Of a stretch of 64,000 nucleotides of DNA, positions 1-64,000 are shown piece after piece. The notes beneath the pieces were generated by a model. The model worked only from the letters and a program-made list of their open reading frames with translations, was not told the origin of the DNA and made no database searches. Origin of the DNA: Brachyhypopomus gauderio (Eukaryota; Chordata; Actinopteri; Gymnotiformes; Hypopomidae); assembly GCF_052324685.1 (NCBI RefSeq), contig NW_027506970.1, forward strand, positions 310,001 to 374,000, in the 5' to 3' direction. Every line of letters begins with the position of its first letter. Positions within the stretch are counted from its first letter, which is position 1. The translations under genes and the position numbers were made by a program.

Positions 1-3000
1 TACCCCAACATCGACTACAGGTTACTGTACTTGTTTGTCATTACTGATAAACCGTGAACTAACCCATAAGCCCGCCTTTCCTTGACACTGACGTTTCTCT
101 GTTGATGGCTTGTTTAGGAATCACAAGTACAACTACTCCTACAAAGAACACAGGTATAGTAATTGTACATTTTTGATGTCCAAGGTTTTTTCTAATAAGA
201 AAACTCGTAATCTGAATTTCAATCAATCAATCAAAATGTATTTATATAGTGCTTTTTACAACAGTTGTTGTCACAAAGCAACTTTACTAGTGTCCAAATT
301 TATATTTCTATATTAATGTTGTAAATCTGGAAAATGAATGCATATAAAATCTAAGTTTTGTGCAAGTCCTGCATATTTACTTGTTTCTCTGGGTGGTTTG
401 TCATCAACCCGTACAGCAGGTACATTCTTAAGTTGCTGTTGTGAGAGCTGTAGTTGGGAGGTGGGGGGTGGGGTTGAATATTTTCTACTGGTGATGGAGC
501 ACTGAATATTATTAACCATTATGCAATTTCATTATGTTGTTTTAGTCATGATAACATCATCATCTGCTGAGACAACAACTACCCCAGCTACTACTACTAC
601 AGGTTACTCTTGGTTGTTTATTACTAATATACTATATCCACTAAACACATTAAATCCATAAGCCTACCTTTTACATGACACTGACTTGACTTCTGTTGCT
701 GGTTTGTTCAGGAATCACATCTACCACTACAGGTATATGAAGCATATAATAAGCAAAATAATAAGTAGCAATTATTAGTAGCAAAATCATTTCAAGGGGC
801 CTCAGATTGTATGTCTTCCTTTCTTGGTAGTTTCTGTCTACAATAATAAGACATACAGTATGTATGTAGTGATTTTGTTTTAAACAGTCCTCAGACGGTC
901 TGTTTCTCTTTGTTAGTTTCTGTCTTGTTACATCATTTTTTCGTAAATATAACAAAGCTGGCAGTCTGAAGGTATTTGTATAGTTTAATTTATGTGCTGT
1001 CAATCAGAAATATTTCTTTCTACATATACAAGTCCTACACATTTCCTTGTTTCTCTAGGTGGTTTATCATCGACCAGTACAGCAGGTACATTCATGAATT
1101 GTTATCAAATGTGCAGTTGGTAGTTTTGAACTTTTTTTGCTGGTGATTTAACACTGAACGATGCACTAGCACACCATTTTATGATGTTTTAGTCATGAAA
1201 ATGTCTTCTGCTGAGACAACAATTACCCCAACATCGACTACAGGTTACTGTACTTGTTTGTCATTACTGATAAACCGTGAACTAACCCATAAGCCCACCT
1301 TTCCTTGACACTGACGTTTCTCTGTTGATGGCTTGTTTAGGAATCACAAGTACAACTACTCCTACAAAGAACACAGGTATAGTAATTGTACATTTTTGAT
1401 GTCCAAGGTTTTTTCTAATAAGAAAACTCGTAATCTGAATTTCAATCAATCAATCAAAATGTATTTATATAGTGCTTTTTACAACAGTTGTTGTCACAAA
1501 GCAACTTTACTAGTGTCCAAATTTATATTTCTATATTAATGTTGTAAATCTGGAAAATGAATGCATATAAAATCTAAGTTTTGTGCAAGTCCTGCATATT
1601 TACTTGTTCCTCTGGGTGGTTTGTCATCAACCCGTACAGCAGGTACATTCATAAGTTGCTGTTGTGAGAGCTGTAGTTGGGAGGTGGGGGGTGGGGTTGA
1701 ATATTTTCTACTGGTGATGGAGCACTGAATATTATTAACCATTATGCAATTTCATTATGTTGTTTTAGTCATGATAACATCATCATCTGCTGAGACAACA
1801 ACTACCCCAGCTACTACTACTACAGGTTACTCTTGGTTGTTTATTACTAATATACTATATCCAATAAACACATTAAATCCATAAGCCTACCTTTTACATG
1901 ACACTGACTTGACTTCTGTTGCTGGTTTGTTCAGGAATCACATCTACCACTACAGGTATATGAAGCATATATTAAGCAAAATAATAAGTAGCAATTATTA
2001 GTTGCAAAATCATTTCAAGGGGCCTCAGATTGTATGTCTTCCTTTCTTGGTAGTTTCTGTCTTGCTACATCATTTTTATGAATATAACATAATAAGACAT
2101 ACAGTATGTATGTAGTCATTTTGTTTTAAACAGTCCTCAGACGGTCTGTTTCTCTTTGTTAGTTTCTGTCTTGTTACATTATTTTTTTGTAAATATAACA
2201 AAGCTGGCAGTCTGAAGGTATTTGTATAGTTTAATTTATGTGCTGTCAATCAGGGGTGGGTTTCCCGAAACGTTCGTAGCGCTAAGTACTTCTTAACCTC
2301 GTACGTTTCATACGAGGTTACGAAGTACTTAGCGCCAGAGGTGGGGACTCGAGTCACATGACTTGGACTCGAGTCAGACTCGAGTCATTAATATTAAGAC
2401 TTTTGACTTGACTTGAAAAATATTCAGAGACTTAGACTTGACTTGGACTTTTATACCAGTAACTTGGGACTTGAATTGGACTTGAACCTGTTTACTTGCA
2501 AAGACTTGATTTTTTTTTACCCCAAATCTAAATTTTAAAACGCATATTAATATTTATAAAGTGCGCCCCATCAATTTCATTTCCGTCCTTCTGACGCAGA
2601 CCGGGGGGGTCAGCGAACGTGAATTGTTACCGGGCGGGGTGTAAAATGGACACAAATTAAGTATTATATCGCGATCGATCGATCGCCAGTGGTTGGTGTC
2701 AGAGCGAACTAGTAACTCATTGAATCATAGATAAGGATCAGAGGTAAATAAACTAGATTTTTTTTTTTCGGCGTGAGAAATCGGATGTGTGGCGTGAGAG
2801 CGTGTGAAGACGGTCAAATGCGTGTGTCTCACGCTCAATGCGTGAGAGTTGGCAACCCTGGGTTCTGTATCTGAACTCAGGGAAGAGAGCCTCTCTCTGT
2901 CACCATCATATCCAGTTCTATCTCAGCATGGATTGTGTAATTGAAGATATCTACATCGAGAAAAAATATATTGACAAAAGTGGAGCGAGTTTTCAGCTAT

Positions 3001-6000
3001 GGGGACATCATTCTACGGCCTCATCGTGCACAAATGACATAGCCTACAGACTTTTGGCCAGTTTGGTCTTTTGCAAATGCAATGCAGAATAGTTTATTGA
3101 AATGTCTAAAGTTGCATTCCTGATTCCTGTTAATTGTTCAGTTCTTATATTTGTTTGTCTTGTGTCACTCACACATGTTCTCCAAGAAACCAGATAAGAG
3201 AAGAGAGGGAAAAATGCTGTTATGGTTCTTTGTATTGTACTGTGAAAATTGCAGCTAATTTTAACAAATTGAACTGTGTAATAAAGGTGTAATTAAAATT
3301 TTTTTTATACTTCGTGTTTTCAGTTGCACATGTTTTATCAAGATTTGAGGAGAATGCAGATTTTAAAAAGAACACGTCTATTATTTACATTAAAAATATA
3401 CCTGCAACATTGGTTAAAAAAAAAAAGACTCGAAAGGACTTGAAATTCCAAGTTTCAGACTTGGGACTTGACTTGACTGTTGCCTGTCTTGACTCGAGAC
3501 TTGACTTGACTTGACTGTCTTTGCTTGAGACTTGACTCGGGACTTGAGGATAAAGACTTGGACTTACTTGAGACTTGCAAAACACTGACTTGGTCCCACC
3601 TCTGCTTAGCGCTACGAACGTTTCGGGAAACCCACCCCTGAAATATTTCTTTCTACATATACCACAAGTCCTACACCTTTCCTTGTTTCTCTAGGTGGTT
3701 TATCATCGACCAGTACAGCAGGTACATTCATGAATTGTTATCAAATGTGCAGTGGATAGTTTTGAACATTTTTTGCTGGTGATTTAACACTGAATGATGC
3801 ACTAGCACACCATTTTATGATGTTTTAGTCATGAAAATGTCTTCTGCTGAGACAACAATTACCCCAACATCGACTACAGGTTACTGTACTTGTTTGTCAT
3901 TACTGATAAACCGTGAACTAACCCATAAGCCCGCCTTTCCTTGACACTGACGTTTCTCTGTTGATGGCTTGTTTAGGAATCACAAGTACAACTACTCCTA
4001 CAAAGAACACAGGTATAGTAATTGTACATTTTTGATGTCCAAGGTTTTTTCTAATAAGAAAACTCGTAATCTGAATTTCAATCAATCAAAATGTATTTAT
4101 ATAGTGCTTTTTACAACAGTTGTTGTCACAAAGCAACTTTACTAGTGTCCAAATTTATATTTCGATATTAATGTTGTAAATCTGGAAAATGAATGCATAT
4201 AAAATCTAAGTTTTGTGCAAGTCCTGCATATTTACTTGTTTCTCTGGGAGGTTTGTCATCAACCCGTACAGCAGGTACATTCATAAGTTGCTGTTGTGAG
4301 AGCTGTAGTTGGGAGGTGGGGGGTGGGGTTGAATATTTTCTACTGGTGATGGAGCACTGAATATTATTAACCATTATGCAATTTCATTATGTTGTTTTAG
4401 TCATGATAACATCATCATCTGCTCAGACAACAACTACCCCAGCTACTACTACTACAGGTTACTCTTGGTTGTTTAATACTAATATACTATATCCAATAAA
4501 CACATTAAATCCATAAGCCTACCTTTTACATGACACTGACTTGACTTTTATTGCTGGTTTGTTCAGGAATCACATCTACCACTACAGGTATATGAAGCAT
4601 ATATTAAGCAAAATAATAATTATTAGTTGCAAAATCATTTCAAGGGGCCTCAGATTGTATGTCTTCCTTTCTTGGTAGTTTCTGTCTTGCTACATCATTT
4701 TTATGAATATAACATACTAAGACATACAATAATAAGACATACAGTATGTATGTAGTCATTTTGTTTTAAACAGTCCTCAGTCGGTCTGTTTCTCTTTGTT
4801 AGTTTCTGTCTTGTTACATTATTTTTTTGTAAATATAACAAAGCTGGCAGTCTGAAGGTATTTGTATAGTTTAATTTATGTGCTGTCAATCAGGGGTGGG
4901 TTTCCCGAAACGTTCGTAGCGCTAAGTACTTCTTAACCTCGTACGTTTCATACGAGGTTACGAAGTACTTAGCGCTACGAACGTTTCGGGAAACCCACCC
5001 CTGAAATATTTCTTTCTACATATACCACAAGTCCTACACCTTTCCTTGTTTCTCTAGGTGGTTTATCATCGACCAGTACAGCAGGTACATTCATGAATTG
5101 TTATCAAATGTGCAGTGGGTAGTTTTGAACATTTTTTGCTGGTGATTTAACACTGAACGATGCACTAGCACACCATTTTATGATGTTTTAGTCATGAAAA
5201 TGTCTTCTGCTGAGACAACAATTACCCCAACATCGACTACAGGTTACTGTACTTGTTTGTCATTACTGATAAGCCGTGAACTAACCCATAAGCCCGCCTT
5301 TCCTTGACACTGACGTTTCTCTGTTGATGGCTTGTTTAGGAATCACAAGTACAACTACTCCTACAAAGAACACAGGTATAGTAATTGTACATTTTTGATG
5401 TCCAAGGTTTTTTCTAATAAGAAAACTCGTAATCTGAATTTCAATCAATCAATCAAAATGTATTTATATAGTGCTTTTTACAACAGTTGTTGTCACAAAG
5501 CAACTTTACTAGTGTCCAAATTTATATTTCTATATTAATGTTGTAAATCTGGAAAATGAATGCATATAAAATCTAAGTCTTGTGCAAGTCCTGCATATTT
5601 ACTTGTTCCTCTGGGTGGTTTGTCATCAAACCGTACAGCAGGTACATTCATAAGTTGCTGTTGTGAGAGCTGTAGTTGGGAGGTGGGGGGTGGGGTTGAA
5701 TATTTTCTACTGGTGATGGAGCACTGAATATTATTAACCATTATGCAATTTCATTATGTTGTTTTAGTCATGATAACATCATCATCTGCTGAGACAACAA
5801 CCACCCCAGCTACTACTACTACAGGTTACTCTTGGTTGTTTATTACTAATATACTATATCCACTAAACACATTAAACCCATAAGCCTACCTTTTACATGA
5901 CACTGACTTGACTTCTGTTGCTGGTTTGTTTAGGAATCACATCTACCACTACAGGTATATGAAGCATATAATAAGCAAAATAATAAGTAGCAATTATTAG

Positions 6001-9000
6001 TAGCAAAATCATTTCAAGGGGCCTCAGATTGTATGTCTTCCTTTCTTGGTAGTTTCTGTCTTGCTACATCATTTTTATGAATATAACATAATAAGACATA
6101 CAGTATGTATGTAGTCATTTTGTTTTAAACAGTCCTCAGACGGTCTGTTTCTCTTTGTTAGTTTCTGTCTTGTTACATCATTTTTTCGTAAATATAACAA
6201 AGCTGGCAGTCTGAAGGTATTTGTATAGTTTAATTTATGTGCTGTCAATCAGAAATATTTCTTTCTACATATACCACAAGTCCTACACATTTCCTTGTTT
6301 CTCTAGGTGGTTTATCATCGACCAGTACAGCAGGTACATTCATGAATTGTTATCAAATGTGCAGTGGGTAGTTTTGAACATTTTTTGCTGGTGATTTAAC
6401 ACTGAACGATGCACTAGCACACCATTTTATGATGTTTTAGTCATGAAAATGTCTTCTGCTGAGACAACAATTACCCCAACATCGACTACAGGTTACTGTA
6501 CTTGTTTGTCATTACTGATAAAACGTGAACTAACCCATAAGCCCGCCTTTCCTTGACACTGACGTTTCTCTGTTGATGGCTTGTTTAGGAATCACAAGTA
6601 CAACTACTCCTACAAAGAACGCAGGTATAGTAATTGTACATTTTTGATGTCCAAGGTTTTTTTTTTAATAAGAAAACTCGTAATCTGAATTTCAATCAAT
6701 CAATCAAAATGTATTTATATAGTGCTTTTTACAACAGTTGTTGTCACAAAGCAACTTTACTAGTGTCCATATTTATATTTCTATATTACTGTTGTAAATC
6801 TGGAAAATGAATGCATATAAAATCTAAGTTTTGTGCAAGTCCTGCATATTTACTTGTTTCTCTGGGTGGTTTGTCATCAACCCGTACAGCAGGTACATTC
6901 ATAAGTTGCTGTTGTGAGAGCTGTAGTTGGGAGGTGGGGGGTGGGGTTGAATATTTTCTACTGGTGATGGAGCACTGAATATTATTAACCATTATGCAAT
7001 TTCATTATGTTGTTTTAGTCATGATAAGATCATCATCTGCTGAGACAACAACTACCCCAGCTACTACTACTACAGGTTACTCTTGGTTGTTTATTACTAA
7101 TATACTATATCCACTAAACACATTAAACCCATAAGCCTACCTTTTACATGACACTGACTTGACTTCTGTTGCTGGTTTGTTTAGGAATCACATCTACCAC
7201 TACAGGTATATGAAGCATATAATAAGCAAAATAATAAGTAGCAATTATTAGTAGCAAAATCATTTCAAGGGGCCTCAGATTGTATGTCTTCCTTTCTTGG
7301 TAGTTTCTGTCTTGCTACATCATTTTTATGAATATAACATAATAAGACATACAGTATGTATGTAGTCATTTTGTTTTAAACAGTCCTCAGACGGTCTGTT
7401 TCTCTTTGTTAGTTTCTGTCTTGTTACATCATTTTTTCGTAAATATAACAAAGCTGGCAGTCTGAAGGTATTTGTATAGTTTAATTTATGTGCTGTCAAT
7501 CAGAAATATTTCTTTCTACATATACCACAAGTCCTACACATTTCCTTGTTTCTCTAGGTGGTTTATCATCGACCAGTACAGCAGGTACATTCATGAATTG
7601 TTATCAAATGTGCAGTGGGTAGTTTTGAACATTTTTTGCTGGTGATTTAACACTGAACGATGCACTAGCACACCATTTTATGATGTTTTAGTCATGAAAA
7701 TGTCTTCTGCTGAGACAACAATTACCCCAACATCGACTACAGGTTACTGTACTTGTTTGTCATTACTGATAAAACGTGAACTAACCCATAAGCCCGCCTT
7801 TCCTTGACACTGACGTTTCTCTGTTGATGGCTTGTTTAGGAATCACAAGTACAACTACTCCTACAAAGAACGCAGGTATAGTAATTGTACATTTTTGATG
7901 TCCAAGGTTTTTTTTTTAATAAGAAAACTCGTAATCTGAATTTCAATCAATCAATCAAAATGTATTTATATAGTGCTTTTTACAACAGTTGTTGTCACAA
8001 AGCAACTTTACTAGTGTCCAAATTTATATTTCTATATTAATGTTGTAAATCTGGAAAATGAATGCATATAAAATCTAAGTTTTGTGCAAGTCCTGCATAT
8101 TTACTTGTTCCTCTGGGTGGTTTGTCATCAAACCGTACAGCAGGTACATTCATAAGTTGCTGTTGTGAGAGCTGTAGTTGGGAGGTGGGGGCTGGGGTTG
8201 AATATTTTCTACTGGTGATGGAGCACTGAATATTATTAACCATTATGCAATTTCATTATGTTGTTTTAGTCATGATAACATCATCATCTGCTGAGACAAC
8301 AACTACCCCAGCTACTACTACTACAGGTTACTCTTGGTTGTTTATTACTAATATACTATATCCACTAAACACATTAAACCCATAAGCCTACCTTTTACAT
8401 GACACTGACTTGACTTCTGTTGCTGGTTTGTTTAGGAATCACTTCTACCACTACGGGTATATGAAGCATATAATAAGCAAAATAATAAGTAGCAATTATT
8501 AGTAGCAAAATCATTTCAAGCGGCCTCAGATTGTATGTCTTCCTTTCTTGGTAGTTTCTGTCTTGCTACATCATTTTTATGAATATAACATAATAAGACA
8601 TACAATAATAAGACATACAGTATGTATGTAGTCATTTTGTTTTAAACAGTCCTCAGACGGTCTATTTCTCTTTGTTAGTTTTTGTCTTGTTACATCATTT
8701 TTTTGTAAATATAACAAAGCTGGCAGTCTGAAGGTATTTGTATAGTTTAATTTATGTGCTGTCAATCAGAAATATTTCTTTCTACATATACCACAAGTCC
8801 TACACATTTCCTTGTTTCTCTAGGTGGTTTATCATCGACCAGTACAGCAGGTACATTCATGAATTGTTATCAAATGTGCAGTGGGTAGTTTTGAACATTT
8901 TTTGCTGGTGATTTAACACTGAACGATGCACTAGCACACCATTTTATGATGTTTTAGTCATGAAAATGTCTTCTGCTGAGACAACAATTACCCCAACATC

Positions 9001-12000
9001 GACTACAGGTTACTGTACTTGTTTGTCATTACTGATAAACCGTGAACTAACCCATAAGCCCGCCTTTCCTTGACACCGACGTTTCTCTGTTGATGGCTTG
9101 TTTAGGAATCACAAGTACAACTACTCCTACAAAGAACGCAGGTATAGTAATTGTACATTTTTGATGTCCAAGTTTTTTTTTTTAATAAGAAAACTCGTAA
9201 TCTGAATTTCAATCAATCAATCAAAATGTATTTATATAGTGCTTTTTACAACAGTTGTTGTCACAAAGCAACTTTACTAGTGTCCAAATTTATATTTCTA
9301 TATTAATGTTGTAAATCTCGAAAATGAATGCATATAAAATCTAAGTTTTGTGCAAGTCCTGCATATTTACTTGTTCCTCTGGGTGGTTTGTCATCAAACC
9401 GTACAGCAGGTACATTCATAAGTTGCTGTTGTGAGAGCTGTAGTTGGGAGGTGGGGGGTGGGGTTGAATATTTTCTACTGGTGATGGAGCACTGAATATT
9501 ATTAACCATTATGCAATTTCATTATGTTGTTTTAGTCATGATAACATCATCATCTGCTGAGACAACAACTACCCCAGCTACTACTACTACAGGTTACTCT
9601 TGGTTGTTTATTACTAATATACTATATCCACTAAACACATTAAACCCATAAGCCTACCTTTTACATGACACTGACTTGACTTCTGTTGCTGGTTTGTTTA
9701 GGAATCACATCTACCACTACAGGTATATGAAGCATATAATAAGCAAAATAATAAGTAGCAATTATTAGTAGCAAAATCATTTCAAGGGGCCTCAGATTGT
9801 ATGTCTTCCTTTCTTGGTAGTTTCTGTCTTGCTACATCATTTTTATGAATATAACATAATAAGACATACAGTATGTATGTAGTCATTTTGTTTTAAACAG
9901 TCCTCAGACGGTCTGTTTCTCTTTGTTAGTTTCTGTCTTGTTACATCATTTTTTCGTAAATATAACAAAGCTGGCAGTCTGAAGGTATTTGTATAGTTTA
10001 ATTTATGTGCTGTCAATCAGAAATATTTCTTTCTACATATACCACAAGTCCTACACATTTCCTTGTTTCTCTAGGTGGTTTATCATCGACCAGTACAGCA
10101 GGTACATTCATGAATTGTTATCAAATGTGCAGTGGGTAGTTTTGAACATTTTTTGCTGGTGATTTAACACTGAACGATGCACTAGCACACCATTTTATGA
10201 TGTTTTAGTCATGAAAATGTCTTCTGCTGAGACAACAATTACCCCAACATCGACTACAGGTTACTGTACTTGTTTGTCATTACTGATAAAACGTGAACTA
10301 ACCCATAAGCCCGCCTTTCCTTGACACTGACGTTTCTCTGTTGATGGCTTGTTTAGGAATCACAAGTACAACTACTCCTACAAAGAACGCAGGTATAGTA
10401 ATTGTACATTTTTGATGTCCAAGGTTTTTTTTTTAATAAGAAAACTCGTAATCTGAATTTCAATCAATCAATCAAAATGTATTTATATAGTGCTTTTTAC
10501 AACAGTTGTTGTCACAAAGCAACTTTACTAGTGTCCAAATTTATATTTCTATATTAATGTTGTAAATCTGGAAAATGAATGCATATAAAATCTAAGTTTT
10601 GTGCAAGTCCTGCATATTTACTTGTTCCTCTGGGTGGTTTGTCATCAAACCGTACAGCAGGTACATTCATAAGTTGCTGTTGTGAGAGCTGTAGTTGGGA
10701 GGTGGGGGCTGGGGTTGAATATTTTCTACTGGTGATGGAGCACTGAATATTATTAACCATTATGCAATTTCATTATGTTGTTTTAGTCATGATAACATCA
10801 TCATCTGCTGAGACAACAACTACCCCAGCTACTACTACTACAGGTTACTCTTGGTTGTTTATTACTAATATACTATATCCACTAAACACATTAAACCCAT
10901 AAGCCTACCTTTTACATGACACTGACTTGACTTCTGTTGCTGGTTTGTTTAGGAATCACTTCTACCACTACGGGTATATGAAGCATATAATAAGCAAAAT
11001 AATAAGTAGCAATTATTAGTAGCAAAATCATTTCAAGCGGCCTCAGATTGTATGTCTTCCTTTCTTGGTAGTTTCTGTCTTGCTACATCATTTTTATGAA
11101 TATAACATAATAAGACATACAATAATAAGACATACAGTATGTATGTAGTCATTTTGTTTTAAACAGTCCTCAGACGGTCTATTTCTCTTTGTTAGTTTTT
11201 GTCTTGTTACATCATTTTTTTGTAAATATAACAAAGCTGGCAGTCTGAAGGTATTTGTATAGTTTAATTTATGTGCTGTCAATCAGAAATATTTCTTTCT
11301 ACATATACCACAAGTCCTACACATTTCCTTGTTTCTCTAGGTGGTTTATCATCGACCAGTACAGCAGGTACATTCATGAATTGTTATCAAATGTGCAGTG
11401 GGTAGTTTTGAACATTTTTTGCTGGTGATTTAACACTGAACGATGCACTAGCACACCATTTTATGATGTTTTAGTCATGAAAATGTCTTCTGCTGAGACA
11501 ACAATTACCCCAACATCGACTACAGGTTACTGTACTTGTTTGTCATTACTGATAAAACGTGAACTAACCCATAAGCCCGCCTTTCCTTGACACTGACGTT
11601 TCTCTGTTGATGGCTTGTTTAGGAATCACAAGTACAACTACTCCTACAAAGAACGCAGGTATAGTAATTGTACATTTTTGATGTCCAAGGTTTTTTTTTT
11701 AATAAGAAAACTCGTAATCTGAATTTCAATCAATCAATCAAAATGTATTTATATAGTGCTTTTTACAACAGTTGTTGTCACAAAGCAACTTTACTAGTGT
11801 CCAAATTTATATTTCTATATTAATGTTGTAAATCTGGAAAATGAATGCATATAAAATCTAAGTTTTGTGCAAGTCCTGCATATTTACTTGTTCCTCTGGG
11901 TGGTTTGTCATCAAACCGTACAGCAGGTACATTCATAAGTTGCTGTTGTGAGAGCTGTAGTTGGGAGGTGGGGGCTGGGGTTGAATATTTTCTACTGGTG

Positions 12001-13822
12001 ATGGGGCACTGAATATTATTAACCATTATGCAATTTCATTATGTTGTTTTAGTCATGATAACATCATCATCTGCTGAGACAACAACTACCCCAGCTACTA
12101 CTACTACAGGTTACTCTTGGTTGTTTATTACTAATATACTATATCCACTAAACACATTAAACCCATAAGCCTACCTTTTACATGACACTGACTTGACTTC
12201 TGTTGCTGGTTTGTTTAGGAATCACTTCTACCACTACGGGTATATGAAGCATATAATAAGCAAAATAATAAGTAGCAATTATTAGTAGCAAAATCATTTC
12301 AAGCGGCCTCAGATTGTATGTCTTCCTTTCTTGGTAGTTTCTGTCTTGCTACATCATTTTTATGAATATAACATAATAAGACATACAATAATAAGACATA
12401 CAGTATGTATGTAGTCATTTTGTTTTAAACAGTCCTCAGACGGTCTATTTCTCTTTGTTAGTTTTTGTCTTGTTACATCATTTTTTTGTAAATATAACAA
12501 AGCTGGCAGTCTGAAGGTATTTGTATAGTTTAATTTATGTGCTGTCAATCAGAAATATTTCTTTCTACATATACCACAAGTCCTACACATTTCCTTGTTT
12601 CTCTAGGTGGTTTATCATCGACCAGTACAGCAGGTACATTCATGAATTGTTATCAAATGTGCAGTGGGTAGTTTTGAACATTTTTTGCTGGTGATTTAAC
12701 ACTGAACGATGCACTAGCACACCATTTTATGATGTTTTAGTCATGAAAATGTCTTCTGCTGAGACAACAATTACCCCAACATCGACTACAGGTTACTGTA
12801 CTTGTTTGTCATTACTGATAAACCGTGAACTAACCCATAAGCCCGCCTTTCCTTGACACCGACGTTTCTCTGTTGATGGCTTGTTTAGGAATCACAAGTA
12901 CAACTACTCCTACAAAGAACGCAGGTATAGTAATTGTACATTTTTGATGTCCAAGTTTTTTTTTTTAATAAGAAAACTCGTAATCTGAATTTCAATCAAT
13001 CAATCAAAATGTATTTATATAGTGCTTTTTACAACAGTTGTTGTCACAAAGCAACTTTACTAGTGTCCAAATTTATATTTCTATATTAATGTTGTAAATC
13101 TCGAAAATGAATGCATATAAAATCTAAGTTTTGTGCAAGTCCTGCATATTTACTTGTTTCTCTGGGTGGTTTGTCATCAACCCGTACAGCAGGTACATTC
13201 ATAAGTTGCTGTTGTGAGAGCTGTAGTTGGGAGGTGGGGGGTGGGGTTGAATATTTTCTACTGGTGATGGAGCACTGAATATTATTAACCATTATGCAAT
13301 TTCATTATGTTGTTTTAGTCATGATAACATCATCATCTGCTGAGACAACAACTACCCCAGCTACTACTACTACAGGTTACTCTTGGTTGTTTATTACTAA
13401 TATACTATATCCACTAAACACATTAAACCCATAAGCCTACCTTTTACATAACACTGACTTGACTTCTGTTGCTGGTTTGTTTAGGAATCACATCTACCAC
13501 TACAGGTATATGAAGCATATAATAAGCAAAATAATAAGTAGCAATTATTAGTGGGGGGTGGGGTTGAATATTTTCTACTGGTGATGGAGCACTGAATATT
13601 ATTAACCATTATGCAATTTCATTATGTTGTTTTAGTCATGATAACATCATCATCTGCTGAGACAACAACTACCCCAGCTACTACTACTACAGGTTACTCT
13701 TGGTTGTTTATTACTAATATACTATATCCACTAAACACATTAAACCCATAAGCCTACCTTTTACATGACACTGACTTGACTTCTGTTGCTGGTTTGTTTA
13801 GGAATCACATCTACCACTACAG
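1..13822 (+). CDS. Adhesion GPCR mucin-like stalk, about 51 microexons
   Basis: Candidate exons, all AG-exon-GT and all phase 1 in and out, lie in the array. E1 (51 nt) ends at 20, then starts at 1193, 3829, 5192, 6441, 7692, 8958, 10209, 11475 and 12741. E2 (36 nt) starts at 118, 1341, 3977, 5340, 6589, 7840, 9106, 10357, 11623 and 12889. E4 (57 nt) starts at the eleven array marker positions. E5 (21 nt) starts at 712, 1935, 4567, 5934, 7185, 8436, 9702, 10953, 12219, 13485 and 13802. E6 (27 nt) starts at 1059, 3695, 5058, 6307, 7558, 8824, 10075, 11341 and 12607. Peptides are Thr/Ser rich, for example SSSAETTTTPATTTT, ITSTTT and GLSSTSTA, so dense O-glycosylation is expected. Up to about 657 residues would be encoded, with any subset in frame. 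The exon joining onto 14,242 is also phase 1, which links the array to the receptor downstream. Which exons are used is unknown. Confidence 0.72.
2251..3640. mobile_element. Palindromic MITE split by a hAT insertion
   Basis: The ends read CAGGGGTGGG and CCCACCCCTG. The same palindrome is present uninterrupted at 4891-5003, at the identical site of the next array unit. Units without it read straight through (GTCAATCAGAAATATT). Here its right arm is opened by the element at 2336-3604. Confidence 0.88.
2336..3604. mobile_element. Non-autonomous hAT element, 1269 bp
   Basis: Termini are CAGAGGTGGGGACTCGAG and its imperfect inverse ending CCCACCTCTG. They are flanked by the exact 8-bp direct repeat CTTAGCGC (2328-2335 and 3605-3612), which is diagnostic of hAT transposition. 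Both subterminal regions are runs of GACTTG/GACTCGAG motifs. No transposase is visible. The 84-residue open frame at 2838-3092 is not recognised. Confidence 0.93.
4891..5003. mobile_element. 113-bp near-perfect palindromic MITE
   Basis: The arms are about 52 bp and match with one visible mismatch (CTTCTTAAC against the inverse of GTTACGAAG), around the short centre CGTTTCA. The ends CAGGGGTGGG/CCCACCCCTG look hAT-like, but no 8-bp target duplication is evident when compared with empty units. Confidence 0.9.
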
Positions 13823-14241
13823 GTATATGAAGCATATAATAAGCAAAATAATAAGTAGCAATTATTAGTAGCAAAATCATTTCAAGGGGCCTCAGATTGT
13901 ACGTCTTCCTTTCTTGGTAGTTTCTGTCTTGCTACATCATTTTCTGTCAGACACTTTATGCCATCCACCCCACCCTGCCTGCACTCTCTTCTTTACCTCT
14001 TTCACTTCCTTCTACTACTATTGAGTATACAGGTACATTATTACAGTCCTGATTTCATGGATTTGATATTTTATTCACACATCTGGTTTTCTTTATAAAA
14101 TGTTTAAATACTATAACAGAAATTATAGACTACTGTTTAGCACTATAATCATATTTGTTGTATTTTAAGTATTTAATTTAAATTAATAACAAATTTCAAA
14201 ACATGGTAGCCTCCATCTTCTTAATCATTCATCTGTTTCAG
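13823..14241 (+). other. Intron after the array; nothing firm
   Basis: Array homology fades near 13,942. An exon-like stretch from 13,955 to 14,031 has splice-like borders, but its incoming phase does not fit (see rejected items). Confidence 0.5.
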
Positions 14242-17200
14242 ATATGAATTCCAGAGTGTCTGCAGAATGTCAGGTGTCTCACAATTCACACATGTACAAA
14301 GATAATTGGGACAATAACCAGTCCTTACTCAATGACTAATATCAGGGATTCTCAACCCACACTTGCTCATTTATGTCACGTTACGGTCCCCGACCCCTCC
14401 CTATTGGGCATGTGTTTACGTTGTCTGCGTCTACTCGTCTGCGTCTACTCGTCTGCGTCTGTAGATCTCCGTGGGTGCGGTTACGTCTTGTGTTAATCCA
14501 TCTCACCTGTGGCTCGTCTCGTCATCACTTGGGGTTTATGTTTTTTGTCTATTTAATGTGCGCTCGCAAAGTGTCCTGTGCTCGTCGTTATTTGAGTCTT
14601 ACATGTCACTTTATGTGTTCTCGTTATACGTGCGCCGTCTGCGCAATTCTGTGTTAATCAGTGGCGCAAAAAGGGGGAATGCAGCGTATGCGACGCATAG
14701 GGGCGCTGCACTAGAGGGGGCGCCAAATTGATAAGATATAATACTTAATTAGTGTCCATCTTACGTTCGCCCCCCGTCAACAACTTTCGTTCGGGGGGCG
14801 CCGATAGTATGTTTGCATACATCTCAGAAAGTAAGTAATTGCACCCCTGGTGTTAATAAACGTTACGTGTGGAATGAGAGCCGGATTCCTGTCTCGTCCG
14901 TCGCTGTCCGCCACACGTCACAATTTACATTATGTCGCGACCTACTTTTATACAATACACATATTATAACAAGTTAAAAGGGTTAACAATTGTGCTTACC
15001 ATGGCAACAAGAATGGTTTGCATGCAGGGCTCCAGACAAAAATTGCTCAATTACTCAAACCCTAAAAGAAAAAAATCAGGCACCAATAACTTTTTCTAGG
15101 CACCATAATAATATACAAACTAATAAGCATTGCAACATACATCAGGCCATCTGTTATTTAGGATCTCTGCCGTCCAACATGCCTGATGTCTTTCTCTTCC
15201 TTGTAACTGCAGTAAAGTTGGTTTCATGTTTGCATATTCCCGTATTCAGAATTAGATATGTTATTTTAAATGTACTACTGTCAACATCTACAAATTACCT
15301 TATGGACGAAAGTGGCGGTCGTAAAGGCCCCAGAGCACTGCACACTCTGTTTTTCTGCAAAATATTTCAATAGTTTTTAAATGATCCTTCAAAAGACCAT
15401 AAAACAAGTTGTTACATATTAAGTGCATCTTAAACAACAACCTACTACTCTTGAATGGGTAGCTCTACTGTAACGCTGCTCGCGCAGCGGAGCGAGAGGA
15501 CGGACACAATTGCTGAGATGACCGAAATCAGGGTCAAACAGAAAAGCATTGGTCAAGTCCGATAGGGAGTCCGAACATAAAACACTTAGCGACATACTGA
15601 ACACTAGGAAATGAAACACGGGAAAACGCAGACGACTGAAACGAACAAATAACACAGGGCAACAGGGCAGCAAACGGGAAGTACTCACAAGAACAGGATA
15701 ACGACGCATAAAGCACAAACCAATAGATAGACAAAACCACGGATAACTAGACTGGGGAAATACTGGGACTTATATACAAAGAACTAAACTAGGGACAGGT
15801 AACGGCAATGACACGGGGGCGTGGTAACAAACAAGGAATCACGGAGACAAACGAGTGGGGCGGGATAAACAGGCACAGACACAAGGGAACTCGGAGTGAC
15901 AGCCAAGGGAGGGGGCGAGGCCATACGTGACATCTACTTATCTCTTTGTGGTGGTCAGTTTTTGTTTAAACATTTCAATAGCTTTTAAATGTCACGCTGA
16001 CAACTCTGAACCCCTCCTTGTGGGCGTGGCCCTATGTTGTCTGCATGCCGTTATGTCCATGTTTGTAGTTCCGTGGGTGTGGGTTGTTTGTGAGCATGTT
16101 CGTTAGTCTCACCTGTGCCTTGTCTCGTGATCACGAGGGTATGTGTTATTCAACTATTTAATGTGCGTTCGCGCAATATCTCGTGCTCATCTTTGTCTAA
16201 AGCTCGTGCCGTTGTGAGTGTTCTATGTTGAGTGCTTGCGCTATCTGCGCCGCACTTTATGCGTTGTGCACCAAATAAACGTTGTTTGTCAGAAGTTGTG
16301 CCTGCCTCCTCCTACCATTACATTAAACGGTCATAAGACCATAAAACAAGGTCTATTACACAAAATGCATCCTAAATACAGTAACAACCTACAACTCAGA
16401 TATCGGTATTTCTACCTTGCACCTACCTTGTCGCGACCCACCAGTTGAGAATCACTGACTAATATCATTAATGATCAGATATTTAGAGGAAATCTTAACA
16501 AAATTTAAAAATGGATTTTTAATTGACTTCTTGTTGTAGGTCAGTTTCACTGTGAAATGTGGAGAGACTTTACTGAATATCACTGATGGACCTCTCTCAA
16601 AGGAGGTAGGTAATGAAGAAGCACAATCTGAAAGAAAGTGACCTTTGAAGTGTCATACTTGTGTTCACAGGATGGATGTGCATTTACGTTCTTTATCTTC
16701 CCTTCTGCTTACTGATCAGGTTGTGAGCCAAAAACTCAATATGATGTTCAACATCACAAAGAACCTGCAGTATACTAATAATTCAGATGCTCTCATAACC
16801 TATGGAAACACAATACTGAAAGTCACAGTTAAACTGGTATCTGCACTGGTGAAGACAACAGAAACCAACTACTCCATGTACATCCCTCTCAATGGCTTAG
16901 GTAAATATATATTCAATTAAGTGACTTAGCATTCCAGATACTATTTGGTGCTTGGTACAGTGCTTTCTCTGGGATTGCTGTTAAGTGATTACAGTTCTAG
17001 AGTTGCTTTTATATTGTGTCAACTGAAGCCTTCTCTAGTTATCTAAATCGCAAACCACATAGAAACATCCTTCCACAAATAAACACAAGAAACCCCTGTA
17101 TACTGAAAACACATTTAATTATTCAACCATTATTCAAGAACAAATGCGCAGTCTTGCATCGGTAGCCAACTATACCCAGGACGAGATTACTGAAAACATA

Positions 17201-17763
17201 AGCTTCTTTTGTAAGTCAACTTAAGATCTTCAACATACATAAACCAAGCATTAAATATACTTATATCATATATTTATATAAGAGAAATCCATCCCAAAAC
17301 CAAACTGAAGTTTATTTCAGTAGACATATCAAAACAGAAGAAACATTACTTTAGGTATTGCTTTAAAAATTTCACCAGATATGCATGGTAAAGGTTAACC
17401 CCTCCTACTTACTGTAATATGTAAAAATATGTCTAATATCTACAGCACTGATGGAACATGGGGCTAGATTACAATTATTGTCTTGTTATTACACTTATTG
17501 TCTTGTCAGATATCCAGGTTTTTGCAGTTGGACCAAACACCTCCATAAATGAAGTCATTCATCTTGAACGAAGCAACAACGCTTGGATGGAAATCGACCT
17601 TATCAAGATTTCACAAAAAAATAATGGTACCATTGTAATCCTTTCACCTTTACACCAGACTTCTGAGGCTTCCATCCACCAGGGTTGGGTCAGCATCAGA
17701 CTGGACAGGAGGGGCAGTTGATCCAGTCATTATTCAGTTACCCTTCAGGGCTATACTCTATAT

Positions 17764-17858
<95 letters not shown>

Positions 17859-17877
17859 GGCAAGCCGTTCAGGAAAA

Positions 17878-17962
<85 letters not shown>

Positions 17963-20116
17963 GACTGCTAAGTCTGAATATATGGAATGAAACCTGAGAA
18001 TATGGAACGAAAGTCTGAATATATGGAATGAAAGTCTGAATATATGGAATGAAAGTCTGAATATATGGAATGAAAACCTGAATATATGGAATGAAACCTG
18101 ATGTCATCGACGCACTCGCACCATTTTGTGACTCGCACCATATTCAGACTTTCATTCCATATATTCAGACTTCATTCCATATATTCAGACTTAGCAGTCA
18201 TTCTATATATATAGTTTTTTATAGTTTTTTCCTTGCCTAAAGGCTTGCCATATATACAGTGGGGAAAATAAGTATTTAGTCAGTCACCAATTGTGCAAGT
18301 TCTCCCACTTAAAAAGATGAGAGAGGCCGGTAATTGACATCATAGGTAGACCCCAACTATGAGAGACAAAATGTGAAAAAATTTTTTTTGAGAATTGAGA
18401 AAATCATTTTGTCTGACTTTTAAAGAATTTATTTGCAAATAATGGTGGAAAATAAGTATTTGGTCAATAACAAAAGTTCATCTCAATACTTTGTTGTATA
18501 TCCTCTGTTGGCAATGACAGAGGTCAAACGTTTTCTGTAAGTCTTCACAAGGTTGGCACACACTGTTGCTGGTATGTTTGCCCATTCCTCCATGCAGATC
18601 TCCTCATGTTTCATCTTCATTGCCCTTGCTGATGGAAGGAGGTTTGCACCCAAAATCTCACAATACATGGCCCCATTCATTCTTTCATGTACACGGACCA
18701 GTCGTCCTGGTCCCTTTGCAGAGAAACAGCCCCAAAGCATGATGTTGCCACCCCCATGCTTCACAGTTGGTATGGTGTTCTTTGAATGCAACTCAGCATT
18801 CACTGTCCTCCAAACACGACGAGTTGTGTTTTTACCAAATAGTTCTACTTTGGTTTCATCTGACCATATGACATTCTCCCAATACTCTTCTGGAACATCC
18901 AAATGCTCTCTAGCAAACTTCAGACGTGCCTGGCTTAAGCAGGGGGACACGTCTGGCACTGCAAGATCTGAGTCCCTGACGTCGTAGTGTGTTGCTGATG
19001 GTAGCCTGTGTAACGTTGGTCCCAGCTTTCTGCAGGTCATTCACTAGACCCCCCCTTGTGGTTCTGGGATTTTTCCTCACCGTTCTTGAGATCATTTTGA
19101 CCCCACGGGCTGAGATCTTGCGTGGAGCCCCAGATCGAGGGAGATTAGTAGTAGTCTTGTAGGTCTTCCATTTTCTGATTATTGCTACCACAGTAGATTT
19201 CTTCACACCAAGCTTCTTGCCTATTGCAGATTCAGTCTTCCCAGCCTACAATTCGGTTTCTGGTGCCCTCCGACAGCTCTTTCGTCTTCACCATAGTGGA
19301 GTTTGGAGTGTGACTGTTTGAGGTTGTGGGCAGGTGTCTTTTATACTGTTAACGACTTCAAATAGGTGCCATTAATACAGGTAATGAGTGGGGGAAAGAG
19401 GAGCCTCTTAAAAAAGAAGTTACAGGTCTGTGACAGCCAGAAATCTTGTTTGTTTGTAGGTGACCAAATACTTATTTTCCACCATTATTTGCAAATAAAT
19501 TCTTTAAAAGTCAGACAAAATGATTTTCTTAATTTTTTTTTTCACATTTTGTCTCTCATAGTTGAGGTCTACCTATGATGTCAATTACAGACCTCTCTCA
19601 TCTTTTTAAGTGGGAGAACTTACACAATTGGTGACTGACTAAATACTTATTTTCCCCACTGTATATGTGTTTGAGAGTAGCTGTAATGTACAGTGGCCTA
19701 TTTTATGTTACAGCATTCATATATGTAGCATCTGTGGAAACATTTGAGGATACAGTAGCTGTGTCACTGAGGACTGTAGAAAATAAAAGGTGCAGCAATC
19801 TAGTTCTGTCACTTTTGCATGAACTCAAGGAACTATTTGATCATCACATTCAGCATTTAAGTGCCAGTTTGGAGAAGGAATTTCTGCTCATAGTTATATA
19901 ATTTCAATTGATGTACTGATGTTTCATACTTCAGGATCAGCTGCTGTGGCTTTCATGATCTACACCAACATGTCAAGCATGCTGAATTCCATCTTATTCA
20001 ATACAAGTAACAATACAGTGAAGACCATCATATCCACGGTGGTGTCAGCTACTCTCCCTAAAACCAACATCACTCAGTTCACCGAACCAGTGAACATCAC
20101 CCTGCGTCACAATACA
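14242..20116 (+). CDS. ADGRE-like receptor: stalk end and GAIN domain exons
   Basis: Five exons are called: 14242-14273, 16540-16605, 16720-16900, 17510-17626 and 19935-20116. Entry is phase 1, matching the microexon array. Junction phases 0, 0, 1, 1, 0 agree at every step. Recognisable segments are [17 protein letters not shown] (with an N-glycosylation site), [47 protein letters not shown] and [18 protein letters not shown], ending VNITLRHNT. The pattern IDL-I-I-NNGSAAVAF with a following VN-TLRH is typical, from family knowledge, of fish ADGRE/CD97-group GAIN domains just before the GPS. Several NxT/S sequons fit an extracellular domain. The 32-nt exon at 14,242 is the least certain, but total frame closure supports it. 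Confidence 0.85.
14374..14922 (+). mobile_element. Solo-LTR-like element with nested hAT MITE
   Basis: It begins TGTCACG and ends CGTCACA (TG...CA), and is flanked by the 5-bp direct repeat ATTTA (14369-14373 and 14923-14927). An AATAAA occurs near 14,854. This matches a solo LTR about 350 bp long before the insertion at 14,659. No internal retroelement region is present. The overlapping 94- and 86-residue open frames are not genes. Confidence 0.75.
14659..14849. mobile_element. hAT MITE, 191 bp
   Basis: Ends CAGTGGCGC and GCACCCCTG are flanked by the exact 8-bp duplication GTGTTAAT (14651-14658 and 14850-14857). It carries a C-rich core with GTCAACAACTTTCGTTCG that recurs in other elements of the window. 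Confidence 0.88.
14923..15468. other. Intronic spacer, no gene seen
   Basis: No splice-supported exon fits here. The 127-residue open frame at 14990 matches nothing I recognise and lies inside the receptor intron. Confidence 0.5.
15469..15932 (-). mobile_element. Solo-LTR-like element, 464 bp
   Basis: Read on the minus strand it runs TGTCACGTATGG to GCGTTACA. It is flanked by the 5-bp direct repeat TCTAC (15464-15468 and 15933-15937). A TATATAAG-like motif lies internally on the minus strand. No internal domain is present. Confidence 0.75.
15990..16322 (+). mobile_element. Solo-LTR-like element, 333 bp
   Basis: Begins TGTCACGCTGAC and ends CCATTACA, with 5-bp direct repeats TTAAA (15985-15989 and 16323-16327). 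It contains AATAAA near 16,274. Its start resembles the element at 14,374. Confidence 0.74.
17769..17960. repeat. (AT)n microsatellites
   Basis: Two long AT runs (about 17,769-17,854 and 17,881-17,960) are separated by a short unique spacer. The second lies inside the fold-back element starting at 17,851. The Tyr/Ile-repeat open frames here are artefacts of the repeat. Confidence 0.95.
17851..18254. mobile_element. Fold-back (inverted repeat) element
   Basis: The left end (TATTATGGCAAGCC, then AGGAAAAAACTATATA) is inverted at the right end (TATATAGTTTTTT, then GGCTTGCCATA). Inner arms AATGACTGCTAAGTCTGAAT and its inverse follow. Between them lie several copies of a 21-bp motif, GTCTGAATATATGGAATGAAA. 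The left arm has been enlarged by (AT)n growth. No coding potential. Confidence 0.8.
18257..19661 (-). mobile_element. Tc1/mariner-type element, 1405 bp
   Basis: Terminal inverted repeats start CAGTGGGGAAAATAAGTATT at the left and end in the inverse at the right, with TA dinucleotides on both sides. The TIRs are long (about 65 bp or more). The transposase gene inside is broken. The element sits in a receptor intron directly next to the fold-back element. Confidence 0.95.
18483..19206 (-). pseudogene. Tc1 transposase, frameshifted and internally deleted
   Basis: The N-terminal part (19206-18910) has the paired-like HTH region with [16 protein letters not shown]. The second part (19040-18483) is in another frame and carries [17 protein letters not shown], with the first catalytic Asp of the DD34E triad. 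After [10 protein letters not shown] the sequence jumps to [12 protein letters not shown]. The family segment with the second Asp and the Glu is therefore missing (roughly 60 residues compared with known Tc1 proteins). The C-terminal [10 protein letters not shown] is present. It is inactive by both frameshift and deletion. Confidence 0.93.
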
Positions 20117-20324
20117 GTGAGTTTTATGTCATAAAATTCATGCCTCATTTTTTTATTTTTATGCATTTGAATTATCAAAACCTGAAACACCGTTATAGAC
20201 ACCAGTTTTATATAAACACCACTTTTTGTGATTGTAACATTGCTGAAGTGATAGCAGCATGCAGAACCACTGGTTATTATTATTAGCAATAGTAGTACAT
20301 TAACTACTATTAGCTACTAGCTAC

Positions 20325-20500
20325 TATGATGTGGTGGTTAGCACTGTCACCTCACAGCAAGGTGGTTTGGGTTCGATTCTCGGTCTGGTCCGCTCTGTGT
20401 GGAGTTTTCTGATGCTCCAAAGGAGGCAGTCCATCTGGTTCACTAAGATTCCTCTCTGTGATGCTAAATTAATAAAGTGCAAAGCAAACTATCCGTGGCC
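20325..20500 (+). mobile_element. tRNA-derived SINE-like repeat
   Basis: An A-box-like GTGGTTAGCACTG is followed by a B-box GGGTTCGATTC near 20,370, the layout of a tRNA-derived SINE head. The tail is not resolved. Confidence 0.6.
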
Positions 20501-20700
20501 CCATTCCAGCTTATATAACTGTATTTACTTGGTTTTTGCCATTATCTGTGGTGGCTGGGATATTTGTATTGGACATTTCTAGCTTCCACTTCACAACTGC
20601 TCCTGTCAGTACCTGCGCCAGATGTATGCTCATGCAACTATCATAGAAAGAGCGTGTCTGTAGATTTATGCTTGTTTGACTATCATAGAGGGTGAGTCTT

Positions 20701-20987
20701 GGGGCAGTCATGGCCTGGTGGTAGGGAACTGGTCTTGTGACTGGAGGATCGTGGGTTCGATTCCCAGACCTGAGGCCATGACTGAGGTGCCCTTGACCAA
20801 GGCACCTAACCCCAACTGCTTCCCGGCCGCCGGGCTAGGGCTGCCCACCGCTCTGGGCACGTGTGATCCACAGCCCCCTAGTAATCACTAGAGTGTGTGT
20901 GTGTGTTCTAACTGCACAGATGGGTTAAAAGCGGAGGACAAATTTCGATTGCGGTGTAAAAATCACAATTGACAAAATACGGCACAT
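20701..20987 (+). mobile_element. tRNA-derived SINE
   Basis: The head has an A-box-like TGGCCTGGTGGTAGGG and a B-box GTGGGTTCGATTCC at about 20,752. A body follows with GACCAAGGCACCTAACCCC and a 3' section with a short (TG)n and GGAGGACAAATTTCG. This body is common in fish SINEs; the exact family name is not asserted. It lies in the receptor intron between the GAIN and GPS exons. Confidence 0.8.
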
Positions 20988-21272
20988 TTACATTACATTT
21001 ACAGTCTCTAGCACTGAACGTCTCATCTCCCACTCCACTGTGATGAAGTGAGCAGTCACAGTCAGGTAGCTCTCTATTGCCCTGGAGGTCCAGCTGTCTG
21101 TGGTTAAGTCGACAGAAGATTTTTTGGATAATTCGTTGACAATTTTGGTATTTTCAGGTTCATAAAGAAAAATCTTCATACTGTGTACGCGCAAGGGGGT
21201 TTTGTAAAGTGGCTCAAGCACTTTAATCATACTTTTAAACCATTTGTTTTTCACAACAGAATACGGCCTCAT
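20988..21272 (-). pseudogene. hAT (ZBED-like) transposase fragment
   Basis: The peptide contains SSVDLTTDSWTSRAIESYLT followed by VTAHFI, a hallmark of ZBED/hAT transposases before the RNase H-like domain. Upstream is PLYKTPLRVHSMKIF. Only about 95 residues remain, with no zinc finger and no dimerisation domain, so this is a relic. Confidence 0.8.
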
Positions 21273-21311
21273 GTCTGCAGTCCCAATAGACTTGGTAATA
21301 GCATTAGTTCT

Positions 21312-21610
21312 GTCAGGGCTGACTGGGATGCCACCCCTTCAGCCACCACAGGAGGGAGCTCCCGAGTCAGGACTGGACTCTCTGATCATGTGCCTGTTAC
21401 AAGGTGTCTCGCCACCTTCCTCTCTCTTGGTCTTTCTCTTTTTGTCTTTGCTTATTAGAATCCCTATCTCCTGCGCCGCTTCCTGGCCCATCAAGTTTTT
21501 CCCCAGCTATATCCTTCCTATCAGTTTGTTACGTCTGAGACTCGCAAAAACTAACATGTTTGCAAAGAGAGCTTACTTTGGTTTTGCACACAAGGGGTTA
21601 AAATCTCAGT
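21312..21610 (+). repeat. Unclassified dispersed repeat, copy 1
   Basis: Resembles 23,696-23,960: both begin TGTCAGGGCTG and share blocks such as CTCGCCACC/CTCACCACC and TATCTCCTGCG.CGCTTCCTG. LTR-like start, but no matching end or target duplication was found. Confidence 0.5.
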
Positions 21611-21823
21611 AGTAGCGGAAAGAGACGAATAACCCACAAGAACACTTGATTGCACATTTAAGTTGACGTTAATTTGAATGTACAGTTTTATCTTAATTTT
21701 GCTCTTAATTTAATATTTATTTTGCACTCAAAGTTGTTAGTTCATACTTATTTTTTGTATTATGTTAGTGATCCCGTGTCACTTCGCGCTTCAGCTTTTG
21801 CAAATTCACTCTTTTGCGGATTT

Positions 21824-22104
21824 TGTGATGGGCAGGGTGAGAAATAAAATGAAAGCGATCACGCCAAGTCTCAGGGAAAATGGAAGGTTTAATAGAAAAG
21901 TGCGCAAACCAAAAACCCGTGACATGATCCAAATGAAGGATATAATGACCAGCGGTCAACTGGTACAAAGACAAGACATATATACCCTCAGGTGAGACGG
22001 ATCGCGGGCTTTGCCCACCTGAGGGACGAACACAACAACACAACAACCGGACAGCTGGCGCTGTGGACGGAGGTAACCAGTAGGGGGCCTGCCGTACCGT
22101 GACA
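21824..22104 (-). mobile_element. Solo-LTR-like element, 281 bp
   Basis: On the minus strand it begins TGTCACGGTACGGC and ends CCCATCACA. It is flanked by the 5-bp duplication GATTT (21819-21823 and 22105-22109). This is the fourth such element in the receptor's introns. Confidence 0.72.
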
Positions 22105-23394
22105 GATTTTTATAAGATATTAATGGGGAAAAATAATTTGCAGGTCTTCGCTTTTTCGCCGGTTGTCTGTGGATTCCAATCGGTGGGAAAAACATTTATT
22201 TTATGATATATATTTTTTTACATGAAAAAATTTCAAAATGTATAAAAATATATTATATAAGTATTAAATAAGTATTAATTCTAACAATAAAGGAATGTTA
22301 TAAAAAATAAAATAGTACGAATTACAGTAAATAGTGCATATTTCCCCACGGAAACGAGAAGCAGCATCTTGCCTGAGACGCTACTTGCCTACATGAGATT
22401 GTAAACAACACGACTGGTTGCTCGCTGGATAAGCACACATGCACAGAACAGTGTGGAAATGGTTATTAAGGGATGGGAAATGTTTATGTAACGTAAAGGT
22501 GTAGGGAGGGTTTATAAAGCCTTAATATAGTGTATAAATACTTAAATAAATATACCGTTTCTACTTTTTTTCGGTTATTGCGGGTGGTTCTGGAGTCTCC
22601 AGAATGCGATAAACGGGGGATTACTGTATTTGTAATGTAATTTATATTTCCTATAATAAACCCAACATTTAGTTGTATATTTTTTATATATCTATTTTTC
22701 GTCTCCTGGTCACCAAGGCCGTGAACTAAACTGAAACATGAACCGTTCAGCCGTGTATCAGTTAGGTGGGTCGGAGTCCTGCCAAGCACGGAACAATTAG
22801 GTGAACAAATCTTTTGAACGATTCTTTTTAGTGAACTGATTCTAATGATTCAGTTCATCTAAAACAACTGCTGTGCCCATCACTACTCAGGAGTCACTTT
22901 CTTTTAAAAAGCAGAAACCTCTTGCCTCAATTAAAGGTCCTTTACACACGTACATGGCCAAGACGCATTGACAGACAAACTGTAGGAAAAGCGAGAGGAC
23001 TAAATAGAAGGGCAACAAGGGAATAAATGCAACACATTTGAAAGCAATAACAGATGAAACAAATTAGATGAAAGGCGTGGAAAACCAAGAACGAATGCAT
23101 GTACAAAGAAAAACACGGAGGAGGAAGACCCAAAGAGTGGCTACTCATTACACAGTTATATTTTGACTTTGGGAAGGGTTTTTTGTTTGACAGGGTGTTG
23201 GCCTCAGCCAGTTCAAGGATTCAAGGAGACTATTGTAGGTACCATGCTAAACCAGCAGGTGGCAGTACCACTGGCAACACATTAAACAAGCTTGCTTTGA
23301 TGGAAGTAAGGGTGTGTCTACAGTCCAGGTGTTTAAATACCCTGAACAGCCATAATTTCTCTCGCTCTGGTTTGACCGACACATAGGTTAGACC
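22105..23394. other. Intronic spacer, AT-rich, no gene
   Basis: No exon or recognisable transposon protein is seen. The open frames in the interval lack family features. Confidence 0.5.
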
Positions 23395-24640
23395 TAGGGG
23401 TGGGAATCGTTTACTATCTCACGATTCGATTCGATTCCGATTTTGGGGGCCACAATTCAATTCAAAATCGATTTTCGATTCAAAACGATTTTCGATTCAA
23501 AAAACGATTTGATTTATAAAAATTTCTGCTTAAGTCTATAAAATCTGCATGATCTACTACAGTCTGCTTTGCAAGACAGAATGACAAATACAGAAAACAA
23601 AGTGTCTTTCACATTTAATCAACAAAAATAATGTGCTTTGGTAAAATAAAATGCTTTTTGTTGTTACCAAAATTCTTGAGCTTCATTTTACAAGCTGTCA
23701 GGGCTGGCTCGGATGCTGTTCCCCCAGCCGTGGCTAGGGGCACCAGAGTCAGTCCCAGACTATAGGTGGCGTAACCATACGTTCTCAGCCAGTCTCTGCT
23801 TTCTCTGTGGTTGCTTCTCGTTTGAAGGTGTCTCACCACCTCTCTGTTATGCTTTCTCTTTACTTATTCGAGTATCTATCTCCTGCGTCGCTTCCTGACC
23901 CATCTCAAGTTTTCCCAATCCTGCATTTCTTCCTATCCGTTTTGCCTTTATTTTTGTGAAGGGTTTTATTTTGCTGCGGTGTTTTTTGCCAATTACTTCT
24001 TCTGGTGTCCTTGGTTTCGTTTTCGCGTTGCATATATCCGCGCTGTTTTTTAGTTACTGTTGTTATTTTGTTTCTTTCTCCCGTCTCACTACGGTTAACT
24101 GTTAGTTTTCCCGCGTTGTATTTTGCGCGTTGTTTTTTTGTTTCTATTTGCTCCATGCCCTCACGGTTTTGATTTCTATTCGCTTGCGCTTTGAGTCTCC
24201 CGTGTTGTTTTGTTTGTTCGTTCTGGATCGCTGTGCGCGTTTCCCTCTCGCTAATACATGTGACGTGTGTCAAACGTATTGCTTTTGCGAGCCGGCACTC
24301 GTGTCCACCCTTCTCTATATTATTTCACGCTGTGTGTACGTTCCCGTGCTCACCGCGTTACACACACCTTGCACACGAGCTACATTGTGTCAAGTTCGGT
24401 CTTCCCTAGCATTCGTAAATACCAAAATGAACCCATATTTTTGCCTTAAATGAAGACGGAACAGGTTGAATATCTCTTTCCTCCATCTGTCTTGAAACCT
24501 TTCCGCAGTGTGTCCCAGAACCTGCTGCGTAAAGTCTCGCGTAATTTTGTAATTACGTAACGCGACTTAAAATCGATTCTGAATCGTAGTAAATGAGAAT
24601 CGATTTTTGATATATGAATCGATTTTTTGGCACACCTCTA
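23395..24640. mobile_element. Non-autonomous hAT-like element, 1246 bp
   Basis: Ends TAGGGGTGGGAATCG and CACACCTCTA are inverted, and both subterminal regions are built from AATCGATTTT-type motifs. Flanks GTTAGACC and GTTAGACA match in 7 of 8 bases, consistent with an aged hAT target duplication. It contains a second copy of the dispersed repeat seen at 21,312, probably inserted or captured. Confidence 0.78.
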
Positions 24641-25839
24641 GTTAGACATATTAAAGAGAGGCTCCGCCATTTCTCTCTCACCGGTTTTCTTTATTGAGAG
24701 CACACAACCTTTGATACGACTAACAGCAAACAGCTGAAAGTCGTACTACTTAATTAACGAGCCCGAGTTACGGTGTAATCTACCAACATACTGATCAACG
24801 TTACCGCGACAACAGATTCACCAAACGACTTCAATCCTACTTGCTGACACGGCCACACGGACTGAAACAAAGGCGATCAATTCCCTGTTAAACCGTGAAC
24901 GAGACTCTCATTCCTGGACTTCATATCTAGAAGGACGATTCCCAGCACACCTGGACGACATCGCTTTATCAACGAGGTGCCTGTGGTGGAAATTCCCTCC
25001 TAATTCAGGGAGGACGACGACACTACCCCAAACCCTCAACATGTGAGACTCTTACCGCTGGGCATAGTTTATCAAAGGGCAAAGTTATTTGAACTGCAGA
25101 CTTATCTAAGTTTAACTAAAACCTTCTCAGTGTTTTGTGTTCAACTTTGTTTAGATAGTCTTCATCAAGATTTGTATATACAAAGTTCTCTTTGCTGTGC
25201 ATGCCACCATCGTTTATTTATCTGATTAATGGACAACTTGTAGTCTTCCCCATTCTCACACACCACATTAATTTTTAGTTATTTAGCCAGCGCCATTACT
25301 CTTTGTTCTGTTGGTTTTAAATAAATGTATCATTTATTTTCACCAAATTGTCTGTGTTGATGTCATTCAAAAGTGGTTGTTAGCAAAACCTCCAAAGAAT
25401 TCATAGTTATATCCTTCAGATACCAAACCATTAATTACCTTTAGTTGATAACTAAACTTGTGGTTCTGGTATAATTAGAATATGAGACTGATTCTAAATT
25501 AATGAGACTGATTAATAATTAAGGTAAAACAAATTATATCTACTTTAAAGGATTAGTAGGTGAAACCCCTACACTATTGTCATTCACATCACATGTGGTA
25601 CATGAGGTGGAATGAAATTAAGAATCCAGGGTCCCAGTTTTTACCCCAATAGCAGCAATATAATAAAAAAAATTAATAGAATAGAAAGAAATAAGTAAAA
25701 TAAAAATAAAATAGAATAAGTGAAGTAAAAATAAATCTGTAACAAATAAATAAATCTGAGTACTTTCAAGTTATTTTTTAAAGTGACTGTGGGTAAAGTG
25801 TCCTTGTGTAAAGTGCACATTGTCAGAGAGACCAATTGA
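24641..25839. other. Intronic spacer, nothing recognised
   Basis: A polyadenylation-like AATAAA near 25,320 and some A/T-rich tracts are the only signals. No exon fits. Confidence 0.4.
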
Positions 25840-26100
25840 GTGCTGGTTCTCATTTAGAGTTTGAGAGTCTGACAGCTTCCGGGATGAAGCTGTTCCTCAG
25901 ATGGGAAGTTCTGCACTTAATGCTCCGCAGCCTCCTGCCTGAGGGGAGCGGGACAAAAATTGAGCGTGCTGGGTGGGTGGGGTCCTTCATGATGCAGGCG
26001 GCCCTCCTCCTGCATCTGGAGGTGTAAATGTCTGTGGTGGTGGTGAGGTTGACTCCAACAAAATGCCAACACAGGAGGAAAGTGGTTACTTCCCCTGGCA
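25840..26100. repeat. Dispersed fish repeat fragment (LINE-tail type)
   Basis: GC-rich block containing GACAGCTTCCGGGATGAAGC and CTGCATCTGGAGGTGTAAAT. It resembles high-copy fish repeats related to LINE tails. The family is not certain, and the open frames on both strands are shadows. Confidence 0.45.
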
Positions 26101-26459
26101 TTCTTAGTTCTGTTTTGTTTTACGCATTGAGTTTTTCATGTTCTCTGAGTTTTCTTTGTTATTTTTTCTCCCATCTCTTACGGTTGATTTTTCTTTTTAC
26201 GTGTTATTCCGCGTTGTTTTGTATTGGCTTTCCTCCCGTGTTGTCACAGTCGAGTTTTTCCTTTGTACGCATTTTGTTTTGCGCGTTATTATTTTGTGTT
26301 AGGTATGTTACTGTGTTTGTACGCGTGGCTCTACCACTCCAACTGTACTCTCACTGTTTTTACAATAAATAGTTTTCTGTTTCTACAATAAATAGTTAAC
26401 TGAACAAAAAAAAAAACTTTTGTTGTCATTTCTTTAAGGTTCAGTGTATCTTTTAATAA

Positions 26460-26556
26460 TATATGTAACAAACTGTGATACCGTGATAACCGTGATACCG
26501 CGGTATTTTCTGAGATGGTTATCATACCGTGAAAATCTCATACCGTTGCAACCCTA
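26460..26556. mobile_element. hAT-like MITE right end
   Basis: Alternating GTGATACCG/TACCGTGA motifs end in CATACCGTTGCAACCCTAG, a typical terminal sequence of fish hAT MITEs. The left end was not found, so this is a fragment. Confidence 0.5.
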
Positions 26557-26653
26557 GTCTCAACAAACAGACCTACTGCCTTTTAACAGTGCATGCTATG
26601 AACTCCAACGTTCTCAAGAAACAAATAAATCACCACCCTTCTTATGTCCTTAG

Positions 26654-26821
26654 AACGTCGCCCCTAATAGTGCTCTCATCTGTGTGGAATGGAAAGAAAC
26701 TGGATGGACGGTAGATGGTTGTACAATTATTGAGTCCCACTCCAGTTACAGTGTGTGCTCCTATGTTCACCCGTCAACCTTCGCTCTCTTAATGCTGACC
26801 AATCCTTCAATGGGAGACAAT
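26654..26821 (+). CDS. ADGRE-like receptor: GPS exon (atypical)
   Basis: This 56-codon exon (phase 0 to 0) follows TTATGTCCTTAG and is closed by GTAAGG. It carries the GPS pattern ICVEWKETGWTVDGC, then SVCSYVHPSTFALLM. First Cys, both Trp, second Cys, third Cys and the tethered-agonist-like STFALLM are present. The usual fourth Cys is Tyr and the usual HL-S/T site reads HPS. It joins VNITLRHNT upstream and SSPLLLLNT of TM1 downstream. Established GAIN biology says cleavage occurs before the Ser/Thr; whether HPS still cleaves is open. Confidence 0.88.
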
Positions 26822-27050
26822 GTAAGGTCAATTAAAGATTAATTACATGTAGATACAAAACATTATAAACTTTACCCAAGTATAACCTTTAACCACAAAC
26901 AATTTTTCTAATAAATGCACTTAAACCCACTATTCCTCCTATCAAACTGTACTGGTCATATAAAGTAAATCAGTCCAAATGTTTAAGAATGAATCTAATT
27001 AATTAATGTATCTAACTGTCAAAGATGTGAAATGTTCTTTTGCTTTGCAG

Positions 27051-28242
27051 AGTAGCCCTCTGTTGCTATTAAACACAGTGGCTATGACAGTGGGACTGGT
27101 GTTCCTTAGTTTGAATCTACTAACCTTTGCCCTTTGCCTGCGAAACATGAGAGTGACAAATGTAGCTCAGATCAACTTGTGTGTAAGCCTGCTGCTAGCG
27201 CATCTCCTCTTCCTGCTCACACAACAATTCCTGCAGTATCTCCAACCTATTCAGGTCAGTTTATAGAGCTACACACATCTTTACTTTTTTTTTAGGTTTT
27301 ACTCTATTTGGTCCCAACAGGTGATAGCCAGATATCTAACTAGTAAAATAATGAGTATTATTTAGATTAAAGAATAAAACAATTAAATAATGGTATGTGT
27401 CATGTTAGAATACATGAAGATTATTTTCTTTTCCTTTCTTTTCTTTTTCCTTTCTATGTTTCTCACCAGGCGGCTTGTGCAATAATAGCAGGTATCCTAC
27501 ACTTCCTCTTTCTCTCCTCTTTTGTGTGGATGTTCATTGATGCTGGTCTGATTTTCATCGTTGTGAAGAACCTAACAAAGATCAGATCAAAGCATGTGGA
27601 GGTGCTAAACTGGAAATGTCTGAGTATCATTGGATACCTTATTCCCATGATTGTGGTTAGCGTGTCTGCTGGACTTGTCCCTGAAGGATATGGCAGTGAA
27701 CAGTGAGTGTAGAGCTGACAAGTGTGGCTCAAGTGTGCAGTATGTATGTGAATATACTGGAGTCAATGGCAAGTCTGGTTTCTTCATTCATGTTTCTCTG
27801 TAGATGCTGGCTTAAGATGGACAAAGGCTTTATTTGGAGCTTCCTGGGTCCTGTTAGTTTAATTCTTGCAGTAAGTTCAACACTCTTAGATTTGGGAAAT
27901 AATATTGCTTTGTCAATAAGTAGCCTATAGTTAATCACAATTATTGCAATTTCCTTTTATCTGCAGTCAAACCTGATCCTGTTCTTCATCATTCTACTCA
28001 TCTTAACCTCAACTTTGAAACGAATAAAAAGTGACTTTTTGAAAGTCAAAGAGCCTATGAGTAATCAGCATTATTTAAGAAATGTCATCCTTAAAGCTTT
28101 GGCTCAGTTTTATATTATTGGTTGCTCCTGGATACTGGGTTTCTTCACAGACAGAAGTAAAGTGGTGGAGATCCTCTTCTTGATTCTCAACTCCCAGCAG
28201 GGCACCTTCATCTTCCTGGTCCACTGTGTCTTCAACCAAGAG
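27051..28242 (+). CDS. ADGRE-like receptor: seven-transmembrane exons
   Basis: Four exons: 27051-27254 (TM1-TM2), 27470-27702 (TM3-TM4), 27804-27870 (extracellular loop 2 and start of TM5) and 27967-28242 (TM5-TM7). Phases 0, 2, 0, 0 agree. Hydrophobic segments include TVGLVFLSLNLLTFALCL, INLCVSLLLAHLLFLL, HFLFLSSFVWMFIDAGLIF, IGYLIPMIVVSVSAGL and LILFFIILLIL. TM6 has FYIIGCSWILGFF and TM7 LNSQQGTFIFLVHCVF. The loop-2 Cys-Trp (QCWL) and the QG...F TM7 motif are class B2 hallmarks. LCVSLLLAHLLFL matches the CD97/EMR group best. No stop or frame break is seen. Confidence 0.94.
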
Positions 28243-31019
28243 GTAAGCAAACACCAAGCCAAAATAATCAAACACTTACCTGAGGTTACCTTTTATAAAA
28301 GTCATCCCATAGCTAAATCACTTCAGTGAACTAAGGCATTTACCACGTGGTTTATTTATTCAGCAAAGGAAATTACAATCTTCACATTTAGGCAACTAAA
28401 TCAGAGGCCATTGTATCAGTATTCTGAAAGACTATTACAAGATCTAAAATAGTGCTAACAAGCAGAAAAAAAATCAGTGAACATGAACCATATCCTCCCA
28501 ATCTCATCCTCCCAATGCAGACCTGTGTAACATTTCATAGAAAGAATATTCAAGGAAAGTGTACCAAACATGTAGTATGCTACTCCAAAAGCTATGAAGC
28601 AAAAATGAAAGTCAGCCAGATCACACTGGAACTGGGGCAAGCAGAGGGTCAAACACAGTCCAGCTTCAACAGTGGTAAACAAGTAAAGAAAATAGTAGAG
28701 TCTAATAATAGTCTGCCAAATGCCATAAATGTAAATAATCTATAGACTCTAGACTAGATCCAGTCTAGAGTCTATAGAAGGGGGACAAAACAGGAATAAG
28801 TTACCCAGGATACCTTGGCATAAACACAGTAACTTCACACTGAAGAGGCTGAAAATGTGAGTTTTACAGAGTTCTTTCGGTGTAGATAGATGTGAGAAGA
28901 GTGTGATTTATTAATATTTATTATTTATGCACAAATCCATAATCAGTGTTAGATAAATGTTCCGAGAGAATACCTTGAGAGGTGTCCAACAAAAAGACAA
29001 AACCAACAAATAAAGACTTAGACGACAATCACAAAATACAACACAGAATAAATGTTACCACAATGAAGAAACCAAATAACAAGAACAGGGCTGTCAAAAC
29101 CAACACACTACAAAAAACACAAGTCAGTTCACAACAACACAGACGTGTGTGGCCGGTGGTTAGTAAACCTGTAAGGCAAATCAGGGTAGCAAACTGGTGG
29201 ATGTAGAAGGGATGTAGGAGGCAATATGACGGCTTTCACTTGTCTTTACTGTTGGGGTCTTCTCATCTGTGAGAGCACGGGCGCTCTATGATGTGTACCT
29301 ACATTTGCAGTGAGAACATGCAGAGCATTTCCCTCAAACTGCCAATGAGCAGAACTAGCTTTCACTTTTCAACTGTCATTTAGTCATTCACCTAATCTAG
29401 ACTGTTGCTGACCCACAGAGTGAGCACCAAAATGTGCGGATAACAACCCTGAACCTAGCCAGAGCAAGAATCCAACCTGGCAACCTGGTCTACTGTTTAT
29501 CAGTAGTTGTTAGATGTTTACCTTTTGTAAATATATGCCTCATTATGAAAATTATAGCCTACTAAATTATGCCTTTATATTTATCGTAATTTTAATTTAC
29601 TATATTCTATCATATTAAGTAAAATATTTAATAAAATGTAATAAAATAACAAATTTATCCATATTTAAAAGCTTACTGTGGAACTACATTATCATCCATC
29701 ATTTTTACATTACATTTTATCCAGAGTCTGCTCGTCCCAGTTTTTACAGAAAGAGAGATGGTAAAAGTTTAATGCCTGGGACTTTGAATGAGAAAGAGGG
29801 GAACGTATTCACAGAGATCGGCAAGGGTTATTGTGGGTAAATCCATAATCAGAGTCCTTTAAACAGTCCATGGTCATAACAGGCAGGCAATCAGGCACAG
29901 AAGAGTTATTAATACAAGAAATGCTTAAACAAACTGAATGAGAACTTACACACACACCAGGAAAATTCAGGCAGGTAGAAGTAAATCAAGGTTACTTTCA
30001 ATGACAAGCAATTGTGAGGACAAAGCACAGGGTATAAATACCTAACAAAACAAAGAACTAAACTATATACAGCTGAACACAATGACAAAGGGCGGAGATT
30101 CAAATGACAAGAGTATGACATCCGAAATGTCATACCAAAACAAAAAGAATACCAAAACAAGGAAATAAAACACAGACAGGAGGAGCTAAACTTACAACCC
30201 GAGACAAGATTAACAGGTGGGGGGACCCCAATGTGACAACAGGTCTGTAGTCGAAGTGTTGACATATTCAAGAGTGGTACCATCCTGGCTGTCTTGAAAA
30301 CAGTAGGTACTGAAACTAAGGAATTGCTGATGATGGCCCAAATAAAGGCAAGGAGATCTCTTGAAATTTTCTGGAACACAGTGGAAGGAATTGGATCATG
30401 CAGCCATGTAGTTGGATTTCTGGATGTCAGCAGTTGATTGATCTTGTTTGAGGAGAGAGGGGAGAAACAAGCCAGGTAGTTGGGCTAGAAATACTGGTAG
30501 GAAGAGTGGGCACAGTGAAAAAGGACTGATGGAATGCTGCAATCAAGGTGACAAAATCCTTAGAAGTAAGAGAGGATGGAGGAGGAGAAGGGGGATGGTT
30601 AAGGAGAGAAGAAAAAATACTAAACAGCTTGCGTGGATTGACGTGTAACAGAATACTGATTGATAAGGAGAGCATAGAAATGAAAGTATTGGTAACTGTA
30701 CTTTGTACAGGGAGAAAGGGAGAAAAAAATAAAAACCATGCCACCCTCGTTTGTTTACATTTGATGCTTCTCTCTGTATTCCTGCTCACAATGGACGTTG
30801 TGATAAGAAAAGGAACTGTGCTCCAAATCACTGAAACAAAAATAATGAATTATAGATACAAACACACAAAGATAGCATTTTAATATCACTTTCGCACACA
30901 GTGGCTGGAAAATGGACTCACTTATTGTTATCCACAAATTATTTTGGATGAGTCGAGTTGAGTCATTAGGGATGAGTTTCTAGTTTCAAGTCTACAAAAT
31001 GGTATGACTTTGCATTCAT
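28243..31019. other. Start of the 8.5-kb last intron; diffuse repeats
   Basis: No exon is supported. 29,700-30,240 looks like an old dispersed repeat (it ends CCCCAATGTGACA, LTR-like), but no boundaries could be fixed. A perfect hairpin lies at 28,739-28,778. Confidence 0.45.
28739..28778. other. Perfect 17-bp inverted repeat
   Basis: Arms TCTATAGACTCTAGACT and their exact complement are separated by the 6-base loop AGATCC. This would form a strong hairpin on either strand. Function unknown. Confidence 0.9.
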
Positions 31020-31690
31020 GGGAAAGCTGCTAGAATGAATTCTCTGCTCTCAAGAAAGAACAAAGTTGCTCATTTAAACTTTGCCGGAGAGCACTTGGAC
31101 GATAAATGGATATGGATATAAAGAGAAGAGCCTCCAATCAGTGAAGCAAGTTGGTGGAAATGTGACAGTCTGGGCCTACTCTTCTGCCTCCAGACCTGGA
31201 TGACTCCATATTGCCTAGGGAACCATCAATTCCCAGGCATATGAACAAATTCTTGACCATAACCACATGCCATCAGTCAGTTGAAGCTGTGATGGAAATG
31301 AATTATGCAACAAGACAACGACCCACAGCATTCCAGCAAAACTATCAAGTAATGACTTATGAGAAAGAGAATTTGTACTCTTGATTGGCCCAGTCAAAGT
31401 CTGGATTTCAATCCCATAGAAATACTGTGGCAAGATCTGAAGTGGGCGGTACATTTACATTTAGAGTATTAGGGTACATGCCAGATGTCCCTCTAACCTC
31501 TCTCAGGTGATTGAGATCTGCAAGGAGGAGCGGGCAAAAATCCCAAAAAGCAGGTGTGAGACACTTTTTCATAGTTACAGAAGACATTTGGTTGAAGTAA
31601 TGGCTGCAAAACAAGGTGCCACAAGCTACAAACTAAAAGCTCACATACTTTTGTACTTTTTACTTTTATTGAATAAATAATGAAAACATT
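31020..31690 (+). pseudogene. Degenerate Tc1-like transposon relic
   Basis: Recognisable vestiges include the reading DFNPIEILWQDLK (family DxNPIENLW) near 31,405-31,440 and an end-like segment GGTGCCACAAG...TTTTGTACTTTTTAC. Frames are heavily broken and the TIRs were not resolved. Confidence 0.6.
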
Positions 31691-31743
31691 TTTTTTCTGT
31701 GTGTGGTGAAAGATATATCTTGCTGATGCGCTGGGATACATCA

Positions 31744-32823
31744 TCAGTGATGTATCCTGGGGTCTCTGGGTGTTTCGGGTCTTTCAACATCAGACACCCT
31801 CGCCCAGGCGACCCGACCGGAATCGATCAGACTCCGGTCTGTCCCAGCAGCATTCGTCCACGGATCAGCCCTCTTGATCCAAAGCCATCTTGTGGCTCTT
31901 TCTGCAGCTTCAGTTGCAGACCTGATGGCTTTCCTCTTTGCCTCACTGGTGAGGCCCAGCATGGTGAGGACTTTACAAAGGGACCGCCCTGCAAATCCTC
32001 GGCATCCCACCTCCAGAGGTTCACAGTATGTCCTCCAGCATTTGCTCCTACACTCCTCCACCAGCTCCTGGTACTTGGCACGCTTCCTTTCATTTGCCTC
32101 CTCCATGCGTTCTTCCCAGGGCACTGTCAGTTCCAGAATGATCAACTGCTTGGTGGAATCAGACACAATGAGCATATCTGGTTGGAGGCGAATCGATGTT
32201 ATTCTTGCTGGAATCTTTAGCTGTTTGCCCAGGTCCACTTCCAGCTGCCAATCTGTGGCAGTGGTAAGGAGACCTGAACTGGCCCCTGCTTGAATATTGG
32301 GCTTCTCTCCAGCTCTGTGAAACCTGATGGACTTGGGCTTGCAGTGTCCCTTGGTGCTCTTAATGGCCTTGGCTATACTCTCATCAACCGCCTTTAGCAC
32401 CTGGTCGTGGCGCCAGCGATAATGCCCCTCTCCAAGTGCTTTCGGGCAACTACTGAGGAGATGTTCCAGGGATCCCCGTCCTGGGCACTGGGGGCAGGAT
32501 GGTGACTCTACTTTGCCCCAGACATGGAGGTTGGATGGACTAGGTAGGACATCATCAACCGCCTGGACTAAGATCCTGATGTTAAGGGAGTCTGCTCTCC
32601 AAATGTTGGACCAGGTGATCTTCCTTTGCAGAACATTCTCCCGTTTAGTCCAGGCTCCTTGCCTGCCCTCACTTCTTCCTGGATGAGCTGTTGCCGCTGT
32701 TTTCCCTGGGCCTTGTCCACCCTGATAGATGGGAAATAGCCAATACCTGCACGCCCTGATGCTATGGACCCAACCATCGCCTTCTGCCTCAGACGTGACT
32801 GCCATTTCCAGAGCCTCGTCCAC
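31744..32823 (-). pseudogene. R2-type C-terminal endonuclease domain
   Basis: The segment includes a CCHC knuckle (CPQC followed by HLLSSC, spacing C-x2-C-x7-H-x4-C), then GHYRWRHDQVL. The restriction-like nuclease core follows: PDMLIVSD and LIILELTVPWEE. These Asp and Glu positions match the PD-(D/E)xK motif of R2-type endonucleases. In the family this domain nicks the target for target-primed reverse transcription. The upstream junction to the RT segment is interrupted near 32,823-32,998. Confidence 0.86.
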
Positions 32824-32997
32824 CCTCCATTTTCAGCCTGTCCGCACCTGGATGCCAGCTAACGCCACCTTCTCATCCCTAGATTCCCTGTACTGCAGAG
32901 CTTCTCGAGTTCTGGTCACCATAAACTCCTCAGTGAGCCCCCTGAATGGAAGCTGCAAGATATTACTACTGCCATACAAGGCAGCACTGCTCAGGCT

Positions 32998-34338
32998 TCA
33001 GGGTATGCCAAGCCATCTTCGTAAGTAGCTGCTGATCTTTCTCTCCATGGCCTCTACAGTTGTAATAGGTATTGCATACACTAGCAGAGGCCACAGGATG
33101 CGAGGCAGGATGGAGTGCTGGTACATCCAGGCCTTGAATCTCCCTGGCAAGCCAGATCTGTTGACACATCTCAACCAGCTCTCAAGCTCCTTGCTGGTTC
33201 TCTGGATAGATGATGAGTCTTTTAGGCTGCAATGAAAAAGCTTCCCAAGACTCTTGACTGGCTGTTCTGTAATGGATGGGATAGTGGCTCCAGCCAGAGA
33301 GAAGCGGTACCTGTCTGTCACCTTTCCTTTCTTGAGCACCATAGATCTTGATTTTGTTGGCTTAAAGCTCATCCTTGCCCATGTGATGAGCTTCTCAAGT
33401 CCTAGCAAAATCCATCTGCTGCCCGGGACAGATGTAGTGGTGACAGTTAGGTCATCCATGAATGCTCTTATAGGGGGCTGACGTACTCCAGATTTTGTCA
33501 GGGGTCCCCTGCACTCCACCTCTGCTGACTTCACGATCATGTTCATGGCGAGTGCGAACAAGATGACTAAGATTGTGCAGCCCGTTATGATGCCCTTTTC
33601 AAGTCGATGCCAGTCTGATGTGCCCGACACAGCAGTGACTCTTAGCCTGAAATTGCTGTAATAGTCCAGGATAAGGTCTATGACTTTGGTGGGAACGTGA
33701 TGTTGCAGGAGAGTAACCTCAACAAGCTTGTGAGGTATGGAGCCATACGCATTGGCTAGGTCCAGCCACAGTACGGTCAAATCTCCTTTCCCTTCATGCG
33801 CCTCTCTGATGAGTTGCGTTACCACTCCTGTATGTTCCAGGCATCCAGGCACTCCAGAAATCCCACCCTTCTGAACCGTTGTGTCAATATAACTGTTCTT
33901 CAGAAGGAACTCTGTTAGTCGTCGTGACAAGACGCTGAAGAAAATCTTGCCTTCGACACTTAACAGTGAAATCGTCCTAAACTGACTGATGTCCTTTGAG
34001 TCCTCTTCCTTCGAGATCCACACACCCTCTGCACATCTCCATTGGCCTGCCACTTGTCCCCTGCGCCAGATCACCCTCAACAGCTTCCACAAATATCGCT
34101 GTAGTTGTGGACAACGTTTATACACAGTGTATGAAACATCGCTGGGGCCTGGTGCTGATGCTGATCTGGCTCCCTTCACAACCTCCTGTATCTCAGCCAA
34201 GCTGGGCTCCTTCATCACAAACTCCACTGCTGGCGCCTGCAGGCTAATGAGGGACCTCTGTGGTCCAAGCTCTTGTTCCCTCTCTGGGTCGCTGAGGGTG
34301 TTGTGCAGAAAGATGTTTACCTCTGCCATTGAGCACAT
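32998..34338 (-). pseudogene. R2/NeSL-type reverse transcriptase
   Basis: A 446-residue frame carries RT motifs in order: QFRTISLLSVEGKIFFSVL, LWLDLANAYGSIPH with a catalytic Asp, GCTILVILFALAM, and AFMDDLTVTT with the paired Asp of the YxDD-type box as FMDD. The thumb region follows (ESWLRCVNRSGLPGRFKAWM). The active-site acids are intact, but the reading frame is cut from the domains on either side, so this copy is probably dead. Confidence 0.9.
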
Positions 34339-34529
34339 AAGGTTGCCACTCTGTTTATCCCCAGTTTCTTGGTGAAGATAAAGGGATTAGAGATGAACGC
34401 AGCACGCTTCCTTGCTCTCTCCTTTCTTCACCTTCGGTCCCCTTCTGCACGTCGCAGCATCATGAGCTTTTTCCTCAGAATGTTTCTAAGGTCTGCTAGG
34501 GGTTGTTGTTCTTCTTTACCTTCCATCTT

Positions 34530-35054
34530 TTACTGCTTCTTAAGGATCTGCAGTTCTTTCCGCAATTTTTGGATCTCAACAGCATCACGGTTTAGTGTGA
34601 ATTTGGTCCTCGGGTTCCTGCCCTCACTGAGGCCAAACCTCTCTGCTGCATAGCTGACTATGATGGATGTCATGGTCTCAAGGCATCTGTCCACTTCTCC
34701 CTTCGTGGTGTTTTCCAAGATCTGGCTTACGTCTGTGTCGAACTGTGCCCATACTGCCCGGCTAATGGCTGAAGGCCACTTGATCCGCTTCTGATGGAAT
34801 GATTTGCAGGGGTTTAGAGGCTCTACTGCTTGGAGAGACTGGGCACTATGGGGTGCTTCCTGGCCGAGCTCCTCCTGCATCTCACCAGGATCAAATCCTG
34901 TGCATTGCAATAAGTTCCCCTGGTCCCTACATTTCATCCTGGCCAGATGTATCTTGAGGCCACGCAAGTTCTTGCACACTTCTGCAGATGCATTGCACAT
35001 TCGTAGTTGAGTTTCCATTGCCATATGTCGATACCGTGTGATACTGGCTCTCAT
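34530..35054 (-). pseudogene. R2/NeSL-type N-terminal DNA-binding region
   Basis: Contains VCKNLRGLKIHLARMKC, a C2HC/CCHH-like zinc finger of R2-group elements, then KRIKWPSAISRAVWAQFDTD, a Myb-like stretch also found in these proteins. In R2 such domains bind the target DNA. The segment stops before the RT frame. Confidence 0.8.
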
Positions 35055-35274
35055 TCTTCCCCCCTCTCGGGCTCCCCTGGGGGTATATCTCAGAAGGCTT
35101 ATCCGTAGCAGAAATTGTGTTCCTCCCTCACGGGAGACACAGGTTGGGGTGCTAACACTCCCTGCCCTGTTTGCCGTCTTTCCGAGCTGTCAACTGTCTC
35201 TCCAGTTGTCACCAGACTCTCCCTGGTTGTCACCCAGTCTGTTCCTGAGTGTCACTGGCTAAGCCAGATTGACA

Positions 35275-35909
35275 GGTGAAAGATACATCTTGCTGATGCG
35301 CTGGGACACATCATCAGTGATGTATCCTGGGGTCACTGGGTGTTTCGGGTCTTTCAACATCAGACACCCTCACCCAGGCGACCCGACCGGAGTTGATCAG
35401 ACTCCGGTCTGTGTCCCAGCAGCATTCGTCCACGGATCAGCCCTCTTGATCCAAAGCCATCTTGTGGCTCTTTCTGCAGCTTCAGTTGCAGACCTGATGG
35501 CTTTCCTCTTTGCCTCACTGGTGAGGCCCAGCATGGTGAGGACTTTACAAAGGGACCGCCCTGCAAATCCTCGGCATCCCACCTCCAGAGGTTCACAGTA
35601 TGTCCTCCAGCCTTTGCTCCTACACTCCTCCACCAGCTCCTGGTACTTGGCACGCTTCCTTTCATTTGCCTCCTCCATGCGTTCTTCCCAGGGCACTGTC
35701 AGTTCCAGAATGATCAACTGCTTGGTGGAATCAGACACAATGAGCATATCTGGTCGGAGGCGAATCAATGTTATTCTTGCTGGAATCTTTAGCTGCTTGC
35801 CCAGGTCCACTTCCAGCTGCCAATCTGTGGCAGTGGTACTGGACTGAACCTGAACTGGCCCCTGCTTGAATATTGGGCTTCTCTCCAGCTCTGTGGAACC
35901 TGATGGACT
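35275..35909 (-). mobile_element. Second, 5'-truncated copy of the R2-type element
   Basis: Nearly identical to 31,705-32,340: the same endonuclease-domain sequence, including PDMLIVSD and LELTVPWEE, and the same 3' end. It stops after CTGATGGACT, a 5' truncation. It lies immediately behind the first copy in the same orientation. Confidence 0.92.
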
Positions 35910-36552
35910 GTGGATATATTGATTAATAATTATGAATTATAAAATGGGGCACCATCCTGATTTAAATACCATACTCCAACTTTAATTTAACTGAGTGAAA
36001 TGCAAGTAAAACAACTTTAAAAGGCTAGATGAATGAAAGCAAATTTGACTAAAATGACATAAAACAACGTAGTTCTTTATCGTAGTAAGGGCAGTCAAGG
36101 GCAATACCCCGGGAATTACACATGGGCGGGTAGCAAGACTGTAGGGGTGGATGTGGATTATAGAGGTGGATGATACTAAAAAGGTAGTCCAGCATTACTG
36201 TGCACTGTGTTTTATTAACTCACTACATTTTTGGACAAATCAGACAAGTTACACTTCAAAATGAGGGTCGTTAAGCTTTCACCAGATCACACTTCCAACA
36301 TATGATCTACTCAATGCATTACTCTTTAGTAATACCAACGGTTGCCTGCAGTTAACCACAGTCCTCTTAGCAGGCACAGGTGGTGGTCATAGTGTTCACA
36401 TCATGAGCGAGGAGGGATCTCCCTCCGTACACCTGATGAGTCTTATACGTAAAGCTCCGACCCTGGCTAAACCAACTTCCCCCTCAAGGAACGACGTCCT
36501 TTAAAACAAATTTCCACAATACATATACGTACATACATACATACATATATAG

Positions 36553-36643
<91 letters not shown>

Positions 36644-36709
36644 CATTACTTTATATTGTCCATCACTGACCTCAATATCTTTTTAACCTTTAACCTTTGT
36701 GATTTCCAG
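35910..36709. other. Intronic spacer with (AT)n
   Basis: A long (AT)n run spans about 36,553-36,638. No other feature is recognised before the last receptor exon. Confidence 0.6.
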
Positions 36710-36796
36710 GTGAGACAAGAGTACAGAAGGATATGGCGATCGTTGCTCAAGAAAAAAGTTGATAGTATGTTGATGTCACAAAGTTCAGGGAAGTGA
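36710..36796 (+). CDS. ADGRE-like receptor: last exon, short tail
   Basis: After TTGTGATTTCCAG this exon reads VRQEYRRIWRSLLKKK and ends in QSSGK and TGA. It completes the NQE-VRQEYR helix-8 region typical of adhesion GPCRs. The 11 exons from 14,242 total 1613 nt; with the phase-1 base from the array this is exactly 538 codons. AATAAA signals follow near 37,060 and 37,173. The intracellular tail is very short (28 residues) and basic. Confidence 0.9.
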   Translation: MRQEYRRIWRSLLKKKVDSMLMSQSSGK

Positions 36797-37327
36797 TGTG
36801 ACTTGTACTATGTTACCTTTGTCAGTTCTTCCATGTATATCCACTGCATTTAAATAATCAACCCAGATTTCAGTCTGAATGCATGATGTTTCATTTTCCT
36901 TTTCATGTGTATGTATGATGCTGTGGCTATATTACATCAATAATTATTCAAAATTTTAGTTATCAATTTATATCTATTACATAAAACAGAAGAGGCTGTT
37001 GTCATGATGCAAACCAAATGCTAATCTTATGCTATGACTTGTGCAACATTCTAATCAAATAAATAATTAGCATAAGTATGGAAGACACACTAAACTTGAT
37101 AGTCAACATAAAAATTTTACAATAATTTCATTATCTTGTTCAAAAGAATATTTGTAAACAGATTACCAAACAAATAAAGTTTGAAGAAAACAGGTCAGAT
37201 TTTATGTTCTAAAACACTATGTTCAGGTGGCATTATAAATTAGTAATCGCAACTTTTTGAATTTATAAAATTTGTATGTTTGTTTATGAATGGTGTGTTC
37301 TGGAGCTCGTTAAATAACCATATACAA

Positions 37328-37330
<3 letters not shown>

Positions 37331-37370
<40 letters not shown>
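37331..37370. repeat. (GATA)n microsatellite
   Basis: About ten GATA units. Confidence 0.95.
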
Positions 37371-37371
<1 letters not shown>

Positions 37372-37606
37372 GAATAGATAAGAATAGAATAAGTTACTAT
37401 TACAAAAATAGATTCACTATGGATATGGGTATGTAGATATGTACATGAACATGTTGGAGACTGTATTGCAACTGTATTGATCAACTATTGTGATGTGTTA
37501 TTTACATGTCAGCTGAATGTACAATTATGCGGTGGTAATAATAATAGTTGTAATAACAACAGCCCTGATTGCTGAGAGTAGTATGGAGGCAGAGTTGGTA
37601 GTGCGC

Positions 37607-37882
37607 TGTGTGCAGTATGAGTGGTAGTGTTATCGGTGAGGTGTGCAGTATGAGTGGTAGTGTTATCGGTGAGGTGTGGAGTATGAGTGGTAGTGTTATC
37701 GGTGAGGTGTGCAGTATGAGTGGTAGTGTTATCGGTGAGGTGTGCAGTATGAGTGGTAGTGTTATCGGTGAGGTGTGCAGTATGAGTGGTAGTGTTATCC
37801 GTGAGGTGTGCAGTATGAGTGGTAGTGTTATCGGTGAGGTGTGCAGTAAGAGTGGTAGTGTTATCGGTGAGGTGTGGAGTTC
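37607..37882. repeat. 33-bp minisatellite
   Basis: About eight copies of a 33-bp unit starting GTGTGCAGTATGAGTGGTAG. The length is a multiple of three, which yields a repetitive open frame (VCSMSGSVIGE). No start context, splice sites or neighbours support a gene. Confidence 0.95.
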
Positions 37883-37987
37883 AGCAGAGTGATTGAGGAG
37901 GGAAAGAAGCTGGACCTGAGCCGACTGGTTCTGGCACGGATGCTCCTATATCTCCTCCCGATATGGAAGTAGGTTGAACAGTTTGTG

Positions 37988-38643
37988 GTTGGGGTGGGAG
38001 GGGTCCCTAATGATGCTGTGTGGGGTGGGAGGGGTCCCTAATGATGGTGTGTGGGGTGAGAGGGGTCTCTAATGATGCTGTGTGGGGTGGGAGGGGTCCC
38101 TAATGATGGTGTGTGGGGTGGGAGGGGTCCCTAATGATGCTGTGTAGGGTGGGAGGGGTCTCTAATGATGCTGTGTGGGGTGGGAGGGGTCCCTAATGAT
38201 GCTGTGTGGGGTGGGAGGGGTCCCTAATGATGCTGTGTGGGGTGGGAGGGGTCCCTAATGATGCTGTGTGGGGTGTGAGGGGTCTCTAATGATGCTGTGT
38301 GGGGTGGGAGGGGTCCCTAATGATGCTGTGTGGGGTGAGAGGGGTCTCTAATGATGCTGTGTGGGGTGGGAGGGGTCTCTAATGATGCTGTGTGTGGTGG
38401 GAGGGGTCCCTAATGATGCTGTGTGGGGTGGGAGGGGTCTCTAATGATGCTGTGTGGGGTGGGAGGGGTCTTTAATGATGGTGTGTAGGGTGTGAGGGGT
38501 CTCTAATGATGCTGTGTGGGGTGGGAGGGGTCTCTAATGATGCTGTGTGGGGTGGGAGGGGTCCCTAATGATGCTGTGTGGGGTGTGAGGGGTCTCTAAT
38601 GATGCTGTGGTTGGGGTGGGAGGGGTCCCTAATGATGCTGTGT
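37988..38643. repeat. 31-bp G-rich minisatellite
   Basis: About 21 copies of a 31-bp unit starting TGATGCTGTGTGGGGTGGGA and followed by GGGGTCCCTAA, with substitutions such as TCTCTAA. Three G-runs per unit occur on the plus strand. It probably grew from the dispersed repeat at 37,900-37,990. Confidence 0.95.
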
Positions 38644-38884
38644 GCTCTACGCATAGCAATACTCCATTTAACTGTTTTTCTTTAACTGTCTTTACACTGA
38701 TATCAGTTTAAACCAACAGTAATGTTAGAAATGACATTAGTTGACTGGGTCAACTGATACCATTAATGTTGGACCCAGAAACTCTCACCTGACAAACAAA
38801 GCAGCTTCCAGAAGCTTCAAGAAACTAGACCTAACTGTGAGGTCACCCTGCTATAATAAGATTAATTTTGCAAAACAAAATTTG

Positions 38885-40620
38885 GAGAATAGGTTGGGGA
38901 ATGGGCTCTGACTGTTGTTTGTGCTTATGCACCAAATGGCAGTTCGGAGTACCCGGCCTTCTTGGAGTCCTTGGAGGCGATACTGGAAGGTGTCCCTCTG
39001 GGGATCCCATTGTTCTGCGGGGGACGTCAATGTTCACGTGGGCAATGACAGTAAGACCTGGAAGGATGTGATTGGGAGGAATGGCCTTTCCGATCTGAAC
39101 CCAAGTGGTGTTTTGTTATTGGACTTCTGTGCTTGTCACAATCTGTCCATACCGAACATCATGTTCAAGCACAGAGGTGTCCATAAGAGCACATGGCACC
39201 AGGACACCTTAGGTCGCAGCTCAATGATCAATTTTGTAATTGTGTCATCGTACTTGCGACCGTGTGTCTTGGACACTCGGGTGAATAGAGGAGCTGAGCT
39301 GTCAACCGATAAGATCAGATGGCGGGCGAGGATGCCGGACAGATCTGGAAGACCCATACGTATCATTTGCTGGGAACGTCTGGCAGAGGAACCTGTCAGA
39401 AAGCTCTTTAACTCCCACATCTGGCAGAGCTTTGACTGCATCCCGAGGGAGGCCGGAAACACCTCGAATGGGGATGTCATTAGGTAGTGGAAGGAATACT
39501 TCGAGGATCTTCTCAATCCCACAATCATGTCTTCCATAGAGGAAGCAGACCTAGGGGACTCGGACGGGTGTTTACCTGTCACTCAGGATGAGCTGACCAG
39601 GGTAGTTGTGAAACACCTTGGAGGCAAGGCTCCAGAGGTGGATGAGATCCGCCCTGAGTTCCTTAAGGCTATGGATGTTGTGGGACTGTCCTGGCTGACA
39701 CGTCTTTGCAACATCGCGTGTACATCGGGGGCAGTGCCTCTGGACTGGCAAACCGGGGTGGTGGTTCCCCTTTTTAAGAAAGGGGACCGGAGGGTGTGCT
39801 CCAACTATCGGGGGATCACACTTCTCAGCCTCTCCGGTAAAGTCTATGCAGGGGTACTGGAGAAGAGAGTCCGGTCGATAGTCGAGTCTCAGTTACAAGA
39901 GGAACAATGTGGGTTTTGTCCTGGTAGTGGAACACTGGATCAGCTTTTCACCCTTGTGAGGGTCCTGGAGGGTGCAAACACAAGTGCACATGTGTTTTGT
40001 GGATTTGGAGAAGGCATTCGACCGTGTCCCTCAGGGATTCTTCTTGGGGGTGCTCCGGGAGTATAGGGTATGGGGCACGCTTCTACGGACTATCCAGTCC
40101 CTGTACAAACGGAGCAGGAGCTTGGTTCACATGGCCAGCAGTAAGTCAGACTGGTTCCCGGGGGGAATTGGACTCTGCCAGGGCTGCCCTTTGTCACCGA
40201 TTCTGTTCATAACTTTTATGGACAGAATTTCTCAGCGTAGCCAAGTGGCAGAGGGGGTTCGGAATGGTGGCCTCAGGATTCCATGTCTCCTTTTTGCGGG
40301 TGATGTGGTCCTGTTGGCAACATTGTTATGAAGAGAGAGCTGAGCCAAAAGGCAAAGCTCTCAATTTACTGGTCAAGCTACGTTTCGACTCTTACCTATA
40401 GTCACAAGCTCTGGGTACTGATCAACTTGGAGGAGACCCCGGGGAAGACCCAGGACATGCTGGAGAGATTATATCTCTCGACTGTCCTGGGAATGCCTCG
40501 GTATCCTCCCAGAAGAGCTTGAAGAGGTGGCTGGGGAGAAGGAAACCTGGGCCTCTTTTCTTAGGCTACTGCCCCCACAACCCGAACCCGGCTAAAGCGG
40601 ATGAAAATGGATGGATGGAA
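38885..40620 (+). mobile_element. Rex3 (RTE-clade) LINE, 5'-truncated, dead
   Basis: Vestiges run from the AP-like endonuclease ([14 protein letters not shown]-type reading; [12 protein letters not shown]) through the RT (QTGVVVPLFKKGDRRVCSNY, ITLLSLSGKVYAGVLEKRV, EEQCGF, VDLEKAFDRVPQG, GLCQGCPLSPILFITFMDRI). The DNA contains TGGCAAACCGGGGTGGTGGT and CAGGGCTGCCCTTTGTCACC, which match the published Rex3 PCR primer sites as I remember them. It ends in ATGGATGGATGG, as Rex3 copies do. Frames are broken, the FADD box reads FAGD, and the region after it is deleted. Confidence 0.92.
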
Positions 40621-42410
40621 TATTAATCAACATTAACCATTTTTTTACCTTTATCAGATGTTTCCTACCCATGTTAATAAATTTACTAAAAGTGCAGTTG
40701 TAAGATGATTAAGTTGCTAGCATACATAGCAATTAGCAAACAGTCATTTGTGTGTGGAATCACGCATTTGTGTTGGCTCACAGCACTCTAGCAGTACCAC
40801 TGCAGCCCACTGGGGGGCAATAGCCCTCAGGCTGAAAATCACTGCTACATATAAAACAGCAATAGTGCATGTATCTGCTGAAACAACACAGAGAACAGCA
40901 CTCCGTAGAGAGCCTGAGGTATTACTATTACTATTTTCTTCTCTGGATTATAGATGTTAATATGAAGTAGCTCAAAATTGGCTGTATTCTTTGTCCAGCT
41001 TCAGTCGTGTATGAACTATATATAAGAACATCATCAGAAATTACTGATCCCTGATTCCATCTCATTCTCTGGCAATGTTTTGAACATTTATATGAAGTAG
41101 GATTTATGTTACATTTGATGTCCAGTCGTTGTGTGGCATTACTGACACCTTGCTTCACCATTCAAAAGTTCAAACAGAAATGGGATTGCATTCAAAGTCA
41201 GCATTGTGACTTGTTTTATATAATGACTTTAAAATGCTAGTGAACCACTAAAGTAACACAAAACACAACATTTCAGTGTCAAGCATTGTTTTACATTATA
41301 TCCTCCAAAGGGTGGGCGTCATTACTGCCACCCCTCAGTGAGCCCGGCTCATGATTCAATTTTTGCCTGACACAGTAGTGGTTCAAGTAAGATGCTATGG
41401 TCCTGCCCTTCACAAGAATGTTAGAATTCATAGGAGGGGAAAAACAGTAAAGGCTTTAAGACAAGGCATCAGCAATGCATAGTACAATTACATGGGACAC
41501 AAAGAGCTGTGAGCTGAGAATCCTTCAAAAGAATAAGCAAGCAGATTTCCCACCAATGTCATGTTTGAGAGGACGCTCATGAAGAGCATAATGCAGAAAT
41601 GTAAGACGGATTATACCCAAACTGGCCTGGTATGTTCAGCACTCGCACACAAATCCATTTGCTATGCACTTGTTCACAGAGCAGAGTACATAAATCCTGG
41701 TGGCACATCTGAGATGTATTATCCATGAGATGTATTAACCGTAAGACCCTAAACCCATATTCATAAATGCTGAGAGGAGCATAATCCAGACTCAGGGTCA
41801 TAACAATAGTCCAGGGTCACAGAGACAACACATTTCCAGACACGGATCCAGAATACATAATAAACAGACCATGAAAACTATGAACAAGAAACTATGAAAC
41901 AACAAAACACATGAGAAAACAGGCTAAGGATGAACACAGGCTAGTACAACAGAGTACTATGAACAGGCGACAGGCTAAAACCAGCTATATAAAACACACT
42001 AGGACCAGCGATATAAAACACACAGGTTAGACGGGCTAGGACCAGCTATATAAAACAGGATTACCATTGTTTGTTCTAGGAATCAGATCTCAGATCATGT
42101 CTTGTTCTTCTCATGACCATGTATCAGCCTGGTCAACATGTTCTTCAAACATTCTGTGCAGAAATGACTGTATAGGGCACATTGTGGAAAAGGATTTGCT
42201 CTTAATGAGCATTTTGGAAGTGAGAACTGGCACCTGAACTGTTGTCTGAGCCCATAAAGGCAACCTGAGAGACTGAGCTATAAGAGTGTGCCTCTAGGTC
42301 TCCACAAAACACAGACTTCAGACTTTCGACATATTTTTGTATATACAAGATTATGCATTAAGTTCAAAGGATTAAATTCACATATTCATAACTTCAATGT
42401 AAAAAATAAG
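40621..42410. other. Intergenic, no gene recognised
   Basis: The 41,800-42,060 stretch is an A-rich dispersed repeat like those at 42,600 and 46,050. The small open frames show no family features. Confidence 0.5.
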
Positions 42411-42439
42411 ACCCATTTATTTTACAACAATCGCTACAT

Positions 42440-42560
42440 GTTGCCCCCTCGGCCACTCGACAATCGTTACACGCACCCCCCCCCCCCTCAACAACTTATG
42501 TTGGCTCCCCCCCCCCCCCCCCCCCCGCTCAACAACTTACGTTCCGAAAATTATGTTCTG
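42440..42560. repeat. C-tract core (transposon fragment)
   Basis: Two poly-C runs, each followed by CTCAACAACTTATGTTGG or CTCAACAACTTACGTTCC. This is the same core as in the MITEs at 14,659 and 55,922. Element ends were not resolved. Confidence 0.6.
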
Positions 42561-43336
42561 GCGCCGGCCCTGGTCAGGTGTGTTAGATTAGAGCTGGTTC
42601 GTAATGACCAGAACAAGCAAAATAGACGCACATGCAGGAGAATTGGGTTTTAATCAGGATAATTAACAAAATGGTAACAAACAATAAACCAAGCAGGGAG
42701 AAACATAAAACGAGACTGGGATAACCAGTGTTGCGAATAATGCCGTTAAAAATAACGGCGTCATTTTGTCAGTAACGGGATAATATAATTAATTACTTTT
42801 CCTGTCGTTACAACGCCGTTGACGTTACTGGTCATTAGAAGTGGTGCGTTACTATATTGATATACTAACAGTAATCCGAGCGCACCGCTGCCCAGGCTAG
42901 TGAGGAGTAACAGATCTCGATAGGTCACAGTTCTCGGTGTAACACCTGTTTAACTTAACAAGTCAGTAAGCGATTGGCTAATGCAGCGTTATGGTAGCCA
43001 ATCAGAGCCAGTGTTTTTACACACGCAAACGGAGAAGAGGCAGAAATGGCAAGTCAGGAGCAAGCCGAGGAAAAATTAACATTTTCAAGGTGATATAAAC
43101 ATTTAAGAAAATACTTGAAGTTCCTGAATGTCTACCAGACTGGGTATTTGATTTATTTAATTAAGAATAGAGGCTTTATTGTTAAGTTTACTTCTATTGT
43201 GAACAAACCAGTTGTCTCAGGTTGAGAGAATTTAATTTAATTTGATAGATGTAAATGCACTTTATATAGTGTAACTGTTTACTTTTACTTTTATTTTTTA
43301 CAAAGATTTGGGATTTTAAAGGATTTTATCCTGCAC

Positions 43337-45634
43337 CAGGGGCGGACTGGCATACATTGCTACCGGGGATTTCCCCGGTGGGCCGATGGGTTAGTGGGCC
43401 GGTGGGCCGCCGGTGGTTTAACCAGGCATGAAAATCTGTCACCTTTCGGCGAAATTCGCCGTTTTGAAGTTGAAACGGGTGGCCTGCATGAATCGTGTAG
43501 ATCCGATGAGTTTTTTGTTGGGGGGGGGGGGGGGGGGGGGTGCGGGAGATTATATGTATATATTTTAATTATCATTGACTTAATAAGCAAACAGAGCACT
43601 TCCGAAATCGGCAATTTCAATGACACAGTGGCCAGCAGTTTCCGCCCCGAACCATCATAGAGGCCAAATAGCGTTTCAATCATACCAACGCTCTTCATTC
43701 ATGTTATTCATTTACTGCTAAGCGGGACGAGAAGCAGGACCTAGTGCTACACCGCAGACAAGTCAGAAGAGCGTACATTTACCACTACATTTACCAGATC
43801 GTACATTTACCACATTTACCAGATCGTACATTTCCCAGTGGATTTAATTGGGTTATTAATGGTTTCAATCGTTTTCATATTTTGCGGTAAAACAAAGTTA
43901 CTGCCATTACTGCGTTGAATACTGTCAGAGCCACAAGCTCTTGTGATAAATAGGTAGATAGATAGACCTATTAAGTTTGCGTAAACCCCGTGTAGTTAAC
44001 GGTGACATAAAATAAGAAACGAGATTTTTTTTCTAGTGTGTCTGTAGTTGTAACTGGTGAATCCAGGGACGGGTGAGGATAACATTCACGCCAGGGCTGA
44101 AAAGGTTGAAGATGAAGTTATAAACTCTTGTCGTTTGAGTCTACCCTGTGCTTTAGCCCATGTTAGAAAATAAAAACACGTGAACCTGGTATTTTTACAC
44201 TCATTTTTGCTGCTGATGTATTTATTGGTTCATTAAGACGTAATGGTTTTGACTGAGCCATCTGGAATGGCGAAAGCGGCCTCTCGCGTTTAAGGATCTG
44301 GCTCCATACATTGAATCCATTGACAAGACAGTCAAAAAAAAAAATTTAATGGATTTTACTATATTTTACGGAGCCCGTAAGGTGACATCATGTAAAAAAA
44401 AAAATAACGCGTGGCCACGACTTACTAACGCGTGGGAACGAGATACTAATGTCGCCTTTCACACGCGGCAACAAAGTTTATTTTTTCACAGCAAAGCAAG
44501 CAGATCCCAGGGATGTTCGCGAACTGACTGCCCAAGGAAGGTAAACCTGGCTTTATATAAAGTAATAATAACCCCCCCCCCCCCCCCCGTCGCCATATAC
44601 CCATGACGTCACATGTTAACGCCCCGTATCTCCATGACGTCACATGCCCCGCCCCCCGGTCTTCTCACCTTTTTAGCCCCTGACCCATTTTCATGCCTGT
44701 TTAACTCAGCCCGGTGTTATTACCTCCGATGGGTTAGTGGGCCGCCAGTGGTTTAACTCAGCCCGTGGAGGAGCCACTGCCACACACTGCGGCCCCGGCC
44801 CGTAGTCACGCTGCTGTTTAACGGTGTCTATTACCTCCCCCGCTCCAGTCAGACTAACCTGCTCAGCGCGGCCGCGGACTGGGCCTGTAAACACATGAAC
44901 GAGTTGGACCGCGGCCGCGGACTGGGCCAGCTGATGAGGGCTGATGGTATGCAGCGGAGATCAGAAAAAAAACCAACTTGTCCCAGAAAACATACAGCAG
45001 TTTAAATTGTAGATAACTTTATTTTAAACGTACTGCTGTCGCCTCTGCAACGTCTAAGGCACCATCTACAAATTACCTTAACACGGTTAACACGGACACA
45101 ATTGGCGGTCTTAAAGGCACTGTTTTTTTTTTCAAAGCTATTGAAATTCTTAGATTACCACTAACCACCACAAATAGGTAAGAGGAAGAAATACCCATGT
45201 TAGAGTTGTAGGTTGTTCTTTAGGATGCACTTTGCGTAAAACAACTTGTTTGGTGGTCTTATGATGGACTAGTTAAAAGCCACTATGTGGCTTTGTAATC
45301 ATATTATTGCTGGAATTAATATTGTCCATATGACAATAAACGCCGTCATATACACTACGTGCCATGTATAGATTCATATATATATATATAAGTGCTGTAT
45401 ATATATTGACAGCACTTATATATATATATATATATAAGTGCTGTCAATTCCAGGTGCCGCGATTAAAAGTCCTCACCAGGATTTTGCTCAGGCTTCCTGG
45501 ATTGTGTTGATTCCACTAATTTTACCTGGATTGCTAATTAGCTTGAGCAAAGTAAAATCCTGGTGAGGACTTTTAATCGCGGCACCTGGAATTCACAGCA
45601 CTAAAGTTCTCACCAGGATTTTATTTTGCTCAAG

Positions 45635-45712
<78 letters not shown>

Positions 45713-45764
45713 GGCCAGTCTGTCAGGAACTCCCGGGCCACTTTTTCTCCCCAGTCCGCCCCTG
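43337..45764. mobile_element. Inner hAT element nested in the outer one, 2428 bp
   Basis: Ends CAGGGGCGGACTGGCA and CCAGTCCGCCCCTG are flanked by the exact duplication TCCTGCAC (43329-43336 and 45765-45772). The interior has G/C homopolymers (about 43,515-43,540 and 44,570-44,588), a repeated GCCGATGGGTTAGTGGGCCG-type block (43,380 and 44,724), and a further fold-back insertion. No intact transposase is present. Confidence 0.93.
45437..45602. mobile_element. Fold-back sequence inside the inner hAT
   Basis: Arms of about 55 bp (45,437-45,490 and 45,545-45,602) sharing CAGGTGCCGCGATTAAAAGT and its inverse flank a 55-bp centre. Part of the arm recurs at 45,610-45,636 beside an (AT)n run (45,637-45,709). 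Confidence 0.85.
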
Positions 45765-46032
45765 TCCTGCACTGGTCTGTGGATGTGCAATAAATATCAA
45801 ACGTTAAACACCTTCCTGATCTACTCATTTCAACTGACTGTAAAAACTGCTTTTTCAAAAAAAAAATCCTTATTCATTGGCATATAACTTTTTTTTAACT
45901 GTAACGCAAATAGTTACTTTCCCTGGTAACGAGTTACTTTTATTATAGAGTAATTCAGTTACTAACTCAGTTTTGAACAAGTAGTGAGTAACTATAACTA
46001 ATTACTTTTTTAAAGTAACGTTCCCAACACTG

Positions 46033-46964
46033 GGGATAACCTAACATGAACCAGGGCTAACAAACATGAGGGAAAAACAAACGGTCTAGATCGAGACTTA
46101 AATACCTACACTAACCAGCAGAAACATGACAGTGAAGGAACGAGAACCAAGACAGGCAGATATAACTAACACAGAACAAACCAGTAACAGGATTCACAAG
46201 ACACACAGCAAGATCAAAGAACATGCGAACTTACATGAAACTAACCAAGAAACATAGGATTTACTAGGGTACTGGATTCGTGGGGGGAACAGAGCGCAGG
46301 GAAAACAACAACAACAACAACATACACGGAATACAAGATGTAAGGGAATTTGTGATTTACTGTCTGTGACCCTCAGTCAGAACACTATGAAATTCAATTC
46401 ACTCCCTTATCTGTGTGTGCTCCTCAGTTAGAACCTCTCTATCTATCTATCTATCTCCCTGTATTTTTCCACAACCCTTATATCCAGTCCTGATAAGGAG
46501 AACACCAATCATACATATGTTTTATTATTCTTACCCAATTGTGTTAAGACACATCTTTATTCTGTATTTAACTATATGTATTATTATTAAACTTTAGTAC
46601 TCTTTCCTGACACCCATGTGTTGTGAATCTGTTCTCCCAGCGCTGGGCTACGGAACACTGAGAGCTGAGCAAATTTATAATCCTGATTATGAACCCTGAT
46701 GGTTTTGATGTACATCTGAAAAATAATTCCAAAATAAACTTTAACACAAGGTAGCGGGAGATCCCCGACAAACATGGAAATCAACTTACAATAACTGACA
46801 ATGGGATTATAAACACAGACTAAACGAGGAATGAAACAAGACACAGATCTCCAGAATTGGACTTGGCCACCCTTGTCTTAAAACATAATGGAATTACAAA
46901 TCTCAAAGATTTTGTAAAGGAATTACTAAATGACAGAAACCACAGCAATTTCAGCTTTACTCAC
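46033..46964. other. Repeat remnant and 3' flank of the NLR gene
   Basis: The first 320 bases continue the dispersed repeat broken by the hAT element. The rest shows no exon. In particular no B30.2/SPRY exon, which many fish NLR genes carry at the 3' end, was found. Confidence 0.5.
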
Positions 46965-47138
46965 CTCAGCTTTTCAAGTTTACAATTTGGGTCATGCTGC
47001 CTAGCACTCAGCAACTGCACCCCAAACTCTCCTGGGTTATTGTAACTTAGATCAAGCTCTTTCAGATGTGAGGGGTTTGATACTAGGGCTTCAGCCAAAG
47101 CAGAACAGCCTTCTTCTGTGATCAAACACCCAGACAAC
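46965..47138 (-). CDS. NLR gene: LRR exon (174 nt)
   Basis: Flanked by TATTTTTGCAG and GTGAGT on the minus strand. It encodes one 58-residue ribonuclease-inhibitor-type LRR pair: LSGCLITEEGCSALAEAL, then HLKELDLSYNN, then NCKLEKLR. The 174-nt length is the standard LRR exon size in fish NLR genes. Confidence 0.9.
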
Positions 47139-47255
47139 CTGCAAAAATATAAAAGCTCTGTGGGCTCTTGAAGTGTCTAATAATAATTCATTAATACATT
47201 TCCTTCATAATATTTTACTAGATGAAATAATCTTTCAGACTGCAGTAGTATTTAC

Positions 47256-47426
47256 CTCAGCATTTCTAATTTACATTGTGGGCTCTTGAGACCATCAGAG
47301 AGCTTTTTTACTCCTGAGTCCCCCAGGTCATTGTTAGTGAGGTCCAGGTGCCGCAGATATGAAGAGGTGGAGATTACAGAGGCAAGTCCCTCACAACTTG
47401 CTTCAGTGAGGTTGCACCTGTCCAGT
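47256..47426 (-). CDS. NLR gene: LRR exon (171 nt)
   Basis: Minus-strand exon between TTTTAACCAG and GTAAAT. It encodes [17 protein letters not shown], then [20 protein letters not shown] and CKLEMLR. Same LRR-RI unit as the exon at 46,965, one codon shorter. Confidence 0.9.
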
Positions 47427-47952
47427 CTGGTTAAAACATTTAAGAGTGCAGTTCTAAATTTTGGCATGCAGAAGTTAGTCATCCAGGGTACATTTAGGGG
47501 AAAAAAAACATGGACACATTATTTACCAGTTAAATGCACTTTAAGTGACTTTCAAGAGCTTATATCGATGAAATGAAATGAAAGAATAATTATTGAATTA
47601 TTCATATTGATATATGTAAGATATTTTTTCTAATTTTCTTAGGGAGACTATATACAAAATGTATTGTAGCAACAGTGAGGAATGGGACAGAGAGTAAGAG
47701 TTTATTTTATTAAAGAAACTTTGCTTACCTCAAATAGGTGTAAGAGGAAAGAGAGGAAGCACCCCCACTAGGGGGAGTACTCACACACACAACACACATT
47801 CAGGGTGGCATTAACTAACTGTACGCTGCCATCTGGGGCCTCACAGACCCCGCCCAATGGTCACCCATTGGCAGGCGCTACAGTATTTTCTTTTTTTTAT
47901 GAATTATTTTTATAATGAGAAAATGAATGATTTGACAGTACATTTTACTTAC
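47427..47952. other. NLR intron, nothing seen
   Basis: No exon or recognisable element between the NACHT exon and the first LRR exon. Confidence 0.5.
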
Positions 47953-49692
47953 AAAGAGTGGTTTGAATGTCCCACAACAGGAAGTAGTCTCATCAGCCCT
48001 TCATCAGTTTGTGTGTATTTCTTCAAGTCAAACAGCTTCTGAGTATCCTCTGAAGTCATTAACAGAAAGACGAGGGCTGACCATTGTGTGGGAGACAGTA
48101 CCTCAGAAGAAAGAGTCCCAAACTTCACATAGCTCTGAACTTCTTCCACAAGGGAGTTGTCTCTCAGCTCATTCAGGCAGTAAAACAGATTAATGCTTCT
48201 CTCAGGTGAGAGGTTGGACCTGATTTTCTCTTTAAGGTGCTTTATGGTGTCATTGATGTTCATGTCACAAACTCTCATTTCTGGCAGGAGCTTCTTGATT
48301 TGTTTCTCGTTAGATTTGATTGACAACCCTAGCAGGAAGCGTAGGAATAAGTCCAGACGGCCTGTCTTACTTTCCAGGGCCTCATTGATCACACTCTTGT
48401 GCAGATCTAGAATCGTGTGATGGACAACCCATTTGAACTTCTCAGTAATCCTCCTCAGGACTGGATTTCTGCTGTTGTTTCTGTGCACATAAAACACATA
48501 GAGAGCAGCAAGGAACTCCTGAATGCTGAGATGCACAAAGCTAAAACACTTCTTTTCCTGCATTTCAAAGTCCAGCTTGAACATTTCTGTGCAGATGCCA
48601 GAATACACAGATGCTTCTTGGACATCAATGCCAGACGCCTTTAAGTCCTCCTCATAAAAGATCACATTACCTTTCTGCAACTGCAGAAATGCCAGCCGGC
48701 CCAGTTTCAGTACTACGTTATTCTTTTCATGGTACTTCTTCTCAGTCTGCTTGTTCTGAAAGATCAAGAAGCGAGTATACATTCCAGTCAATGTCGAGGG
48801 GATCTCCTGATCATCTTGTTGATTGAGCATTTCGTGAAGTACAGTTGCAAGGATCCTACAAAAGACAGGTATGTGGCACATTATGTGGAGGCTTTGGGAT
48901 GTCTTCATGTGGGCAATGATTTTGTTGGCTTCATGTGGATCACTGATCCTCTTCCTAAAGTACTCCTCCTTCTGTTCATTGGAAAATCCCTGGATTTCTG
49001 TGATCTGGTTGAAACACTCAAGGGGAACCCGACTGATCGCAGACGGTCGAGACGTGACCCAAACCAGAGCAGCAGGAATGAGCTCTCCTGCAATTAGGAC
49101 GACGTTTGGTGCTGAACATCATTCACAATCTCATTCTTGGTGAAGTTCAGAGGAAAGTGGCTCTCATCAAGCCCATCAAGAATAAAAAGGACCTTACTTT
49201 CATCAAAGGGAAGTGTGTTTGTGTACTTCACATCCAGAAAGAGGTGACGGAGCAGCTGCATCAGGCTGTATTTGCCACTCAGAAGGTTTAGCTTGCGAAA
49301 GGTGAGAGGGAATATGTAATCAATGTCCAGATTGGCCTTCCCCTCAGCCCAGTCTAAGACGAACTTGTCCACAGAGACGGTCTTTCCCACACCAGCAATG
49401 CCCAGAGTCAGCACCTTTCTGATATCTGTCCTGTCTTCAGGACGTGCCTTGAAAATGTCACAGTGTTTGATGGCTCTCTGTGTTGTGGCAGAGACCCTAT
49501 ACATTGATTGAATATGTCTCACTTCATGCTCATTGCAGACCCCACCAGTGCCACCCTTTATGATGTAGAGATCTGTGTAAATGTCATCCAGATATAAGGA
49601 AGGGTTGTCCAATGAGGGCTCTTCATGAATCAAGCCATGTTTTATCTTGAGTGAGGATTTTAACTTCTCACGGACTCGCTTGTGATCTGCAG
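47953..49692 (-). pseudogene. NLR gene: FISNA-NACHT exon with frameshift
   Basis: One large exon between CTATTTCAG and GTAAGT. FISNA-like start: ADHKRVREKLKSSLKIKHG, then YTDLYIIKGGTGGVCNEHEV. NACHT: Walker A LTLGIAGVGKTVSVDKF and Walker B VLFILDGLDESHF. A frame break near 49,100 follows NDVQHQTSS; the sequence resumes in another frame at VVLIAGELIPAALVWVTSRP. The family usually has several extra residues (SVDVLLTNLI-like) here, so a roughly 20-nt deletion is likely. The rest is open to the splice site and includes the winged-helix signature FSFVHLSIQEFLAALYVFY. As written the protein would stop shortly after Walker B, so this is a probable pseudogene. Confidence 0.9.
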
Positions 49693-50025
49693 CTGAAATA
49701 GCAAAAAAAAAATCATATTCATTAAATTTTTTGTACCTCATTGTAAAAAAGGCTAAACTCATAATTGTTTAGAATGTACATTTAATTTGTATGTTAGAAT
49801 TGATAAATTAGTCATTACAGACTGACATGACATCTATTTGATGGTCAAGTGCTTAAACATATCAACAAATGTCAGATTAAGTTGATAGGTATAACGCTGA
49901 CAAGTCATTTATGATGGAGAAGACAGAGTAAGCTAACGTTCGGGTTTCTAATCAAGTGATTCCCAGGTGTTGCAAATTTGCAAGTAACAAGCATTAAATT
50001 ACATCACAGCTGTGAAGACTTAGAC

Positions 50026-50320
50026 CTTTTCCCTTGCAAATGCTGGTTGTGGACTTCCCAGAGCTCCTTAGTTGGTCTGCAAGTTTGTTCTGGTTCATTT
50101 TTGTCAGAATGTGTACCATCATTTCTAAAGCGCCTGTTTCACTGTAGCTTTCACACATGGTGTCCACGATACTTTCAGAGCTTGTGCTTTCCAGGCGAGC
50201 CTTGGGTATGGGAGGAAAGTCTGGAAGCTGAGTGTGCTGAAGATGCCACCGAAACCTCTTCAGGTCCTTACTGAGCAGCTCCTCTAAAGTTCTGAGCAGG
50301 AGCTCAGGAATGGACACCAT
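50026..50320 (-). CDS. NLR gene: N-terminal PYRIN domain exon
   Basis: From the Met at 50,320 the peptide reads MVSIPELLLRTLEELLSKDL, then KRFRWHLQHTQLPDFPPIPK and MCESYSETGALEMMVHILTK, a six-helix pyrin domain. In the family PYD recruits ASC-type adaptors for inflammasome signalling. The frame is open further upstream to 50,434, but the domain starts here. The 3' splice boundary (GTCTAAG) is weak and uncertain. It lies 330 bp 5' of the FISNA-NACHT exon in the same orientation, giving a PYD-FISNA-NACHT-LRR order. Confidence 0.82.
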
Positions 50321-50434
50321 CCTGGACAGCACCAAACGCAGGAAGAAAATGGGAGTTATGCACAGCACATGTTTAACGCACCTACAGTCAGGGTCCAAAA
50401 GAATGCTCACACACACCTCACACACACGCTCCAA

Positions 50435-52458
50435 TTCACCTGCTTCGGTTCCAAAAGGATTTCTTAATCAGAGGTGTTAAAGAATGAACAGTAAACTGTG
50501 GAATGCTGCGGCCCCCTGTGGCACCACTGCAGGTGAGCTGTGAGAGGAAGCTTCTCTCTGATGCTGTCAACCTGTTCCTGTAGATCTGCAGACTGTTTTT
50601 TAAGAGTTGAAATATGAAGGGTATGAGTGGGAGCAGTGCTTGGATGTGGGTGTGAGAGTGAATGCGTACTATAATTTTAAAAAGGTACATGAATATCAGG
50701 AAATGGACAAAACTTTACTAGATAAATCAGTAGGTGATGTTATGGAAATATGCAGTCCTGATTCTGCACCTTCTTTGATGTTTTAAAGAGTTTTGAATTT
50801 TATCTGCTTGCAGTGTTATCAGGGGCTGTTTGTGGTGTTAGTGGAGAGTGTTTTGCAGTGTTTACATTGTGCACATATCAAAGCTCTTTGCAAACTTTAC
50901 TGTGGTTTGGGCTTCCTGTGGTTCATCATTCTCTTATGACATGTCTCTTCATGTTTCTTGTAAAATCCTCATAGAGAGTTCAGTTTGTGATTTGAACACA
51001 GGGGGTCTCAAATTGTTACTGATTCTAAATGAAATTCTCATTGGCTGAATGTCAGGCAATTATAAACTAGTTTGTGACTTCTCTCCTAGACGTGTTGTTA
51101 CTAAATGTGCCTCTTTGTTGAGATTAATTAATGTGATGTTGCCCTGTATATAATAGGTGTTATCACCTGGGAACATTGTTAAACAGGACATTTCAGCCAG
51201 AGATGCTTCATCAAGCAAAGCTGCACAGTTCTTGGACCTCTGTCCAAAACCTAGTTTTTACTACACTTCCATTTTTCTACTCCATCTTTAACTATAGTAC
51301 ATTGTTATTAGTCCAAGTCAACTTTAAAGTCCCTTTTGAATACTGCCATGCAGAGTGTGCAAAAAATTGTAAAAACAATATTTAAAAATCTTTTTACTTG
51401 ACCACCCATAGTGTTGCAGTGGATAAAAAATAATGTTATTATGGATGACAGCATGACTTACCTGTATCTGTTATACCCAGATCAGCAGGAACCTTTGAAA
51501 CAGTCAATGTTGCTCCTGGCTTGCATGTGTGCAAGTGTGCAGGTTTGTAAGGTTGGTCATGAAGACCTGATGACAGCCACAAAGACCTCATGTGATGTAG
51601 TTTCCCTTTCACCACAGCTAAAGGAAGCTGCTGCTGCTTTCTGTTGTGGATGTAAACGATCACTTCAGATGATGTGAAAAGATGCCCCTGTGCCTGCCTT
51701 CATGTGTTTTTCTTTACATTTGCTGTATTTCTTATGACGTTGATTACAGCTCAGTGGTTTGTGCATGTTGTAAGTGACTCTGCCCATGACACAAGTAAAC
51801 ACCAACCCAGCCATATGACTTTCTGTGACATATAAACCAGTTGTTGAATTAAATTCTCACAATTTTCTACTTTCTGTAAACCTGGGGATAATGCTTTCCT
51901 TTTACATATGAAAACAGTAAATATGTACTATGTGTTACATCAAGTAAATGCTCCAGTACAGTATATGGGTATATGGGTGAATGGGACATTGTGGCGAGGT
52001 CTACTTGTGTGTACCAGGTCTACTGCCATCTTCTGGTGAAATATAAAATAGCAGGTATTTTATTTTTTTATTATTTTATTTAGAAAATAGCGGGTGCTGG
52101 CGGGCTGCATATTACTGATTTTATGGCACCGGCTGCGGTATGGTGGAAGCTTGAACGCTGGACATATTTGGCCCGTGGCCCGACTTTGGACATGTCTGGT
52201 ATACAGTATATCAATGTAGTTCAACATGGCTTACCTGTAGGTGGCAGTATATACATTAATACCACTATTACCCTGTTTCATGATGTTTTCATATTTAAGA
52301 AGTTCATATACAGATTTTCTGTCCTCTTGATAACCTACAGCTTCCTTAGAAACATTCACTGTTAGAAATAACTAAATAGAATATTAATTGCAGTTACAAT
52401 CTAATCATATTCGCTAAAGTTTGCACATTGCATGGGTAGCATGTTGACGGGTTATGAA
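50435..52458. other. Intergenic, no gene recognised
   Basis: Only short open frames without family features. No transposon boundaries identified. Confidence 0.5.
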
Positions 52459-53492
52459 CAGAGGTGGGTAGAGTATTCAACAATTTTACTCAAGTAAAAG
52501 TACTGTTACTTGAACCAAATGTTACTCAAGTAAAGGTAAAAGTATGCATCCAAAAATTTACTTGAGTAAAAGTAAAAAAGTACTTTGATTAAAAGCTACT
52601 CAAGTAGTGAGTAAATGCATGAGTACTGTCTCGTGTCAATAAATTACATCATGGGAAATTGAATTACTGGAAACAATGACTTAATGATAACAAAAAGAAT
52701 GTATTATAAATAAATATAATATATAAAAAAAAATATTATAAATAATATGTATTTTTGTTTGTTCCTAATTATTAGACCTGTGTAACTTTAATGTGTTCCA
52801 CAAAGGCACTAACTGATGAGACTGTCAGCCAATACGTGTAGCTACAAATTGACGCCAACTGAATCAATTTGTAGCAAACTTAGTCATCATATATTGCTAG
52901 TGTGTACACTCGGAGTGTGAACTGGTTTTTAGTATTGCACTGCGTTACATTTAATAATTACATCATACAAGCGTTATGCCTCAGAGATATAGCATTACAC
53001 AAAATTATACATTCGGCAAACTTATCACATCGTGTTTCCTCAAATTTGATGTCGAGTTCTTGTAGGCTGAAATGTCCACACATTTGGCAGACACAACTTT
53101 ACACGTTTGTAATGTGAACATTGGCTGTATGAGGTCAGGGATGCTCGGGAGGTTTTTCTGTCACCATACTGTCTTGCTACTGTGGAGAAAGTTTGCGTAT
53201 GTGATCACGTGACTGACCGGCTTCATTTGATTGGTCACTCATACTCCGGTGCGGAGACGTTGGTCAGTCTTCTCACTGAAAAGACGAATTATTTACAAAA
53301 CGAAAGTAACGGTAGCGCGCGGCACAAATCCGATTGTAACGGAGCAAAAGTCGCGTTTTTCTCAGCACATATTTACTCAAGTAAAAGTAGAAGTCGTTCA
53401 TATTAAAACTACTCTTACAAGCACATTTTTGTCCAAAAAGCTACTTGAGTAAATGTAACAGAGTAAATGTAACGCGTTCCTACCCACCTCTG
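52459..53492. mobile_element. Non-autonomous hAT element, 1034 bp
   Basis: Ends CAGAGGTGGGTAGAGTA and TACCCACCTCTG, with repeated ACTTGAGTAAA/TTACTCAAGTAA subterminal motifs. The exact 8-bp duplication GTTATGAA flanks it (52451-52458 and 53493-53500). Confidence 0.95.
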
Positions 53493-53502
53493 GTTATGAA
53501 TC

Positions 53503-53730
53503 AGAATCACTTTATTTCGCCAAGTATGTGGCACATACAAGGAATTTGTCTTGGTGTTGGCCCACAAGTAAGACTTGACACATACTAGACGACAAGACAA
53601 CACACAGACTATACAAGAGATATATACAGAATAGATATGTAATAAATATGCTATGAACAGTTGTACAGTTGTATTTACAGTAATTAACAGTAAAATTCCA
53701 AGGGGTGGTATAATATATTGCACAAATGCT
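53503..53730 (-). mobile_element. LINE 3'-tail type dispersed repeat
   Basis: Contains AATCACTTTATTTCGCCAAG and AAGGAATTTGTCTTGGTG, the signature of a high-copy fish repeat related to L2-like LINE tails. Family name not certain. Confidence 0.5.
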
Positions 53731-54071
53731 GTTTGACCGAAAATGTCATCATGTCCATTGAGTGCTGTCGATTCGCGGGGTTTTAATCACATTATTTAAT
53801 GGTGGTTTATTTTCAAAACGCCCAATCTTAACGTCTTCACGTTCTCTCATGTATCGTCCTGGAATTACTGTAATACAAGAGAACTGTTCAGTCAGACAGT
53901 TATTTGTTGTTAAACGAAGTAGTTACACTTTCAAGCATTTCCAAGTACTTTAGCCTAAATTCCAGCACTTTCAAACCTGAAACACAAAGCAACATTAAAA
54001 TTCGTCAAGTAAATGTTCATTCCCCTGTTTTTGAGGAGTGTTTCTTTATACTACCACATATCGTTTCAGAG

Positions 54072-54428
54072 TATGGGAGGTATTTCCTGCCAATAATAAA
54101 ACTAAAATGAAAACACTAAAATGAAAATGAAAATACCGTTTTGCCATTTCTTTTTCCATACATGTGTGAAAATATTATGACAAAATTAAAAATAAAATGA
54201 AATCACTTAATTTGCAATTTAATTTTTCACTCGAGCACAGGTCATATGTGACAAATATAAAATGAAAATTAAAAAGGAGGATTGGCGCTACCTGCTGGTG
54301 ATTTTCTTTTTCATTTTCCACTTTTCATTTTCTTTTTCCACTTTTCATTTTCGTTTTCAACTTCACCAGCATGCAAATACATGTAAATGAACAGTAGGTG
54401 GAGCTACAACTACAGTACCTCCCGTGAA
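54072..54428. repeat. Snap-back A/T-rich segment, possible transposon end
   Basis: Starts TATGGGAGGTATTTCCTG, and an inverted, weaker match (TACCTCCCGTG) lies at 54,414. The interior has ATTTTCATTTT-type runs on opposite strands and an inverted CTGGTGA/TCACCAG pair. It lies just upstream of integrase-like remnants and could be the left terminus of the integrase-bearing element. Evidence is weak. Confidence 0.35.
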
Positions 54429-54453
54429 ATCCAGAGAGGGCAGCACACAGCGA

Positions 54454-54740
54454 CATGGCTGACGTTTTACTAGAAACGGCAAATGAGATTGTGAGGTTGG
54501 CGAATTGCCAGATTATATATTGCTTAGATGTGAAGTAATCTTGCAGGTTAATAGTGTTGTATGTCGAAATATATGTGAAGTGGTAGAACGCTTAGGGTCT
54601 GGATCGGGGACCATGGAAAACCGCCCAGTGCGAGGTCGGCCTAGGTTGGACGTTGCCGCAGAGACAACGCTGAAGTTGGTTACTTATTCGCAGTTTCAGA
54701 TTCGTTTGGCTACTTATTCGCAGCTCCTTATTCGGTTCAC
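54454..54740 (+). pseudogene. Decayed 5' remnant of an integrase-family gene
   Basis: An ATG at 54,454 opens MADVLLETANEIVRLANC before a stop. After an acceptor-like TAATCTTGCAG, another stretch reads VCRNICEVVERLGSG and PVRGRPRLDV. The GRPR motif after an N-terminal helix resembles the GPGRPAF motif of the intact integrase downstream. I read this as a truncated relative or ancestral 5' part. Confidence 0.4.
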
Positions 54741-55425
54741 GATGCGTGTTTACTGCGCACTTTGTTTAAAAGAGATAGATTAAACAAACGAGCATAGGAG
54801 GCTAGGAGCATACATTAAGAGGTTATTGTTTCCCATACTGATTTTGTGAATGTAGAAAAAAATATTAAAATATAAGGAAAGCATTCCTTTTTGTAAAATG
54901 GTTTATATTTCAAGTCGTTACAATTGTATGTAATTTGTACATGATTATGGAATTCGTCAGCATTTCTAACGTAAGGAAACATATTCTTAGATTTGAAAAC
55001 TAAAAACACAGAAATGCTGTTCTAGAACACAAATCAATCGGAAGAAGATATACAAGCACACAACATGGTATATTGAGCAGTGAACGAATTTACAGGGGAA
55101 GGTTCAGTATGGAGGGTTATTTGTGACAATATTATATAAATAAATGAACAAAGAAATAATTGTTTAAAACGTTAAATAAATATTTAAAATGAGATTTAAT
55201 TAATTAAATTATTTAAATATGGAAAGGAAGCATAAATAATTTTATGTAATTAAATTCATCGTTAGTTGATTGTGATATTTGTATTTCATTAATTGTTTAA
55301 CTTAAATAATTTAATTAATTATTTCATTATTTATTTCATTATTTCAAGCGCGTCGTCGAACCATGAAATAATTAAATCTGTCAACATCAGCCATCAAACT
55401 CAGTGGGCGGGCCTAACTCCGATCG
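54741..55425. other. AT-rich upstream region of the integrase gene
   Basis: Very AT-rich, with TTAATTAATTAA-type stretches at 55,190-55,370. A promoter could lie here, but no clear motif was identified. Confidence 0.4.
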
Positions 55426-58400
55426 ATGCAGGTTGATTGCTCTGGCCTGTGTGAGTGTTTTCTCAGCATGGTGGCTCTCGACATGGATCTGCAGGACATT
55501 TCTCAGGAGTTCGTTAGAACTATCTTACAGCTAGCGGAGGAAATTGAATCAGGGGCTGCAGCCCCAGACTCTGTCACTGATCAAATACACGACTTTATAG
55601 AAGTGTTAGGGCTGCTTTCTGCTCTCTCTCACCAAAATATAGACTACAGGGTAACTGCAAACTTTGAAGAAGTGCTCCAGCGCTTCTCCATCCAACCACA
55701 GCAAACTACAGCAGGCCCAGGTCGCCCAGCCTTTCACATCCCCAGCGGAATGCTGGAGCACCATGTTCTCTGTGGAGTAACAGCTCCTGAAATCGCAGAT
55801 ATGTATGGAGTGTCTGAGAGGACCATCAGGAGACACATGGAACAGAACGGAATACGGTGGGTAACCAATCATTTGTTCCATATAAATTTCCCTAATTTCC
55901 CTAATGTAGCATCATCTAGTTCAGGTATCACCAAATGGCGGACCGCGGTCCGGATCCGGACCCGAACGCCGTCCTGTCCGGACCCAATCACATTCCTGAT
56001 TAACTGGATACGGACCCAAATGCGGAAATTTAACGGGAGACTATATTTTAAACCGGAGAATTTATTTTCAGACGAGTGTTACGTTCACCACCCATTTGAG
56101 TGTTACGTTCACCACCGCCCCCCCCCCCCCCCCCCGCTCAACAACTTTCGTTCGCCACCGCGGACCCGGACCTAAGGTCTGAGCTATCTGCCAAAAATGG
56201 ACCGCGGAAAGATTTAATTGATTACCCCTGATCTAGTTCTAACTAAAGTACTGAAAGTACTAGCTAGGTCAGTGTAACGTTTGTCAGTGTAACGTATATT
56301 TTTGCACCCAATTTTCTCAAACGGTCAGAAAACTGAACTGATAAACGTTACACTGACCTTACTACTATATGAAAACAGTTTATCATGGCTTTAATATACT
56401 AAAACATTGAGCTATGAACACCAAACTTAACTTGTTTATTACTCTTCATTCATACTGTCTACTGCTGTAAAGATGAACATGTACAATTGTAAAGTATATT
56501 GTATAGAGATATCCCTTTCCCATCATATATGACTTTGCTCAATGCTTTTGTTTGCTGCAGAAAGACAGACCTCTATTCACCACTCACTAATGAAGAGCTG
56601 GACTACATTGTAACTGATGTCCACAGAAGCCACCCAAACACGGGCTACAAGCTAATGCATGGTCTTCTGAAAGCCAGAGGTATACGTGTTCCAAGTAAGT
56701 GTGTAGAGAGACATTGTATTGGATGGGATTTAATGCTATCTAGCTGTGTAAAGAATGAAGAGAGCACTGCAATGGTTTTAATGTTCTGGCTGATATATAC
56801 AGCTGTTTAGAGAATGAAGAGAGCGCTGTGTGTGAAAGACTGCCCTGCCAAAAATCCAGCTCACGCCCAGCTTGTCATCCACAAAAACATAGCCTATGCT
56901 GGTAAAGAGCTAGTTTTTTATTGGGTGTCCAGCTGGACGTGGGCTGGATTTTTTTTTTTAGAAGGGTAGTGGCGAGCAAGCCAAGGTGCATGAAAGCTGT
57001 GATTAAATATCAGGGTTATTCCACCAAATATTGATTAGTGAACTCATCCAAAGTTAAAACATTACTATTGTTATTTCTAAATGAATATGAACTTGTTTTC
57101 TTTGCATTATTTGAGCTCTGAAAGTATTGCATCTTTTCCTTATTTTTATATTTCATATTTTCTGCAGAAAATGCTCTAAATGAAAATATTTTCATTTGGA
57201 ATTTTAGAGAAATATTGTCAGCAGTATATAGAATGAACCAATAATGTTCATTTTACTCACATACATCACTTGCAATGGTCTCTTAATTTTTTTCCAGAGT
57301 GGTATGTGTTTTTCAGCTATATTTCTTTTCAGTCTCAAGGTTGAGAGAGTCTTTTCGCAGAGTTGATGCAGAGGGTGTGTGCATGAGACGTCTACGGTTG
57401 CATACACTAAGACGACGGCAGTATTCTGTGCCTGGCCCAAATTACTTATGGCACATCGACGGTAACCATAAGCTCATAAGGTATCAGTAATACTGGCAGA
57501 AAGAAAAATCTATGTACAGATATGTGTACAACATTGTGAGTTAGCTAACCTGTTCACAATTGTCTCTTTCATACAGATGGAGGTTTGTGGTCCATGGAGG
57601 GGTGGATGGATTCAGTCGCTTGGTGGTTTACCTTACTGTGGCTGGCAATAACAGAGCAAACACAGTCTTACAGAGCTTTCTCACAGCTGTTGATGAGTAT
57701 GGATTGCCATCAAGGGTACGATCTGATAAAGGTGGGGAGAATGCAGACGTTGCAGAATTTATGATCAGGAGCAGAGGTACCAACAGAAATTCCCACATCA
57801 CCGGCAGAAGTGTTCATAATCAACGGTAAATTCACTTCCCTTACATTATAGTGTTAATTGATTGTACAAGAGAAGATATACAATCCAGGTTATGTCTTTC
57901 TTACAGAATAGAAAGGTTGTGGAGGGATGTTTATGAGCATGCTCTAGACCTCTTCTACCAGATCTTTGTCTCTTTGGAAGATCAGTCAGCACTTCACCCT
58001 GACAATGAACTCTATCTATTTGCCTTGCATTGGATCTTCCTACCACAAATACAGAGGCATCTCAAGTCTTTCAGAGATGCTTGGAACTTCCATGGCCTTA
58101 GAACTGAAAGGGGTCAGTCACCAGAACAACTCTGGAGAAGATACAGAGAGCAAACTCCCACAGAGGACTTAACCGAGGTATGTATTCATTGAGAAGTCAA
58201 TATTTTAATGTAATTAAACATTCTGCATGCGTGCATTTCAAACATTTGCTTATATTTTTTACTGAAAAACTAGCTGGTTTGTTACTGCAACAGTAGGTAT
58301 TATACACTGACTGGTCATTAAGTACGTTATCTTTGCTTCTACGATGAGCATTGGGTACTGTAAGAAGTCACTAGTCTATTATGATAATATATTTCATAGG

Positions 58401-58600
58401 TTAATGAAGACTATGGGATTGACTGGAATGGGCCTCACACCCTTCTTGACAACACTGTATCTGTTCCGGAGATCCAGCTGCGCCGTGAGCTCACCGATGA
58501 TGAACTTGCTTCTTTGCCAGTTCCAGGGGGGCCTTTGGATCGCACAATTGGCATGTACTTGGAGACTGTTCAGATTTTGTCAAGAATCATAGGAGACTGA
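55426..58600 (+). CDS. rve-type DDE integrase/transposase, six exons, intact
   Basis: Exons: 55426-55856, 56561-56694, 57333-57480, 57577-57825, 57907-58177 and 58400-58600. They total 1434 nt, and every junction phase (2, 1, 2, 2, 0) matches, giving 477 residues plus TGA. A later Met, before VALDMDLQD, could also start it. Domains: N-terminal helices; a GPGRPAF hinge; an HTH with [19 protein letters not shown] at about residues 120-140; a linker ([26 protein letters not shown]). The RNase H-like core follows. Catalytic Asp at 57458-57460 in [11 protein letters not shown], Asp at 57725-57727 in [10 protein letters not shown] and Glu at 57911-57913 in [10 protein letters not shown] give D-56-D-34-E spacing. 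It resembles the eukaryotic IS3-like (IS3EU) transposases or the related animal rve-domain family; this assignment is from memory. A closed frame with all three acids suggests recent function. AATAAA begins right after the stop. Confidence 0.92.
55922..56230. mobile_element. hAT MITE in integrase intron 1, 309 bp
   Basis: Ends CAGGTATCACCAAATGG and TTGATTACCCCTG are flanked by the exact duplication ATCTAGTT (55914-55921 and 56231-56238). It contains a poly-C run and GCTCAACAACTTTCGTTCG. It inserted within intron 1 and left the splice sites intact; the first exon's open frame runs into it only because that frame has no stop. Confidence 0.92.
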
Positions 58601-59668
58601 AATAAATTGCATATAATTTATTCTTGTAGCATATCTAGACAAACATGCATTGGATTTTCAACAACAGTTAATGAAAAGCAAAAAATAAACACTTTGTTTT
58701 AACAGCATGAATTTGACATAATTCTTTGTTTTCTGGAACTAAAATAAACTGTGTTGTTAAACAGCCCTATCCTGTTTGTCCATTTTATTACAGAATAAAA
58801 TAGTGAAGCTAAACATGAGTTAAACTCTTCCCTTTGCAAGCCTCTTTCAAACATGAGGTGAAAAAAAAACTTAATCTTGTTGGTACAGACTTATCAATTT
58901 GATCTGAGCAACATCACCAGGTGCACAAAATGTGCCATGAACTAAGGTCTGGAACAAATGACCAAAGTTTGGTCCAACGTAATGAGGTTGTCTTCGGCCA
59001 GAACAACTGAACCATGGTTAAGTTCATCTGCAGTGTGAAAACACAGATGTTTTAACCTTTTGGACTAATCAGATGAAGTTGAGACATGATATTGTAATGC
59101 ATTCAATAACAGCAGAAGAAAAAGAACTGTGTTGTGCCGTTATCACCCACATCCACATACCACCCCCCCTTTTTTAGGAACAGAAATAAAAGTAATTAGA
59201 GGGGATTGCACTACCCTGAATCTGCTGCAGGATAGGCCTACAGTTGGATTCAGTACAACACCTGGAAAGATAACACTGCTCAACTGCTAACATTCTACAT
59301 GTCAATCGGTGTTGAGTACAGAGCGACTCTGCTCACCTAGGTGATGATGGCAGGATGTAGTAAAATTGTTTAGTGCGCTCAGTCACTAAACTGCAGTGTG
59401 AAATGAAAAGTAACTGGACTAAATACAGTATACAATGTCACAAATAACTGTGGTTTGAACTTCAGACTTGTGTCCAATCTTATTCAAAAAGACTGGTGTG
59501 GCTGCAGGTTTGAAACAACGTGCAGCACACTGGGTTTCATGTATAATCAATAAGTCACTCTTCAAACAACTGATTACCTGAGCTTGTGACTGGCTGGAAT
59601 GAAAATCTGCAGTCACACTGGCCTTTTGCAGACAAGATTGGACAACCCTGATCTAAGGGAAAGTTGTG
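58601..59668. other. Spacer between convergent integrase and HECT genes
   Basis: About 1.07 kb separates the two stop codons. AATAAA at 58,601 serves the integrase; further A-rich signals follow at 58,682 and 58,740. No exon is supported on either strand. Confidence 0.6.
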
Positions 59669-62600
59669 TTAAACTAGTCCAAATCCAGTGTGTGTGCTAT
59701 TTATGGAAGCCATAAAGGCAGCCTCAAAGTCTGTGTAGGACTTAAAATGAACTGGCAGCTTCAAAGTTTCAAAGCATGTGGTGGATGTAGGAAAGGATCC
59801 TCTGGACAGCTCCACTTTGAGTTCACATGGCAGCACCTCCCACCCCACCCAGAACTTTAGCAGCTCGGCCAGTTTCCTTGGTGAAGCTAAAAGTCAACGA
59901 ACACAGAATATTAGAATAAGGATTTTTTCATCAGAAACAACTGTACTGCAAACATTCCATTCCATTGTTTGCATACATATGTATGCATTTTCTGTAAAAC
60001 TGCATACTGTACCTGTGATAAGGACAACAGAGTAGTATTAACACAACCGTACCTGTTTCTATGAACAGGCGCAGAAAACCAGTAATGCGACATGTGGTCT
60101 CAACATCAAATTCATCATCATCATCACTGTCCTCAACAGGCCAAATTATTTTGTCAAGGAGCATCTGAGGGGTGAAAACATTCAACAATGTTAATTAGTT
60201 GCATAAATGCACATTTACATAGATCACGGGACATATAGATTTGCATATTTTTACACAGGAAATTCTCCCAGTTGGTTACAAAACATACCGATTACAAGGT
60301 TTACAGATGACGAAAAATACTCGTGTGAACACAATCATGATATAAAACTGAGGAAAAATAAATCACCTGGGGAGTGTAGAGCGTTTCACCTGTTCTGGGG
60401 AAAACCAGCGAGACAACGTCGGGTCTAGATATCAGGAAGGGCCATACCATCACATCTTTCAGACCCTTCCTTAGCTGCTTTATTTGACGCTTGGTCCTTC
60501 CAATGACCTAAATGATATAGCCAACACAAATGAGAACTTTCTACCAGGAGAGGCACGGATAGAAATTGTCAAATTTAACTGTGTTAAATCATGTTTAAAA
60601 TGCTCAGTTTTTTAAAGTGATTTGGTGACAATTTGGTGTTTATATGTAATAGCTTGCCAATTTCCACCTCTCAACACTGAACATAAAAACAGTAATTTCA
60701 CTGAAAAAAATATGTCTCTAGTAGCGTGAACTTACAGCATGGACCAATAGTTTGTTCTGTAGCCATCTCCTATTTGTTTTTGTGACTGCTGGAAGATCCC
60801 ACGACATGGATAGATCTGAGACAGTGTCCTGTTGCTCCTGAGTAAGTTCTTCAGTTTCAAGCTAAAATTTAGATTATTATATAAAAGTTATTACACTAAG
60901 ACACAATTAAAAAAAGTACATGACAATTTTCAGAAATATTGGATATGCTTATGTGCTGTCTTCACTTATGGGCCTGATTCTCCCAAAGAACATAAGACAG
61001 TTAAAAATAACTACACTTATTTAACTGAATCACCTCTACATGACCAAACCACGTATTGTGTATTTCCAAGGACTGTCTAACAGTACTGTATTTTACTATA
61101 GATTAAAATGTAACATCACACACACACACCCTTTGAACACAGTTCTTAAATAGCATTACACTTAGGCATATATCTTGTGAACAAGCCCAGTAATCTATCC
61201 TACAAAATGTTTAAGAACAAATTAATAACGGCATTGATGATTATTATAGATATTAATAAAGTAAAACAAAGTGATTACTAATCAGCACAGAGCTCTTTCA
61301 TTAACCCTTCTTCATTCTGAAGTTGTGCACCATAGGCATGCCACTGACCCAAGGAAATACTAAGTGTAAATAGCACCCAATATGTGTCATATTTTGAATC
61401 CATAAAAATGCACTATGAAATGCAGAAACCAAAACCAAAAACCTTTACGCTTAACCCTTGTATGGTGTTCATTTTGTATCAAATGAAAAAAATACACTTA
61501 ATTATTTTTAAATCTCAGACTCATTGGCCTTGGCTAATTTTCTATGAAGAACATGTTGTATATCAAAACGCATTTTCAATGAACAAAATGTGAATGTGAA
61601 CTCAGTGTTTGCGGGTCCACCAAACCCACAAACACTGAGTAACAAAAATATCAGCACCACACAAGGGTTAAAACAGGCAATTTCATGTACCATTTCTATT
61701 ATGCTCCTGATGTGCAAATCGGGACAGTCTTCTGTGACAATTGTTGCCATTTCTGGGTCTCCATTGAACAACACATGGATTATAGCTGGACTTAATCCTG
61801 TCACACATGGGCCATCATGCAAGAAGGAATGACCCAACATCCTTCCAGCAACCTGGAAGAGATTGCTCTCAATAAGGGACTCTGATGTGGCTGGAACGAG
61901 GTGGTCAGGCTGACCCTCAAATAACAGCGTTCGACCTGTGCCACCTGTCAGTAATACAAAACAGGCCATTACAGTGGTATAAGTAACTTACTGACTCTCA
62001 TTTACACATGCTATAATATATGCTTTATACACACACCGAGATTTAGACTGAATCCAAACTGAAGTTTGGATATTATTGTTGTCAGAAAGTACCGCACCAC
62101 TCCTTGTCCAACAGCAGCATCCCCTGTCATAAAACAAAATATTTATTCAATAATTGAAATAAAAGTAGTGTCTAACAGATTTTTGTCTGTAGCTGTCATT
62201 TAAATTTTAACTCACTATATTACTAACCATCAAGGGCACATTGAAGAGGACATGCCCATTCACGTTGCTCTTTATAGAATGACAGAAGTGCACGCTCTCT
62301 GTCTTCCTCAGTGTCCCTTATATCCATCTTCAGTTTAAGTGGCCTTCCAGATGCATGTTCCCCAAGTAAGCTCTCCTTGAAAACTTTGGAGGCTTGAACT
62401 GGATTTTCAATAAGTCCCCATTCTACACACACAAAAAATATGTGCACAACACAAGATCCATAAATGTTATACCATTTTGAAAATCATTACAAACAAATCA
62501 AAACTATATGGCTACTCTGCTGTGTGAATACAAACCACGATCTGCTGCTCTGTGCTCAAACTCTTCACTGTCAGCCACAACTACTGCACTTGCAACCGAT

Positions 62601-63329
62601 GTCCCTGCTGACTCCGGCCTTACTTGGATACGGTCACTGACCGCGTCTGGTTCCCTAACATTAGCCTCACCCTGATTTTCCTCTCCATCCCTATCTGATT
62701 CCTGAATGGATGTCCTTAAAGTAACAAAATAAGATTTACTTATCATACTCACTAGAATGTACAACAAGCCAAAATACAAATCCAAGCACAGAAATTGGTT
62801 GTGTAGCTACATACCCTTTACAGTTCTCCCTGTGCAGTTTCATTTCAGAGAAAAGAACACCCCTCTGACAAGTGAGGCAGGAGATGACTGGACCAGGGGC
62901 ACGACGAGCACCTTCCTAATAATGTAGTGGAAAGATTCATAAAATAGCATTTTAATTAATTACCGCTATAACTGATGATTTTATAGAATATAACAATAAA
63001 GAACAACATTAATGTGTAAGAAGTATAAACTTTTTTTTCACAATGTGTAAAAGTATAGCTTACAGATTCAAAAGGCAGGTCTTGTTGAAGTGGGCGTATG
63101 TAGATTGTAGCCTGTCCAATCATTGTAGCTGGATCTTTCAGATAGACAAGTGTGTATCCAGAGTTGGGACAAGGGAGTAATGCCAGACTTCGACTGCGAG
63201 TAGATCCAGCAACTTTGAGAAGCTCAAAACCACCCCCTTCACGAAGTTTTGGATATACTTCCATCAGTCTGTTCGTTACTACCATAGGATCTGCATAATT
63301 TCCTGATTACATAAAAAAATATATACACA

Positions 63330-63392
<63 letters not shown>

Positions 63393-63758
63393 TAATTTCA
63401 GAGTTAGAGTTATGCACACATTAATATTGTGAGCCAAACTGCATTGTGACTGGCACAGAAACAGAACTTTACAGTTCTTTCAAGCACAATTACTGAAACA
63501 CAAATGAACAAAAGCAAATTACAACTCATAAATGATCAAACTAACCTGAAAATGATACTTTTTTTTCTCCAAGTCCTGAGGCTGCAAGGTCTGCCTTCTC
63601 CTGTACACTTGGAACTGTATCAGCCTTGTGACCATGCAAGCAACAGAAGGTGTGTGTGTAGTAATTGCATCGAATTGCAGGGCTCTGCAATTGACGTCTA
63701 GCATACCTTCTAGGTGTAATGTTATTGCTGTATGGAGCAAAGAGCCTTGCCACCTCGG
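59669..63758 (-). CDS. HECT-type E3 ubiquitin ligase-like gene, 11 exons, 5' end missing
   Basis: Minus-strand exons 5' to 3': 63758-63546, 63290-63064, 62915-62815, 62714-62539, 62422-62228, 62123-62037, 61944-61691, 60861-60736, 60507-60367, 60164-60053 and 59886-59669. All phases agree (1, 0, 2, 1, 1, 1, 0, 0, 0, 1), giving about 616 residues to TAA. The first listed exon enters in phase 1, so an earlier exon lies outside. Order: a basic ARLFAPYSNNITPRRYARR region; a LREGGGFELLK and YIRPLQQDL module; a C2HC finger (CLTCQRG, then KLHRENC); an acidic linker; then HECT. HECT marks are GTGRTLLFEGQPDHLVP, WLQNKLLVHA, and the C-lobe TSTTCFETLKLP with catalytic Cys (codon 59774-59776), ending GFGLV. 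It resembles multi-copy fish genes annotated as G2E3-like. In HECT enzymes this Cys accepts ubiquitin from E2. The intact frame and Cys imply activity. Confidence 0.9.
63343..63391. repeat. (CA)n microsatellite
   Basis: About 24 CA dinucleotides in the intron between the first two visible HECT-gene exons. Confidence 0.95.
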
Positions 63759-64000
63759 CTGCATATAGAGAGAAACAAAAATGTCACAACAAAAATGAGA
63801 ACCACCGACTGAAAACAAAGGATTAACTATATGCTGTCTAGTAGAATGGCGACAAAGCTTAAGTTCCTTATTCTCATGCTACTCTAAATGATTCTAAAAT
63901 GTATCAGAAAATAAAGTGTAAAAAAAATTAAGTAAATAGTGCTCCCCTTAACATGAGAACCCAGACCCAGTTCTGAATGTTTATTCAAAATAACAATCAT

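Follow-up and report, generated by a model that had tools for sequence, protein, structure and literature searches.

A DNA transposon, very probably of the IS3EU type, with a predicted HECT ubiquitin ligase as its second gene in Brachyhypopomus gauderio

The transposon described here is 10,642 bp long, and we interpret it as a cut-and-paste DNA transposon of the IS3EU type that carries a HECT-type E3 ligase gene; confidence is high for this anatomy and for the long-term pairing of the two genes, but not for the target of the ligase. The IS3EU type itself is known; the HECT E3 as its second gene appears to be new to the open-licence literature searched. The element was found in a 64,000-nt stretch of Brachyhypopomus gauderio DNA (NCBI RefSeq GCF_052324685.1, NW_027506970.1:310,001-374,000, equal to C126:310001-374000), referred to below as the window, and the genome of the same fish (796.5 Mb, 840 contigs) was searched for related copies. 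A first-pass annotation of the window had proposed that a transposase gene and an E3 gene belong to one large DNA transposon. Since the two genes lie inside long inverted repeats and the copies have moved as a unit, we regard them as parts of a single transposon, as had been proposed.

The ends of the element were set by comparing 20 kb around nine other transposase copies with the window and its right-hand extension. Coordinates called extended continue past the right edge of the window, such that 65749 corresponds to C126:375749. In complete copies, the homology begins at 55108 and ends at 65749, within 10 bp, and the right end is therefore 1.75 kb beyond the window. Besides its genes, the following stretches of the element lie in the window.

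55108 to 64000, + strand: left 8,893 bp of the transposon, to which other genomic copies are homologous.
55108 to 55432, + strand: 325-bp left terminal inverted repeat, with its right counterpart at extended 65425-65749.
58601 to 59668, no strand: spacer between the 3' ends of the two genes, with polyadenylation-type signals in both directions (AATAAA at 58601 on the + strand; TTTATT at 58784 and 58617, which is AATAAA on the minus strand).

In the window copy, 324 of the first 325 positions agree between the two arms (1 mismatch in the printed alignment). The termini are TATGGAGGG at the start and CCCTCCATA at the end, that is, TATGG..CCATA, and these were present in 7/7 full-length copies of the first comparison and at 4 further loci, so that in the copies in this genome shared termini bound both genes. 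The left end had initially been placed at 54072, a position that had to be abandoned because the copies start at 55108 instead; no partner for that end was found, a search of the window for its 16-mer giving a single hit even when up to 3 mismatches were allowed. An imperfect inverse of it at 54416-54426, with approximately 11 bp in common and no exact target duplication, was rejected. A transposase-only element stopping in the spacer was also rejected, as a scan for TA..TA termini with an exact 6-bp target duplication produced one poor match and the genomic copies rule it out.

The transposase gene was resolved as follows.

55426 to 58600, + strand: rva_4/rve-type DDE transposase gene, six exons, GT/AG introns, open frame of 477 aa.
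55426-55856, 56561-56694, 57333-57480, 57577-57825, 57907-58177 and 58400-58600, + strand: transposase exons.

The ATG at 55470 is a possible alternative start. Residues 219-399 match the Pfam profile rva_4 (PF24764, E=3.9e-86), with the rve match below the cut-off. The catalytic triad is D231-D288-E323, corresponding to D56D34E, and the intact six-exon gene of the first-pass annotation was thereby confirmed in both its open frame and its triad. The HHCC motif was absent by one pattern, and the first D is residue 231. Against NCBIfam there was only sub-threshold similarity, to IS481 (1.9e-13) and IS3 (7.4e-10), which agrees with the IS3EU relationship described in the available text of PMC10045372 and PMC12730594. 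No relatives of the transposase were found in the viral contigs, prokaryote genomes or plasmids searched, and there was no match for it among solved structures searched by sequence.

The E3 gene faces the transposase gene across the spacer.

59669 to 63758, - strand: HECT E3 gene, 11 of its 12 coding exons in the window; the exons join in frame.
63546-63758, 63064-63302, 62815-62915, 62536-62714, 62228-62422 and 62037-62123, - strand: E3 exons in the window.
61691-61944, 60736-60861, 60367-60507, 60053-60164 and 59669-59886, - strand: E3 exons in the window, continued.

This gene had been thought to be complete within the window. However, exon 63546-63758 begins at an acceptor and has no in-frame ATG, and the first coding exon (MSRSCPELL...) was found outside, at extended 65310-65175 (L011), with a donor phase that fits the acceptor at 63758. 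The whole gene comprises 12 coding exons encoding 666 aa with no internal stop in the window copy (623 aa in the window part); close alternatives exist at a few splice sites. The HECT domain (PF00632) is C-terminal and nearly complete (E=6.8e-12, profile positions 22-305 of 306, 46.1 bits versus a cut-off of 23.9), and the annotated catalytic cysteine in STTCFETL is Cys632, located 34 residues from the C-terminal end. In HECT E3 ligases, the catalytic cysteine is positioned about 35 residues from the C terminus. By its domain and the position of this cysteine, the window E3 is a predicted HECT ubiquitin ligase. The 623-aa window part matched HECT alone in Pfam at E ≤0.1, and the short C2HC finger noted earlier was located at residues 209-228 of the whole protein. 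This E3 may be kin of G2E3, in which PHD/RING-like fingers precede the HECT domain. Its layout speaks against orthology with G2E3, as Pfam detected no PHD/RING-like fingers in the 623-aa window part and the short C2HC finger at 209-228 is present instead. No E3 relatives were found in the viral contigs or prokaryote genomes searched, where a degenerate motif scan produced two loci, both chance-like, and the search of solved structures by sequence gave one weak, unrelated match. FISNA and NACHT domains are also encoded in the window, and these are indicative of a fish.

Judged against the published description of termini, target duplication, repeats and motif, the transposon appears to fit IS3EU. 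Elements of this type are described as having TA..TA termini (PMC10045372), a target duplication usually of 6 bp, and a DDE transposase that lacks HHCC and has its first D 100-300 residues from the N terminus (PMC10045372, PMC12730594), while the fungal TET-carrying families have TAYGG..CCRTA termini and terminal inverted repeats of >30 bp (PMC12730594). The element in the window shares these properties, with TATGG..CCATA termini, a 6-bp target duplication (4/10 insertions), 325-bp repeats, and a DDE transposase without HHCC whose first D is D231. It differs in that its second gene is a HECT E3, a cargo that does not appear in the available text of the IS3EU descriptions PMC10045372 and PMC12730594.

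Close copies of the E3, whose best exons are 91% or more alike, were found at 12 loci, the very loci at which the 12 close transposase copies lie; all 12 pairs are convergent, and 11/12 loci have both terminal repeats. The E3 is thus multi-copy rather than single-copy in this genome, as the first-pass annotation had supposed. The distance from the transposase to the best E3 exon was 4.0-6.3 kb at the close loci, except for C163 (12.6 kb) and C26 (43 kb). The terminal repeat arm had 28 genome matches, which were sorted into 11 two-ended loci, a single end on C67, three clustered arms on C20, and one short piece each on C6 and C67. Pieces with element termini but without an E3 match were few, namely the three-arm cluster on C20 and a 106-bp fragment on C6. 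The flanks of the C26 locus are those of the window at 99.96%, with approximately 39 kb of extra DNA inside the C26 E3 gene; C26 is a duplicate of the same insertion as the window, and the 11 two-ended loci therefore count as 10 distinct insertions.

A perfect 6-bp target duplication was observed at 4 of the 10 distinct insertions (C6, CAGGGT; C2, GAAGTG; C14, GTAGTC; C70, AAGATG), and none at the other 6 two-ended insertions, the window copy among them. The right flank of the window copy is a unit that is repeated many times over the next 18 kb. A rearrangement in these repeats could account for the missing duplication of the window copy; the other five are unexplained by it. An empty counterpart of one insertion was also found in the window.

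44802 to 44807, + strand: paralogous empty site with a single GTAGTC; when the flanks of copy J are joined, their alignment to it continues through the junction.

The repeat at about 44.7-45.0 kb in the window lacks the element, whereas the C14 copy of this repeat has the transposon between two GTAGTC. Mean noncoding divergence among seven copies was 0.65%, which, together with both frames being open in 2 of the 8 aligned copies, suggests recent activity.

The pairing extends beyond the close copies. An E3 protein search of the genome produced 99 matches (67 of 549 candidates scored), and among the matches listed there were 18 distant E3 loci with best exons 54-61% identical. At 15 of these, the nearest listed rva_4 was convergent (14 within 20 kb and one at 37.6 kb), and at three there was no listed rva_4 near. 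The listed rva_4 entries, 122 in the HECT comparison that follows, were drawn from part of 183 matches, with 150 of 701 candidates scored, and rows judged to be the second exon of one locus were removed by hand. A separate search with PF00632 gave 138 matches which merged into 82 HECT loci. Twenty of the 82 were within 10 kb of a listed rva_4, and all 20 were tail-to-tail, compared with 0.25 loci expected under uniform placement with clustering ignored. Six loci are common to these 20 and the 18 distant E3 loci; the 20 do not include the window family, whose exons are absent from the HECT list. The other 62 HECT loci have no listed rva_4 within 10 kb and can be expected to include ordinary host HECT genes. 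The predicted co-location of the two families, for which a count of nearby convergent pairs had been recommended, was accordingly borne out in this genome at the close, the distant and the HECT-domain loci.

The tail-to-tail pairing of related transposase and E3 genes recurs in several lineages that have diverged from one another. Seven paired lineages were compared as partial sequences (the window, C34, C7, C11, C1:39.5M, C1:25.3M or L003, and C333 or L010); identity between them is 38-64% for the transposase core and 26-55% for the E3 C-lobe. The DDE triad is kept in 7/7, as is the TC within the HECT cysteine motif, stop letters in the matches being skipped. Pairwise distances of the two proteins correlate across the seven lineages (r=0.598), with 18 of 5040 label permutations as high; an eighth sequence, L008, was excluded from the correlation, having no E3 match in 3.5 kb and lacking the first D. 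The E3 matches of C34, C7 and C11 span several exons. Those of C1:39.5M and L003 cover the C-lobe only (tblastn E values of 0.009 and 0.51), with Pfam HECT matches, and that of L010 covers the C-lobe only (tblastn E=0.22), with no Pfam HECT match listed; the coverage of the C-lobe is 46/73 residues in L003 and 54/73 in L010. A scan for terminal inverted repeats and target duplications in the DNA fetched around the copies of the distant lineages found no termini, and for these lineages linkage therefore rests on adjacency. The C34/C20 and C7/C14 pairs align over essentially all of the fetched DNA, and C11/C1 likewise in three blocks, so that either the ends of these lineages are beyond it or the pairs are large duplications.

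Among the seven young copies, segregating sites were fewer in E3 exons (19 of 1994) than in noncoding sequence outside the arms (105 of 6108; one-sided Fisher p=0.008), and the corresponding figure for transposase exons was 15 of 1259 (p=0.11 against the same noncoding sites). Over eight rows, replacement and silent changes in the E3 numbered 16 and 10, a ratio of 0.56 relative to neutral which is not significant (p=0.11). For the transposase they numbered 16 and 3, a ratio of 1.8 which is not below neutral; among these young copies the transposase shows no sign of constraint. Of the 8 aligned copies, 3 have an open E3 frame, 4 have a broken one and 1 is incompletely covered, and the transposase frame is open in 6 of the 8, one of them with a 6-base gap. 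Evidence for E3 function on this short time scale is accordingly modest, and the case is carried by the kept cysteine and the kept pairing across lineages.

Several other explanations were considered. That two neighboring genes were joined by chance or by segmental duplication, with no transposon involved, would suit the C26 locus, where the same insertion was duplicated together with its flanks, but in copies with other surroundings the similarity to the window breaks off at the same two points, and the 6-bp target duplications and the empty site also speak against this account, which we consider to have next to no chance of being correct. The E3 could instead be a passenger, a host HECT gene captured once and having no part in transposition. 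The weak purifying signal among young copies and the frequency of broken E3 frames would favor this, but the pairing has been kept across lineages with no more than 26-55% identity in the C-lobe, all of them with the cysteine, and pieces with termini but without an E3 match are few (the C20 cluster and the C6 fragment), making a passenger decidedly improbable. It is also unlikely that the transposase is outside IS3EU, in a sister rva_4 lineage with the same anatomy. The NCBIfam similarity to IS481 and IS3 is only sub-threshold and would be expectable for several related groups, but the TAYGG..CCRTA-type termini, the 6-bp duplications, the repeats of >30 bp, the absence of HHCC by one pattern and the placing of the first D are all in keeping with IS3EU.

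To return to the IS3EU-type transposon, the arrangement of its ends suggests how its two genes might be expressed. The first transposase ATG begins within the left arm, 6 bp short of its inner end, and the inner end of the right arm is 115 bp upstream of the first E3 ATG. Because of this closeness, each inverted repeat may be the promoter of one gene, and with the arms acting as twin promoters both proteins would be made together. The transposase would attach to the arms, cleave at TATGG/CCATA and integrate the element with a 6-bp stagger; this last step is shown by the four duplicated target sites and by the empty site. That the pairing persists in distant copies suggests a contribution of the ligase to the spread of the element. 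Our tentative first choice is an action of the E3 in trans on host proteins by which the element is restricted or silenced, a target preferred because the accessory enzymes of related elements point there: fungal IS3EU elements carry TET/JBP dioxygenases, regarded by the author as a likely aid against methylation-based silencing (PMC12730594).

The transposase is nearly as likely a target as host proteins. The E3 might ubiquitinate the transposase of its own element or else the strand-transfer complex, either limiting dosage or clearing a stable complex from DNA, much as ClpX clears the phage Mu strand-transfer complex. Each of the two genes begins at one copy of the 325-bp repeat, an arrangement that could hold them in a fixed ratio, and the distances of the two proteins correlate, but mere linkage would also give correlated divergence. 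RAG1, a Transib-derived descendant of a transposase, offers a parallel in which a DDE recombinase of transposon origin is coupled to ubiquitin-ligase activity; it differs in having a RING domain fused to the recombinase, whereas here the ligase is a separate HECT gene (PMC4411706).

Accessory enzymes of eukaryotic DNA transposons reveal the demands that an element makes on its host or the obstacles that it has to overcome there. Transposons of other superfamilies with Ulp1-type proteases likewise carry an accessory enzyme of the ubiquitin/SUMO pathways, but such a protease takes a modifier off, unlike a ligase, which attaches one. As in the present element, an accessory enzyme gene of fungal IS3EU elements (alpha-kinase) is opposite in orientation to the transposase; the fungal enzymes are an alpha-kinase and a TET/JBP dioxygenase, in contrast to the HECT ubiquitin ligase in fish (PMC12730594). 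No report of a HECT-carrying IS3EU element was found in the open-licence PMC literature, Repbase entries, a possible place for such a note, being outside that search. With a HECT ligase as an old partner of the transposase, the dependence of transposition on ubiquitination brought by the element is directly testable. The chances appear evenly balanced that a branch of IS3EU in fish, and perhaps in other animals, has been an obligate system of a DDE transposase and its own HECT ligase ever since the six or seven lineages compared here shared an ancestor. If so, many multi-copy G2E3-like annotations in fish would be transposon genes, and the element's own ubiquitination would be a step in transposition or in escape from host control.

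Such an element could explain many near-identical HECT genes in fish genomes, and would be a warning that these copies should not be counted as expansions of host immune or cell-cycle genes. In invasive Cottus, a G2E3 match is among the unclassified repetitive elements of raised copy number (PMC5638112), and the genes of the Astyanax B chromosome include g2e3 (PMC7976721). These G2E3-like genes are multi-copy like the E3 described here, but the available text of the two papers names no transposon carrier; the rise in Cottus copy number would fit a mobile one. In carp BAC KJ424358, a G2/M-specific-E3-like gene (61,013-72,269) is followed after approximately 10 kb by one that is uncharacterised (82,474-87,673) (PMC5549377), which we regard as a lead and not as evidence.

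The locus was found to be duplicated on another contig of the same genome (G000:C26:969631-1018985), with 99.96% identity over the 9.1 kb compared. Within this duplicate, a large insertion in the E3 gene has lengthened the transposon, which extends over 49 kb. In the window copy, the first intron of the E3 gene probably carries a nested short element at extended window positions 64350-64740, where inspection by eye revealed AGGGTGACCATA...GGTCACCCTA enclosing long G runs.

On its right side, the window copy adjoins the edge of a repeat array. The first 40 bases of its right flank occur 14 times within the next 18 kb (L011-L012, right of extended 65749), with spacings mostly alternating between ~1.5 and ~0.6 kb.

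To the left of the transposon lie further features:

Window 47949-49768, (-): pieces of a fish-specific NLR gene (FISNA, NACHT, NOD2_WH and NLRC4_HD2)
Window 52459-53492: 1,034-bp hAT-like element with termini CAGAGGTGGGTAG...CTACCCACCTCTG and a perfect 8-bp target duplication, GTTATGAA

The first-pass annotation had placed the left end of the transposon at 54072 rather than 55108. Window 54072-54426 is perhaps a degraded MITE, with TATGGGAGGTA and TACCTCCCGTG separated by 355 bp and AAAATGAAAA-type repeats between them; no exact target duplication was found around this pair. Just upstream of the transposon, at window 54455-54700, an ATG is followed by MADVLLETANEIVR..., with GRPRLDVA in a different frame, and this stretch looks like a remnant of another transposase's N-terminus.

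Elsewhere in the genome, additional groups of HECT C-lobe matches show repeated identical scores, for example:

C119:332268, C14:14435913, C6:30275283 and C27:1150081
C9:4787606 and C17:1269862

Among the matches listed, none of rva_4 (PF24764, the family of the element's DDE transposase) lay within 10 kb of these groups, which may be parts of other transposon families or of unlisted rva_4 copies.
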